A DNA stretch of 64,000 bases, taken from contig NC_044920.1 in the NCBI RefSeq assembly GCF_003576645.1, forward strand, positions 24,909,772 to 24,973,771. Reading direction: 5' to 3'. Positions 1 through 64,000 of this stretch are shown here, piece by piece; the stretch's first letter is position 1; each line of letters begins with the position of its first letter. The translations under genes and the position numbers were made by a program. The notes beneath the pieces were generated by a model. The model ran no database searches, was not told the DNA's origin, and saw nothing but the letters and a program-made list of their open reading frames with translations. This stretch comes from Ipomoea triloba. Taxonomy: Eukaryota > Streptophyta > Magnoliopsida > Solanales > Convolvulaceae.

Positions 1-1414
1 ATCAAGATATCAACCTTGGTCTCGATACACTAACAATTCTCCAACAAAGCTGAAGGACGGTCATACTTAAAGTCTGGAGAAGAAGAATACCATGGAGATG
101 GAATAATGAAGAGGTGCCGAACGTGAAGATTTCAAAATGGGCGGAAATGGATGACACGTCAGATTTCCACCACAAACGGTCAAAGGGTGCACCAATGCTG
201 AAGTGGCCTGATTCCCTACAAACAAGGAATAATGGGAATATAAAAAGAGTAACTTTTACCAAAAGACGAAAGTGGAGCATGGACTCAAGAAAAGTGAACT
301 ATGGAACATTCACTACAAGACAAAGAGGTTCAAGTTACAAGATCACCACTCCATGAAATATGCTGAAAATATGCAAGACCCATGATCAGCATGGGAGACA
401 AATTTCAAACGGAATAATTTTCCCTCCAACGGAATTATTCCTCTACTCTCATATATAAGGACGTAAAGACACAAAAAAAAAAAAAAGAAGGTGAAGTAAG
501 AAAAAGGGGTTCGAAATTCTTAAGAAGTGTCTGTCTAAAACGTTCAAAGTGCAAAGTGGTTAACTTGGAATATCATCCTGATATTCAAAATAGCGAGAAA
601 ACACATCTTAGTGTTTCAAGAGAGTTACAAAGCTTAAACTGTTATACATCCAGAAGGTGACCGAAGCTGCTCTACATTGAAGTTGATTCAACGATAGCTT
701 GTGGTCAGATTGGAGTCTGTTACATTCAACTGTGACAACCAAAAACACCTTGCTTTGGATTAAGCAAGAGAGGTGGAGTAACCTGGCAGCTGTCCGAGTG
801 AAAGAAACCTGAGGCTTGACGCGGGCTTGGTGATCAAAGGTCAAGTGCTCGAGAGGTGGAGTAGCTGGAAGCGGGGAGAAAGACCTTGGAGAGGCGGAGT
901 AACCTGGGAGCTGTCTTGTGAAGATCCTGAGGCTTGACGCGGGCTTGGTGATCAAAGGTCAAGTGCTCGAGAGGTGGAGTAACAAGAAGCGGGGCGAAAA
1001 ACCTGAGGCTTGAGGCGGGCTTCGTGATCAAAGCTCAAGCTCTCGATATTGTACTAAATAAGGGAAGTTTTTAGTGCAATCCTTCCAGGGAGTTTCTGGA
1101 AGAAGAGTGGACGTAGGCGGGTTGGCCGAACCACTTAAAAATCTCTCTTGCATTTACTTACTGTTTTCATCTCTCGCTAACCTCTCGATTGCACTGCATA
1201 TAAACTCACTTCTCGAACTAACTCAAACTCGTGCTAACTAAAAGGGGATAACATTTCCGCTGCGCATAAAACTTTGTCTTCACCTCGTGAGGTATCGAAC
1301 CTAAACATCCTAAGTTCAATACACACGAGAGGTTGAAAAGATTTGCAAAATCTTATACAAGTCTATTCACCCCCCCCCCCTCTAGACTTGTACCCCATCC
1401 CCTTGGGATCAACA
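1..1414 (+). mobile_element. 3' part of a long terminal repeat (probably copia/SIRE-like), cut by the window edge
   Basis: The stretch ends in a C-tract (about 1369-1381), then TCTAGACTTGTACCCC and CTTGGGATCAACA at 1402-1414. An LTR ending in GGGATCAACA with a C-rich tract just inside is typical of SIRE/Maximus-type copia LTRs, whose start would read TGTTGATCCC; that start is not in the window. A TATA-like ATATATAAGG lies near 450. No primer-binding TGG follows position 1414, so this should be the outer end of a 3' LTR or a solo LTR, with 1415 onward being flanking DNA. The flank is an intron of the Helitron Rep gene. The class is inferred from the end motif only. Confidence 0.5.
770..1046 (+). 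repeat. About 118-bp tandem repeat inside the LTR, roughly 2.4 copies
   Basis: The block GAGGTGGAGTAACCTGG, then CTGAGGCTTGACGCGGGC, GTGATCAAAGGTCAAG and TGCTCGAGAGG recurs at about 770-887, 888-1005 and, shortened and more diverged, 1001-1046. Copies differ by a few substitutions and small indels, so this is an old duplication within the LTR and not an exact assembly repeat. Confidence 0.7.
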
Positions 1415-1482
1415 GTTATTACACTTAGATACTAAAATATAAGAACGGTAGTACTTAAATGCGAATCTTTAAAGTTTATTAC

Positions 1483-4400
1483 CTAAATGCGTTGATGCGA
1501 TTCTCCACCTCATTCTCCGTGTCATGTATGTACAATTGAGCAAATTTTGGACTACTACCGTCTTGAGGAAGCAACCCTCCCATTAAATGGAAGTTTTGAC
1601 CATTAATTCTAAATATTGGTGGGGCATTCCCAATATTTATAGATGTATTCACTTTTGCTCCTAAGGATGTAAAAGAGAACATGTTATTATACATCCTAAT
1701 GTTTTTCAAAAATTCAATACGTTTCTCTCCTTGACCGAAAAATAAGTTGTAGATTCTTGTTGGCGGTACCCCCAATCTTGGTAGCTTGATCTTGCCATGA
1801 AAACAGCATGTAGAATACTTAGGTATTGCGTGCCGCACCTCCTTATTAATACGTTCTCCATACCAGAAAATTGCATGGCAATGATCACAAATATTGTTGG
1901 GATCCCCAATATCATTGTAGATCACTACAAAATTTGAATTGAAATGTAAAAAAGATACTTTAATAGAACAAAATATTAACTCTTCTTTTACCAAAATTAA
2001 AGAATAATAGGATTCAAAATTGTTTAGAAAGTAACTACGTACCGTCGGGTGCAGGTGGAATTACATTAGTGTGGTTAATTACCACAACGGATGAAGTTTG
2101 TACATCAGTATTGATTTGGGGGGAAATAGATGGCACATTATCAACATCTTGAATATTTTCTAAAGAGGGAGAAAGTAATGAAATATGTTGGTACAATAGT
2201 GTAATAAAAAATATATTATTTTCACAATTCTATACTAATAACTAATTGTATCATGTTAATTGAAATTGAATCTCAGTATTTATAAAATCCACGCCGCATA
2301 GAAAATAATATATTTTTACTCACAAGATTATTTGAAAATATTCTAAAACATTACTTTCAGTGCAGACCTATAAATGTTCAAAATGTGTACCTAAACTTGT
2401 AGATGGTAATGAACATGTAGGTTCTACTCCATTAATGGTTGGTATGCATTTGGAACATTGTTTTCTTCATGTTGAACCGATCCAGCTGTAATGAAAGTCA
2501 ACAACATTGTATAGATCAACAAACTCACAACTCACTTATTATGCATAGTTTTTATTAACATTAGTATAAGTTCATTTGTAATTAAATGAATATGAAAATT
2601 TAAGAAACATTATTAAGATATATTATACAATGGAGATTTATATGAAATTAAATAAATAAATTTATGTCCTCATTCACATAGGAGGTTTAAAAAAAAGATA
2701 AAAACTCATTAAAAGTAAAAGTTGCTAACAGAACAATTTGCAATAATAAATTACATCTATATTAGACTGCTTACCAGCAAAACCGTTTTCCTCCATTTCT
2801 TTGCTTGTATCGTGCAATGTAGATGAAAATTCCTCTTCTAAATTGCGAGGAGGGTGAATTGATAAATTTGACCTCAACCTGTTTGTTCTATTTCTCGTCT
2901 CTTTTGGACAAAAAACATTGTTTTGTTAAGAAAGACATATGACTAAGATAGCATTGAAGTTGTTAACCATGATTGTCATTTTTTTTTTGATGTAATACTA
3001 AATTCTATTTAACTAACCTTTAGTAACGTTTTGGGAATGCAAGAGCCTTGTAGCATGACAGTTTGTTGTGGTCACCTGAAATGATTGAGATGATCTTCCC
3101 CGAGATGATTGCACTAATCATCCAGTTGAAGAAATTATATTTACAATACACATTTAATTTATAATGTGTAATCTAAAACTCTTTGATAAATAAAAATTAG
3201 TAAAGTTTTTTAATGGAATTGGATACTATTACGTATTGAACCTAAACTTTCAATTTTAAATCTCTACATTCAAACAAAAATTAACTAACCTTTAGTAACG
3301 TCACTGTACGTCAAGTGGCCAACTTCATGAAATTTTGTTGGTGTGTCCTTAAATAATTGAGATGTTCTTCCCCGCAATGATTGCACTAATAAAAAAGTTC
3401 CTCAAAAGTGATTTAAAAATATATTGTGCAAGAAGATATTTAAGTACAAAATTTAATTTGTACTATATAATTTAAAAACTATATAATAACTAACCATTAT
3501 TCAATTAATTTAATGGAATTGGAAGTTGATTACGTAATTAAACTACACTGTACAGTCTCAAGTAAAAAAATGCAGAACACACACCAAAAATTAAACAAAC
3601 CTTTAGTAGAGACACTGGACGTCAAATGCACAGCACTCCTCAAGTTTGTTGGTGTGTCTTGAAATACTTGAGATGATATTGGCCGCATTGATTGCACTAA
3701 TATAAAAGTTCAACAAAAGAGATTTAAAAATAGAATACAATTTCTAATGTGTAATTTAAAAACTATATAGTAAATAACCAGTAGTCAATTATTTTAATGG
3801 AATTTTATGTCTATGGCTAATTGCGACTACACTCGCATTTAGTAAAAAGCATAACACAGACCATTAAAAAAACTAACCTTTAGTAACGACAGAGGACGTC
3901 AAGTGCCCAACACTCCTCAAGTTTGTTGGTGTGTCTTGAAATCCTTTAGATGATATTCCCCCCGTTGATTGCGCTAATAAAAGAGTTGACCAAAAGTGAT
4001 TAATAACAAAAACAACATTCGTAATGGTTAATTTTCCAAATATATGATAACTAACCATTACTCAATTATTTATATGGAAATGGATCTCGATTACGTATTG
4101 AACCTCAACTTGTTTTTAGAAAAAAAAAAAGACAACAATTAAAGAAACCTTTAGTAACGTCAGTTGACGTCAATTGGCCACCACTCCGAAAGTTTGTTGG
4201 TGTGTATTGGCAACCTTGAGATGACATTCCAGAAGTTGATTGCACTAATATAAAGGTTGCACAAAAGTGATTTAAAAATAACATCTCAATTATAATGGTT
4301 AATTTTGAACTAAATGATAACTAACCATTAGTCAAGTCTCTTAATGGCAATGTATACGTGCTATTACGTCTTGAACCTACATTTCCAATTAGACAAAACC

Positions 4401-4869
4401 GAAACCAAAAGACTCAATGAGGATCAACAAAATCAAATTAAAATAGCGAAAATAAAATGAGTCAAATTATGGTACACCTAATATCATGTTAATAACTAAT
4501 TTTGTAAACAGTTTATATAAAAATGCGAGGTTCTATTATTACCTTTGTTGCAGCTGCCCCATTGGGATAGTGGCGTGTTAGAACTAATATTGGACTTTAT
4601 TAAGTTACCACCTGCAAATTAATGAGTTGTGGGTACAAATTATTATATATAACTACCATACATAAAATTACTAAAAATAAAATATATTTGTCAATAGTCA
4701 TTCGAAAAAGGTTGTTCTACTCATGTGAAATACTTACTATTATTCAAAATGGTCAATGTCGTATTTATAGAGTTCTCAAACACGCCAAATACGTAAGGAT
4801 CCGTGGGTGGCACATGATGTGGTGCTCTTGTTGGCAACACATGATGTTCATTGTCTGTGTTGTTGTTTT
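1483..4869 (-). pseudogene. Helitron Rep/helicase gene, N-terminal half, multi-exon, broken
   Basis: The last visible exon (1483-1924) encodes about 147 residues matching the start of plant Helitron helicase-like proteins: CDHCHAIFWYGERI, CCFHGKIKLPRL, NIRMYNNMFSFTSLGA, then FRINGQNFHLMGGLLP and PKFAQLYIHDTENE. It stops just before the HUH rolling-circle nuclease and the SF1 helicase, which are not in the window. Reading upstream on the minus strand, GT-AG exons in constant phase 1 fit at 4738-4869, 4543-4611, 4149-4244, 3878-3973, 3601-3696, 3290-3385, 3018-3113, 2775-2900, 2391-2485 and 2043-2159. All are a multiple of three except 2391-2485 (95 nt), which has lost one base and runs into a stop. 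The first coding exon was not found. An RPA-like gene lies upstream on the same strand, as in autonomous plant Helitrons. The exon model is inferred; the domain call is firm. Confidence 0.8.
3018..4244 (-). repeat. Five tandem copies of a 96-nt phase-1 exon within the Helitron Rep gene
   Basis: Exons 4149-4244, 3878-3973, 3601-3696, 3290-3385 and 3018-3113 are each exactly 96 nt, each preceded by an acceptor ending TTAG and followed by AAAG then a GT donor. Each adds 32 residues: start QS, often RG or SG near residue 5, SSQ, then QDTPTNLRS in the centre and HLTSS..VTK at the end. Copies differ at many positions, including inside the introns. Spacing between copies is 271, 277, 311 and 272 bp. 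Because each exon starts and ends in the same phase, gaining or losing copies would not shift the reading frame. I do not recognise the repeat as a named domain. Confidence 0.85.
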
Positions 4870-5123
4870 CTGCATTGTGAAAGACCATTATGTAAAATAA
4901 GCAAGTATACTACAATATTATACTTATTACTTAACAATCATATACTTTGTAAACATTATCTTAAAAAATTACATGAAATATTTTACAGACATTGTAGTAT
5001 AAAATTTTAGCGTATATATGTATAAACTACATATACGGACACACAATTATTAATATATATGTATTTTATATATATATAAAATATATACGGACACACCATT
5101 ATATCTGTAATATATTTATTTTG

Positions 5124-5154
<31 letters not shown>

Positions 5155-5178
5155 AAAAACAAATATCAGATGATGCAT

Positions 5179-5517
5179 CCGTAGTGTTCATTTTGGATCT
5201 CCCAGCTGCACATCTCTCCCCCGTAGTGTTCATTTTGGATCTCCCAGCTGCACATCTCTCCCTCTTAGTGTTCATTTTGGATCTCCCAGCTGCACATCTC
5301 TCCCTCTCTACTCTAACCTCCATTTCTCTACCTGCACATCTCTCCCTCTCTACTCTAACCTCCATTTCTCTACTGCTATTACACTCATATCCTACTCTAA
5401 CCTCCATTTCTCTACTGCTATTACACTCATATCTGTAACTCTACGAACCCAGATCTTTAATCCATGCATATATCGTGTAACTCTACGAACCCAGATCTTT
5501 AATCCATGCATATATCG
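5179..5517. repeat. Chain of five exact 42-bp tandem duplications (cluster 1)
   Basis: Pairs of identical neighbouring 42-mers start at 5179/5221, 5224/5266, 5290/5332, 5350/5392 and 5434/5476. Each new pair begins inside or right after the previous one, so the sequence advances while repeating every 42 bases once. There are no mismatches between partners. Since 42 is a multiple of three, both strands stay open through the block and give spurious repetitive reading frames. This is most likely an artefact of contig overlaps left in the assembly. Confidence 0.9.
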
Positions 5518-5818
5518 ATAAACCTCGCCGTAAACGACATACCATAGCCGTTAATCGGCGACTTGAGGTACCGATACCATTAGCAAATTGAAGAAAAGGA
5601 TTTTGGTGCAAGATGGAGAACAATGAACTGGTAAGTTTCTGTTCAGAGTGTATTTAGTTTTGAGATCGTAGATCTACGATTTTCGACCTGCTTATTTTTG
5701 AAATGCATGTCTTTTCCGATGAAACTTGCAGGTTTGTTTTTTCGGTTACTTCTAGTGAGAAAGAAAACTACGGACGACTGGACTATGTACTGATTCACTG
5801 ACCCATGTGCTTGAAAAT

Positions 5819-6069
5819 GAAGTTTCAAGCTAATGTATTTGGTAATTTCTCTATTCATTTGAAGTTTCAAGCTAATGTATTTGGTAATTTCTCTATTCAT
5901 TTTGTTTTCCAAGCTAATGTATTTGGTAATTTCTCTATTCATTTTGTTTTCAGTTCTTAATCTTGCACGAAATCTGGACTTCATTTTGTTTTCAGTTCTT
6001 AATCTTGCACGAAATCTGGACTGTCAATTGTTTTCAGTTCTTAATCTTGCACGAAATCTGGACTGTCAA
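5819..6069. repeat. Chain of four exact 42-bp tandem duplications (cluster 2)
   Basis: Identical adjacent 42-mers start at 5819/5861, 5868/5910, 5938/5980 and 5986/6028. The unit length is the same as in the clusters at 5.2 and 7.5 kb although the sequences are unrelated, which argues against a minisatellite. Confidence 0.9.
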
Positions 6070-7538
6070 TGTTTTAAAGTTTCAACCTAGGGTATTTGGT
6101 AAAGTTTCAGTTTGTGTTATGTAATGACAACTCAAATATGTTGATTACTCAATTAGAAGGCTACCTATTCACTGTCAATTTGTATTGCCTTGGCCTGCAG
6201 TTAATGAATTGCCCTGAGTTCTGTAAATTTGAAATTTGTATAAAAAACTTAAGTTGATTTAAGTTTGTTGATACAATTTCAGTAATACATTACTGAAATT
6301 TGACTACAATTAGTGTTTATGAACACCTAAAAACCCTCAGTACATAGAGTGGTTTCGTGCTAAATGGTAATAGAAATTTACTATGTTTTAGTAGGTTAGA
6401 AATTTTCACTCTAAATATCTAACCTACGTAATCAACTCTAAAACCATTTGAAATGTAAAAGAATCAGAGTGAGTACCTTTCTCATTGGATGGATGTTTCC
6501 TTTTAGTGCCTATGACCGCTGATTTGGTGAGCTTCCTCATGCTTGCATTTGGTTATTAGTTTTTCTGTGTCTCATGTACAGTGAATAGGTAGTATTTATA
6601 CTGTAGTAATCAGCATCAATAATGGAGGGGACTTTTTTTTTTTCCAGTATGACATTGGAAGACTAAATGACTTACATGCCATTAATGATTTTAGCTCCAT
6701 AATGATGATTAACTTTATATGTAACCAAATAATTACACTGATGCATATTTTATTGACAATTTTTAACTGAATTGTTAGCCTAATGTTTAATTAAATTCTC
6801 TAATTGGCAGCTAAACTGACACAGTTTTAATACATATTCAATTAATAGCTTTTTTAATATTTATTATCCACAGGATTCAAGGTTGTGCATTGGCCTTCAT
6901 AACTGATGATTACAGAATAGTGTTATCCATATACTAAGGATGAATCAAGCAAACAACACACATGCTCTCAGTGGTGTGAAATAGATAAGTCACCTATTCA
7001 TTTTATAATTAGTTATTAATTAAAATAATGATCCAATTTGACTGAGATGATAGAATAATAGAAGAAATGTACTGGTTTTCTTGATTTACAATTTGGTCTA
7101 TTAGAAATGTACCATCTATTCAAATTTTCATTAAAAAAATAATACAGCTTACTGGTAAAAAATTTAAAACTTTGGATACTACCATCTCTTCAAAATTTTC
7201 AATTTAATGAAAGTAAAGTTTGTAAATTACCAACTCAAACTGTGTAGAGTATTGTCTTTCTGTTCATTTAAACACAATGACAGTTATGAATTGTTCTAGC
7301 ACTGGAATTTCTAATTCCTACTGTCAATATCTCAGTTTATATGCTAAGGATGAATCAAGAACATAACTGACACACTGTTAGTGGAGGCGAGAGGTAAGTC
7401 ACTTGTACGTATTCTTTTTTTTTTTTTTTGAAAACATTTGTACCTATTCTTAATTAGTTAGTAATACAGTGTCAGATTAGTGTTTTTTTTTGCTGGATTA
7501 GTTGAGCAATTTGTTCATTAAAAATTTGCTAGAAATGT
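6070..7538. other. AT-rich spacer inside the Helitron region, no gene seen
   Basis: No coding exon, RNA gene or complete mobile element is recognisable. Several homopolymer T runs occur, and one poly(A) micro-insertion with a 16-bp imperfect target duplication lies at 7401-7451. The stretch lies between the Rep gene and the RPA-like gene. Confidence 0.5.
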
Positions 7539-7971
7539 ATGGCAATTTGTTGACATAGTATTTCAACTGAGCAAATACTGATGGCAATTTGTTGACATAG
7601 TATTTCAACTGAGCAAATACTGAACTGATCTACATACTAAACACTGAACTAAGCAAATACAACTAAACAAATTTTCAAAATATAATTTATTGAATACAAA
7701 TGGAATGTATGTTACTAAGAAATATAATTTATTGAATACAAATGGAATGTATGTTACTAAGCAAATACAAATAAACCAATTTTCTAATTTATTGAGTACT
7801 AAGCAAATACAAATAAACCAATTTTCTAATTTATTGAGCCTAACTAAACAATTTTCAGAACTGTTTTCTAATTTATTGAGCCTAACTAAACAATTTTCAG
7901 AACTGCAGTACATACTAAGTGTAGACAGTAAACAATTTTCAGAACTGCAGTACATACTAAGTGTAGACAGC
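7539..7971. repeat. Chain of five exact 42-bp tandem duplications (cluster 3)
   Basis: Identical adjacent 42-mers start at 7539/7581, 7678/7720, 7755/7797, 7822/7864 and 7888/7930. The last three units overlap stepwise, so that the second half of one pair becomes the first part of the next. Partners are identical base for base. Confidence 0.9.
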
Positions 7972-8005
7972 TTTGCTAGGTTATAGCAGTGCTCCAACTT
8001 TGCTC

Positions 8006-8446
8006 AAAGTTTCTGCTTTACATCTCCTGCCCTTAGATCTTGAATCCTGCAACAATAATCCAAAATTCAAACTGTGGTTTAGTTAGGAATGCCACTTTTA
8101 TTTTGATCCACAACGGTTTGACCTGCAATACTTTTTTTTAAAACCAAAATAAGAAGCAGTCGCAATACATAACCAATAGGGAAATTCGGGGTACAGTTTA
8201 AAACAGAAAGCAACACTAGAAACAAAGTTTCTGCTTTACATCTCCTGCCCTTAGACCTCAAATCCTGCAACAATAATACAAAATTCACAGAGTGGTTTAG
8301 TTAGGAATGCCACTTTGATTTTGAACCACACCGGTTTGACCTGCAATACTGTTTTTTAATACCAAAATAATAAGCAGTCACAATACATAACCAATAGCGA
8401 AATTCGGGGTACAGTTTAAAACAGAAACCAACACCAGAAACAAAAC
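8006..8446. repeat. Diverged direct duplication of about 219 bp
   Basis: The block beginning AAGTTTCTGCTTTACATCTC (about 8006) and ending near CAACACTAGAAACAA recurs from about 8225 to 8446 with scattered substitutions and small indels (for instance TTAGATCTTG versus TTAGACCTCA). Unlike the 42-bp pairs it is clearly diverged, so it is a genuine older duplication. It lies just downstream of the RPA-like gene. Confidence 0.8.
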
Positions 8447-8504
8447 ATAACTGTCATACACAATAGTAACCAAACTGTCCATAAAAAACAGTCATAGAAA
8501 ACAC

Positions 8505-10514
8505 TCAATCTATCTTCTCTAACTTGACATGGCATTGCTTCACTTTCTTTCCACCCTTGGTTGAGGAGAATGAATCAAGCAAACAACGCTTGACTGGTCC
8601 ATCAGTAGTACAATCTGTACTACTCGTTGGAGCCAACAGAGCAACAGGACTCTCCCCCTCATCACTCTCAAACCCCTGACCATTGAAAACATATATTAAC
8701 CAAAGTTAGCATTTGAGGAAGACTTACTGTTTAACTGCATTTAGTTAAAAAAGAAACCCACTACCTCCAAAAATTTATCATCCCCCTCGCTTATAGGGCC
8801 TTCAGAGTTAAAGTCATTTTCTTCTAAAGCTAGAAGATCAGGGCAGAGTTGTTGCAGCAGTAACTGGTCAGTGTTAATTTTCACTACAGGAAATGGGATA
8901 TTACGACGAACAAAGTGTTCCTTCTTTGCTGAAATCTTGAAAAGCATTGTCCTCCCTTTGAGTTCATATATCTCCTTTATGTGTCCAAGGTTCTGAAAAA
9001 ATGAAGCTACAGATTAGTTATAAGGGTTGACAATAAAATAAATCTCAACTTAAAAAATGCCCTATAACAAATTTAGAAAAAACTTACATTCAAATTCCTT
9101 TCATATAGGTCTTCTGCTGCAATACCTAGCAAATCAACGCATTCCCTATCCCATATCAAAAAGGATGCAGTACCCTTCATGTCAACTACACGCACTCTGA
9201 GTTTATACTTTCTAACACTACCATCAGGGATTTCATTACATTTGAAACACTTATTGACACCCTCAGAAAGTTTGAGTGCTTTATTGCAACCCTTCTTAGG
9301 ACAGGAAATATAAAACCAATCACTTGGTTTTTCCACACCATTTACCCTTGCAGCTATCCAAAAGTCACCAAACTGGATAAAAAAAAAAGAATACAGATAT
9401 TAAATTAATGAATAAGAATTCGCAAATGTATTCCAAAATCATTAATTACATCTTCAGTGTCGTAGAGATCATTAATAGTAATGAGCTCCAGCGATTGAGT
9501 GCTCGAATCATCATGAGTGTTTGTGAAACTCATGCTAGACATGGAAGCTATACTCCTCATGGGTGTAAGCTGGGACAGCTCTGTCATACTGTAAATTATA
9601 AAGAAGAGTTAATAACAAATATAAAAACAATGAAAAAAGAATTCAGTTCATGTAAACTTACCTTTCTTTAAACTGCTGCATTTCAGGACAATCAATATTA
9701 AAGTGAATTTGAGTGACATCATAGGAGGAGCAGATTTTTACATCACCATCTGAAATTATATATGTGTATGTTAGTATAGGTGCACATCTAGAATCTAGAA
9801 TATGATTTAAAGTACTTTGATAAACAGTGATGTCACTTACCTCTAACACCAAATTTCAGTCTACAGCACTGGATCAGCACATACAGAGGCTCATTACCAG
9901 GAGATTGATAGAAAGGCTCAATTTTTGCAACATGGTCATCCCAAAAAGTATAGGTTAAACGATTACCCCTAAGCAATCAAACGCAAATATTTAGCGAACA
10001 ACAGATGCATCCTACTTATATGGTAAAAAACAGATAATACATTACTTACTGTGAATCTTCTATAACAAAATCAATTAGTCTAGTATCATTGCCATTGATG
10101 GTCTTCTGTTGTGGAGCATGTATTTGAACAACTCGACCAATCAAATCTAATTGAAAAACATATGCTGTCAAAAGAAAGGCAGAAAACAGAAACAACTTTT
10201 GTACACTAATTAATGGACAGAAAATTAAGATTTGAATGCTTACCAAACAGCTCTTTGTCATTTATGCTTGGGTTACTCCTCAAACTTTGGAATGACCTGA
10301 TTCTGTACATGTGTCTAGGGAAATTTGCAGACCTATATTCTTTCATAATAGTCTCACCATTGAATTGCAACATGTATTCATGCATACTGGTTTTATAAGT
10401 ATGCCAGTTGGCTACCACAAAGAAGTTTTTTACACAATAGACAGATCCTTCAACAAAACTGTTAAGGAATTTAGGAAGGATGTCGTTTGGTATATGGGCA
10501 TGCATAACAGTCCC
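8505..10514 (-). CDS. RPA70-like single-stranded DNA-binding protein, Helitron-associated, 5' incomplete
   Basis: Eight GT-AG exons read in one continuous phase: 10244-10514, 10050-10146, 9841-9968, 9662-9749, 9450-9588, 9088-9372, 8765-8992 and 8505-8675, giving 468 residues and a stop (KLEKID then TGA). The first exon carries an OB-fold strand set (HAHIPNDILPKF, YMLQFNGETIM), exons 2-3 a second (DLIGRVVQIHAP, GNRLTYTFWDDHV), and exon 6 the C-terminal RPA1 domain with a zinc ribbon CPKKGC..CFKC and the following LRVRVVDMKGTASFLIWD. The tail is polar with a basic end. The N-terminal part of the first DNA-binding domain is missing: exon 1 starts in phase 0 at an acceptor, and no upstream exon was found before the P450 promoter. 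RPA-like proteins are common cargo of plant Helitrons and probably coat displaced single strands. No stop or frameshift was seen inside. Confidence 0.82.
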
Positions 10515-10923
10515 CTGAAGAGATTATTATTATTTTTTGAAATAAAATATTTTATAATTATTAAGTCTTAAAAAATTGTTTAAAAAAATGGCGCCTAATT
10601 AACGGCCATTAGTTTACTAGGTTAGGCGCAACGTAACGATCAGTTAGGACAATGCACAACACGTTTGGGAGCAAAGGACAATGTACAAGATTGCATGTTT
10701 TTTTTATGTAGCGATGGCAACGCCAATATAATAATGGCTTTACTGTCAAAATCTAAGACTAGATGAAATGAAAATAGCATATAAGCCATCAGCCTGATAT
10801 TAAATTACCAATATAACCCTCATAGGTCATACCATAGACGACCATTCTCTATATATATCAAAACATAAAGAGCAGATTGGCATTCACTCATTCCATTATA
10901 TTCCTACAACTTAAAGAGAGAGA
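10515..10923 (+). promoter_or_regulatory. Upstream region of the first P450 gene, with TATA box
   Basis: TATATATA at about 10852-10858 lies some 70 nt before the ATG at 10924, the usual distance for a plant promoter plus a short leader. The rest of the stretch is AT-rich and shows no gene. The left border of the Helitron region (its 5' TC end on the minus strand) should lie here or nearby but could not be fixed. Confidence 0.55.
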
Positions 10924-12464
10924 ATGGATTTCCAGAACATTATAGTTGCAGTAGTGTTTGCCTGGACTTTGGTCCAAGCCCTCTGTGTAGTAAGCAAAAA
11001 GCTTCCACCAGGGCCATTTCCATGGCCGGTCATCGGAAACCTTCACTTGCTTGGAAACCAACCCCACAAATCCCTAGCGCGGCTTGCCGGAAAATATGGT
11101 CCGGTTATGAATCTGAAGCTGGGCATGATAAACACAGTGGTTATTTCTTCGTCCAACATGGCCAAACAAGCCCTACAAAAACAAGACTTAACCTTCTCCA
11201 CCCGGTCTTGCCCCGATGTCGTGAGAGCTTGCAATCACAACCAAGTCTCTGTTGTTTGGCTCCCCGTCGCCTCCAAGTGGACAGCCCTTCGAAAGGCCAT
11301 GAATTCCAACATCTTTTCCGGCGTCAAGCTCGACAATAATCAGCATCTGAGAGTTAGAAAGATCCAGGAGCTGATTATTTACTGCCAAAATAAAAGTCAG
11401 GTAGGGGAAGCGGTGGATATTGGGCGTGCAGCTTTCAGGACTACCCTCAATTTGCTGTCCAACACCATTTTCTCTAAGGATTTAACCGACCCTTTCTCGG
11501 ACTCTGCCAAAGAATTCAAAGAATTGGTTTGGAACATCATGGAGGAAGCTGGAAAGCCCAACCTGGTTGATTACTTTCCCTTTCTTGAAAAGTTTGATCC
11601 CCAAGGTTCAAGACGTCGCATGAAAGGTCATTTCACTAAGGTGCTAGAGCTTTTCGAAGATTTGATTGATGAACGGCTGGAAGAGAGAAAAGTGATGGGC
11701 AGCAAAAATGTTGATGTATTAGATTCACTTCTTAACATCACCCAAGAAAGACCAGAGGAGATCGATAGGAAGTATATTTTGCATGTGTGCTTGGTATGTT
11801 AATTAGTTGGTTTGGTCTTCGAAATAATTGCTTGATTTAGAACCCTATTGAATCTTACAAGTATTATCAGGATATGTTTGCGGCGGGGACAGACACATCA
11901 TCGAACACATTAGAGTGGATCATGGCGGAGCTTCTTAATAATCCAAATGCTATGGCAAAAGCTCAAGCAGAGCTGGCTGATGTTATTGGTAAAGGCAAGC
12001 CAATACAAGAAGCTGATGTTACCCGTTTGCCTTACTTGCAATGCGTCATAAAAGAGACTTTTAGAATGCACCCTCCTGTTCCATTCTTGATTCCGCGCAA
12101 AGTTGAACAGGAAGTCAACCTATGTGGACACACTATTCCTAAGGACTCACAAATTCTAGTCAACTTATGGGCAATTGGGCGTGACTCTAGTATTTGGAAA
12201 AATTCATTGATCTTCAATCCTGAGCGATTCTGGAATTTGGAAATAAATGTTAAAGGACAAGATTTTGAACTCATTCCATTTGGTGCAGGTAGAAGAATTT
12301 GTCCGGGATTTCCAATGGCAATGAGGATGGTTCCGGTAATGTTGGGCTCCTTACTAAACTCATTCCAATGGAAACTTGAAGATGAGTTAGACATGGAGGA
12401 AAAGTTTGGCATTACATTGGCTAAAGCTCATCCTCTTAGGGCTATCCCCATTCCCTTTAAATAG
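10924..12464 (+). CDS. Cytochrome P450, CYP76-type (geraniol 8-hydroxylase-like), copy 1
   Basis: Two exons, 10924-11793 and 11871-12464, with a 77-bp phase-0 intron, give 487 residues. Residues 1-22 form a membrane anchor, followed by the hinge LPPGPFPWPVIGNL. Key motifs are [10 protein letters not shown] in the I helix (about 294-303), the E-R pair in KETFR (E352, R355), NPERF (406-410) and the haem loop [10 protein letters not shown] with Cys434. Such endoplasmic-reticulum enzymes hydroxylate small terpenoids or other specialised metabolites using cytochrome P450 reductase. CYP76 membership is inferred from the anchor-to-hinge text, the [12 protein letters not shown] core and the tail [17 protein letters not shown]. 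The anchor is shorter than in copy 2: the basic linker [11 protein letters not shown] is missing. A TATA box lies about 70 nt upstream. Substrate cannot be told from sequence. Confidence 0.95.
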
Positions 12465-12774
12465 AGTACCTCTTCATCAGTTCATGTTTTGTTGCATTAT
12501 TTAATAGATATATATTGTGTTGCTGCAAACTAGCTTAAAATAATTGCCAATCCATCAGTCAACTTGCTAGTGATGCATTTTCATTTTCAAAACATAATCA
12601 CTTATGGTATTTAGTTCATGGGTTTACACACTAGAAATGAGAATCAAAATGATATTTAGTAGTGTTTGGTTGACAACCTTTTAAAACACGACTATGATTT
12701 GATTTCCCTTTCAATTAAAAACTTCATTCCCTAATTAAAAGCGGTATCATTTCATCTTATTGGTAATCTAATTT
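12465..12774. other. 3' flank of P450 copy 1, no further gene
   Basis: This holds the presumed 3' UTR and AT-rich spacer up to the inverted P450 relic. Nothing else is recognisable. Confidence 0.5.
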
Positions 12775-13175
12775 TTACGCTGAATCAATGAAACGAGTAT
12801 GTGTATTCTAAAGGTTTCTTTAACGACACATAGTAAGTAAGGCAGATCTATAACATCATTTTCATGTATTAGCTCGTCTTCACCAATAACATCAGCAAGC
12901 TCCGCTTGAACTTTTCTTATACATAATCTCTAGATTCTAAAGAAGTTCTATCATTGCCCACTTTAATGTGCTTAATGGTGGATCAGTTACCACAGGAAAC
13001 AAGTCCTATTAACATGTACAACACGTCAACAATGCCTAAGATTCAGTATAGCAGAATTGAAAGGGCTGGAGAAGACATACGACATACCATGAGCATGCGC
13101 AGAATGTGAGTCCTATCAATTTCTTCTGGCCTTTCTTGGATGATGTTGAGAAGTGAATCTATGAATTTTTGAGAT
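12775..13175 (-). pseudogene. CYP76-type P450 fragment, inverted relic
   Basis: On the minus strand, 13088-13170 reads [24 protein letters not shown] and then a GT donor, the end of a P450 exon 1. After an intron with acceptor at 13006/13005 comes DLFPVVTDPP, STLKWAMIELL, a stop, then after a frame shift [26 protein letters not shown] and decay near 12775. The AGTDTSS I-helix motif has become VVTDPPLS. The haem-binding part is absent. It is closer in wording to the two intact neighbours than to other P450 families, so it is a dead third copy in opposite orientation. Confidence 0.88.
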
Positions 13176-14752
13176 GGAGCAAAATTAATGGTTTTGATTT
13201 ACTGGTGATCAAAATCATATACAGTTTCATCGATAACTGGAATCTTACATGGACCAAAAAACTGAGTACAGCAAGGGATAAGACAAGGAACACCGCCCGG
13301 TCTCCGTTCTCTTTAATTTGGTCATAAGATGCTACAAAAGTTGGTTTATCAGCTCTCTCCTCCAGAGGTTAGTGGTTTGAGTTCTTGAGGTTTTTTTTTT
13401 TTTGAAAGCTGTTCTTGAATTTTAAAAAAATAAAATAAAAAACCAAGAATCTTTTTCTTGGGGAGATAAATATTCAAATTGCAAAAAAAAAAATTATTAT
13501 ATATTTTCTTTTCAAAAAAATTCAAATTGCATGTGCTGGCAGTAATTGCCCAGTAGCTAGCATGATTTTTTTTTGATTTATATACACTAATAATGTATTT
13601 TTATTTACCGCCTAAAAGAGCCTAGTATGAATAGTGGTGCAAACCCACTTCCCTTACCAATGTGGACAAAAGCTTACTTCAAAACTTTTCCACATTAATT
13701 TCCATCTCAAATGGGTAAATTTGAGAACCAATTTCTCATTCACCCATTATCCATTTTGAGCTTTACAATATATCAACATCTTCGTCTAACTACGAAGAAC
13801 ATGAATCCGCATTGACCCGACCCGGATTGAATGTGGACCCCACTTATATTTGTACCACAAAATGATCACTTAAAATGTCATTTTAAAGCTATTTTTCCAA
13901 CACCCACTCTTCAAATGCAACCACGGTCTTCACCTTCTTCTTCATGCCCTACAAATGAAACTAAAAACCGATTTAATTAACCGTGAAAAGACCCTACTTG
14001 TGTGAGGCCAGGCGGCCAGCTCAATGTGTCCTTTGTCTTTTTGAATCTCCTCCACCGCAATGGGAATGGCCCTAATGCGATTTATCATATTGGGTGGCAA
14101 GAATGTTTCCAATTGATGGTATGGATTTTTTTGGAGTCGTTGTAATGCCCCCATAGAAAATTTCTGCAAATCTTGTCAATATCGTCACAAGTACCAACCA
14201 GTAGGGTCATTGTTTGCATGGTATAGGTAGGGACAGTGGCAAAGGAGGATTGGACCCCTTCTTCAATATTTAATACACATATTTGGTTCTATGTGACTAA
14301 TATTTAATTTGTACCAAATTCATGTCCGGACTCCCAAGTCGAAGCCACTGGGAACATAAGATATCCTGCAAACTTATATGTATATATATATTGAATAATG
14401 TTATTTTTACATGATTACATCTGAATATTTATCTCCTTATGTTTTAATAAAATTCTTTTTATCCCTCCCTTATTGTATTCTCGCACTTCTTCCTACCTTT
14501 TCTTAAGCTTTAATAAAGTTAATTGTTTTAAAAAATAAAATTCTTTTTATTCATGATCTATGGTGAATTGCTGACCTATCTGGCAATAAAAATTATTTCT
14601 TTATTTATCAAATATAAAATGAATCAATTATTATCACTTAACTACTTAAGGAGTATAAATTAGGAGGAAAATGTAACCTTGCTCATGTATATATATATAT
14701 ATATAGTATAGTATAGATTAGCATTCCCAGATCTCAGGGTGAGAGAAAGTCA
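13176..14752. other. Spacer between P450 relic and P450 copy 2
   Basis: The stretch is AT-rich with poly(A)/poly(T) micro-insertions flanked by short direct repeats at 13381-13418 (8 bp) and 13472-13531 (12 bp). A minus-strand open frame at 13942-14169 has no recognised relatives and no supporting splice context. An AT microsatellite with TATA character at about 14688-14705 lies some 50 nt before the ATG of copy 2. Confidence 0.5.
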
Positions 14753-16338
14753 ATGGATTTCCAGAGCATTTTGGTAGCAGTATTGTTGGCCTGGGCTTTG
14801 ATCAAAGTCCTGCTGTGTTTATCAGCAAAGAGAAGAAGCAGTAAAGGCAAGAATCTGCCGCCTGGGCCATTTCCATTGCCGCTGTTCGGAAACCTTCATT
14901 TGCTCGGAAACAAACCCCATCTGTCGTTGACACGTCTAGCCCAAAAATATGGTCCAGTTATGAATCTGAAACTGGGCATGATAAACACAGTGGTCATTTC
15001 TTCATCCGCCATGGCCAAACAAGCTCTGCAGAAGCAAGACTTAGCCTTTTCTACCCACCGGTCAATCGCTGATGCTCTGCGAGCTAACAATCATTCCCAA
15101 TTCTCTGTTGTTTTTCTCCCTGTTGCCTCCAGGTGGAGAGCCCTCCGTAAGATCATGAATTCCAACATCTTTTCCGGCAACAGGCTCGAGATCAACCAGC
15201 AGCTGAGGGCTAAAAAGATCGAGGAGCTTATAATTTACTGCCAAAAGAGCAGCGAGGTAGGGGAAGCTGTGGATATTGGGCGTGCAGCTTTCAGGACTAC
15301 CCTCAATTTGCTGTCAAACACCATTTTCTCTAAAGATTTAACCGACCCTTATTCGGATTCCGGTAAAGAGTTCAAGGATTTGGTGTGGAATATGATGCTG
15401 GAAGCTGGAAAACCCAACCTGGTTGACTACTTTCCCTTTCTTGAAAAGTTTGATCCCCAGGGTGTCCGGCGTCGCTTGACATGCCATTTCACTAAGGCCC
15501 TAGACCTTTTTCAAGATTTGATTGATGAACGGCTGGAGGAGAGGAAAATCAAAGGCAACAAAAATGAGGATGCATTAGATTCACTTCTCAATGTCAGCCA
15601 AGAAAGGCCTGAGGAGATTGATATGACTCACATTCAGCACATGTTCTTGGTATTTATGTCAATCCCCTTCATGTACTCATAATCTCTGCTATACTGACTC
15701 TTACACGCAGTGTCATATATACATGTTAACAGGACTTATTTGCGGCAGGAACTGATACATCATCAAGCACATTAGAGTGGGCAATGGCTGAACTTCTCAA
15801 GAACCCAGAAGTTATGGCAAAAGCTCAAGCGGAACTTGCAGATGTTATCAATAAAGGCAAGCCAATACAAGAATATGATGTTACTCATCTTCCTTACTTG
15901 CAATGCATAGTGAAAGAAACATTTAGAATACATCCACCAGTTCCGTTCTTGATTCCGCGTAAAGTTGAACATGACGTGAATCTATGTGAATACACTATTC
16001 CCAATGACTCACAAATTCTTGTCAATGTATGGGCAATGGGGCGTGACCCCAGCATCTGGGAGAACCCATTGGTCTTCAAGCCCGAGAGATTTTGGAATAT
16101 AGGAATGGATGTAAGAGGACAGGATTTTGAGCTCATTCCATTTGGAGCAGGCAGAAGAATTTGTCCTGGATTACCTCTAGCGGTAAGAACAGTTCCAGTA
16201 ATGTTAGGGTCTTTATTGAACTCATTCGAGTGGAAGCTTGAGGGTGGCATTGCACCCATGGATTTGGACATGGACGAGAAGTTTGGTATTACATTGGCTA
16301 AAGCTTGTCCTCTTAGGGCTATCCCTATCCCCATTTAA
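14753..16338 (+). CDS. Cytochrome P450, CYP76-type (geraniol 8-hydroxylase-like), copy 2
   Basis: Exons 14753-15649 and 15733-16338 with an 83-bp phase-0 intron encode 500 residues. There is an N-terminal anchor ([20 protein letters not shown]), a basic linker, then [14 protein letters not shown]. Catalytic features are AGTDTSSS (304-311), KETFR (E361, R364), KPERF (415-419) and [10 protein letters not shown] with Cys443. The protein is clearly a tandem paralogue of the copy at 10924, with the same intron position and long identical stretches such as [14 protein letters not shown] and [20 protein letters not shown]. It carries an extra GGIAPM segment before the [10 protein letters not shown] tail that is absent from copy 1. 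A membrane-bound monooxygenase of specialised metabolism is expected; the substrate is unknown. Confidence 0.96.
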
Positions 16339-16935
16339 CATACAGTGTGTCACTCCTGATTGTGTTCTGTAAAAGAAGTGTCCAATAAATGAATATGCAT
16401 TGTATGTCCATTTTAATTAGCTTAGACTATATTTGAGAGTGAAACAGTGCAACCTTGATTTTGAAGTTCTATGATTGAGGCATCTCATGTTATTTATTGT
16501 TATTTAACATAGTACATGCCATGAGTGTTAAAAGGTTTACTATTACCTATAACTTGTGGATGCTTGAATTCTAACATATGAAGCTAAGAAATTAATGTTA
16601 AAAAGTGACAAACAAGAAATTGTATCCATATGACAGGTGTCCTTCAATTCGTATGTTGGCATGCTACCGTCCAAGATTTCTGATCGAGAACGCACATGGA
16701 GAAATACTGGAAATAATGTTGATGAACACCGACTTACAGATTTGTATTTGGATTAATTGTGGGCAAGATTTGTATTTTGGATTTTCCCTTGAAAAATGAG
16801 CTGCTAATTATATTGTATATTAGAAAGTCAATTATTTATAGATATCACACGATGTGATATTTATTTTTATTTGTGGGCAAGATTTGTTTTTGAAAAAAAA
16901 AGAAGTTAAAAGCTAATAATTTATTTTGAAATACT

Positions 16936-17031
16936 TTTTTTTTTAATACTACTAACTCTATTAAAATGCATTATCTGTTCATAACTACTTTTCAACCTCC
17001 CGTATAAAGGGAAGGGTTTGATGCCACTGGA
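16936..17031 (-). mobile_element. SINE copy, 5'-shortened, with 15-bp target duplication
   Basis: On the minus strand it reads CCAGTGGCATCAAACCC, GTAGTTATGAACAGATA, GAGTTAGTAGTATT, then poly(A), matching the copy at 17801. The direct repeat TTATTTTGAAATACT at 16921-16935 and 17032-17046 is a perfect 15-bp target-site duplication, typical of L1-driven retroposition. Confidence 0.85.
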
Positions 17032-17800
17032 TTATTTTGAAATACTTAGAGAGTTGTTTAAAAAATTATTATTTTAAATTTTTTAAATTTTATCAAATCG
17101 GGTTTATAGTTTTTTTGTAGTTACAATAAAGAGTTAATTTCGTTTTTTGTCTTAAATTTATAGGTCTTTTAATCTTTTTTTCAAAATATTTTTTTGGTCC
17201 TAGTATTATTGTCGAATGAGTATCTTCGTCATTCGTCAACATAATCGTTTAATTTTTGATAAAATAATAAGAGTTTGATCTCCTACCAAAATGAGATTGT
17301 TGGGGAAAGACCTTTGGTGTTGAGATGCTATAGTGATTTATAACTCTTGACACAATAGTATTTAATTTTATAATTAGGGTGGTAAATTGAAAATTTTTAA
17401 AAATTAATTTATTTGGACGGATGTTAACGTTGGTAACAACGTGATAGAAATTGATAAAAAGAAAATAAAAAATATAAATTAAAATAAACAAAGTAAACTG
17501 CATAACAGTAATGTAGGAACTAAATTAATTAGTTTAGCCATATACCAAATACGTGTATACGTTTTCTTCCAACACGCAGATTGATGGACTCTAACTTTTA
17601 GGTGGATTATTTGATTAAATATATTTGTATATTTAATTTTAAATATATATTGCTTGTCAAAACAAAAATTAATATATTTGTCGTGTTTTCCAACCACACA
17701 GGATCGTGTCATGTCATCTGGGTTGGGCTTAGCTTTCACCAGATTTGCCCTACTGTCGCAAATCTCAATCGCTATATTTTAATCATATTCCAATTGCCAA

Positions 17801-17959
17801 GGACCTTGTAGTCCAGTGGCGTCAAACCCTTCCTTTTATATGGGAGGTGGTGAGTTCGAGCTTCAGTGGAGTCAATACTGACTCTTGTGCTTTGAAAAAG
17901 TAGTTATGAACAGGTACTACATTGTAATAGAGTTAGTAGTATTCAAAAAAAAAAAAAAA
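17801..17959 (+). mobile_element. SINE, fullest copy of the family, tRNA-derived head
   Basis: The head GGACCTTGTAGTCCAGTGGC contains an A-box-like TAGTCCAGTGG, and GGTGAGTTCGAGCTTC a B-box-like GTTCGAGC, as in a tRNA-derived pol III promoter. The body ends GAGTTAGTAGTATTC and a poly(A) run. Possible flanking repeats CATATTCCAATT and CATACTCCAATT differ at one base. Confidence 0.8.
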
Positions 17960-19627
17960 CCATACTCCAATTTATAAAGTAGACTTTGTTTCAAAACAAT
18001 ATTATTTCATAACATACATGAACATTATTTTTAGTTTCGTTATTTTTCGTTCAATTAGAAAGAAGGTTGGTCTCTTCAAAAAAAAAAAAAAAGAAAGAAG
18101 GTTGGTATTACATGTACAAATATGTAAATTGTAGGTATATAATTTATTAATAACTTGATATGCATCAAAGGAAAGAAATAATTGGTGTTAATTAGTGGAA
18201 GGTCGTCTAAAAGGAATGAATCTTATGTAATTATAAGTTAATTGACTAAATATTATTATGTATATTAGAATATATAATTACCTTGTATAGTTAAGAATAT
18301 TTGTAGTAACTTAATTATTATAGGTGTTAGTAATTTAGTATAAATAGGACCATTGTATATGAATACCGGAGATCCGTCAAGAGAAATATATTGTTATTCT
18401 ATTATGTTAAATTTTAATTCTTCTTCTTGGAGTCCTCACACGCTCGAAGTGTGAATTTGGAGTTGGCCGTGACTCGAATACGATTAGGAGCCAAAAGCCT
18501 GCTTGAAAGATTTCTTTTGTTGCGTACTAAATTTCGGTACGTAACATATATAACTATATGATTATAATCATCTACACATAAAAAAAATTTTAAATGCACA
18601 AAAAATCAAAATAGATTAAAAAAAATAAACTAAATATAATGAACATTCTAAAAGTACAAATCATGAACTCTACAAGTGCCACATTTACATGAGAAACCCA
18701 ATCCACATCTACATACGCATACAATCATCTACACAAAAGAATATACACACAGACTGACAGCCATTTAAACAAGTATGATATATCTAAATAAATAAATATG
18801 TATGTGCGTGCACGCGCATCACAAAGTGTTCAGAGCGGTGTGATGCGATTTTGTGATATGTGGTGCATTTTGTGGTGAATTATACTTGTACATTTTTTAA
18901 TACTGTGTGATGCATTTATGCATACCTAATAGTGCAACTCGCACGATCGTAAGGAAAGTTCTATCCGCATTTGAATCAATATATAGGCTAATGTTCAAGT
19001 GCGTCCACTTATTCCTATGTGTCAAAGCCCCCAGTGGCCTACCTCGTCAAAAAGCAAGATAGGAAGGGCTACGCCCGTTTTGAAGGTTCTACTTAAAACA
19101 CACGGCGGAGGCGTGGAGAGCATGAGGTAGACTGTGAGGACGTATTCAATTTCAATTGTAATCCAACTTTCTTTTCAATTTCGAGATTGCATCTTTCATT
19201 TCTTTAATTCAATTTGTCTTGCAATGGTTTCCATTTCAATTCATGCTTTTGTTTCAATTCGAAGTATATCTTCATATTGGGATTTGGATTTGGATTGAAC
19301 TCTTTTGTTTTGGATGCTATGTGAATTGAATTGCAAGATAATATGAGATAGTGTAATGACTCAATGATGGTTCGAATTGTGAGCTTGATTATTTAAATGG
19401 ACTCTTGCATAATTTGGGTCTAATTATGTAAGATATTTATTATGAATTAACTTAGGTAATAATTGTAGCACGATAACTTCAACAATCATAAATTTATTTG
19501 TTACATCCAAAGTGTTGGGGTCGAATATGTGACTTCATAGGTGGGTTTAGCTGGACTACATATAAAATTTCAGACACTTCTAAGACTGCATATTAATTAT
19601 TTCATTTCGAGTATATAAAAATTTGTG
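17960..19627. other. AT-rich intergenic stretch, no gene seen
   Basis: It contains a 20-nt poly(A) micro-insertion between 15-bp direct repeats (18057-18106), and a diverged repeat with GTGATGC/TGCATTTTGTGGTG motifs near 18790-18950 that is related in wording to 23930-24280. The MES gene's 3' UTR probably reaches into the right end. Confidence 0.5.
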
Positions 19628-21567
19628 TCACGATGAATATTTAGCAGCAAGCTCCAGCAAGGAGATGCAAAGTTCTCGAGGCTTAGACAACATGACCATA
19701 TGGGCAGCTCCACCTATGGATTTCACTTCATCTGGAGGGCTATTTTCGACATTGTACTTCTGAAACTCTTCACTCATAACTTCATCGTCTTGGCACACAA
19801 CATATGCCCTTCTCACTGTCCCATATTTACCCTCGGTGAGCAAAGATTCCTTAGCCAAATCCTCCACGTAGAATCCATTCGGCCTCATTAGCATCTTTGC
19901 TAGCTCCAAATCCTCCTACATGTATTTATAACAATACAAACTCAATTATTAGTCTTTTAAATAAATAGTACAAAAACAAATATTATATTGAGTTTTTTTT
20001 TTCTTTTTAATAAAGGAAACTAACTTGGCAATCACTACAAAAAAAGGGTACATGGGCTAAACCCCGTTCTTAAAATTAGGAGTTCGATCAAAAGGTTATA
20101 TTGATTAACTTATTGTATCGTTGTCAAACGTCTTTTAAGTGAATAGTACGGTAATACACTAATACAATTCCAAACCAGAAAGTCATGTCATGTCATGAGT
20201 GCAGTTTGACACAAATCTTATATTTTAATTTAGCAGTTGGACCCTGGTCTTAAATTGTGTATTTTTAGTATATTGAAATTGTAAACTTCTAAAATATAGT
20301 TTTGAAAATTTGTAACGGGATCATCACAAATTCTAAAATTTTAAAAGGTAGGTTCTAAAATTTTAAAAGGTAGGTTATAAAGTAAATTATGAATTGCCGT
20401 AAATCTGTTTAGTAACTGACATGAAACGCATCTGACTGCATAATTCCTGCTAATTTTAACTTATTATATCTTTGTCAAACGTGTTTTGATTGATATGGAT
20501 GCCTTGAAGCTACACAAATAGAATCTCAAATAATTGATGCTTATTTTACTAATATTGTTATTAAGCACAAAATAGTGTAAGATCAGAATATGCATACCTC
20601 TTTGCAGTGTTTGTAGAGTATGGCTTTCATGAAATTTGGCCCAAAAATAGCAGAAGTTGGTGGGTTTTCCAATCCTCGCTCGAACATCACCTCACAGTCC
20701 ATGAGTGCATCTGCTGTGTTTCTTCTGAAATACTGACGATATTAATGGAAACAGGAAGAAATTAGATCAGGATTTCAAAAAGAAAAACAAAAAAACAAAA
20801 GTTATCATCAACTCTGCAATACTCTTTCACTTTTAAATATAGGCCTTACTTCTATAGCATTATTTTCTTCCTTTTTTTTGAGTTCTACTGACTCGGTTAC
20901 AATGTAGTATCTGTTAATAGTTACTTTCTCAACCTACTGAAGCACAAAGAGTCTCGAACCCACTCCCTTCCACATGGGAGTGTACACCGGATGCCGCTTG
21001 ACCACAAGGCCTTTGGCAATATACAATTTTCTAATCAGCTTAACTGGTGTGAGTGACCGGACACTCCTGTCCTTTAAGAGGGATCTGGAGTTCGAATCTC
21101 CTCTTATACGAAGAAAAAATTAGTTTGGTCAGCATTTTAGTCAGTAAAATTATTTGCACTTGGGGGCGCGTTGGAAATCTCACCTCTTGGATAAGAGTGG
21201 CCGGCGGGGATTTACAGGCGGGCATGTAGGCAGATACAAAGACGGCGACGGAGATTTTGTCGGGGAATTTCTGCATGGCCAGAGAAACGGGAATTCCCCC
21301 GTAGCTATGGCCGACCAAAACAACCTTTTCATCTCTGGGAAGCGCGGACATGAAGTTGAAGAGCGGTTCCACGTACTGGAACACGGTGGCGACCTCGTCG
21401 ATCTGTTTCCGGTGGTTCCCGCATCCGGCGAGGTCCAACGCCGTGACTCGGTGGTTGCCGGATAATCTGAGAAGAGGAATAAGCTTGTACCAGCACCATG
21501 CTCCATGCCCAAACCCATGAACCAGAACAAAATGATGCTTCTTTTCTGCATTTCTCATCATCTCCAT
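19628..21567 (-). CDS. Methylesterase (MES/SABP2-like alpha/beta hydrolase)
   Basis: Three phase-0 exons, 21184-21567, 20598-20732 and 19628-19915, give 268 residues, close to the roughly 260 of SABP2. The fold signature is complete: oxyanion HGFGHGAWCWYKLIP, nucleophile GHSYGG (Ser88), acid in VCQDD (Asp217) and base in GGAAHMVMLSKP (His245). Family members are soluble enzymes that demethylate methyl esters of salicylate, jasmonate or IAA, and some act in alkaloid or ketone pathways. The usual GADHM around the histidine is GAAHM here, and the 20-residue stretch after the nucleophile is normal. The start is the first ATG after a TATA box (TATAAAT on the minus strand, about 21624-21630). A SINE sits in intron 1. 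It lies in its own neighbourhood, not in a cluster with related enzymes. Confidence 0.93.
20872..21014 (-). mobile_element. SINE inserted in intron 1 of the MES gene
   Basis: On the minus strand it starts AAGGCCTTGTGGTCAAGCGG, has a B-box-like GGGTTCGAGACTC, and ends GTAACCGAGTCAGTAGAACTC plus poly(A). It belongs to the family seen at 17801 and 25191 but is a diverged member. It lies in sense with the host gene and leaves the splice sites untouched. Confidence 0.82.
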
Positions 21568-21822
21568 TTTTTTTTTTTAATTTCTCTCCGAATACTGTAC
21601 AAACACAATTCGCAGTAGGCATAATTTATAGGGCATTTCACGCGTCGATATACGGGGTCCACCCACGGTTCTCGCATCTCCATTTTTGGCAACGAGACTG
21701 CTGACTTTGACTTCCCACTATTTTTTTGGTTTATATATCTACAGTGATAAATTTTATTTTTTTATAACAGTTCCCAAATTGCACAAAAAAGCAAAATTCA
21801 CTAAAAATACTATACCCTGTTT
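21568..21822 (-). promoter_or_regulatory. MES gene upstream region
   Basis: The TATA motif near 21624-21630 stands about 60 nt upstream of the ATG. Beyond it the sequence turns AT-rich without further features. Confidence 0.45.
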
Positions 21823-22050
21823 GGTAATATAGTTAGCTGATCGGCCAATTTAAATTTATTTGACCACTATTAATTATTTACTTGGTTAAAGATTTAATAT
21901 AAATGTTTAATTAGTTTTTTGTAACTGTTTATTACTCTAAAATGATAAAATTTAAAAAGCATATCAACTTTTTGAGAAAGCCATTTTGCATGTAATCAAC
22001 TATCAGCTAACAGCTAATTTATTAAGCATTTTTCTACCATCATTATACTA
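21823..22050. mobile_element. MITE-like repeat with TAGCTGATAGC ends, copy 1
   Basis: It runs from CTGTTTGGTAATATAGTTAG to CAACTATCAGCTAACAGC and TTTCTACC. Related copies with the same order of blocks (TTTGGTAAAT, GCTGTTAGCTGATAGC, TTTTGAATTTTAG, AAAAAGCTTATTAAC, ATTTACCAAACA) occur at 24705-24915, 28640-28885 and 37185-37435. Inverted ends and the absence of coding fit a non-autonomous DNA transposon family; exact ends were not fixed. Confidence 0.6.
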
Positions 22051-22413
22051 TTAAATTTACAAATAATTAAATTAGTGGTTATTTTCAAATCTTCTATATT
22101 GTACTTTTGTTATCTTGACTCAAATTCCAAAGATAGAAGTACAAAACATATTGGCCATGTTAATATGTTTGGCAAATGGCATGTTAATATGTTTGGCAAA
22201 TGGCGGTTAGCGATTAGCGATTAGCGTTAGCGATTTGTGATTAGCGGATTGTGTTAGCAAATTTAATCAGCAGATTATATTAGCAATTTGTAAAATGATG
22301 TTTGACAAGATTAGTTATTTAGGTTTAGCGATTAACATGTAAAATGGTTTATAAGGACATTATAAATAATAAAATAAAAATAGAAATAATATAATAATAA
22401 ATAGAAACAATAC

Positions 22414-22448
<35 letters not shown>

Positions 22449-24293
22449 GAGACGAAAGGGGCCTGACTCCCCTTTAATTTTGTCCCACATCTGCCAAGAA
22501 ACAAAAGAGGGGCATTGAAGCTCCTCTATAAAAGGGCCTCAATACCCTTGTTTTTTGTTTTCAATACCCATTCGATGTCCCACATTGGATGCCTATTGAA
22601 GGGAAGCCTCAAGGCTTCTTTACTTGAGAAGGCTTGAGGGAGTTGAGGCTTCCAAATTTTCTTTTTCTTTAAAAAAATTATAGAGGGGTGTTTTGGGGAA
22701 AGGCCAGCCCTTTGCCAAAACCCAAACGCGGCTTCTTTTTTTTTTTTTTTTTTTTGCAAACAAACGCGGCTTATTGCAGCGTTTGGTGTTTCAGCACTTT
22801 GGAGCCAATCCGTTGCTCCAAACATGGTAATCAAAAAATGGCGAATCCAGTATCCAAACATGCCCATTTTTTTTTGAAATAAACATGCCCATTAAATTCA
22901 AACAAAAATTATTATTTTTAAAAATGATTACTTCATTGGAATCATCGAGTTACAATGATTTGTTTCAAAAAAGAATTACAATGATAAAGTTGAATATCAA
23001 TTCTAATAATACTACTTATAGCTCGATCTACTTCTTTTGGCTGGTACCTACTTTGCAATTAAAAAGTACACTGCCTACTATCCAAATGTAACCATTGCAT
23101 TATGATCATGAATAAAGGCATCCCCTAATTTTTTTTTTCAATAATGTTATTCAATAGACACTTTTAATCCAGTTAAGGGAAGTTTGGCTACGAAACAAAA
23201 CCCCTAATTTTATGTAATATTTTACCCGTCGAAAAAAACTCGTCGGATCAATAGAGGGGACGGTTGTATTCACATGACTATACATAAGAAATACGTACTT
23301 TAGTTTTCAAAACATGCCTATTAAGTTTTAACAAATGGAATTGCGTCATATATGGCTTGTCTTGTGACCACAATAGCAACCACAATCCTTATGTTTCGAG
23401 TTTAATTTCTCATATATTGGAGTAGTTTATTAGTCTTTTCAGTTTGAACCGGTTAATTATAAGCAATCTAAATTGATCTACCCTCTTCTGTTCTATACTA
23501 GTTAAGGATAAAGCAAGTTTCATGCACCTTCAAATAGCGCTACATTCTTTTTTGTAAATCAAAGTTATAACATAAGTTGTTTTCTGACACAATTGATACA
23601 ATTTCAATTTCTAATTTTTTTATATAACTTAAAATTTTTAACTTTGTCGGTCTTGAATATATATATAGGTGAACCCACCCATCCAAGTGCATAGCTTCAA
23701 TTTCAAACACACGTGTGATTGTGGATCAGTGGATTAAGTGTCATAAGCACGTGGGACGGCAAGAAAATAATATCTGCAACTGTTGATATTGCCGAAAAAG
23801 ATGAAGTTAGGGTGCGTACCTGAATGATATATTCGTGTTAATGAGTCAATTTTAGTAACTGTTTATATACAGGATCGGAATTGTACGAATGAGAAATATT
23901 TATATTTTAGCTCAAATTTGGTCAAGCTGGTCATACCTTAATGTACGGTCAGTGTGGATACACCAATAATATATAATAAATGCATTAATAGTGTTAGAAA
24001 AACGCATAACAATTAAATGCACAAAATGCACCATAAAGCGCACCACACACTTAAAAAAATGCATGCATCATATTTCCCTACACATAATGGTGCATTTTCG
24101 AACACTGTATGGTACTTTAATGCATATCTAATGGTGTGTTTTGTGGTGATGCGTATCTAATGGTGTTTTTTCTTGTGCATTGATGCATTTTTTGTTGTGC
24201 GTTTCCTAACACTATTGATGTATGTTTGCATAACTATTGGTGTGTCTGCACTGACCGTGCGCGCACGTAAGGCACAACCGCACTAGAACTAAA
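22051..24293. other. Gene-free stretch with small insertions and repeats
   Basis: Contents: a 24-bp direct duplication at about 22152-22200; an AAT microsatellite (22412-22448); poly(A) micro-insertions with target duplications at 22723-22772 (12 bp), 22856-22893 (13 bp) and 22950-22985 (10 bp); and a 68-nt 5'-truncated retroposon between CCCCTAATTTT repeats at 23122-23132 and 23201-23211. A diverged repeat rich in GTGATGCAT/GGTGCATTTT occupies 23930-24280. No coding exon was recognised. Confidence 0.55.
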
Positions 24294-24339
<46 letters not shown>

Positions 24340-24690
24340 GGAAGGGTTCAAGTGCGGTTAAAGATTCCCATGCGGCTGTGCTGTGACCAATGCTATTTAA
24401 AAAAAAATTCTAAACTGATTGCACCTTAAGCTTCTAATCTACGCATTTAAGTTGGATTAATATAAATAGGACTTTGCAGAGAAAATCTTATAAAGAATAT
24501 TGGTTGTGTTTTGGAACTGCGAAAAACAAAAAGTGTCCTAAAGCCTCAGACTGACGCACATTAAGAAGGAAAACAACTCACATTAAGAAGGTAAACCACG
24601 CACCTAAAGCCTAAGGCCAACGCACCTTATGCACACAAACCACACACCTTAAAAAGGAAAATCACGCACCTTAAGTTTGAGTTAAAATGT
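24294..24690. repeat. Compound (GT)n(AT)n microsatellite and adjoining repeat family
   Basis: GT repeats at 24294-24317 pass into AT repeats to 24339. They are followed by GGTTCAAGTGCGGTTA and a body with several CGCACCTTAAG and TTAAGAAGGAAAA blocks. The same layout, (GT)n(AT)n then GGTTCAAATGTGAATGG and TTCCTTCTTAAGGTG blocks, occurs inverted in part at 33009-33470. This suggests a dispersed non-autonomous element whose borders coincide with microsatellites. Confidence 0.5.
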
Positions 24691-24704
24691 ATGATTTGTT
24701 AATA

Positions 24705-24915
24705 ACATTAGCTGATTGCAAAAAGTTGTTTGATAGGTTGGCTGTTAGCTGATAGCTGTTTGGTATAATTTTTTTTCTCAAAAAGCTAATTGAAAAGACT
24801 GTTTTGAGTAGCCTTTTGAATTTTAGTATTTTAAAATTACAAAAAGCTTATTAACTAAACAACTAATAGTGATCAAATAAGCCAAAATTGGCTGATAGGC
24901 TGATTATTTACCAAA
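24705..24915. mobile_element. MITE-like repeat with TAGCTGATAGC ends, copy 2
   Basis: Contains GGCTGTTAGCTGATAGCTG, TTTGAATTTTAGTATTTTAA, AAAAAGCTTATTAACTAA and ATTTACCAAACAAGCC, the block order shared with the copy at 21823 and two others. Confidence 0.6.
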
Positions 24916-25190
24916 CAAGCCTATATATATTCCTGCACAATAATGACCCATGGACGGCCAGTACTTTTTGCTTCTTCTTTCCATTGGGTGGCTCATAACT
25001 GATATATATTAATTGATATATATTAGGGTTAATAGATGCATGATAGTGTGGATGGGCCGAAATTGCTTCCGACCTTCCGTCCATGTCTCCAACCACCTAG
25101 TGGATATAACCGTCGAATACAAAGATTCACTACTACATAAAATAGATACTCCGAAGTATGTATAATAACAAAAATACATGACCTTGTGGT

Positions 25191-25282
25191 CCAGTGGCAT
25201 CAAACCCTTCTCTTTATATGGGAGGTGGTGGGTTTGAGATACTGCATTCTAATAAAGTTAGTAGTATTCAAAAAAAAAACAG
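25191..25282 (+). mobile_element. SINE, internally deleted copy with 12-bp target duplication
   Basis: ACCTTGTGGTCCAGTGGC, GGGAGGTGGTGGGTTTGAG, then directly TACTGCATTCTAATAAAG and GTAGTATTC plus poly(A): the middle found in the copy at 17801 is missing. AAATACATGACC is repeated at 25182-25193 and 25283-25294. Confidence 0.82.
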
Positions 25283-25294
25283 AAATACATGACC

Positions 25295-26670
25295 AATTTT
25301 TTCCACCAAATTCAGGAGCATTTTAGTAAAACTATTAATCTCATTAAAAAAACAAAAAAACAAAAAAACAAAAACAAAAGACAAACTATTGATCTCATTA
25401 AAAAAAGGTAAATTGCGTACAAAATCAAGGAAAATTGCATTCTAAGTTTATGTACGTTTTGCGTGATATTTTTGTGTTCTACACTACATACAATCATTAT
25501 ATTACTCCTTCCATCTAGACAATTAGGACTACACCCAATCATTTCATAGTTTTATGCCCTCTGCATTTTGGCTTTTCTCTTTCTCTCTTTGTTACAATAG
25601 TGCTCCAATTCTGGCTTCATCTCTCTTCATGGCTTCTCTCTTTCTCTATTTGTTACTAAATAAAGTTCAAATATACATTATCTATAACTGTTATCATATT
25701 ATAACGTATCTACATTCTTATTTATTCGTATAGATTGTTGGAATCCAAGCTTCAAAAGTGTTGTAAAACCTAAATCTAAGCCTAATTTAACCTAAAAATA
25801 TGAAAGAAAGTGAAAGAAACCAACTAGGGTTCGTCTAGGGGTCGGAGCCATGTAAAATGAGTGAAAAACGAGCTTAAATAATGGCAGAGCACACCGGGAT
25901 GGGCGTACGCCAAGGGGTATGCCACCTGCTTCATTTTTGAGATCTTGAACGGGCTGAGGGATGAGCGTACGCAGGGGTACGAACATTCCAGTGAGCACGG
26001 GAAAATGGCTTGAATTTGCGTACTCCTAAAGGGACGAACGTACCACGTACGCATGGGGGTACGACTTCCCTAGATTTTCCTCCATTTTCATATCTTCATA
26101 TTTGGCCTCCATTTGACTCCAATGTCCACCAAAATGCATGAAAATGCTCATCTTTACTTCCAATGCTTTCCAACTCATACTCCACAAATAAGCACTAATT
26201 TTCATAAAATTTGGAATGATCTATAAACAAAATGACTTAGTGAAAGGGGGGAAAATATGTACAAATAAGCACTTATCAATCTCCAATTTGGACCCTTGAT
26301 CTGGATTGAATCAACGGATATAATTAAACAATACTTTTCACCTAAGGGAATTGTTTTACCTAATCCATATTATATTATTTATATATATATATATATTTAG
26401 TATTATAATCTTCTTCAATATTATTATCAAATTTTGTTTGATTTTACCGAATTTAAAGCATTGTTGATTTGGAGAAACTTTGCAATTAGCTATAATAATT
26501 TTATTTTACCAAATTTAACAATGTAATAATCTCTTAATATTAATTCAGAGACTATAAATACTCAATTTGGGGGAGTTTTACAGTCAACATCGGAAAAACC
26601 AACAGTTTCTTGGTGAAAGTATGGGGTTTAAGAGAGGGTCTCATCTTGGCAAAAAGATCGAGCTTTTGGT
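25295..26670. other. Intergenic stretch with an imported-looking repeat
   Basis: At about 25905-26070 the motif GCGTACGC followed within a few bases by GGGGTACG recurs three times in a stretch less AT-rich than its surroundings, probably part of an unclassified transposon. A poly(A) insertion with an imperfect long direct repeat lies at 25328-25403. No gene was seen. Confidence 0.4.
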
Positions 26671-26950
26671 AAAATTGTGGTTGAGACTGATTTTGAAACA
26701 ATGGTCCAAAGTTTTGGAGAAAAGAACATGGTCTTTGTTCAATGCCATGCGAGTACTCTTATTGCGGATTGCATCCGACTCGTGGATCATTTCCAAACCA
26801 TGAAGATTGCTCATGTTTTTCGTGAAGGTAACTAATGTGCCGACTTCCTTGCAAACTTGGGTCAGGATTCTCCTAAAGGAACGACGTTGTTGTCTCAACC
26901 TCCAGTCGGATTAAGGGACTTGCTTGTCCTAGATGCCCAGAGTGTATCTA
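26671..26950 (+). pseudogene. LINE-type RNase H domain relic
   Basis: In one frame the plus strand reads KIVVETDFETMVQSF, VFVQCHASTLIADCIRLV, IAHVFREGN, stop, CADFLANLGQDSP and VGLRDLLVLDA. ETD at the start, the LV.HF..M.I.HVFREGN.CADFLAN core and the tail match the RNase H-like domain found at the end of plant L1-type LINE reverse transcriptases. One TAA replaces the codon normally Gln (CAA) between N and CAD. No reverse transcriptase is visible upstream, so this is an isolated fragment. Confidence 0.75.
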
Positions 26951-28639
26951 CATGTAGACGTATCTACATGTAGACGCCGCTAATCTTCGAGACCCTCGGG
27001 TCCCTCCCATTCACAAAAATAAATAAATAAAAATAAATAAATAAATAAATAAAATTGGAGGAGTTTTGAATCTTGCTAATCCCTTTCTCTCCTTTTATAT
27101 TTTACTATATGTAATAAATCAAATTATTTATTATGGTTCTCACTTTTTTAGCAATAATTTTTTGCTTCCTTTAAATTTGTTAGAGTGATGACTATGAGTT
27201 CAAAAGATTTATTTATTTATTTGGTTAGTAGAGGAGAATCAACAAGCAACAACAGGAATATCATTTTACAAATCACGGTAATTATTCATGTCTAATAAAC
27301 TAAAGATCTTTATGCAGATTAATATTCAATGATTATATTTTTAGATGTTTTATTATCAATTTTTTAATGAAGATTAGATCATATGTAGTTGTATTTGATT
27401 AACAACAACAAGAACTTTCAACTATCTTTTAGGTATACTACCAAAATTATTATAAAAATGCATAACTAATGCTAGGCATATTGCAGAGGTATTTTTTTTT
27501 TATGTTATTTGTGCCAAGAATTATGAATAGTTTGTATTAGGGCTCAGGTTAGGATAGTGTAATCATTCTAGATGCTTATTTGTTGAATATTGCATAAAAG
27601 GAGTTCTTGTTAAAATTAGGGCTCTTTAAATGATGAAGGATTTGTATGTTTATCGTAGATGTTTATTGCATGCATGCGCAACTTATATTGACATGTTTTT
27701 GGAAGAGTTAGTTCTTGGCTTAAAATATTAAAACACGGGGCTTTTCATGCTTATGTGTTTGATTGGACTTTGATATTGATAGTTTAATAATCACAAAGTA
27801 GGCAATATTAGATTAATTGTTATACCATGGAACATGGTTCGTATTGCATTGTGAACCTAGCTTGATACAAAAATTTTGTACCTTCAGTTAACACATTCTG
27901 TATCTATAGTTAATCGTTTCTGTATATGTAAACAAATAACTTGATAATTGTTGACGATAGTTACAAGTACAAAAATTGTCAATTGCAAGCTGTGTCAACT
28001 GCTAATACAGAATCAAAATGTTATTTTTAGACCAAGATCTACAATGCAAGGTAGAGCCTAGTCCATGGTATAATTTGTCATATTAGATCTGAATTATTGT
28101 GTTGATCAATCATTTCTTTTGGTTGGCATGAATTTTTACAATTCTTAAGTCTTGTCTAGCATCTAAATGATTTTGTCCCTTGCTCAAGTCATATTTTAAT
28201 TTCCTTAATTAATCAAATTTTATATTGTATTTATAATATTGTTGTTTACCTTTTTATATTTGTCTTGTTATACTTGATTGTTATTTGCACTTCCTCATTT
28301 CGATGATTTGCTTAACTTCTTAGTTATTTTATATACATACCTAGAAGTATTAAAATTGCATGATATATACATCACACAATTCCAATCCTCTTTGGAATGA
28401 TATTTATACCGCTATTCATACCACTTCATACATGTTAAACACCACATTCCGTCGATCTCCAACCTGATATATTTATATGCTTGCTTTGGCATGAGATTCT
28501 AAAATGGATGCTATGTAAAGAGATTAGCAGTATTGTTTACTAAAAATATGAAATGTCTTGTTTTCAAGCTGGAAAAAAAAAAGTCACTCTAACGTTCAAG
28601 AAAATTCTACAATAGCTAATAAATAGCTGCTAGCTGATT
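26951..28639. other. AT-rich intergenic stretch, no gene seen
   Basis: There is an AAAT-type simple repeat at about 27018-27052. Otherwise I see no coding, RNA or clear transposon signal. Confidence 0.5.
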
Positions 28640-28885
28640 GGATTAGTAAGTACAGTTTGACTAACTGATAGCATTAGATGATTGTAGAAAGATGTTTGGT
28701 AAATTCACTGTTGATAGGTGATTATATGCAAAATAACTTTCTTAAAAAACTGGTTGAGTAACTTTTTGAATTTTAGCGTTTTGAAAAAAAAAACAAAAAA
28801 AAATCTATTACAAAAAGTTAATTAATCAAATAAGTTATTTAACCAAGTAAAACAGTTAATAATAGTTACCAAATATGACCATTAA
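28640..28885. mobile_element. MITE-like repeat with TAGCTGATAGC-type ends, copy 3
   Basis: Diverged member: ACTGATAGCATTAGATGATTG, TTTTTGAATTTTAGCGTTTT, ACAAAAAGTTAATTAATCAA and GTTACCAAATATGACC keep the order seen in the other three copies. Confidence 0.5.
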
Positions 28886-29917
28886 ATTTTGACAAACCCT
28901 TCATATATGTTCTCCCATCCCCCCTCCCCCTCCCAAAAAAAAAAATTAACAATTAAGCAACAAGATAACACGTGTAATCGTAAATTTGTGTGGTTCGTGA
29001 ACTATCACACAAAAATGAGTTACTCAATGTAAACTTTTGAATAGTAACTACGAGTTTAACTCATCATAAAATTAAAAAAAAATTAAAAGTAAAAACCTCA
29101 ATATAATCAATTAATCTAAGGTAGTTCTGTCTCTAACATTCTGTGGTAACTTTGTTCATTTTTTATTTTCTCATATTTCTTAAGTACCTATTACTGATGT
29201 CTTAGCTATTCAGATTTTGTCTTTAGCAAGGTGGGGGGACAAAATTGATTAGATTGAGGTTTCAAAAAAAACAAAACAAAAAAACAAACAAATTGATTAG
29301 ATGGACAAACACACGATGGCCAAAGTAAAGTGGGATGTGAAAGTATGATTTGAAATGATGAGTCACCAAAATGTTACTGGGTTTTCACTTCTTGCTATGT
29401 GTTTATTCCTTGTCAAAAGATTGAATCTCCAATTTCAAGAACGTAACCTCTCACGTTTCAGTCCGACGAAATATTTGTAATGATGTAATTAAATTAAGAA
29501 GTTTCAACACTTTAAGAGATTACTCCCACACTGTCATTGGTGAGGTTCGATTCCTAATCTTTCTTCTCAAACTTCACTCATGCGATATGTTTATTTAAGG
29601 CGAATGAAGATTTGTAGTAATATATAACAACAAACTTTTTAATCTGTGTATGAAAACAATAGAATATAACAACAAATGTTTGGTATGTATGATAAACTTT
29701 TTATGCAAAATGCATGCACAATAACTATAATTAAGATTCAAGCTAAGACAAAATTTTGGTGCAATGAACCTTATCGCCATTTTAGTCCAATTTGATTTTG
29801 ACTACTGCTATGTGACAAAAATAATCTACGAAATATTTTAAAAAGTCTACAAAATACTTATCAAATAGAACTTGTTAATCTATTAAAAAAAAAAAACAAG
29901 CATATAAAAATAAGGCA

Positions 29918-30178
29918 AAATTGTAATTTTTGCTCATCCATAATATGTCAATTATCAATATCACCCCTGAATTATTAGTGGTGTAAATGTTGCCCCTCAA
30001 TTTTAAAAAACGGTACATATATTCCCCCTCTCGTACTGATAGGAGGGGTAATACTTACACCACGGGAGGGGCAATATATGTACCATTTTTAAAAATTGAG
30101 AGGCAATATTTACAATACTAATAATTCAGGGGTGATATTGATAATTGACATATTATGGAGACACATAAATTACAATTA
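29918..30178. mobile_element. Foldback (long inverted repeat) element of about 260 bp
   Basis: The left arm (AATTGTAATTTTTGCTC, CATAATATGTCAATTATC, CACCCCTGAATTATTAG) is mirrored by the right arm (CTAATAATTCAGGGGTG, GATAATTGACATATTATG, AAATTACAATT). Arms of roughly 110 bp surround a short GC-richer centre, so a transcript would form one long hairpin. There is no coding capacity; a MITE-like origin is inferred. Confidence 0.7.
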
Positions 30179-32994
30179 ATGTCGGTATCTAAAGTAAATC
30201 ATACAGTTATTTGTTTCGGCCAATTTGATGTTAACTACTGCCATGTGACAAAATCAATCTACGAAATATCTTTAAAGTCTACAAAATATATATGTATAAA
30301 ACATAATATGTTAATCTATTTTTAAAAAACAAAAACATACAAAATTGAATGGTAGATAATTTCAGTTAATATTATGTAAAATTGAATTGTACAATTAAGT
30401 CTTATTAACTGAACTAGATACAAATTAAAAATGGAATAAAGGTACTAGCATATAAAAAATAATGTTTGATACCAACAATAAACCATATAGATAGGTCATA
30501 GGTTTTATTTTTTTGGTCAAGCCACGAGGTGTGCTGAGCAAACCCTAACTGTAGGAGGCACCTTTAAGCTCGTACCATACTCAGATCCTCGTTCGCACCA
30601 GGTCGGCCCAATTAAAGGGCAAAGTGATAGCCATATTGGTTTTTCCATACAAAAGGGATTTCGAGCTTCCGACCTCTCTTAAGGGGCAAGAGTGCACGGC
30701 TACTTACGTTAACCAAGTTGATTGGTCATAGGTATTTATTCCAATTTGATTTTGACTATTGCTATGCAGCAAAAATAATATTTGAGGTATTTTGAAGTCT
30801 ACAAAATACTTATTGTCAAACTGAACTTGTTAATTTGTTGAAGAAAAAAATACTGTAACGTATATATATATGACAACAAATTGGTCGGTATCCGTGATAA
30901 CATTAAGCCAAATGAACAATAACTATATGTGGTTAAGATTTAAAGACCAAACTTTAGTACAACGAATCTTATCATCATTTATTTTAATTTGACTTTAACA
31001 TATTATTATCATACAACAAATTTATTTTAATTTGACTTTAACGTATTATTATCATTCAACAAAAATAATCTATGAGATATCTTTAAAAGTCTACAGAATT
31101 GTTATCAATATAAGTCACTTTTTCTGTTTTTTTACTGTAAACTGCTCTCTAGTTTCTATTCGTTTTCTTAAAGTGTCTATATTCATCCATCAATATTGCA
31201 AAACAGTTAAACAGAGTCTAATTAATGATGTGGTTCATAGTCAAAAAAAAAAAAAAAAATCAAAAGGAGGAATGCTAGGTAGTACTATCGATTTTGGCGC
31301 ACCATGAATCCATGATGTAGAATATATGAATAGTTAATTTCAATAATATGAATATTCAATATATTAAAATGAAAAAAAAAAATACTCCGGACATCATACT
31401 ATCAATTCAATAGAACTATAATTTTATTAGAAGGTCAGGAGTTTGATTATTGTTAACACGTATTTGGTTGAGCTCGTTCGCATGGTCTTTCTAGTATTAT
31501 TTATTTCTCTAATGCGATTCATGTAATGGAATTACTTCTTCTTTGTTTGTGTACTAAGGAAATTTGCAGTTACTATCCGAATGTGTGAACTAACTAAGTA
31601 AACATCATTCTTATGTAATAGTGTACAATCACACAAAAGTAATAATCACATTAAAAAATTCTGTGTAGTAGATAATCATACTCCACAATTACCTTTTTCG
31701 AAGTAATGTCTCCTCTTTCAACTGTGTGATTGGAGCCTACAATCCTTGGGGCCGAGCCGTCTGGGCTGGCTGACCCAGTTCAGATATGGTTCAATCATTC
31801 AAGATTCAAGAATCAAGAACCAATATTCATTTTGGTCCATATAGTGAGTTTAAAGAAGTCCGGCCCAGTAGCCATTGTAGGACTTATCACCCCTCAAAAG
31901 TGTAATAGAATTGTGTTTTACTAGTAACCAAAATGGGCTGGCCGACCCAGTACCCAAACAAACATTCTACGATAGTTATGTGGACTCTGATGTAATTACG
32001 GTATGCAAATGTAATTAGAAAATACTTGATGTACTTTCACTTGTGTTCAAATTTAATTGGAGAAAAGAAAAAAAAATGAATGAATAAATATAATGGTTCC
32101 TTAAAAAATTGAGCAATTAAAGTATGTCAAATCGTAGGCATATAAAATATGATTACATGTAGAATTACTCATGTAATTAAGGAATTGTGTTTTCCATTGC
32201 ATCTGTGTTGTTGCTTGCTGATTTGATAACCGTAGTTGCTAGCAAAATAATATAAGATGTGCTTCCATATGGTTCAAACCCACAACCTCAAGCATAACAA
32301 CACACAAGTTCCAAATCATAAAATCACTCATGATCTTGTGTATTAAAAGGTAAGAAGCTCCACTTATGCATGAAAGTGAGCTGGAAGCAAGTAGTTCGAG
32401 GACGCGTATGTGGTCAAGAATGAATGCTGCCCGATGCCGTCCATTTGTCAACCATCCACAAGTCCATTGGTCTGAGTCTTCGCTCTCCTACTGGAATGCA
32501 AGGGTTCGAGTCATGTTACTGATATATTTAGTTCTATTTTATTTATTACTTTCATACCCTATTTATTTTTTATTTTATTTTTTACTTCCCTAGCTTGTTT
32601 ATTTATTTATTATTTGGGCCACCTTTTTTGTCGGTATCTCGAGCTTTGTATGTATTATTTTGGGCCAGCCTAGCGCACCGAGTAATAATATTACTATTTT
32701 TTACCCTCATTCTATAGCTCTATACCTGGTTTATGGTGGACCTGATTACAGAAAAAACCATCACATATAGTATTTATATAAAAGATTGAATCCCATCGCT
32801 GAATCTCACATATTCTTGTCTTGAAGATTGAAGGTGAATTGTGAAATGTGTTTTAACAGTTTACTAATTCTTTTTTTTTTTTTTGGAAACAACAGTTTAC
32901 TAATTCTTAAGTTATTTGTATACTATTGTTCACAATGAGACTAGTTTCATACTTTTTACAAATAGAATCAAATCTTGCACTTTGCACTTTATAT
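30179..32994. other. Intergenic stretch, unclassified repeats only
   Basis: At 30505-30735 a less AT-rich block (GAGGTGTGCTGAGCAAACCC, TTTCGAGCTTCCGACC, TTAACCAAGTTGATTGG) looks like a SINE or other dispersed repeat but could not be named. A T-run insertion (TTTTTTTTTTTTGGAAAC) is framed by an 18-bp direct repeat, AACAGTTTACTAATTCTT, at 32855-32872 and 32891-32908. No gene was recognised. Confidence 0.45.
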
Positions 32995-33008
32995 CGTTGA
33001 CAATTATT

Positions 33009-33413
33009 GTGTGTGTGTGTGTATATATGGTTCAAATGTGAATGGTGTGCTCAGGTGCAAATGTGGAATGAGATGAGATTCATTGATAGATCAGCGTCGA
33101 AGATTTAAAAAAAAAAAAATTACAGTGGCAATTTGGTCTTTTTGCACCTAGGTTAAATTTAAGATGCATGATTTTTGTGTTGTGTGCTTAGGTGAGTCAA
33201 TTTAGAGATTTAGATGCATGATTTTCCTTCTTAAGGTGTATTGTTTTTGTTCTTAAGGTGCTTTTTTTTCCTTCTTAAAGTGAGCCATTTTTTACAGTTT
33301 GTTTCTTTAATTACCCTTAAATAATGCCTTTTTTTTTAAATCATTGATTTGAGCCGTTGATCTATATTTAATTAACGGCTCATATCTAATCTCATTTTTC
33401 ATCTGGGAGCATG

Positions 33414-33470
<57 letters not shown>
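33009..33470. repeat. Microsatellite-bounded dispersed repeat
   Basis: GT/AT repeats at about 33009-33028 and a long AT run at 33415-33470 enclose GGTTCAAATGTGAATGG, GTGAGATGAGATTC-like text and several TTCTTAAGGTG/TTCCTTCTTAA blocks, matching the repeat at 24294-24690 in rearranged orientation. Confidence 0.5.
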
Positions 33471-33472
<2 letters not shown>

Positions 33473-34403
33473 GGGAGAGGAAATGCGATCCATAGTGGCA
33501 TTTGGTCATCTTCTCCATCATTAGTGGAGGCCCCATTTGTTATTCCTTTTAGAAAGGAATATAGTAGCTTACCACCACTATGTTTTGTCCCTAACATTTG
33601 ATTGATTGATTGATGTTCCTGTCGTCGTAGAATTGAACTATGCCAATCCATGAATATTTTTATAATCTTAGCTATTTGGTCTTAATCTTTATGTAACTAC
33701 ATACGCATTTTTATTTTGTCACATATTACCTTAATTAAGTATAATGAATGCAGAAATAGTGGGACTCAAATTATTGTTGCAAGTTAAATTAAACTTTATG
33801 CTACCGCATGAAACATGAGGATAGAATAATTAAAATGACCAATATGATCCGGTGTTAGGTGGAGGTCCAACATATTTTGTTATCAAAACATAGCGCTATT
33901 TATTATGTAAGTATAACAAAAAAAAAAAAAAAGTTACGCAGTCTTTACTACTACTTATAACTTTTGGCATAGTTTTAAGCTATTAAGCTCGACAATTGGT
34001 ATCAGAATAGGTCACAACATGTTGTGTAATTAGCTATTACTTTTGATTTAGTGATAAACGTTGATCTGATATAATGAATCATTACTAGAAACGTTCAAGT
34101 TTTCAACTACTGAACAATAGTTTTAAACATTAAATTTATGGTCTACTACAAAAGAAAAGAGCCCACTCTCTCCTCTAAGGGGCAATCAGTAGCGTTTTCA
34201 CTCTGAGAAATTATGTCATCAGAAATAATCGTTTCAACCCTCTTGAAGATTCAAAAAATCATTTTTACTATTATTGACCACTTATTGGAATTGATCAGCC
34301 ACCAACAAAAGACGTTGAAAAACTTGGCTGATTAGGTCTTCAAACGTGTTCACGGAATTTCAATATGATCCATATGTGATCGGAAATCTTTAAAAAAAAT
34401 CAA

Positions 34404-34434
<31 letters not shown>

Positions 34435-37184
34435 CAAAACAAAACAAACAAAAAACAGCAACCATGACCTTCGTCTGCTTATGTTTCTAATCACATTTTG
34501 AAAAAGTTTTTAAAACAAAAATGTTCTAATAATCTCCATCTAACTTTTTTATTGGTAAAAAGGTGATCAATTGACAAATTTACAACAGTAAATATACAGT
34601 ATATTATACTCAATTTCTTTACTCATAAGCTTAAATCTCTCAAAAAAAAAAAAGTTTAATCAACTGACTTCATATTAAGAGTTCAAGTCCCACTAATTTT
34701 TTTAAAAAAAATATTTATCGACAACGACTTAACAAGAATTATTGTTCACATATGCATGACTGCCCAAGTACTACACATTACTTGGTATAGTACCAAAAAT
34801 CTTGCTCAACAGACGACAATAGGAAAAATATTATTTGTATTTTTTTATTTACAAAATGTTTACAACCACTATCCAAATGTACGCTTTGTCTAAAACTTGT
34901 CTTGTGATTTTAGCTCATAAAAAACTATAATGAAGTAAACCAACTCAAAGTGTCCATAAGTGATCAGCTCAAATCAAGAAAACCAATAGACAGTTTTCAC
35001 GAAAATTCGAATTTAAAACATAACCAATATCAAATCAACTATATGACCAACTTTTACAAATATATATATATATGTAAGAAGGTATTGAAATGAGGATATA
35101 AATAAGTAGAAATGGTGGAGAATATATATAGAATCTGATATTGGTAACAGGGAATTGCATGTAAAGTGATAATAGAAGGCAAGCGTGGTAGGTAGCCTCC
35201 TGGGGGATGTCGGAAACAAATTCTCACTGACAAAATTATACTCTGTATATTTACCATGCTTCAGCCTTTTCAAACTTTGCTTTTATGTTTCAATTTAAAT
35301 ACCAAGCACTATTCTTTTTGAGACATCATTTATTTTGATTTTACGTCACATTTATTTCAAATAATTAATTATTTCTCAATAAACAAGTAAGTTACTGAAT
35401 ACATGCATGCAATCATTATTTATAGCGCCGCTAGTTTAATTAACATAACTAAACACCAATGCATACTAAGAGAAATTTACTTAATACAGCAAGCTAACAA
35501 GGTTTTAAGTTCAACTTTTTGTGGGAGCTGCATGCCTATTGGCCTTCTCGATTTGAGACTATCAGGTATGAAAAACCTAGGCTGGTTTACTTATGACTCT
35601 TTGTCAATTAAAGTCATAAAGCGGAATTCACCTAAGACATATTTTAGGGTAGCTGCTCCATCATCAAGAGTTTGAGATAAGTGCATAATTAACAAGAAAC
35701 AAGACATTCATTTTATCTATCCTAACTATATTTCGATACTAAGATGCTAGAGTTGACCCTCCAAATCCCCACCCAATACTACATGCAACAACTTTATCGA
35801 TTACATTGTTTCTTCCGTTTAGCATGTATATTGGTCTAGTGAATGAAAAATCTCACTTAAGTCTTGTTACCAAACAGGAGGGGTTTTATCCTTGCTACGG
35901 GTTTGGATTTGGGATGAGTTCCTTGTGCGAAGGATTGGAATTTATTAATTAATGTGTCAACAACACTACATATAATTATATATAGACCATTTGGTTGAGG
36001 ATTAGCTCCTAGATGAAGCCAAGAGTGCAGCACACAAATAGCTTAATAGTCTACAAATTATGTGTAAATCCAATTGAAGGGTATGAAAATGATTGTACCC
36101 TTGTGTTCATCGAAAGCAAGATATATATACATAGGTAACTAGCAAAGCTATGTAGGTAGAGAAGGAATAATAATGTCTTTAGGGCCCTGGAAAAAGCTGA
36201 TGATTTTCCTCATCAAGGGTTACCCTCAACAGGGACCCGGGCCCATTTTGCCAATTCAATGTGGTTAGATTTCTTTTCTACATTAATATTTTGCCTAAAT
36301 AAAAATACCAATTCTAAAATTTTCCTCACTCTACTATACACATCTTATTATAACTTGATAAAAAGAAAAATCTCAAGACTTTTTTTTTTTTTTTTGCATG
36401 AAATCTAATATCTTCATTACTGTAAAATCAATATGAATTCAGCTCAAGTCATCACGATTGTAGAGTTGGCCTAACTCTAAACTCTTTAACTTGGTGTGAC
36501 CATTCAAGACTTGCATTACAACTCTTATTTTTTTTCAGGAAATAAATAAAATTAGTGGAAATAAATTAGAAAATGAGATATAAAAAGTTAGAATAATGGA
36601 TAAAAAAGGGTGGGTGTACAGAGGGGTCAGTGGTGAGTCAGTCAAGAATCTGAGGGTTGTTCTTTCTTTGTTAAAGTGTGTGAATGTAGTGGCGTTCCGG
36701 ACGGCACGCGCGGTCAGTGTTCCGCTCCGTATCTCTCTTACATATTTTCGTCTTTTGGATGTATTATGTATATACGTACCATTTTTATAATTTTATTCCT
36801 TTTTTTAATCTAAAAAGGGAAATTTTTTGTGACAGGTGAAGATGACCTATTGTGTCCAAGGCATGGAAACTCAGGAAATTGATGATAGAGTTAAAGGTTG
36901 GTCCAAAACCTATAATTGAAGCGTATGTCATCACCTATACATACAATATATATAGTTGTATTATCATTCCATATATGTATGCATTATGGTTCTTCTTTTT
37001 GGTGGTCCTACTACTCCGGCCGGCCACCACCACCACCTCTATCTATCCTCTGGATGAATGTTTCCCTTTGCATTCACCTCTCGTTTTCCACTTTCACTAA
37101 TACCACCCCATGTTCCTTTGCCCTTTTATCCCCTCTTCATCTTCATTTTTACCTCTTCTGAATTGAATTCTCGATATTCGATCA
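33471..37184. other. Intergenic stretch, no gene supported
   Basis: There is an AAAAC simple repeat at about 34408-34447. A repeat with the wording CCAACTCAAAG, TGATCAGCTCAAATCAAGAA and ACCAATAGACAG sits at about 34918-34990 and resembles blocks at 39841, 49822 and 52146. Short open frames near 35013-35273 and 36596-36790 lack recognisable domains. Confidence 0.45.
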
Positions 37185-37435
37185 CTATTAGCTATTTGAC
37201 TTGGCTAAAAAATCAATATAAATATTCGGTTAATAAGCTTTTTGTTACTCCCAAATGTTAAAATTCAAAAAACTGCTCAAAGCAACTTTTTCAAATAGTT
37301 TTTTGAGAAAAGAAATTATACCAAACAGCTATCAGCTAACAACTAATTTACCAAATATCTTTCTGCAATCAGCTACTGTTATCAACTAGTTATACCATCT
37401 AACCTTATCAGCTAACAACTATTTACCAAATAGGA
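37185..37435. mobile_element. MITE-like repeat with TAGCTGATAGC ends, copy 4
   Basis: Here the reverse order is seen: TTAATAAGCTTTTTGTTAC, AACAGCTATCAGCTAACAAC and CAGCTAACAACTATTTACC. It is an inverted copy of the family at 21823, 24705 and 28640. Confidence 0.6.
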
Positions 37436-39209
37436 CCAGAATAAAATAAAATGACTACAGTTGGGAAATTAAAGCTAAGGTTGAACAAGCTAAGAGCCAA
37501 GTGATGATAAAAACAAACCCCAAATTGGGAGTGGGACTTGATCTTGATTTGGCGTGAGGGTTACATCAAGTCTATTTAATTTGCATGGAAAATACTTTTG
37601 TGTTCAATTTGGTTAGGTAACATAGTGGGCTCTCAGATTCACATGAATATAATTATATATAGTTCTTATCCGAACACATAACATATATAATGTGAAAACT
37701 GATATTTTAACAAACTTCATCAATTCCCAGCATGACATACATGCATGCATAATCATCTGATCTTGTCATAAACCGTCGACGACGATGATGATCTCTCTGA
37801 CTTGGCTTAGCTTACCCCGATGATTATTCTTAGTATTAATTATTAAAAAGTTTGGGGTTTTGGTCAATTTTAACAACCAGGAATCCAAGATATCTTTGTT
37901 GATAAATATATTGGCCGACATCAATCATATAATTACGCTTTCATATGACTGTGTATGTCCGTGGAATATAATCACCCCCCGCCCCATCGACGTGCGCTCG
38001 TCGTGTAGCATTCAACGGCAATCATTTCTCTATCGATTTCCTTTCTCCTATGAACAATTTTGCTTTATTAAACTAATTACCTCGTCCTACTATACGTTAG
38101 TTTAACCTAGAATTGAATTTCTGGCCCCAGAGTTGGCCAATAGAATAGTTGAGAGTAAATCACAGTAGCTCAACATTCTTTTAAATCAGAGAATCAGGTG
38201 TCTAGAAGAAATTTACCACATTAAATGAAACTTTCACATTGTGACTGTTAAAATTTGATCTTCTGTTTTTCAATTGTCTACTATTTACCACCCACAACTT
38301 AATTGAGTTACTCGTGTGAACGAATAAATAATTGAATTGAATTTGTTGAGTTTATTATGTATATATGTAGATGTGGGCAGGCAGGCATCATATCGATGAC
38401 CATGCACGTTTTTTCATGTGATAAGCCCTCTCCTTGGATTTATAATGATTGTTCCTTAATGTCATCATATGCATAATTCATTATGGAAACCTCAGTGCTT
38501 TGAGAAAGGTTGACTGTTTAATCAACATGATTGATGCAATAATCATGCATTATGAATGCTATGTTATCCACTAATTTTCTTTAGGTGCGGTTTAGTTGGG
38601 GAGGTTTTACCTTAAAAAGGAAAAAAGTAAGGCTAATGTTGAGGAAAAATGAAACTAAGAGCAAGAAATCAGATACAAAGATGAGAAAATGGAGAAGAAA
38701 ATTTAGCTGGTTCGTCAATTTGGCTAGGTTTATGGGAATGAAAGAAATTCTTTTACTAATTGAGATAGTACATTTAGGTTTACAAGCATCATGTATATAT
38801 TAATCATAATGGTACATGCATTTACAAAATTACATGGTACTACACTGCAGGTACTGCCGGTTGACATTGAAAATTTGATAAAGATAATATTAAAATATTT
38901 CAATATATTTAGATAATATTGATATTATCTAATTTGTTAATTAGATAATATCAGTTTCAAATGTACGAAAATATTTGTTATCCTCTTACTCCACTATGTT
39001 CGAGCACTTTATCTCCTAGTAACATATAAGACCTAAATAGATTATGAGTAACTTATAGAGCATAAAGGAGTCAAACCTAGGCAAAACTAATAATTACTAT
39101 ACCTTTCATTTACAATTCCCCATTATATTAATTCTTGTTAGGGTTGGAATATTAAAAGCCATCACCATCAATCAGGAACACTCTACAAACACAAAAAATC
39201 TCTAAGACA

Positions 39210-39272
<63 letters not shown>

Positions 39273-40238
39273 AGCATGCTCAAAAGGAGGCGTGAAGAAA
39301 TGTCCATTCTCTTTCCTCCATATATATACGAATTATAACTAAACTCCAAAATTAAGAACAGACACTTTGTTTTTAAGTATTGACCAAGCTAAGTGGTCTT
39401 TGCATCTTACTTTCCTTTTTCTGCAGTTTTTTTTGTATGAAAGATCCTATTCTGGGATCGGACAAATACATATTGTTTATCCATAACTAAAATTGTATAT
39501 AATTAACTAATCCGTAAAGCACTTGATCAAGATGGTATAGGCGTCTCCCAAGTTAAGAGAGTGCCTACTTTGAATGGATGCCAAGCATTTTATTTTGGAG
39601 TATCGTTATTCAAAGAAGAGTAACTCCACCATTCTATCATTAAACACGTGGTGCTAACTGTTATACAAAATATAACAAACTAAATTTACGCTTCACTATT
39701 AGCTATAACTTTTGATGTAATGATAAACATAGGCTTATGACAATCTCTTCCCACATAATCTAGAATATACACGGGATAAACATTAGAATATACACTGGAT
39801 AAACATCGCCTTATCACCCTAACTGGCAAAAGACTATAAAAAGGTAAATTAATTTAACTTGTTCATAGCTGGCCAACTCAAATCAAAAGCCAAGAAGGCC
39901 AATAGAACACTCTTGCTAGAGTCAAAAACTAGTAACATTTTAATTATCAAGTCAACACATCAACTTGGTTAGGATTGCCTCAATGCCATATATATTATAC
40001 TAGGATAGCTTGATACAACTTCACAAGTATAACAAGTTGTAATAAGTATCATTATTGGTGCTACAGTTTGCTACATCTACATGTTTATATTAGGTACAAC
40101 ACCATACATGTGAGGATCCACACTTTAAAATTTTCCATCAATTAACTTATGTTGTTCAATAGGATGAAAATAATTTAGGTTTAATAATTGCGGAAACTTC
40201 TTTACACTTCTCCTCAATCACTTAAAGTTGTCCTATTC
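37436..40238. other. Intergenic stretch upstream of the Dof gene
   Basis: A long AT microsatellite occupies 39215-39269. The dispersed repeat with GGCCAACTCAAATCAAAAGCC and AGAAGGCCAATAG lies at 39841-39975. No coding region is supported. Confidence 0.45.
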
Positions 40239-40532
40239 CTATATATATACAGTAAAGCTTCCAATTTTTCATGCCTTACAATATCCCTATATTTTTCCCT
40301 GGAGAAAAAAGCTAAAGAGAAAAGAGCCAAGATTGATGAACTCCCAAAGGCAAGGTGAGCTTAGAACGAAAACCACGAGAATCACACTTTGCTAGCCAAC
40401 AAACAACAAAATCCACTTTTCTTTCTTTCTATGATCTTTTGCTTTCCCATTTACAACTTAAAGCTAGCCTAGCTAATAATCCAGCTTTTCTTGGTTTAAT
40501 TTTATATAGATTCTTGTTATAGAGACCAAAAG
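40239..40532 (+). promoter_or_regulatory. Dof gene core promoter, 5' UTR intron and upstream ORF
   Basis: A TATATATACAG box lies at about 40241-40250. A strong donor (CAAG then GTGAGC at 40355) and acceptor (TTGTTATAG ending at 40522) define a probable 168-bp 5' UTR intron. In the spliced leader an ATG at 40336 opens a ten-codon ORF (MNSQRQ, then ETKR after the junction) whose TGA at 40534 overlaps the main ATG at 40533 as ATGA. The intron is inferred from splice-site quality alone. Confidence 0.5.
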
Positions 40533-41393
40533 ATGATTCAGGAGCTTTTAGCAGCTGGGAATGGTGGGCTGCTTGGAGGAGGGGAAAGTAATAATAATGC
40601 TCCAAAGCTATCCATTACAGATAATTCGTCTGGTCCTTTGGTTTCGTCTTCTCCGACGTCGAGGTCGGAGAATTTAAGGTGCCCGCGCTGTGATTCTTCC
40701 AACACGAAGTTCTGTTACTATAATAACTATAATCTCACCCAGCCGCGCCATTTCTGCAAGACTTGCCGCCGCTACTGGACAAAAGGAGGCGCGTTGCGTA
40801 ACGTCCCCATCGGAGGCGGCTGCCGGAAAAACAAGAACGCCATCGTGAGCGCGTCTATGGGGAAATCCGCCGCCGCCGCGAGCACGAAGTGGAAGTCTAG
40901 TTTTCTTGGCGGATTGGAACCGGAGATTCCATCGTCGAAAAGTTTCCTGTTTGGACCGCCTCAGAACACTAATCATCAGTACCCCTTTCTTTCCTTACTA
41001 AGATCCGGTCAAAACCCTAATCCCGGCGCGGTGATGATGAACTCCGGCGGGGAAGCTCCGGGTTTGTGGAGAAACGGTCAGCATCGAGGGCAAGTGCAAA
41101 ACGGGTTCATTCTCGCCGGCGGCGAAGGTCAGGCCGTGGGAATGCCAGAGCTGATATATCAAAGACTCATGAAATCTTCATCATCGTCGTCCGCGACGAA
41201 CAACTACAACGTTAATTGCTACGAGCACTCGCTAGCGCTCCTCGGCAATGCGGCTTCATCTTCGTCGTCCTCCGTTTTGTCGCCGGCGATTTTGGAGTCG
41301 GCTCCGGTGTCGGCAGCCGGGGAATTCGGTTACTGGAACCCTTCACTTTCCACGTGGTCCGACCTTCCGACAACCGGCGGCGCATATCCGTGA
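40533..41393 (+). CDS. Dof-type zinc-finger transcription factor
   Basis: The gene has one coding exon of 286 residues. The Dof domain covers residues about 48-100: Cys50, Cys53, Cys75 and Cys78 in CX2CX21CX2C spacing, with the invariant [32 protein letters not shown] and GGGCRK. It binds AAAG-core promoter elements in the nucleus. Outside the finger the protein is low-complexity: a Gly/Asn-rich N-terminus, Ser runs at about 215-222 and 247-252, and an aromatic C-terminal patch [14 protein letters not shown] that may serve in activation. The coding region is noticeably richer in GC than its surroundings. The chosen ATG follows a probable leader intron and an overlapping upstream ORF. Membership of a named Dof subgroup is not claimed. 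Confidence 0.97.
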
Positions 41394-42242
41394 AGACTCC
41401 GGCCGGTTTTTGCAGTAGCTAGCACGTAAAGCTGCTTTTGCCACGGACCAAGTTTGACTCTCATTCCTCACCTATAAATATATTTTATTACTTAGAAACA
41501 ACTTCCCATTTTATGTTTAGTTGTTATTAATTTCTTGTCTCTTTTTTTTTTTCTTTTTTTTTTTTTTCCACTCTTTGTGATATGATGTTGGGTTGTGGTA
41601 TAAAACTTCACATTTGTGCATTGTCTAATGTTATTAGTCAGGGTATGTTCTAGGCAAATCCCACCCATACTGCTCTTATTAGCTAGGATCAAACTTGTAA
41701 CCTTATGGTTATCAAGTAAGCAACATGACCAATATGGTTGGGGTTGTCCCGAATGTTGTTCTTGGTTAGTTGTTTTCATAGGCGCACATATCTGCTAAGA
41801 AAGAATTAGGTATAGTTGAAGGAAGTGTTCCAATCTGTCAAACCGATAATTAAACTGCACATTTATGTTTTACATATTATATTATATGATCAGATCAACA
41901 TGCATCACATTAATTAATCGACTTCACTATAACTTTGAACATATGAATATTTTCGTATTATTCATTGAAATGCCATACAATAAATGGTACATTTATATAA
42001 TTTGATACAGTATCGGGCTAGACAAAGATTCATGGGCTCAAGAATAACTGCTAATTAAAAAAACACCAAATTAAAGACAAGCTTCATTGATAAGAATGAA
42101 CCTGTTTAACTAACCAACCAACCAAACAAATTTTTGAAATATGATGATAAAATGGAACATGTTTCAATTTTTCTTACAGACAGTCACACTCTCGTAACTG
42201 GAATCCATCCTGGGTGTTTTAGTGTATCTTCATTTGACTAGC
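41394..42242. other. Convergent 3' flanks of the Dof and SKS genes
   Basis: It holds the Dof 3' UTR, pyrimidine-rich runs near 41540-41570, and a possible dispersed repeat at about 41640-41770 (TAGCTAGGATCAAACTTG, CTTATGGTTATCAAGTAAG). No gene was seen. Confidence 0.45.
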
Positions 42243-45200
42243 TTAGCTTAGTTTAGCCTTGCCACAGAGTAAAGTGTCTGGTGGCATGTCGTTTTCGGTG
42301 TATAAACTGTGTTCATTGTTCCACACTCTAAGGTACACTTGCTGTCCTAGGTAGTTCCTTGGCCAAACTGAAGACCTTAGATTCCACATTCCCTTGTTGT
42401 CCAAAGACGCCAATATTGCTGTCCAAGAATTCGGATACACCTGCGACTCACGCTCCATCTCAATTAGGAATATGTATGATATCTCCACATATAATAACTT
42501 TAACATTGAAGAATATATATGTTTACCTGCACGGTGTATCTAGTTGTGGCATCAACCAGATTGTATTTTTTCCTCAAGCTAGGGTCCCAAACACCACCCC
42601 CATACCTAAAATTGAAACCAAAACAACATTATTAATGTTCTGATTTTAATTCCTAGTAAGAACTGTCTATTGACCTTTTTGAATTGATTTAGTGAGTTGG
42701 TTGATTATAGACAATTTGAGTTAATTTACCTTTTTGTGATTTTATACTGGTTAAGGTCACTTGGTAAATTTTACCTATTTGGATGGCTTTCTCTTATCTC
42801 ACAAATGAGTAATTAATGGACAAATATTATAGAGTATTACCCGACAGCCCAGAAATCTTGGCCATCAAGGTGATAAGACTGGAGGGTTTTCTCATTGTTC
42901 TGGAATATGATCTCCACAAAGTCATGAAGCTCAAGACCGAAGACGCTGACTCCATGAACGGCCGTGCCGGCCGGAGGTGTATCCTTGATTGCGTTCACGG
43001 TGAAAATTCCGGGGATGTTGAGCCAATCTGCCAGCTTCAACGGCGTTGTCGGGTTAACGTACGACACCTTGTTCACAGCATAACGTGTTACGCCGCCTAT
43101 GTTTTCTTTTGTGTTTGCCAACACCAGTGTCCTCGTGATCGGAATCGTCCCGTAATGGTACGATCCTTGCGGGTTCGGCCTCGCAGCATTCGCCGTCAAA
43201 TTCCACCTTTACAATCAAGCGAAAAGAGTTTAATTAATATTATGAAAAATTGAATTAAAAATAACAGACATAAAATGGGACAGAAACAGTATTATTTTAC
43301 CTAAGAGTTCTGGCTTGTCGCATTGACCAGTGATATTGGCCGGCGGGAGGATCCGGCAAGTTTCCGGGGACCTTGGTTACAGATCCATCGTAGTGAAGGA
43401 TTGCAGATGCTGTGATATTTGGCTTTACGAAACGACTGGATGCGACAATGTAATAATCCTTAACATCTGCGTTTAAGGTGACCAGGAACGCCGCGGATTG
43501 GCCGACATGGATGTCGAATGAATCGAACTGGTCTTGCATCGTGTGACTGCCTTCAACTTCCACCAGTTTCAGTTTATGGTTCTGGATCCTAAAGTTAATT
43601 GAGGTTGTCATGCCCACATTTGACACCCTCACCATATATGTGCTCCCTGATTCAAAAATGAAAACGAAACACCCAGAGTTACATACATCTCAATTCGAGT
43701 ATATATAATGTATAAAATATAATTTAGATATTTAAGATATACAGATTCTTCAATTTTCGAGCATATAATGTATAAAATATAATTTAGATACTTAAGATAT
43801 ACTCCCTCCGTCCCATTTTATCTGTCTTACTTTCCTTTTTAGTTTGTCCCAAAATAATGTCTTCTTTCTAAAATTGAACATAACTATCATTCTACATTTC
43901 CCAATTTACTCTTTTGACTTTTCAACTTTTTAGATCATTAATGAGATAAGTACAATTGTACTTTGTACAAATTACACTTACTTTTGAAGGGCAAAATTGA
44001 AAAGTTAATATCATTTGCTATGTTGCATTAAAAACCGTGCAAAAAGTAAATAAGACAAACAATTAGGGACGGAGGGAGTAACAGATTCTTCAATTTGGGA
44101 TAAGAACAAGACTAACCTCGTTTGCCTGTAAAGGTGACAGAATTTGGGCGTCCATTGATAAGAAGGCCATTGGGGGAAGGGAAAGGCTTCCCGGTATTCA
44201 GTTGTTTTTGCAGTTGCTATAGGTCACCATTTAAAACAAACAAAACATTAGTTTGAATCTATCAGTCATGAGTAATCTAAGTAGACTAGAGTCATAATGT
44301 ATGATGTATCCTCTAAAGGATTGTTGGGTTAAAGTGTAAAGGGTCAAATCTGACACTCTACTTATGAAAAATGTGGTATCAAAGTTAAGGAAATAAAGTT
44401 TGGGCAATTGCTACAACTTTTATCATAGTATGTAGTAAGAGTTTGATCTGAACAACTGATATAAAAAACAGGTCAATCTGATCCAAACAGGAATATAATA
44501 ATATATACAGTGAAGTCATCATCATCATCAAATTAAAGTATTAGACCTTGTGATCAGTGTTCCACCAGTCGCTGACGATGAGAGTATAAACGCCGGAGGG
44601 TTCAGGGTACGGAATTGCAATGACAGAGCGGCGGATGATGTTGAGAGCTCCATAACCGCCGGCGGCCCTATGCAACTGAGTTGACAGGAAATATGAATAA
44701 GTCCCAATCTGATCTTTCATCTGCATTCTGTAAGTCCAGTTTGTGTTTGGGAGAATCGGACAGTTCGTCCCCAGAACTCCATCCGTCCATGAACTCTTTC
44801 TCTGTTTGATTCCATTCCTAAATTCATTTTCATTCCCACAAAATTAAACCAAACAACAACAAATTAAATTAATTAGATTAAACACATATAACAGTACTCT
44901 AATCTTCTGCAATTAATTAAGAATCTGCGGGGGGCAGGACTCACCATGTGAACAGTATAGGCTCGTCAAGCTTGTTAATCACATTAACAATCACATTCTC
45001 GTTAGTAATAACGTTAATCTCAGGTCCCGGGAATTGTCCGTTGATCAAGATTCCCTGCCATTAATTAATGAAGTTTTCATATCATTAATTCAGGAATTAC
45101 CGGGTGTACACCCTCGAGACGAGTATGGAGATTAGTATAATAATGATTAATTAAATTACCCGTTGTTTGACGCCAAGAGGAGAAATAGTTCCATACTGGA

Positions 45201-45306
45201 CTACCCAGTTGTAAAACCTGTATGGGTCTTCAGCTTCCACCATGGAAATGCAGAAACAAGCTAAAACTCCCAGTAGAAAACGCAGAAAACCAGTAGGTTG
45301 TCTCAT
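42243..45306 (-). CDS. SKU5-similar (SKS) multicopper-oxidase-like secreted protein, copy 1
   Basis: Eight exons, 45160-45306, 44945-45054, 44547-44817, 44117-44216, 43301-43646, 42841-43206, 42527-42605 and 42243-42440, encode 538 residues. A signal peptide (cleavage expected after VEA, residue 25) leads into three cupredoxin domains: GILINGQFPGPEI, LPNTNWTYRMQMKDQIGTY and AAGGYGALNI in the first, NHKLKLVEVEGSH and DIHVGQSAAFLV in the second, SYHLDGQDFWAVG and the last exon in the third. The ascorbate-oxidase HCHIxxH motif near the end is replaced by NLRSSVWPRNY, so catalytic copper sites are lost. Family members act in cell-wall expansion, often in pollen or roots. No GPI-type hydrophobic tail is seen. 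A TATATAAA lies about 190 nt upstream (45499-45507). A Stowaway MITE sits in the fourth intron. Confidence 0.93.
43802..44078. mobile_element. Stowaway-type MITE in an SKS intron
   Basis: The 277-bp element begins CTCCCTCCGTCCCATTTTA and ends with the complement (GGGACGGAGGGAG), flanked by TA on both sides (43800-43801 and 44079-44080). The terminal repeats and TA duplication are diagnostic of Tc1/mariner-related Stowaway MITEs. It interrupts a tandem pair of roughly 57-bp units (GTATAAAATATAATTTAGAT and ACAGATTCTTCAATTT), of which the last piece continues at 44081. Confidence 0.95.
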
Positions 45307-46977
45307 TTTCTTGACTGGATGGTGATAACAGTCCTAGAAGGCCCAAGTGATTATTATGGGATGATATGATGGAGGAGTTGAAGTACGTGTGTGTGTGTGA
45401 TCTCGATCCTCAGTTGAACCGAGGAGAGATCGAATTGAAGAGTACGATGTCAGATAGTAATTAATAATAACATGCATGTACGAGAAAGATGATGAGAGTT
45501 TATATAGGAAATTAAACTAAGTATGGACGCGGGAAACTTCTTGGGTGTTTGATGGATCGAACACACACATTTCCAGATGAAATCGAAGCTCTTTTGCGCC
45601 GCAAGTCATGCTCATTAATGCCTACCCCCTTTCTACTTTATATTTACTTTTTTTTAATTACTCAAGAGTGATTAGAATAGGTAAATTGCAAGTAGTCGTT
45701 AGTTTCCCATATTGCTTGTACAAGATTTCTATCTCTTTTGATCGGTCAAGGTCTCTCATTAACACCCTCATCATCCGTTCTCCCAATAACCCTAGGTTAT
45801 TAGTAATTTTATTAAATTAGTTATTTATGCATTGGTCACCCATATATTTACACTAAAAATTTCTTTCTCACTCAAATTTATAAGTTTGAATTCCAAACAT
45901 AGCTATTCAGACAAATCATTGCCAAATATGTCTCAATTTACATATGAATTTCCAAATCCAGCAACAGTTCCATTTTGACGTGCAATGGTATATATGAGCG
46001 GTGGATGGAAAGTAGGGTGGAGAATGTGAATTTTCCTGAGTGTCGTTTTTACGGATAGAAAATTTGGATGTTGTTGATATGTACCAAGTCACACACACAA
46101 AAAGACAAGAACCCTTCAAGTACTAGAGCCAAGGTGTGTGCAAACATAGTGTTCAAAGTTTCAAGGTAATCAAGTGTGCAAGTATGAAAAACAAGCTAAC
46201 AAATCACTTTAACAAATCAATTAAGATGGAATGGGTATGGATCCGGATTAGCCTTTCCTTGCAATGGTGCTTTCAAGTGTCTAAAGTAGAAAGTGTATAA
46301 TTGTGTTAATTGGATCTCAAGTGAGATGATTGCCAATGCTATTGCCAAGTAATTAATTTACAAATTTATTTTGAATTAGCTAATTAATTGGACTGTGTTT
46401 AGAGGGCTTTAAAATAGATTCATAGTCAGATAAGGAGTAGTGTTAGGCTACAAAGAGGGCATGTGAGATGAAAATCAGGCAGGGTAAGGTTGACAAGAAT
46501 TTCTTGAAAGTCTCAATATATACTTCAAAATAAAGAAATTAAGTATTTTGATATAGTATTTTTCAACTAGGTACAGCATTGACTTTTTAGTGTGATTGTG
46601 TTTGTGATATGTTATTTTTAAAGAAAATTTTAGGGTTCATGAGAATGGGTTTTAGCCTTTAGGTTTGGTTTAGAGCGGGAAGAACGCAGCCAAGGACGGA
46701 TCATCATAAATATGAGTATTAATGGCTATATTCATTTTAAAAATTATATTAATAAATTATGAATATGAATGGAAATATGAAAGCTGGGAGGGGAGCAAAT
46801 GGGTTTGGCTTGAGATTGAAACCATCACATGGAATTGCAGCAAAGCAAATGGCAATGAGAAGCGAAGACAATGGGAGGCTTCTGCGGATCCAAAATCTGG
46901 ATTTCTCTTGATGCGATTTCGGGTTTCGGGATCATCAATATTTTCAATTTTATCAAAGTTTATATTTATATATTATA
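45307..46977. other. SKS copy 1 promoter region and AT-rich spacer
   Basis: The promoter TATATAAA is at 45499-45507 (minus). Further left of the gap the sequence carries no recognisable gene or complete element. Confidence 0.5.
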
Positions 46978-47180
46978 GAGTTAATTACTGAAATAGTCAC
47001 TTGACTATAGTGAAATTACCAATTTAGTCATTTGATTTTTTTTTTTGCCTAATTTAGTCCTCAAGTTTAAAAATCTTAACTAACTTGGTCATCCGTTTGT
47101 GTAGCCGTCAAACAGCCATTTACTCGGGACCAAATTGGTAGTTTTACTATAGTCAAGGGACCATCTCGATCATAACATGC
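46978..47180. mobile_element. Foldback repeat of about 200 bp
   Basis: AGTCACTTGACTATAGTGAA and ACCAATTTAGTCA at the left are mirrored by ACCAAATTGGTAG and ACTATAGTCAAGGGACC at the right. The centre includes a T-run and CCTAATTTAGTCCTCAAG. It has no coding capacity and is probably a MITE. Confidence 0.6.
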
Positions 47181-47660
47181 ACCATTTCCTCTCTATTCAA
47201 CTGAAGAGTTAATTAAAGAAAATGTAGGAAAAAATACTACTATATTAATATGACACGAGGCAACTTGGCCTGGGTTGAAAATAAATAAGGGGACAAGTAC
47301 AAATTATATCATAGATCAGGGTCTACCTTCAATTATAAACTTCAGTCCAAAATGACATTTAGATTATGTGTCTATAGTTAACATAGTATGTGCATGTAGT
47401 TAACAAATCATGTGTCTTTAATTTATTTACAAACACATAATTTATTAACTACAAACACATAATATATTAACTGCAGTCACATAATTTTTGGATCAGGGTC
47501 CACAATGTAAGGTAGACTAGGCTCAAAAAAATCTTAAAGGGTGAATAAGGGCATTCTCAATAGTGAGATTTTTGGATCGATTTTTTAGGTGTCAACTAGG
47601 AGAGAGATGATGGAAAGAAAAAAGAAAAAAAAAAAAAAAAAAAAAAGCCCAATGTATTAA

Positions 47661-48340
47661 NNNNNNNNNNNNNNNNNNNNNNNNNNNNNNNNNNNNNNNN
47701 NNNNNNNNNNNNNNNNNNNNNNNNNNNNNNNNNNNNNNNNNNNNNNNNNNNNNNNNNNNNNNNNNNNNNNNNNNNNNNNNNNNNNNNNNNNNNNNNNNNN
47801 NNNNNNNNNNNNNNNNNNNNNNNNNNNNNNNNNNNNNNNNNNNNNNNNNNNNNNNNNNNNNNNNNNNNNNNNNNNNNNNNNNNNNNNNNNNNNNNNNNNN
47901 NNNNNNNNNNNNNNNNNNNNNNNNNNNNNNNNNNNNNNNNNNNNNNNNNNNNNNNNNNNNNNNNNNNNNNNNNNNNNNNNNNNNNNNNNNNNNNNNNNNN
48001 NNNNNNNNNNNNNNNNNNNNNNNNNNNNNNNNNNNNNNNNNNNNNNNNNNNNNNNNNNNNNNNNNNNNNNNNNNNNNNNNNNNNNNNNNNNNNNNNNNNN
48101 NNNNNNNNNNNNNNNNNNNNNNNNNNNNNNNNNNNNNNNNNNNNNNNNNNNNNNNNNNNNNNNNNNNNNNNNNNNNNNNNNNNNNNNNNNNNNNNNNNNN
48201 NNNNNNNNNNNNNNNNNNNNNNNNNNNNNNNNNNNNNNNNNNNNNNNNNNNNNNNNNNNNNNNNNNNNNNNNNNNNNNNNNNNNNNNNNNNNNNNNNNNN
48301 NNNNNNNNNNNNNNNNNNNNNNNNNNNNNNNNNNNNNNNN
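47661..48340. other. Assembly gap, 680 Ns
   Basis: The left flank ends in a poly(A) run and GCCCAATGTATTAA directly against the Ns; the right flank starts with poly(A), CA and the same GCCCAATGTATTAA (48364-48377). The gap may therefore be wrongly sized, or hide a retroposon with a poly(A) tail and this 14-mer as target duplication. An open frame running through the Ns is meaningless. Confidence 0.98.
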
Positions 48341-49457
48341 AAAAAAAAAAAAAAAAAAAAACAGCCCAATGTATTAATACACGTGTCTCCTTCTAAAAAT
48401 AAGGCTTCTCAGTTCCTAACTTGCCTTGAAAGAGAGACTCCGCTGACGAAAAGACATAGAAAACTTTCAGATCTGACTTGCTAGGAACCCAGTTAGTCAC
48501 AAGTTCGTTGGGCCTGCTTCTACTTGTCTGTTGTCCGCTGCTCGCTAACTTCAACCCTGCTGAAACTCTTTGACAGAACCCAGTTGATTCCTAAGCTGAT
48601 GAACTTGAACAAACTCAAGCTGATTTACAATAAAGCTCTAAGTTTTGGCATAGACTAGAAACAAAAGAATTAGAGTGTCTAAAGTCCTGATACATTCTTA
48701 ACACCATCAAAATCTTAAGTAATAATAACTCCTAACAAACTACCCCCACTCAGGACTGTCGTTTGCCAATTGCCACAACCATCCCTACCTATGCGACTAT
48801 GGCTAGTTGATCCATCATCCATGTATGGCGGTGCGCCACGAGGCATGTGCTGACCGACCGGGCTCTTGGCATCCCCTCCAAGTCCAAACCACATTGACCC
48901 ACTAATTCTTCCCTAGCCCGTGAGCTAGTATCGATTGAGATTTTAGAATTTCTTATATATTAATTTAAAAATAAAAATTAAATAGAAACGATCAATCATC
49001 AAGAACCAGCACTATTGGGCTTATATTTGTCCAATGTTCATTTGGTCTTGCATGCCTCAAAATATTTGAACATAATTGTACTAGAGAAAATTTATACATC
49101 AAAACCAAATGTCATTTAGTCTCACTAAAATATACATAAAAATTTTATACGCCAAAACCAAATGTCATTTTAGTTTCTTCCTGAAATGGCCCTTTGAAAG
49201 TCTCAGTCCAACAATTTGAAGCCATTGCATTATATTACATTTCTTTATACTCATAAGATATAATCTCAAGGGGATCAATAATATAATGATGCTACAAAAC
49301 AACAATTAGTTTTAACAACACTCAGGATTTCAGATATACAATTTGAATAAGAGGCATATATAATTCAAGCACAAAAACATTTGCTTTTTGGTATCATCAT
49401 CTCTTGCAGTCAACCTTTCATGACTGGTCCAACTAACACAAAAAAAAATGACCATCT
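48341..49457. other. Spacer between gap and SKS copy 2
   Basis: 48390-48960 is less AT-rich than its surroundings (for example CTGCTCGCTAACTTCAACCC, GCCACGAGGCATGTGCTG) and may be part of an unnamed retrotransposon, but no coding frame or LTR end was found. The rest is AT-rich and includes the 3' UTR of SKS copy 2. Confidence 0.4.
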
Positions 49458-52400
49458 CTAATGACGCCTACCTACAGCTCTTCCACATAGCAGAGCATTA
49501 TTAGGAATGTCATATTCATTGGCAAAATTCTGAATTGGATTGTAGACTCTCAGATAGAGCTGCTGTCCTAGGTACCTCCTTTCCCATATTGCAGACCTCA
49601 AATTCCACATTCCTTGGTTGTCCAAGGATACCAATATAGCACTCCAAGATTTAGGATAAACCTGCATGTGCAAGAAAGAAAAATGAAGGGGCGCGTAAAT
49701 GCGCTTTCCTTTGCAAGAAAAGTAGATGGATTTTCTGGGTAACGAGGGAAACCAACAACCACTATCTGAGGTTGTGCACTGGATAAATTCCGCTTTGTGA
49801 TCCTAACCAGCAAAGAATCACAAGGAGGTAAACCAACCTAGGTTGTCCATAATTGACTGGCTCAAACCAAGAAGACCAATAGGCTGTTCCAGTTGGAAGT
49901 CAAACTTGTAACCTTGTGATTACCAAGTCAACCGCCTAACCAATGCAATGCTGTTTATCTGGGGTTTTAATGTTTTATTTGTTACCTGTGTAGTGTGCCT
50001 AGTAAGTGCATCGACAAGATTGTAGCTCTCTCTACTAGCTCCGGTCCATTTTCCCAAGCCAAATCTGTGAATGTTTGCGATAGGAAGTCGTTAAGAAACA
50101 AATGCTCATCGTGACCATACCAAGAATGAGAATAGTGCAGTATAGGTATTGAGTTAATTACTTACCCTACAACCCAGAAATCATAGCCATCAAGGTGCCA
50201 AGACTGCATGGTGTCCTCGTCGTTTTGGAATACAATTTCGATGAACTGGTGAAGAGAAGTGGGGAGCACAGCTGTGGCTAGGGAAGGTGTACCATCGGAA
50301 GGAGAGCTCTGAATTGCAGTAAGACTAAAGACTCCGGTGATGTTGAAGTAATCAGCAAGCTTGAGAGGGGTGTCGGGATCAATATGGGACACTCGGTTGA
50401 CAGCATATCTCTGCTTTCCCCCGATTATCGGTGCTGAATTGGCCAGCACAATCGTCATTGATGGAGTAATTTTTCCATAGTGGAAAGACCCCTGAGGGTT
50501 AGGCCTAGCAGCATTTGCAGTCAAATTCCACCTTCAACAACAGATACATTTCGATATTATGCCATCGCAAAGTATAAGCACTTCAAGCTACAACTACGCT
50601 CATTATCCAAGATATATGCTAGTAAGGCGATATTGTGACTAATGGTTACCTGAATGTTCTGGCTTGCACTATAGACCAGTCAAATTGACCGGCTGGAGCA
50701 TCGGGTATTGGCCCAGAAACAGGTGAGACGGAGTTTATGTAGTGTAGCACTGAAGTGGAGTTTAGAACATTTCCAGTGAACCTTGTAGATGCAATGATCA
50801 AATAGTCCTTTGGCGGCTGGTCCAAAGTGACGAGCACAGATACAGATTGACCCACGTGCACATCAAGCGTATCATACATATTCTGGACAACATGGGATCC
50901 TTCAACCTCAACTAGCTTCATTTTGTGGCCTTGAATTCTGAAGTTAATGGATGTTGACAATCCCACATTTGAAATTCTGAACATGTAGGTATTACCTGGA
51001 TAGTAAACACGATTATTGTCAAAAGCATATTTCTCCGGGGGGGGAAATACTGAGATGTTTCATGTACTGAGAGAGTGAGAGTAACCTTGATTCACACTGA
51101 AGCTAGACTGACTCTGGCCATTTATAAGAAGGGCATCAGGGAAGGGCAGAGATTTTCCCGAATCTAATATTTGTTGTAAAGCCTGTTAAGCAACAAACAA
51201 AAATCGTTCATGTTTATGCAGCCGAAAATCAATTTGAGCGTGTTAGGAGGGATTATCCTAATTCCTAATGCCTAAGGATGTCAAAATCGGACTGAATATG
51301 TTACACTATGTAATATAATTGTTGCATTGTAAGTCATCTTCTTATATAATCAAATGAAACATGCGCCATACTCACCGTGTGACTAGTCTTGTACCAATCA
51401 CCAACAAGTAAACTGAAATCTCCAGCAGGTTTCGGATAGGGAACTGGAATGACTGATCTTGCATAAACATTAAGCGCTCCAAACCCTCCCGCGGCTTTTT
51501 GCATGAAAGTTGACGGGAAGTATGTATAGCTTCCAATCTGATCTTTCGTTTGAAACTTGTATGTGTAGTTTGTATTTGGCGGGATAGGGCAATTAGTCCC
51601 GAAAACTCCATCTTGCCACGAGTTCTTCCTCTGCTTGATCCCATTCCTAAACATCGAAAATGGACCTCCAATTAGACTTGACCCTTTATAAATTTACAAC
51701 TATAGTTTCTTTAGACAGCTTAATTAACACAAAAGCTACAAAATGGCTACCCCTATACTTTAAAAGTCATCACAACTTCACATTTAGGAGTACATTTCCC
51801 TCACTTGCACAAAAGATACATGACAAGATGCCATTGACAAGAATATTTACAACACATAGTACAATTGCATGTTACACTACAAGAAATTCAAGAAACTTTA
51901 GGGAAAATGCAGGCTTGATATCAGAGATTCAGAATATACTCTTGAAATATATACAGTATAAAGAGAGGGCATGGCATTTATGATTTACCATGTCAAGAGA
52001 AGTGGCTGGTCCAACTTATTGATGAGGTTGAGGATTACATTGTCATTTGTCACAAGATCCAATCTTGGACCAGGAAATTGACCATTGATGAGAATCACCT
52101 GCAAGTAAACACAATATTTTGTTTAATGACAATGAAATAAATAAATTAGCCTAGGTTGTCAATAATTTACTGGCTCAAACCAAGAAGGCTACTACTATCG
52201 AACTTTCAACAACCTAACTAACTTGGCCGGGTTCCAAGAAACACAATCTTGATTTACCCAAATCCACAACCAAAAATGCAAGCATTCAGCTCTAAAACAA
52301 TACTGGGAATAAGCAATGCCAACCTGTTGAGGAACACCAAGAGGAGAAGCAGTTCCATAAGTGGCAGTCCAAGTGAAATACTTGTAATCATCCTCCCCTT

Positions 52401-52470
52401 TCACCATAGATGAGAAGCTCCACAAAACCAAGACTGCAAAAACCAAACACCTCAACCCCATTTTCCCCAT
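49458..52470 (-). CDS. SKU5-similar (SKS) multicopper-oxidase-like secreted protein, copy 2
   Basis: Eight exons, 52324-52470, 51989-52098, 51376-51646, 51086-51182, 50650-50995, 50166-50531, 49986-50064 and 49458-49661, encode 539 residues. Six exon lengths (147, 110, 271, 346, 366 and 79 nt) equal those of copy 1; exon 4 is one codon shorter and exon 8 two longer, so the two genes are paralogues. The signal peptide ends near MVKG. Conserved blocks include VILINGQFPGP, NTNYTYKFQTKDQIGSYTYF, HKMKLVEVEGSH and SWHLDGYDFWVVG. As in copy 1, the terminal copper motif is replaced (NLRSAIWERRYLGQQ). A leader intron at 52493-52582 is likely (strong donor GTGAGT, acceptor TTTGCAG). An apoplastic cell-wall role is expected from the family. 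The dispersed repeat at about 52146-52232 lies in intron 1. Confidence 0.94.
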
Positions 52471-53149
52471 TTCTGTTTCTTAAACCCCAAACCTGCAAAC
52501 CCATTACAATTTTATCAGATTTCACACTAGCAGATCAAGAAAATCCAAGAAATGCATTGTCAAATCGGAAAACAAAACTCACCCCGCTTGAATCACACTA
52601 TCTGGTTGTTGCAATCTAAGCTACAAAATTGGAAAGAATGAGTAGAAATGTGAAATGTGAAATGTGAAATGTGGGTACTAATTAGCTCTGTTTCTTGAGC
52701 TCCTATATCAGAGTGTCAGATCCCAACAAACCCTCCATAAATATATATATATATTGACTGGGCTTGAAAAGGAGCAGAGATGGACTCTTGGACCCAACAT
52801 TTCAAACGCCAACTTCAATATTCCGTATTCGCCGGGCTTTATGCGTTTTCGCGCAATTATTGAGAAACCCTTTTTGTTTTTTCTTTTTGAATAACACCCA
52901 AAAGAAAGAAGAGCAGGTAGAGCTGAAAGATAAAAACTCCATTAATCCCGGCGTCCACCACACTAATAGCGGAATACCAACTTTCATGGTGTTGTCTTTA
53001 TCCTTTACATCATTTAATTATAGAATACATTTGTTGAGATAAACGAGATTAAGAGATCAAGAATAGAAAGCAAGGATGAAAATGAAAAAGAAGTAAAGTT
53101 TACATTGTTACGTTGATATCTTTTATTAATTGTGATAATTAAACATATG
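52471..53149. other. Promoter region of SKS copy 2 and spacer
   Basis: It includes the inferred leader intron (52493-52582), a short AAATGTG repeat near 52650-52672, an AT run with TATA character at 52739-52755, and AT-rich sequence up to the retrotransposon. No gene was seen. Confidence 0.5.
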
Positions 53150-53183
53150 TGACGGTAATAATGTGTTACCGGTATATTATTTG
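53150..53183 (-). repeat. Inverted copy of the last 34 bases of the neighbouring LTR
   Basis: TGACGGTAATAATGTG and TTACCGGTATATTATTTG at 53150-53183 are the reverse complement of the LTR terminus at 57842-57875, lacking one T. Only 20 bp separate it from the 5' LTR. The rest of the LTR is not present in this orientation. Confidence 0.85.
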
Positions 53184-53203
53184 TAAATTATATAATTTGC
53201 CAG

Positions 53204-53587
53204 TGACAGGGTAATTGGGTACCTGACCCGGAACCGTTGACCAAGACAGTTGCCGTTCAAACTACCCAAGACACCTCACTCCTCAGCATCAATGTGCAAC
53301 GGTCCAACTCCTCAGCATTGATGGCCAACGTTCAGCTCCTCAGCCTTGATGACAGACGTTCAGCTCCTCAACATTCAACACCTCAGGTATTGATGTCCAA
53401 CGGTCAACTCCTCATCAATGAAAGGAATAAAAAGACTCACAACCACATGGTGGGGGACCTCTGACAACACTTCTTACTAGTGAATACATACCGAATTCTC
53501 TTGTACACTGAGCATTACGCTCAATATTGTATTCAAACATTCAAACATTACTCAAATAATATACCGGTAAACACATTATTACCGTCA
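53204..53587 (+). repeat. 5' LTR
   Basis: Starts TGACAGGGTAATTGGGTACC, ends ACATTATTACCGTCA. It contains a run of CCTCAGCATTGATG-like short repeats (53280-53420) also present in the partner LTR. Confidence 0.95.
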
Positions 53588-53654
53588 TTGGTGCTTTCAT
53601 TGAGAGCCGAGATCAGATCTCAGGCTAAAATCACAAAATCAAAAAACCACACGG

Positions 53655-55454
53655 TTGATCTCATCACTATCAATGGCATCTGGATCCAGCAGCTCGCATA
53701 CACCTAGTCAGGTGAACAAGGGTCTCCCCTCGGGTGATCTTCGTGAGCAGCTCAACAGTAACCGTGGAGGTGACCTTCGCAGCCAACTCAACAACAATAA
53801 CCGCAGAGAAGGTGACCTCCTTACCCAACTCAAAAACAACCATGGTGGTGGCCGCACTAGCCAACTCAACAACAACCATGGTGGTGGCGGTACTCCCCTC
53901 CCAGCAACTGCTGCTCCCGCCCAGGTGGTGGACCTTCAGGCAGCAGCGCAGTTCATCCAACAGGCGGCGGCGACGGTGGCCCAACTAGTCGTAGGAATGC
54001 AAGGCCAGATCTTACTGCCACCACCCCCTTTGGAGGAAGAAGTGCAATCTCCGAGGCAAAACAGAACTCAACGACAGGAAGGTGGAACTCAACCAGTTTC
54101 CAGATCTGTTCGAGAACGACCGGCGGCTTCTAGATCTATTCGAGATCGGCTGGGGGTGCAAGGATCCTCCAATAGAGGTCCCCGTGCCCAAGCAGGAAAG
54201 GCAGTAACCAAACGACCATCCGGAGAAAGGATGGGCGAATCTGGTGGATTGGCTCCGCGTCACTCCACAAGACACAAAACACCACAAGAAGGCCTGGTGG
54301 AAAGACTCCAAAGGCAGATAGATGATTTGGAAAAGAAAGTAGACGCAAGAGAACACTCACCAGAACCTGAAGTAAGAATGGCTGCTCCATTCTCTCCTGA
54401 CATAATGGAAGTTCCTCTTCCAAAAGACTTTCGACTACCCACCATCAAGGCCTACACTGGCACTTCGGATCCACGTACCCATATGACAAGATACAAGGCA
54501 GCCATGGTCATGATTGGGGCAAGCGATGCCATCATGTGCAGAGCATTCTTGTCCACTTTGGACGGAACGGCTCAGGATTGGTTTAACACAATCCCGGACG
54601 GATCAATTCAAACTTTTGCAGAGCTATCCAAAAGTTTCTTGTCCTATTTCTCAGGAAGTATACAACATAAGAAACCATTCTCACATCTCGGCGGGGTAAA
54701 GCAGGATAAGGGGGAAAGCCTGCGAGACTTCTTAAGCAAATGGAAAAAAGAAGTCAACAGCGTATATGACTTCGACTCGAAGGCAGCAATTCTCACCTTC
54801 ATCCAAGCACTGAGGTCAGGCGATTTCCACAAACTACTGAACACCCACCACCCACGCTCTTATGAGGAACTCATGAGAACGGCCAACCGGTACGCAGACG
54901 CAGAGGAGGCTGACAGGAGAAAAAAGGATGATGAGGAAGGACGAAAGAGTGGGCGACCTGATAAAGTTGGTCCGCCCAGCTAGGCACCACGACCAAACCA
55001 ACCACCCTCAACGAAGGGAAGAGATGAGCGACCTCGTCTCGCCTCACCGCGGCACTTAACACCGCTTACTCACCCGATTAGCGTGATTCTAAGTCACGCT
55101 GAGGAAATGGGAATGGTGCATTTTCCCTCAGAGTGTATGGCAGTTTCTACGGGCGAGGACCAAACTAAGTACTGTCGGTTCCACCGGCAGGTTGGACATG
55201 ATACTAACGAGTGTCATACTTTAAAAGGACAAATAGAGGAACTGGTGCAGAGAGGATATTTTACCCAATTCGTTGAGTATCCGGGACAGTACCAGCATCA
55301 ACAAAGCCTACCCGACAATGTGTGGCGAAAGGAAGAAGATCCTGAGCCTTTAGCTTCCAACACCAAGAGGAGGAGGTGCGACCTGGGCGAGGAAGCAAGA
55401 AACAGTGAGCTAGAGGAAAAGTCCGCGCAACGCAAAAAACATGTAATTCGCTGA
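53655..55454 (+). pseudogene. Retrotransposon gag, interrupted by one in-frame TAG
   Basis: The frame opens at 53655 (a second ATG at 53673, MASGSSSSHTPSQ, is equally likely) and runs 442 codons to a TAG at 54981-54983. It then continues without another stop to TGA at 55452. Residues about 60-115 are repetitive and Gly/Asn/Gln-rich. The Ty3/gypsy gag domain follows: LPKDFRLPTIKAYTGTSDP, LSTLDGTAQDWFNTIPDGSI, DKGESLRDFLSKWKKEV and HHPRSYEELMRTANRYADAE. Beyond the TAG comes a zinc-knuckle-like YCRFHRQVGHDTNECHTLKG with IEELVQRGYFTQFV. Because reading frame and family order are kept, the TAG is either a recent nonsense mutation or a readthrough codon; its 3' context (GCACCA) is not the known plant CARYYA leaky signal. 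Confidence 0.88.
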
Positions 55455-55477
55455 TGGCCCGTCAAAAAACACTCCGA

Positions 55478-55700
55478 CTTGGCCGAGGTCAGTCCTCGGC
55501 CAATCTTGCGCTCAAAAAAAAAAAATATCAGTCCTCGGCCAAGTTTTCGATTAAGTTTGGCCGAGGTCAGTCCTCGTCAAAAATTAAAAAAAAAAACAAA
55601 AAAACAAAAAAACAAAACAAAACAAAACAATAATAATAATATAATTGGCCGAGGTCAGCCCTCGGCCAACACTTGGTCGAGGCCCGACCTCGACCAACAC
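55478..55700 (+). repeat. Palindromic GGCCGAGGTCAGTCCTCGGCC repeats
   Basis: TTGGCCGAGG, a short loop, then CCTCGGCCAA recurs near 55480-55503, 55530-55575 and 55647-55690, separated by A-rich runs. Each copy can fold into a perfect hairpin. Confidence 0.75.
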
Positions 55701-55719
55701 TTGGTTTGAAGTCGGCCAC

Positions 55720-56460
55720 CTCATCAAGTGGCGCTGCTCCTCAAGCGGGTGTCACCTCATCAAACTGGTGTCACCTCATCAAGTGGCGTTGCTCCTCACG
55801 CAACGTCACCTCATCAAGTGGGTGTCACCTCATCAAGTGGCGCTGCTCCTCAAGCAGCGTCACCTCATCAAGTAGCGCTGCTCCTCAAGTAGCGTCATCT
55901 CATCAAGTGACGCTGCTCTTCAAGCGGGTGTCACCTCATCAAGGGGTGTCACCTCATCAAGCTGGTGTCACCTCATCAAGCGGGCGTCACCTCATCAAGA
56001 TCAAGCGGGTGTCACCTCATCAAGTAGCGCTGCTCCTCAAGCAGCGTCATCTCATCAAGTGACGCTGCTCTTCAAGCGGGTGTCACCTTATCAAGCGGGT
56101 GTCACCTCATCAAACTGGTGTCACCTCATCAAGCGGGTGTCACCTCATCAAGCTGGTGCGTCACCTCATCAAGCGGGTGTCACCTCATCAAGTGGCGCTG
56201 CTCCTCACGCAGCGTCACCTCACCAAGCTGGTGTCACATCATCAAGTGGCGCTGCTCCTCAAGCAGCGTCACCTCATCAAGCTGGTGCGTCACCTCATCA
56301 AGTGGTATCACCTCCTCAAGTGGCGTCACCTCCACGAGCAGTGCCACCACCTCGAACAGCATCACCACCTCGAACAGCGTCACCACCTCGAGCAGCGTCA
56401 CCTGCTCGAGCAGAGTCACCACCTCAAGCAGCGTCACCTCATCAAGTGGCGCTGCTCCTC
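55720..56460 (+). repeat. Array of a 19-bp repeat (GTGTCACCTCATCAAGCGG) and longer variants
   Basis: About thirty diverged units of GTCACCTCATCAAG plus a short variable piece, interleaved with a GCGCTGCTCCTCAAGCAG variant, then degenerate CACCACCTCGAACAGC units. A 19-bp period is not a multiple of three and no stop occurs in it, so three plus-strand frames stay open for 130-190 codons; none is likely a protein. Confidence 0.85.
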
Positions 56461-57040
56461 AAGTGCTTTTGCTTCCTCCACTTGTGCATCCGCCTCCTGC
56501 ACTTGTGCACTCGCATCCTCTACTGGTGCATCCGTCTCCTCAAATGCGTCTATCGCCTCCACTTGTACATCTGCCTCCTTCACTTGTGCGTTCACCTCCA
56601 TAAGCAAAAGGACTCAGTAGTTGGTCATGGTCTGCCCTGATCAATTTGGTTAAAAAACAAAAAACAAAATAATAATAAAAAATCTAAGCTCTAATCCCTT
56701 AGGGCCGGCACGAGATCCAATCTCGCTAGCTACCTAACGGGAGAGTGTTTTTCTGAGCCCAGCCAAGGGCTTGGATTCAAAAAACACCACACTCTAATCC
56801 CTTAAGGCCAGCACGAGATCTGATCTCGCTAGCTACCTGACGGGAGAGTTGACCTCGGAGGGTGTTTTCTGGGTAAAGCTTAACGCTTTGCTACGAAAAC
56901 ACCACACTCTAGTCCCTTAGGGCCGGCACGAGATCCGATCACGCTAGCTACCTAACGGGAGAGCTGACCTTTGACCGAACCTACGAATGGTCGAAGTGAA
57001 CTCATGCAAGAGCCCTGAGCAAAAAAAAAAAAAAAACGCG
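56461..57040 (+). repeat. Three roughly 100-120 bp tandem units with GGCCGGCACGAGATC
   Basis: TCTAATCCCTTAGGGCCGGC, GAGATCCAATCTCGCTAGC and TACCTAACGGGAGAG recur near 56690, 56792 and 56908 with diverging spacers. They are internal to the retrotransposon and non-coding. Confidence 0.75.
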
Positions 57041-57370
57041 CACCGTGACTTCGGCCCAACACCGAGGCACGGTCACGGACCGTGACCACGGCGCTGGCCG
57101 AGATCACGTACCGTGACTTCGGCACTGGCCGAAGTCACGCTACGGCGTGACCTCGGCCTAGCGCCGAGGTCACGCACCGTGACTTCGGGCGCTGGCGTGA
57201 CCTCGGCACTGGCCGAAGTCACAGTTGTGTGACTTCGGCGCTGGCCGAGGTCACGCCCGTGACCTCGGTACTGGCCGAAGTCACATCGCCGCGTGACTTC
57301 GGCCCAGCGCCGAGGTCATGTGACCTCGGCCCCGTGCCGAAGTCACAGTTGTGTGACCCGACACGGTACC
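57041..57370 (+). repeat. Array of GTGACTTCGGC..GCCGAGGTCAC palindromes
   Basis: GC-rich block with about ten alternating GTGACTTCGGC and GCCGAGGTCAC halves, loops GCTG or ACTG. Any transcript would be strongly structured just upstream of the polypurine tract. Confidence 0.8.
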
Positions 57371-57490
57371 GAGGTGAGGATGCGTAAAAAAAAAAATAAA
57401 ATTGAACATACCGAAATTTCAGCACAAGTGATTGGCTGATACTCCCTAACTACCTCCGCCATTCTCGCTAGCTAGGGAGTGGGGGGCTGG

Positions 57491-57875
57491 TGACAGGGTA
57501 ATTGGGTACCCGACCCGGAACCGTTGACCAAGACAGTTGCTGTTCAAACTACCCAAGACACCTCACTCCTCAGCATCAATGTGCAACGGTCCAACTCCTC
57601 AGCATTGATGGCCAACGTTCAGCTCCTCAGCCTTGATGACAGACGTTCAGCTCCTCAGCATTCAACACCTCAGATATTGATGTCCAACGGTCAACTCCTC
57701 ATCAATGAAAGGAATAAAAAGACTCACAACCACATGGTGGGGGGACCTCTGACAACACTTCTTACTAGTGAATACATACCGAATTCTCTTGTACACTGAG
57801 CATTACGCTCAATATTGTATTCAAATATTCAAATATTACTCAAATAATATACCGGTAAACACATTATTACCGTCA
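57491..57875 (+). repeat. 3' LTR
   Basis: Nearly identical to the 5' LTR. Differences seen are T/C, C/T, A/G, G/A and two C/T changes in ATTCAAAC versus ATTCAAAT, plus one extra G in the GGTGGGGG run. Confidence 0.95.
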
Positions 57876-60862
57876 GACAGTATTATTTCAATTAATTCAT
57901 GATAAATTTAATTAATTTACAAATAATTAAGGAATATAAAGAGTACATTCTTAATTAGTTGTGAATAATCAATAATCATTGGCAATAAAAATGAAGCTTT
58001 AATTATAAAATGCATGGGGCACTTGGAATCTTTAAGTACAAGGAAGATTACATGCACAAATATAATTATAATGGAAGTAATCATAAGTATATGCCATATA
58101 GACTGCAGACATATATGCCCATGCCAATTATTCGTTATTTATTAATTATTTAATTGGATGAGGTAATTAAAGTAAATAAAAATCCAGTGGCTAAAAAAGT
58201 CAATAAAATTATGGGGAGCCATGTGATGTGTTGGTTGGTAAGTGTGGGAGTCTTTACACCGAAATTGTGGATGGTTAGCTACCCAAATTAGTCACCGACG
58301 AGTGGAATATTCCAAACTTCTAATCCAAGATAGGATTAGACAATTAATTAATGTTATTGTATGTTTTTTTTTCTTCAAAGGTTTCTTCTGTTGCATACTA
58401 AAATTTCAGTACGTAACATTGATGTTTATTTCATTTTTCTAATTTTTTGTTTTTTTTTTTCAATTTGTCATTTCTTCGATCTTCCATAATTATTTCTTAA
58501 ACTCAATTTTTTAGAATTATAAATACATATAATTCAAACGATAGAAAGTCGGAGACGACAATCAAAGAGAAAGCTGAAGATGGTTACTAGAGCAAAAGTC
58601 AAGGACTATGAATAGGAAAAAGTTGAAAGCGGTGACGGGTAGAACTTCAATTATTCAAAGCGTGGCTAAGTTAATTGTGTCCCCCTACACACCAAAACTA
58701 ATTATGTTCATGTCGAGTAAGACCTTAAAGGACGATTAAGGTAGTTGTGTTATCCTCACATACTTATACTAATCATATTTAATTATGTCACATACTCGCA
58801 TAGGACCTCGAAGGGTGACTAAGATACCTGCAATATTCTCCAAGTTCAAACACGTGAGATTAGACTTCTGATTAAACTGGAAGAGATTCACGTCATATCA
58901 TCGATACTCATAGGTATTTTTTTTTCTTCTTAATTGAAATATAATATGCTAAGGCATCATATTATGATTCTTCAATGTATACTCATGGAAAATAATATCA
59001 TGAATAATTGCTAATGTGATTCGGTGATTATGTGTTCTTAGAGTATACGCATTTATTGATGTTTTGTTTTATTAGTTGGGTTATTATACATTTTGTTCTA
59101 CACGTAAAACTTGCAAATAAAACAATCACGTACTCTATGGTTTTGGCCCTATTGCGACCCAATAAAAGTAATGCAACAAATGAAGATCAGACAAGTATAG
59201 TGCCCAAATACCCAATGAATATCTAAAATATTTTAACAAACATTAGTATAAGATTGTACATTAGTACTATGATTTCTATATCCACTATGCTCCAAGCACC
59301 AAAACGTGCAGTGTTGCGGCTAATAACTTGGGTAGCACAAGAAATCGCCATGAGTTATTCATATATTCGTTGTCACATCATAATCTTGTTTATATATAGA
59401 CTATGATTTAAATAGAAATAACTAATTAATGATGTCGATCTCTGACCTTAGTATATAATATCCTTCTGGAGAAGTATATAATACCCTTTGTTTTCAAAAA
59501 AGTATATAATACCCTTTAGTATACCCTTTGGAGTTGGGGATTCAACCTTTTGGGAGAAGAAGTATATAATACTCTTTGATATAAAATTTTAAAAGTCACG
59601 AGTTTAATTATTGTCAATATTTTTTTTATCGAACACAATGCACAAAGTGTTATATGGTTTACAAACTATTACACAATAGATATATTGTGGTTTATGAACT
59701 ATTACACAGGAGATAAGTTTATCCCATGCAAATTAAACTCTCTTAGTCGACTTTTACTTATTAATAAAAAAAAAAAAACAAACATATTTTCATGAGTCAC
59801 AGTCCTGACAACCTAGTTTCATCTTCGATTGTCTTTATCTTTGTCTGGATCAACATTTGTTTGTCCTCAGGACGAAGTTTATGATTTAAGTAGAAATCAT
59901 AATTGATAAGACATATATGCAGCAAATTATAGTTTCTGATTAATAAATGAGCATTTACAGATAGATTAGAATATTTCTATAACTTACTCTGTAAAAGATG
60001 ATTGAGTGAGTGAAACATGATTCTAGTACTAGAAGGTTACGAATTCAATTCCAGTAAACATTCTTTCGGTCGAACTCGTCACACATGATCTTTATAGTCC
60101 AATTTATCTCTCTTTTATTTGATTTGCAAGATATTATTACACAAAAACATAATTTATCTGTACATATTTACAAGTAATAACTACGAATTTAATAGAAAAC
60201 TACTGTAACTTGAACAAAACGTCAAATGTTCATCATGATTTATATATGTATCATTGTGAATAATTATAATAAGTGGGTATATATAGTGTTGCAACATGGC
60301 TACCGACGCTGCGGCATCATTGCATGCATGCGCTTCTATATGTTTTTGCATCTTCTCTTTAGACCACTGGGAATTGAATGGGTTTTTTTAGTGTTATAAT
60401 TTAATAATTGGACCAACCAGCAAGTATATAGCCACCTGTCTATGTAATTATGTAATATTAATCTTGTGTCATCATGTTGTATCACTATATAGTTTAATTA
60501 AGTTAAGAATGATACTAATTAGCCAAGTTGATTAAACAATTAGCTTGATAATTCAATCAAGTTTAACCCTTCGTGAGAGTTGTTTATTGGTATTCTTAAT
60601 TGAATCGATCAGCTATGACATTTTTAGTTTGAACTAATCAGCTATCGACAACCTAGACTAGTTTTATGGAATATGATTGGGCAATTTGAATTATAATCAT
60701 CTGTTCTAAGAGTCCAATTGTGTGGCAAATTTTCTTGCAAAGGAGTTTATTATAAAACACGATCGAGGGACAACAGATGATGAGATATGTCCATGAGGAG
60801 CTTTGTTTGATTTTGAGGGAAGATACTATGGAGACCACAACGGTTCGCAAGATCTCGGGTGG
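57876..60862. other. AT-rich intergenic stretch, no gene seen
   Basis: A near-repeat AAGTATATAATACCCTTT is duplicated around GTTTTCAAAA at 59472-59517, with a third, weaker copy near 59560. No coding exon, RNA gene or intact transposon was recognised. Confidence 0.5.
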
Positions 60863-60869
60863 TTGCTAG

Positions 60870-61690
60870 TAGGGGTGAGAGAAAAATGGGACCGACCGGA
60901 AAATCGATGACCGGAAATTGAACCACCCGAATATTTCGGTTTTTGGTTATTAAGGTCAAAAAAAATTTTGTTATTTCGGTTTTTCGGTTGGTTATCGATT
61001 TTTCAAGAGAAAATCGAAAGCCAACCGAAAAACCAAAGATTTATCCAAAGAAAAAAAAAAATCTAACCTCATCCCATTTACATTTTGCAAGCTCACACTC
61101 TATCACATTAATTTTAATGAGTTGTTAGATTGCACCGTATTTATTAACCATATAATGTATAAATATAGTCCATTTGTATCTCACTATCTCACTAATTAAA
61201 CTACTATTGTACTAGAGGACACTAATTGTAATTAATTATAAATACTAAGATATTATTTGTTTTCCTTAATAATTTAGTCCATTAAACACTATGCAATTTA
61301 GGTAAGTACATAGGAGGCTACCACCCATAAATAAGACAGCACTGCATTCAAAGTGCTGCAAAACCTTACAACCTAGCCCAAGAGGTGCCAAAAAAATAAG
61401 AAAAAACAAAGTAGATGTCTAAGGTCCTATATCTGATGCATGAGAGACACTTAGTGGTTAAGGTAAATTACTAAAATTAGTAATATGTTACATTGCCCAT
61501 CGATTAGACAGCACTGCACTATTAAATAAATAAAATAAATTTAACTATTTTACCTATAAAAAAAAACGATTATATTTAATCGACCAAAAACGTTCAGTTA
61601 TATCAATTATGAAAGTTAATTGATCGGTTATGAAAGTTCAATTTTAAAATTTTAATTATTAACTAAAAACTAACCGATTCTCACTCCAAA
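60870..61690. mobile_element. hAT-like non-autonomous element, 821 bp
   Basis: Begins TAGGGGTGAGAG and ends CTCACTCCAAA, imperfect inverted ends, with subterminal inverted blocks TTTTCGGTTGGTTA (left) and AAAACTAACCGATT (right). TTGCTAG is directly repeated at 60863-60869 and 61691-61697, and extended one base it would be the 8-bp hAT duplication with a mismatch. It has no transposase. Confidence 0.65.
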
Positions 61691-61796
61691 TTGCTAGGTT
61701 GCCTCTTGCCCTTCTTGGGACATATAAGCACTCCACTCATTTCCAAGAAACAAACTTTTGTTATAACATGTTATACTTACTAAGCTATCACATAGT

Positions 61797-61868
61797 GGAT
61801 CCGTGGCGCAATGGTAGCGCGTCTGACTCCAGATCAGAAGGTTGCGTGTTCGATTCACGTCGGGTTCA
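61797..61868 (+). tRNA. tRNA-Trp(CCA)
   Basis: 72 nt that fold fully: acceptor GGATCCG with CGGGTTC (including wobble pairs), D arm GGCGCAATGGTAGCGC, anticodon stem-loop TCTGACTCCAGATCAGA with CCA, T arm TGCGTGTTCGATTCACG. The internal A box TGGCGCAATGG and B box GTTCGATTC are intact, there is no intron, and the 3' flank holds T-rich TTTTCATTTTT as a pol III terminator. CCA is added post-transcriptionally. The hAT-like element ends about 100 bp upstream. Confidence 0.97.
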
Positions 61869-62361
61869 ATTCCCTTGATCCGTTTTCATTTTTGCCCTGT
61901 GATTAATGTGTCCACTCTCTAGTCAAAGTCCAATTGACAAAGGGCTTTGGAAGGTGTTAAAGTTTGAAGCTTTTGTGATTGCCGTTCAAAACATTCCTGT
62001 CTCTTGTTCTTTTATTGTGGAGAATTGATTTGAATCGGAACAATTGAAGTGCTCATTGTTTCTAACACATTTCACATCCCCGTTTTGAATTCTTCAAATG
62101 TGGTTTTCATCATAACCTTGAGGCATTAGTTTTCCTTTCTCCAATTTCTCTGATTTTATTTATCTATTTTCTCCGATTAATAACCGCATCCTAGGTCACA
62201 AAAACATACGCACAGAAGAGCAAGACATTACACAGCAAGCAAGAAAGAAAGGGAACTGAATTAAGCAATACATATGAAAAAGGTATTGCATCACAAGCTA
62301 AGACAGACACAAGTGCAGTTTATACGTCCATATACAATGCCAGCAGCCTTTCAACATAAAC

Positions 62362-62395
<34 letters not shown>

Positions 62396-62725
62396 GGTAG
62401 ACCTACAGACCAAGACCATCAATAATAAACTCAGTACATATATGATGTATACAAGCTATAGAAATTTAACAAACCACTGCAACCTAGTTATTCTTTCAAC
62501 AACATCTCTCTATAATGCAGACTAACCAGTAGTTTTTTTTTTGTTTTTTTTTTTCCGACAACAGGCAAAAGCTGCATGGTGCCCCTACTAATCTGGCATG
62601 CAATGACGGATGATTAATCGAAAACAAAGATGAGAACTCCCAAAATGTGGTTGGCAATAGACACGACATTGGAATTTCTTGTCTCAATCTTCACATGGCC
62701 AAGCTTGCGCTTCGTTCTTCCTTGA
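61869..62725. other. Spacer and probable 3' UTR of the SnRK2 gene
   Basis: A short AAC microsatellite lies at 62362-62395 and T-runs near 62530-62553. The right part is probably SnRK2 3' UTR. No other gene was seen. Confidence 0.5.
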
Positions 62726-64000
62726 TCACATTGCATACACAATCTCCCCGCTGCTGTCAACATCAAGATCAGGATCGGAATCTAAGTCATCCATGTCATC
62801 ATCCATCAGTTCTAGGTTATACAGACCAGCTGGGGGTATGGTTGCCTCAGAGACTATTTGCATGATAGTATCTATGCTCTGCATTGGCTGGTCAGGCTCC
62901 TCAAACTGGGTGCTCATCATATTGTCATCCATCAGGTCGGCAGGGAGGTTCTTTAGAAACCAAGCATGATTTTTGATTTCTGGCATAGTGATTCTCTGTC
63001 ACAAAACACATTGACGATTCATAAAGTCTTAACCAGATAACAAATATGTAGTACTACTTATCATAACTAGTAGAGCTGATAACACGTAGCAACAGCCAAA
63101 AAATTAAAGCATAATGATAAACAATATAGTCAAGATAGAAAAACTTAACTGCAAGTCCCAGTACAAAATCAACAAAAAAGCAATAAAACTATAACCTTCT
63201 TCTCAAGACAACTGCTTTAGAGAATGTATCAAATTTCTTTAGAATATCACAAACCTGTGCAGGATCTCCAACAAATATCCTTGAGATTAGATGGCGACAT
63301 TCCTCAGATATTTGAATGTTCTCTGGAATTGAATACTGAACACTCAGGATTCTCTGTTGAGCACAAATAGAGATAACCAGATTAGCATTATGTAAGACAA
63401 TATCATGGAATATGTAAGCAGTAAATATAAGAGTTTAATCAATTACTCCGTACATTTATTGTCCTCCTAAAATCCTTTGGCTCATCAGGGTCCTCAAAGG
63501 GATATGCACCCACCAACATGACATACAATGTTACACCGCATGACCATACATCTGCAACCTGCAACAGTATGTTAGGTCTGCATTCAGTCTCTTCAAGGTC
63601 AGAAAGTGGTCTAAGAAACTTTGCAATGAGAGGTCATAAATAAAGACATGCAGAAATAACAAAAAGTGCATAAACAAAGAAACAAGTATGCACATTACTC
63701 ATACTTAACATCATAAGCTGCTAATGGATCTCTAGTTCTCTACACTAGATTCCGCAACAATTTAGATAACCAAACACAAAGAAAGTCTAAAGTCTCCTTG
63801 TCCAACGTACTTTAAAAGTAAAAGAATTTATAACCAATACCTTTCATATGTGGAATATATAGTCCCGTACTTAACATGCTAATTAAATAGTCAAAATGTC
63901 AAATGCATAATGCAGAAGGCATCTTGATATCTTCAAAAGTGGGGATAAATTATGCAAGATAATAATCTGCAACAGTATTAGGAATGCCTACCTTGCCATC
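62726..64000 (-). CDS. SnRK2 protein kinase, subclass III (ABA-activated), C-terminal part
   Basis: Visible exons on the minus strand are 63992-64000 (ends DGK), 63454-63558, 63255-63353 and 62726-62995; everything upstream lies beyond the window. They give [23 protein letters not shown] (kinase subdomain IX), the [14 protein letters not shown] loop, [20 protein letters not shown], and [20 protein letters not shown]. The tail carries the SnRK2 box ([20 protein letters not shown]) and an acidic ABA box ([20 protein letters not shown], then IVYAM), typical of the OST1/SnRK2.2/2.3 group that binds PP2C phosphatases and is activated by abscisic acid. All introns are phase 0, matching the family's exon pattern of 105, 99 and 270 nt. 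Subclass is firm; orthology to one member is not claimed. Confidence 0.95.

Follow-up and report, generated by a model that had tools for sequence, protein, structure and literature searches.

We found that the N-terminal part of a Helitron RepHel gene in Ipomoea triloba contains five units of 96 nt, arranged in tandem on the minus strand at positions 3018-4244 of the window, the 64,000-nt stretch of DNA that we analysed (C5:24909772-24973771). Judging from comparisons across the genome (462 Mb, 17 contigs) and with proteins of other Ipomoea species, we think it probable that the gene begins with a flexible tail made of symmetric exons. Such a tail would tolerate both the tandem gain and the loss of exons, since neither disturbs the reading frame.

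The sequence-only reading had described five exons of 96 nt, each running from phase 1 to phase 1 and each with its own introns, and the interval, number, length and phase are all as it claimed; each unit is also bounded by AG/GT. Read from their repetition and their borders, the units are as follows.

Positions 4149-4244, minus strand: unit 1 (type T), 96 nt, phase 1-1
Positions 3878-3973, minus strand: unit 2 (type A), 96 nt, phase 1-1
Positions 3601-3696, minus strand: unit 3 (type B), 96 nt, phase 1-1
Positions 3290-3385, minus strand: unit 4 (type L), 96 nt, phase 1-1
Positions 3018-3113, minus strand: unit 5 (type E), 96 nt, phase 1-1, the most diverged of the five

Each unit is preceded by ATTAG and followed by GTT, all five are open in phase 1, and they are mutually 61-85% alike. 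The introns after units 1-4 are 175-215 nt long. The interval 3305-3400, from the same unit scan, is an off-register alternative that overlaps unit 4, not a sixth unit. A repeat search recovered five copies of 166 nt in direct orientation, at spacings of 272, 311, 277 and 271 nt, and TRF gave a period of 277 nt with 3.2 copies. Because the repeat period spans an exon plus an intron, the two were duplicated together. The array has the properties of tandem symmetric exons: equal length, equal phase, introns of their own and a head-to-tail order.

Other features of the gene and its surroundings in the window are listed below.

Positions 9073-10523, minus strand: exons of an RPA-like gene, upstream (Rep_fac-A_C at 9073-9399, DUF223 at 10206-10523)
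Positions 4738-4888, minus strand: first coding exon as far as visible, with an in-frame ATG at 4888 as the presumed start codon
Positions 4543-4611, minus strand: 69-nt exon, phase 1-1
Positions 2775-2900, minus strand: 126-nt exon with an RNLEEEF motif, phase 1-1
Positions 2391-2485, minus strand: 95-nt exon
Positions 2043-2159, minus strand: 117-nt exon, phase 1-1
Positions 1483-1924, minus strand: first conserved RepHel exon, phase 1 in and phase 2 out, with borders read from the sequence that match those of relatives
Positions 1-1430, strand unassigned: right part of an inserted element, probably LTR-retrotransposon-like, in the intron after the conserved exon

The neighbouring exons of 69, 126 and 117 nt in the earlier list were thus correct, and it omitted the exon at 2391-2485. 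The sequence of its 132-nt exon (4738-4869) is present; as a separate exon it did not hold up, since, with an in-frame ATG at 4888, this interval probably belongs to the first coding exon as its 3' part. The context of this ATG recurs upstream of the exon in four other copies (L013, L016, L017 and C3). The exon at 2391-2485 aligns in seven other copies; it is 96 nt long in five of them (L013, L016, L017, L018 and L023), and in L014 and L015 it reaches 96 nt after a one-base extension. Thus, the window copy, with 95 nt, is frameshifted at this exon.

The placement of the array in a Helitron Rep gene was borne out by the conserved exon, PF14214, HUH and helicase motifs and the RPA-like gene. The HUH and helicase parts fall outside the window: they lie some 10.5-15.6 kb to its left, on the strand of the array, with N stretches in between. 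That strand also carries a PF14214 (Helitron_like_N) match with E 9.6e-46, at C5:24898339-24898830, roughly 11 kb to the left. By eye, same-strand open reading frames left of the window contain HAH (in GLPHAHILIFL), YLFKY (in KYLFKYVNKG) and GYGGTGKTF, which we take to be the HUH motif, the tyrosines and the helicase Walker A motif, respectively. The RPA-like gene was recognized by its profile matches (Rep_fac-A_C, 1.5e-09; DUF223, 3.7e-08). A Helitron RepHel, a plant-type RPA companion and dispersal in multiple copies were therefore all found. The window gene is split by the insertion and by N stretches and is not one intact gene; we regard the window copy as a decayed member of a plant-type Helitron. 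In the neighbouring segment L009 (C5:24893772-24903771) the helicase part is present twice with N nearby, which reflects either a duplication or an assembly error. On the upstream side, the side that we inspected, homology to several other copies stops at window position 10524, possibly a truncation. Just past this end lie what we take to be two cytochrome P450-like genes (10915-12464 and 14717-16338).

The sequence-only reading proposed exon-level repeat expansion and suggested counting copies in related elements. A DNA search with the array found ten loci, along with further short pieces at C5:1365 kb and on C8, and all 49 matches in a search with one unit peptide fell within the ten loci, at three to six per locus, which restricts the units to a single family. 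The loci carry five units on C2, six on C3, five on C4, five on C5 (the window), three on C6, five and four on C9, five on C10, five on C14 and six on C16. The C16 locus has the same units as that on C3 and may be the C3 locus assembled twice, leaving nine loci. Five other copies (C2, C4, C6 and both on C9) have PF14214 about 2.1-2.2 kb beyond the array. In the window family the unit order is T-A-B-L-E, in C3 it is T-A-B-A-B-(decayed L)-E, and in C6 it is L-L-L. Seven copies, including that in the window, share one order of units, in full or in what remains of it, at 91-100% identity; one of these seven lacks unit 1, and the number of units is otherwise unchanged in this recent burst. Three loci (C5:1365631, C8:16353470 and C12:12168134) contain the first exon or exons, and there the match to the array family ends at the array start; we have taken these, from their alignments, as probable fragments.

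Five copies were joined exon by exon (L013, L016, L017, L023 and C3). The joined N-terminal frame of 1,020 nt was open in three of them (L016, L017 and C3). The others carry a 125-nt exon that shifts the frame (L013) and a stop inside the 126-nt exon (L023). We also found a donor of AT after unit 2 in L017, a gap in the conserved exon of L016, and a stop at the end of unit 4, which is cut short, in L015. No fully intact copy was seen among those examined. In C3, a seventh unit has decayed, with stops and no donor, and there is no match to the 96-nt downstream exon; the joined frame is open despite the decayed unit, and the acceptor before the 117-nt exon is GG. The decayed unit and the unmatched exon, in a copy whose remaining frame is open, amount to an observed case of exon loss.

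The search of the unit sequence against plant proteins, which the sequence-only reading had proposed, was positive. All 12 matches were Ipomoea batatas proteins of the same N-terminal kind, containing 6, 6, 5, 4, 5 (one partial), 4, 4, 4, 3, 4, 2 and 1 units. Thus, the idea that related Rep proteins might lack any such repeat is contradicted, by other loci in this genome as well as by these proteins. When units were assigned to the nearest type, orders such as A-B-A-B-A-E emerged, and A and B often alternated, which suggests that exon pairs were probably copied together. By eye, P0009 repeats an exon of the 126-nt type and P0010 one of the 117-nt type. The I. batatas entries probably come from automatic gene prediction; they favour reading these segments as exons and fall short of proving splicing. 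Two of them, P0001 and P0002, when read by eye, join segments resembling the RPA gene to RepHel units, which may reflect faulty prediction or genuine read-through transcription. A search for longer proteins with the array scored 5,020 candidates and yielded none at E <= 0.01, and no full-length RepHel protein with the tail was seen in it; the query was padded with X, which makes this a weak search.

Other exons of the tail have been copied in sister families. The motif of the first exon was also found, weakly, at 30 other places (E 0.002 to 4.5), and at least 13 of these lie within about 6 kb of a PF14214 match. We read five of these 13, chosen for low E and convenient size rather than at random, and three carry tandem copies of other tail exons. 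C6b (L082) has three copies of a 135-nt exon, with pair identities of 0.86, 0.81 and 0.83, C13 (L080) has two copies of a 135-nt exon, and C8b (L084) has two copies of a 153-nt exon (identity 0.72) within an open joined tail. A repeat search of C9c (L083) found no direct repeat of 60 nt or more. C1 (L081) contains an apparent chimeric exon and duplications of 495 nt at 97-98% identity; we do not count it as firm because it also contains eight 42-bp assembly artefacts. On the sample read, symmetric exons are thus a recurrent feature of the tail in these Helitrons, and different tail exons appear to have been copied in different lineages. Nine further proteins, seven from I. batatas and two from I. 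trifida, all match the exon of the 135-nt type. P0017 has three such matches and P0018 has two; P0015 also has two, of which the second spans 10 residues, and each of the remaining six has one. By eye, an exon of the 138-nt type is doubled in P0014 and P0016, and a pair of the 60-nt and 138-nt types is repeated in P0013. A 57-60-nt exon in four sister loci encodes RVPLNDVTN (L080), RGPLNDVSN (L081), RGPLNDVTN (L082) and RVPFNDLTN (L084). We assume that this motif resembles the destruction-box pattern RxxLxxxxN, a candidate likeness in which the fourth sequence has F for L.

The exon or intron status of all these segments is putative, being read from sequence comparison and from the I. batatas protein models. 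In five loci, all 33 modelled tail exons are open in phase 1, and 28 of them in that phase only; our scan of the sister loci admitted only exons of phase 1-1, so the uniform phase there arises partly by construction. The intron after the conserved exon is in phase 2 in the four loci where both sides are readable (C13, C1, C6b and C8b). Among 31 distinct units from nine loci, a list that excludes C16 and the decayed seventh unit of C3, 30 are open in the coding frame, compared with one and none in the other two forward frames; the exception is in L015. A simulation of neutral decay gave P=0.034 for all five window units being open, which is modest. The exons of the window units align without a single gap column in all ten pairs, whereas the introns of units 1-4, compared in six pairs, show 5-40 gap columns; the four intron pairs that involve unit 5 are not clean, as the 180-nt stretch used downstream of that unit extends into the next exon. 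The proposal that symmetric exons can be gained or lost without a frameshift agrees with this uniform phase, with the loss in C3 and with the duplications elsewhere.

Splice scores locate the exons less well. In the L017 copy, a scan that was free of phase picked units 3 and 4, gave other acceptors to units 1 and 5, and missed unit 2, which has a mutated donor there. Of the nine exons modelled in L017 it recovered five, and in C8b all five. For the 135-nt exons it preferred an asymmetric form of 71 nt, and the 5' border of these exons is uncertain in this genome; the I. batatas models P0013 and P0017 include the longer form of the exon. The unit borders, as we have drawn them, are thus putative and rest more on repetition and frame than on splice scores.

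The residues of the tail evolve quickly, and the adjacent conserved exon is constrained. Pooled dN/dS was 0.63-0.87 for the tail compared with 0.08-0.21 for the conserved exon (0.08 in C3, 0.21 in C6), where L016 was left out owing to its gaps. Between copies, the repeat exons gave 0.87 (L016), 0.63 (C3, four units) and 1.83 (C6, one unit with 7 changes), and the other tail exons gave 0.86 (L016), 0.71 (C3) and 0.72 (C6). Differences between the window units are spread evenly over the three codon positions (82, 95 and 85), and dN/dS ranged from 0.48 to 4.35 over the ten pairs, exceeding 1 in seven of them. Exon identity was 71-85% and intron identity 63-77% in the six clean window pairs; exons being more conserved than introns, some constraint acts on the units. 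Thus, where the sequence-only reading turned on purifying selection, its case holds for the frame and the length of the exons, whereas the residues are much less constrained. An AF2 model of P0001, built on a shallow alignment of 10 sequences, is of low confidence (mean pLDDT 37.7), with 29-37 over the array in blocks of 10 residues and no secondary structure. The unstructured prediction and the weak residue constraint do not favour a folded binding surface. Whole-sequence scores for Arm-DNA-bind_2 (PF12167) were 6.6e-08 for P0001, which is above the cut-off, 0.001 for P0002 and 0.0024 for the window array. As no single stretch passes and the matches cover positions 28-51 of the 65 in the profile, we set this domain aside as a sum of weak repeats.

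The array could instead be a selected module, in which repeats rich in Ser, Thr and Gln form a tail for multivalent binding or for regulation, and the number of units tunes transposase activity, binding of DNA or RPA, or escape from host control. We consider this possible but unlikely. It would fit the 48 of 49 unit matches that lack an inner stop at the ten loci, with the L015 unit as the exception, the positions that recur among units, the A-B pairs repeated in both C3 and I. batatas, the many unit pairs with dN/dS above 1, the composite Arm-DNA-bind_2 match, and the case of Helraiser, whose N-terminus is required for binding ssDNA (PMC4778049). However, residues are weakly constrained between copies, sister families have copied different exons, no structure is predicted, and the Arm-DNA-bind_2 match is partial, as described above. 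A related proposal seems to us quite unlikely: that the RepHel N-terminus may be an evolvable cassette of exons, in which tandem duplication, perhaps together with alternative splicing, would alter the number, order and kind of segments, with lineages using different exons, and would tune the transposase or its escape from the host. That the intervals are intronic repeats, never used as exons in splicing, is improbable. The I. batatas models are probably automatic and some are fused to RPA-like exons, and splice scores fail to single out all unit borders; however, openness is specific to one frame in 30 of 31 units, exons without gaps alternate with gapped introns, and AG/GT stands at nearly all borders.

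Helitrons are known to capture gene fragments (PMC3288121), and the array might have been amplified from captured host fragments of exon size. We reject this as very improbable, although the sequence-only reading had allowed for the capture of host exons: the protein relatives that we found (12 of 12) all come from Ipomoea and share these N-terminal exons, the units repeat one another in tandem, and no unit match occurs beyond the ten loci (49 of 49 candidates scored). That the assembler created the tandem copies is scarcely credible. There is a clear class of adjacent duplications of exactly 42 bp in unrelated sequence, 14 in the window at 5179-7928 and eight in L081 at 916-2785, some of the latter inside the conserved exon; these are most likely unmerged k-mer overlaps from assembly, and none were found in six other loci tested (L009, L010, L080, L082, L083 and L084). 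However, no such duplication lies within 3018-4244, the array has a period of 271-311 nt with units 61-85% alike, and it is present at ten loci and in proteins annotated from another species.

Based on these comparisons, we propose a model in which a run of short exons with phase-1 introns encodes a probably disordered N-terminal tail of the plant Helitron RepHel. Duplicating or losing any tail exon, or block of exons, together with its introns would leave the frame intact. The sequences show that duplications and losses have accumulated separately, in the 96-nt exon here (one to six copies) and in the 135-nt and 153-nt exons of sister families; selection would act on frame and exon length more than on residues. 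The main role of the tail may be that of a flexible leader ahead of the zinc-finger-like, HUH and helicase parts. The number of units may drift, by unequal recombination or replication slippage between the exon-intron repeats, in a manner nearly neutral to transposition. Three observations sit less easily with a flexible tail that tolerates copying: the seven of ten window unit pairs with dN/dS above 1 could mean diversifying selection, the higher identity of exons than of introns points to some constraint, and the number of units was stable in the recent burst of seven copies, except in the one lacking unit 1.

Helitron transposases vary widely in their N-terminal parts, and this genus would offer a concrete route to such variation through the copying of exons of uniform phase. 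Exon blocks as well as single exons appear to have been copied in tandem in separate families, and the proteins and loci form a natural series of one to six units for probing the part of the tail in transposition. Symmetric exons in host proteins can be tandemly copied without a frameshift; here, in contrast, it is the transposon's own gene in which repeats have expanded, and the tail affected has no predicted structure. A search of the open-access literature by titles and the starts of abstracts, a scope that takes in few subscription papers, found no description of exons copied in tandem within a Helitron RepHel gene.

Hel-It1 of Ipomoea tricolor was reportedly described by Choi et al. in 2007. 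Like the window element, it is an Ipomoea Helitron with RPA and Rep/Hel genes, according to an article that discusses it (PMC3288121). Xuan-Feng, or FENG8, of wheat is likewise a plant RepHel: its gene is split into seven exons, its N-terminal domain is larger, and a zinc-finger-like motif precedes the HUH domain; however, the available part of that article does not mention tandem exon copies (PMC13286980). The same source gives the first 264 residues of FENG8 as predicted to be disordered except for two helices, and the first 110 residues of Helraiser as disordered (PMC13286980). The low pLDDT of our array model agrees with this published disorder at the start of both proteins. In Helraiser, from bat, an N-terminal region also precedes the nuclease and helicase, and ssDNA binding requires the N-terminal 489 residues (PMC4778049). 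However, the zinc-finger-like part belongs to that region in Helraiser and follows the array here, and the portion of the article available mentions no exon array. The Mothra elements of rice are plant Helitrons with an RPA-like gene in the mother element and with tandem repeat blocks, but these blocks are described, in the part of the source available, from non-autonomous elements and not from RepHel exons (PMC4683698).

Additional tandem repeats were observed outside the exons. A 218-bp tandem duplication (92%) lies at window positions 8005-8444, near the RPA-like gene, and a 144-bp one (93%) lies in L082 at 2769-3056, outside the modelled exons; tandem copying is therefore not restricted to exons. 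Last, the window contains GC-richer tandem repeat blocks at 55717-56589 and 57071-57358, with periods of about 18-21 and 31-32 bp, beside an open reading frame (53604-54983) that is presumably gag-like.
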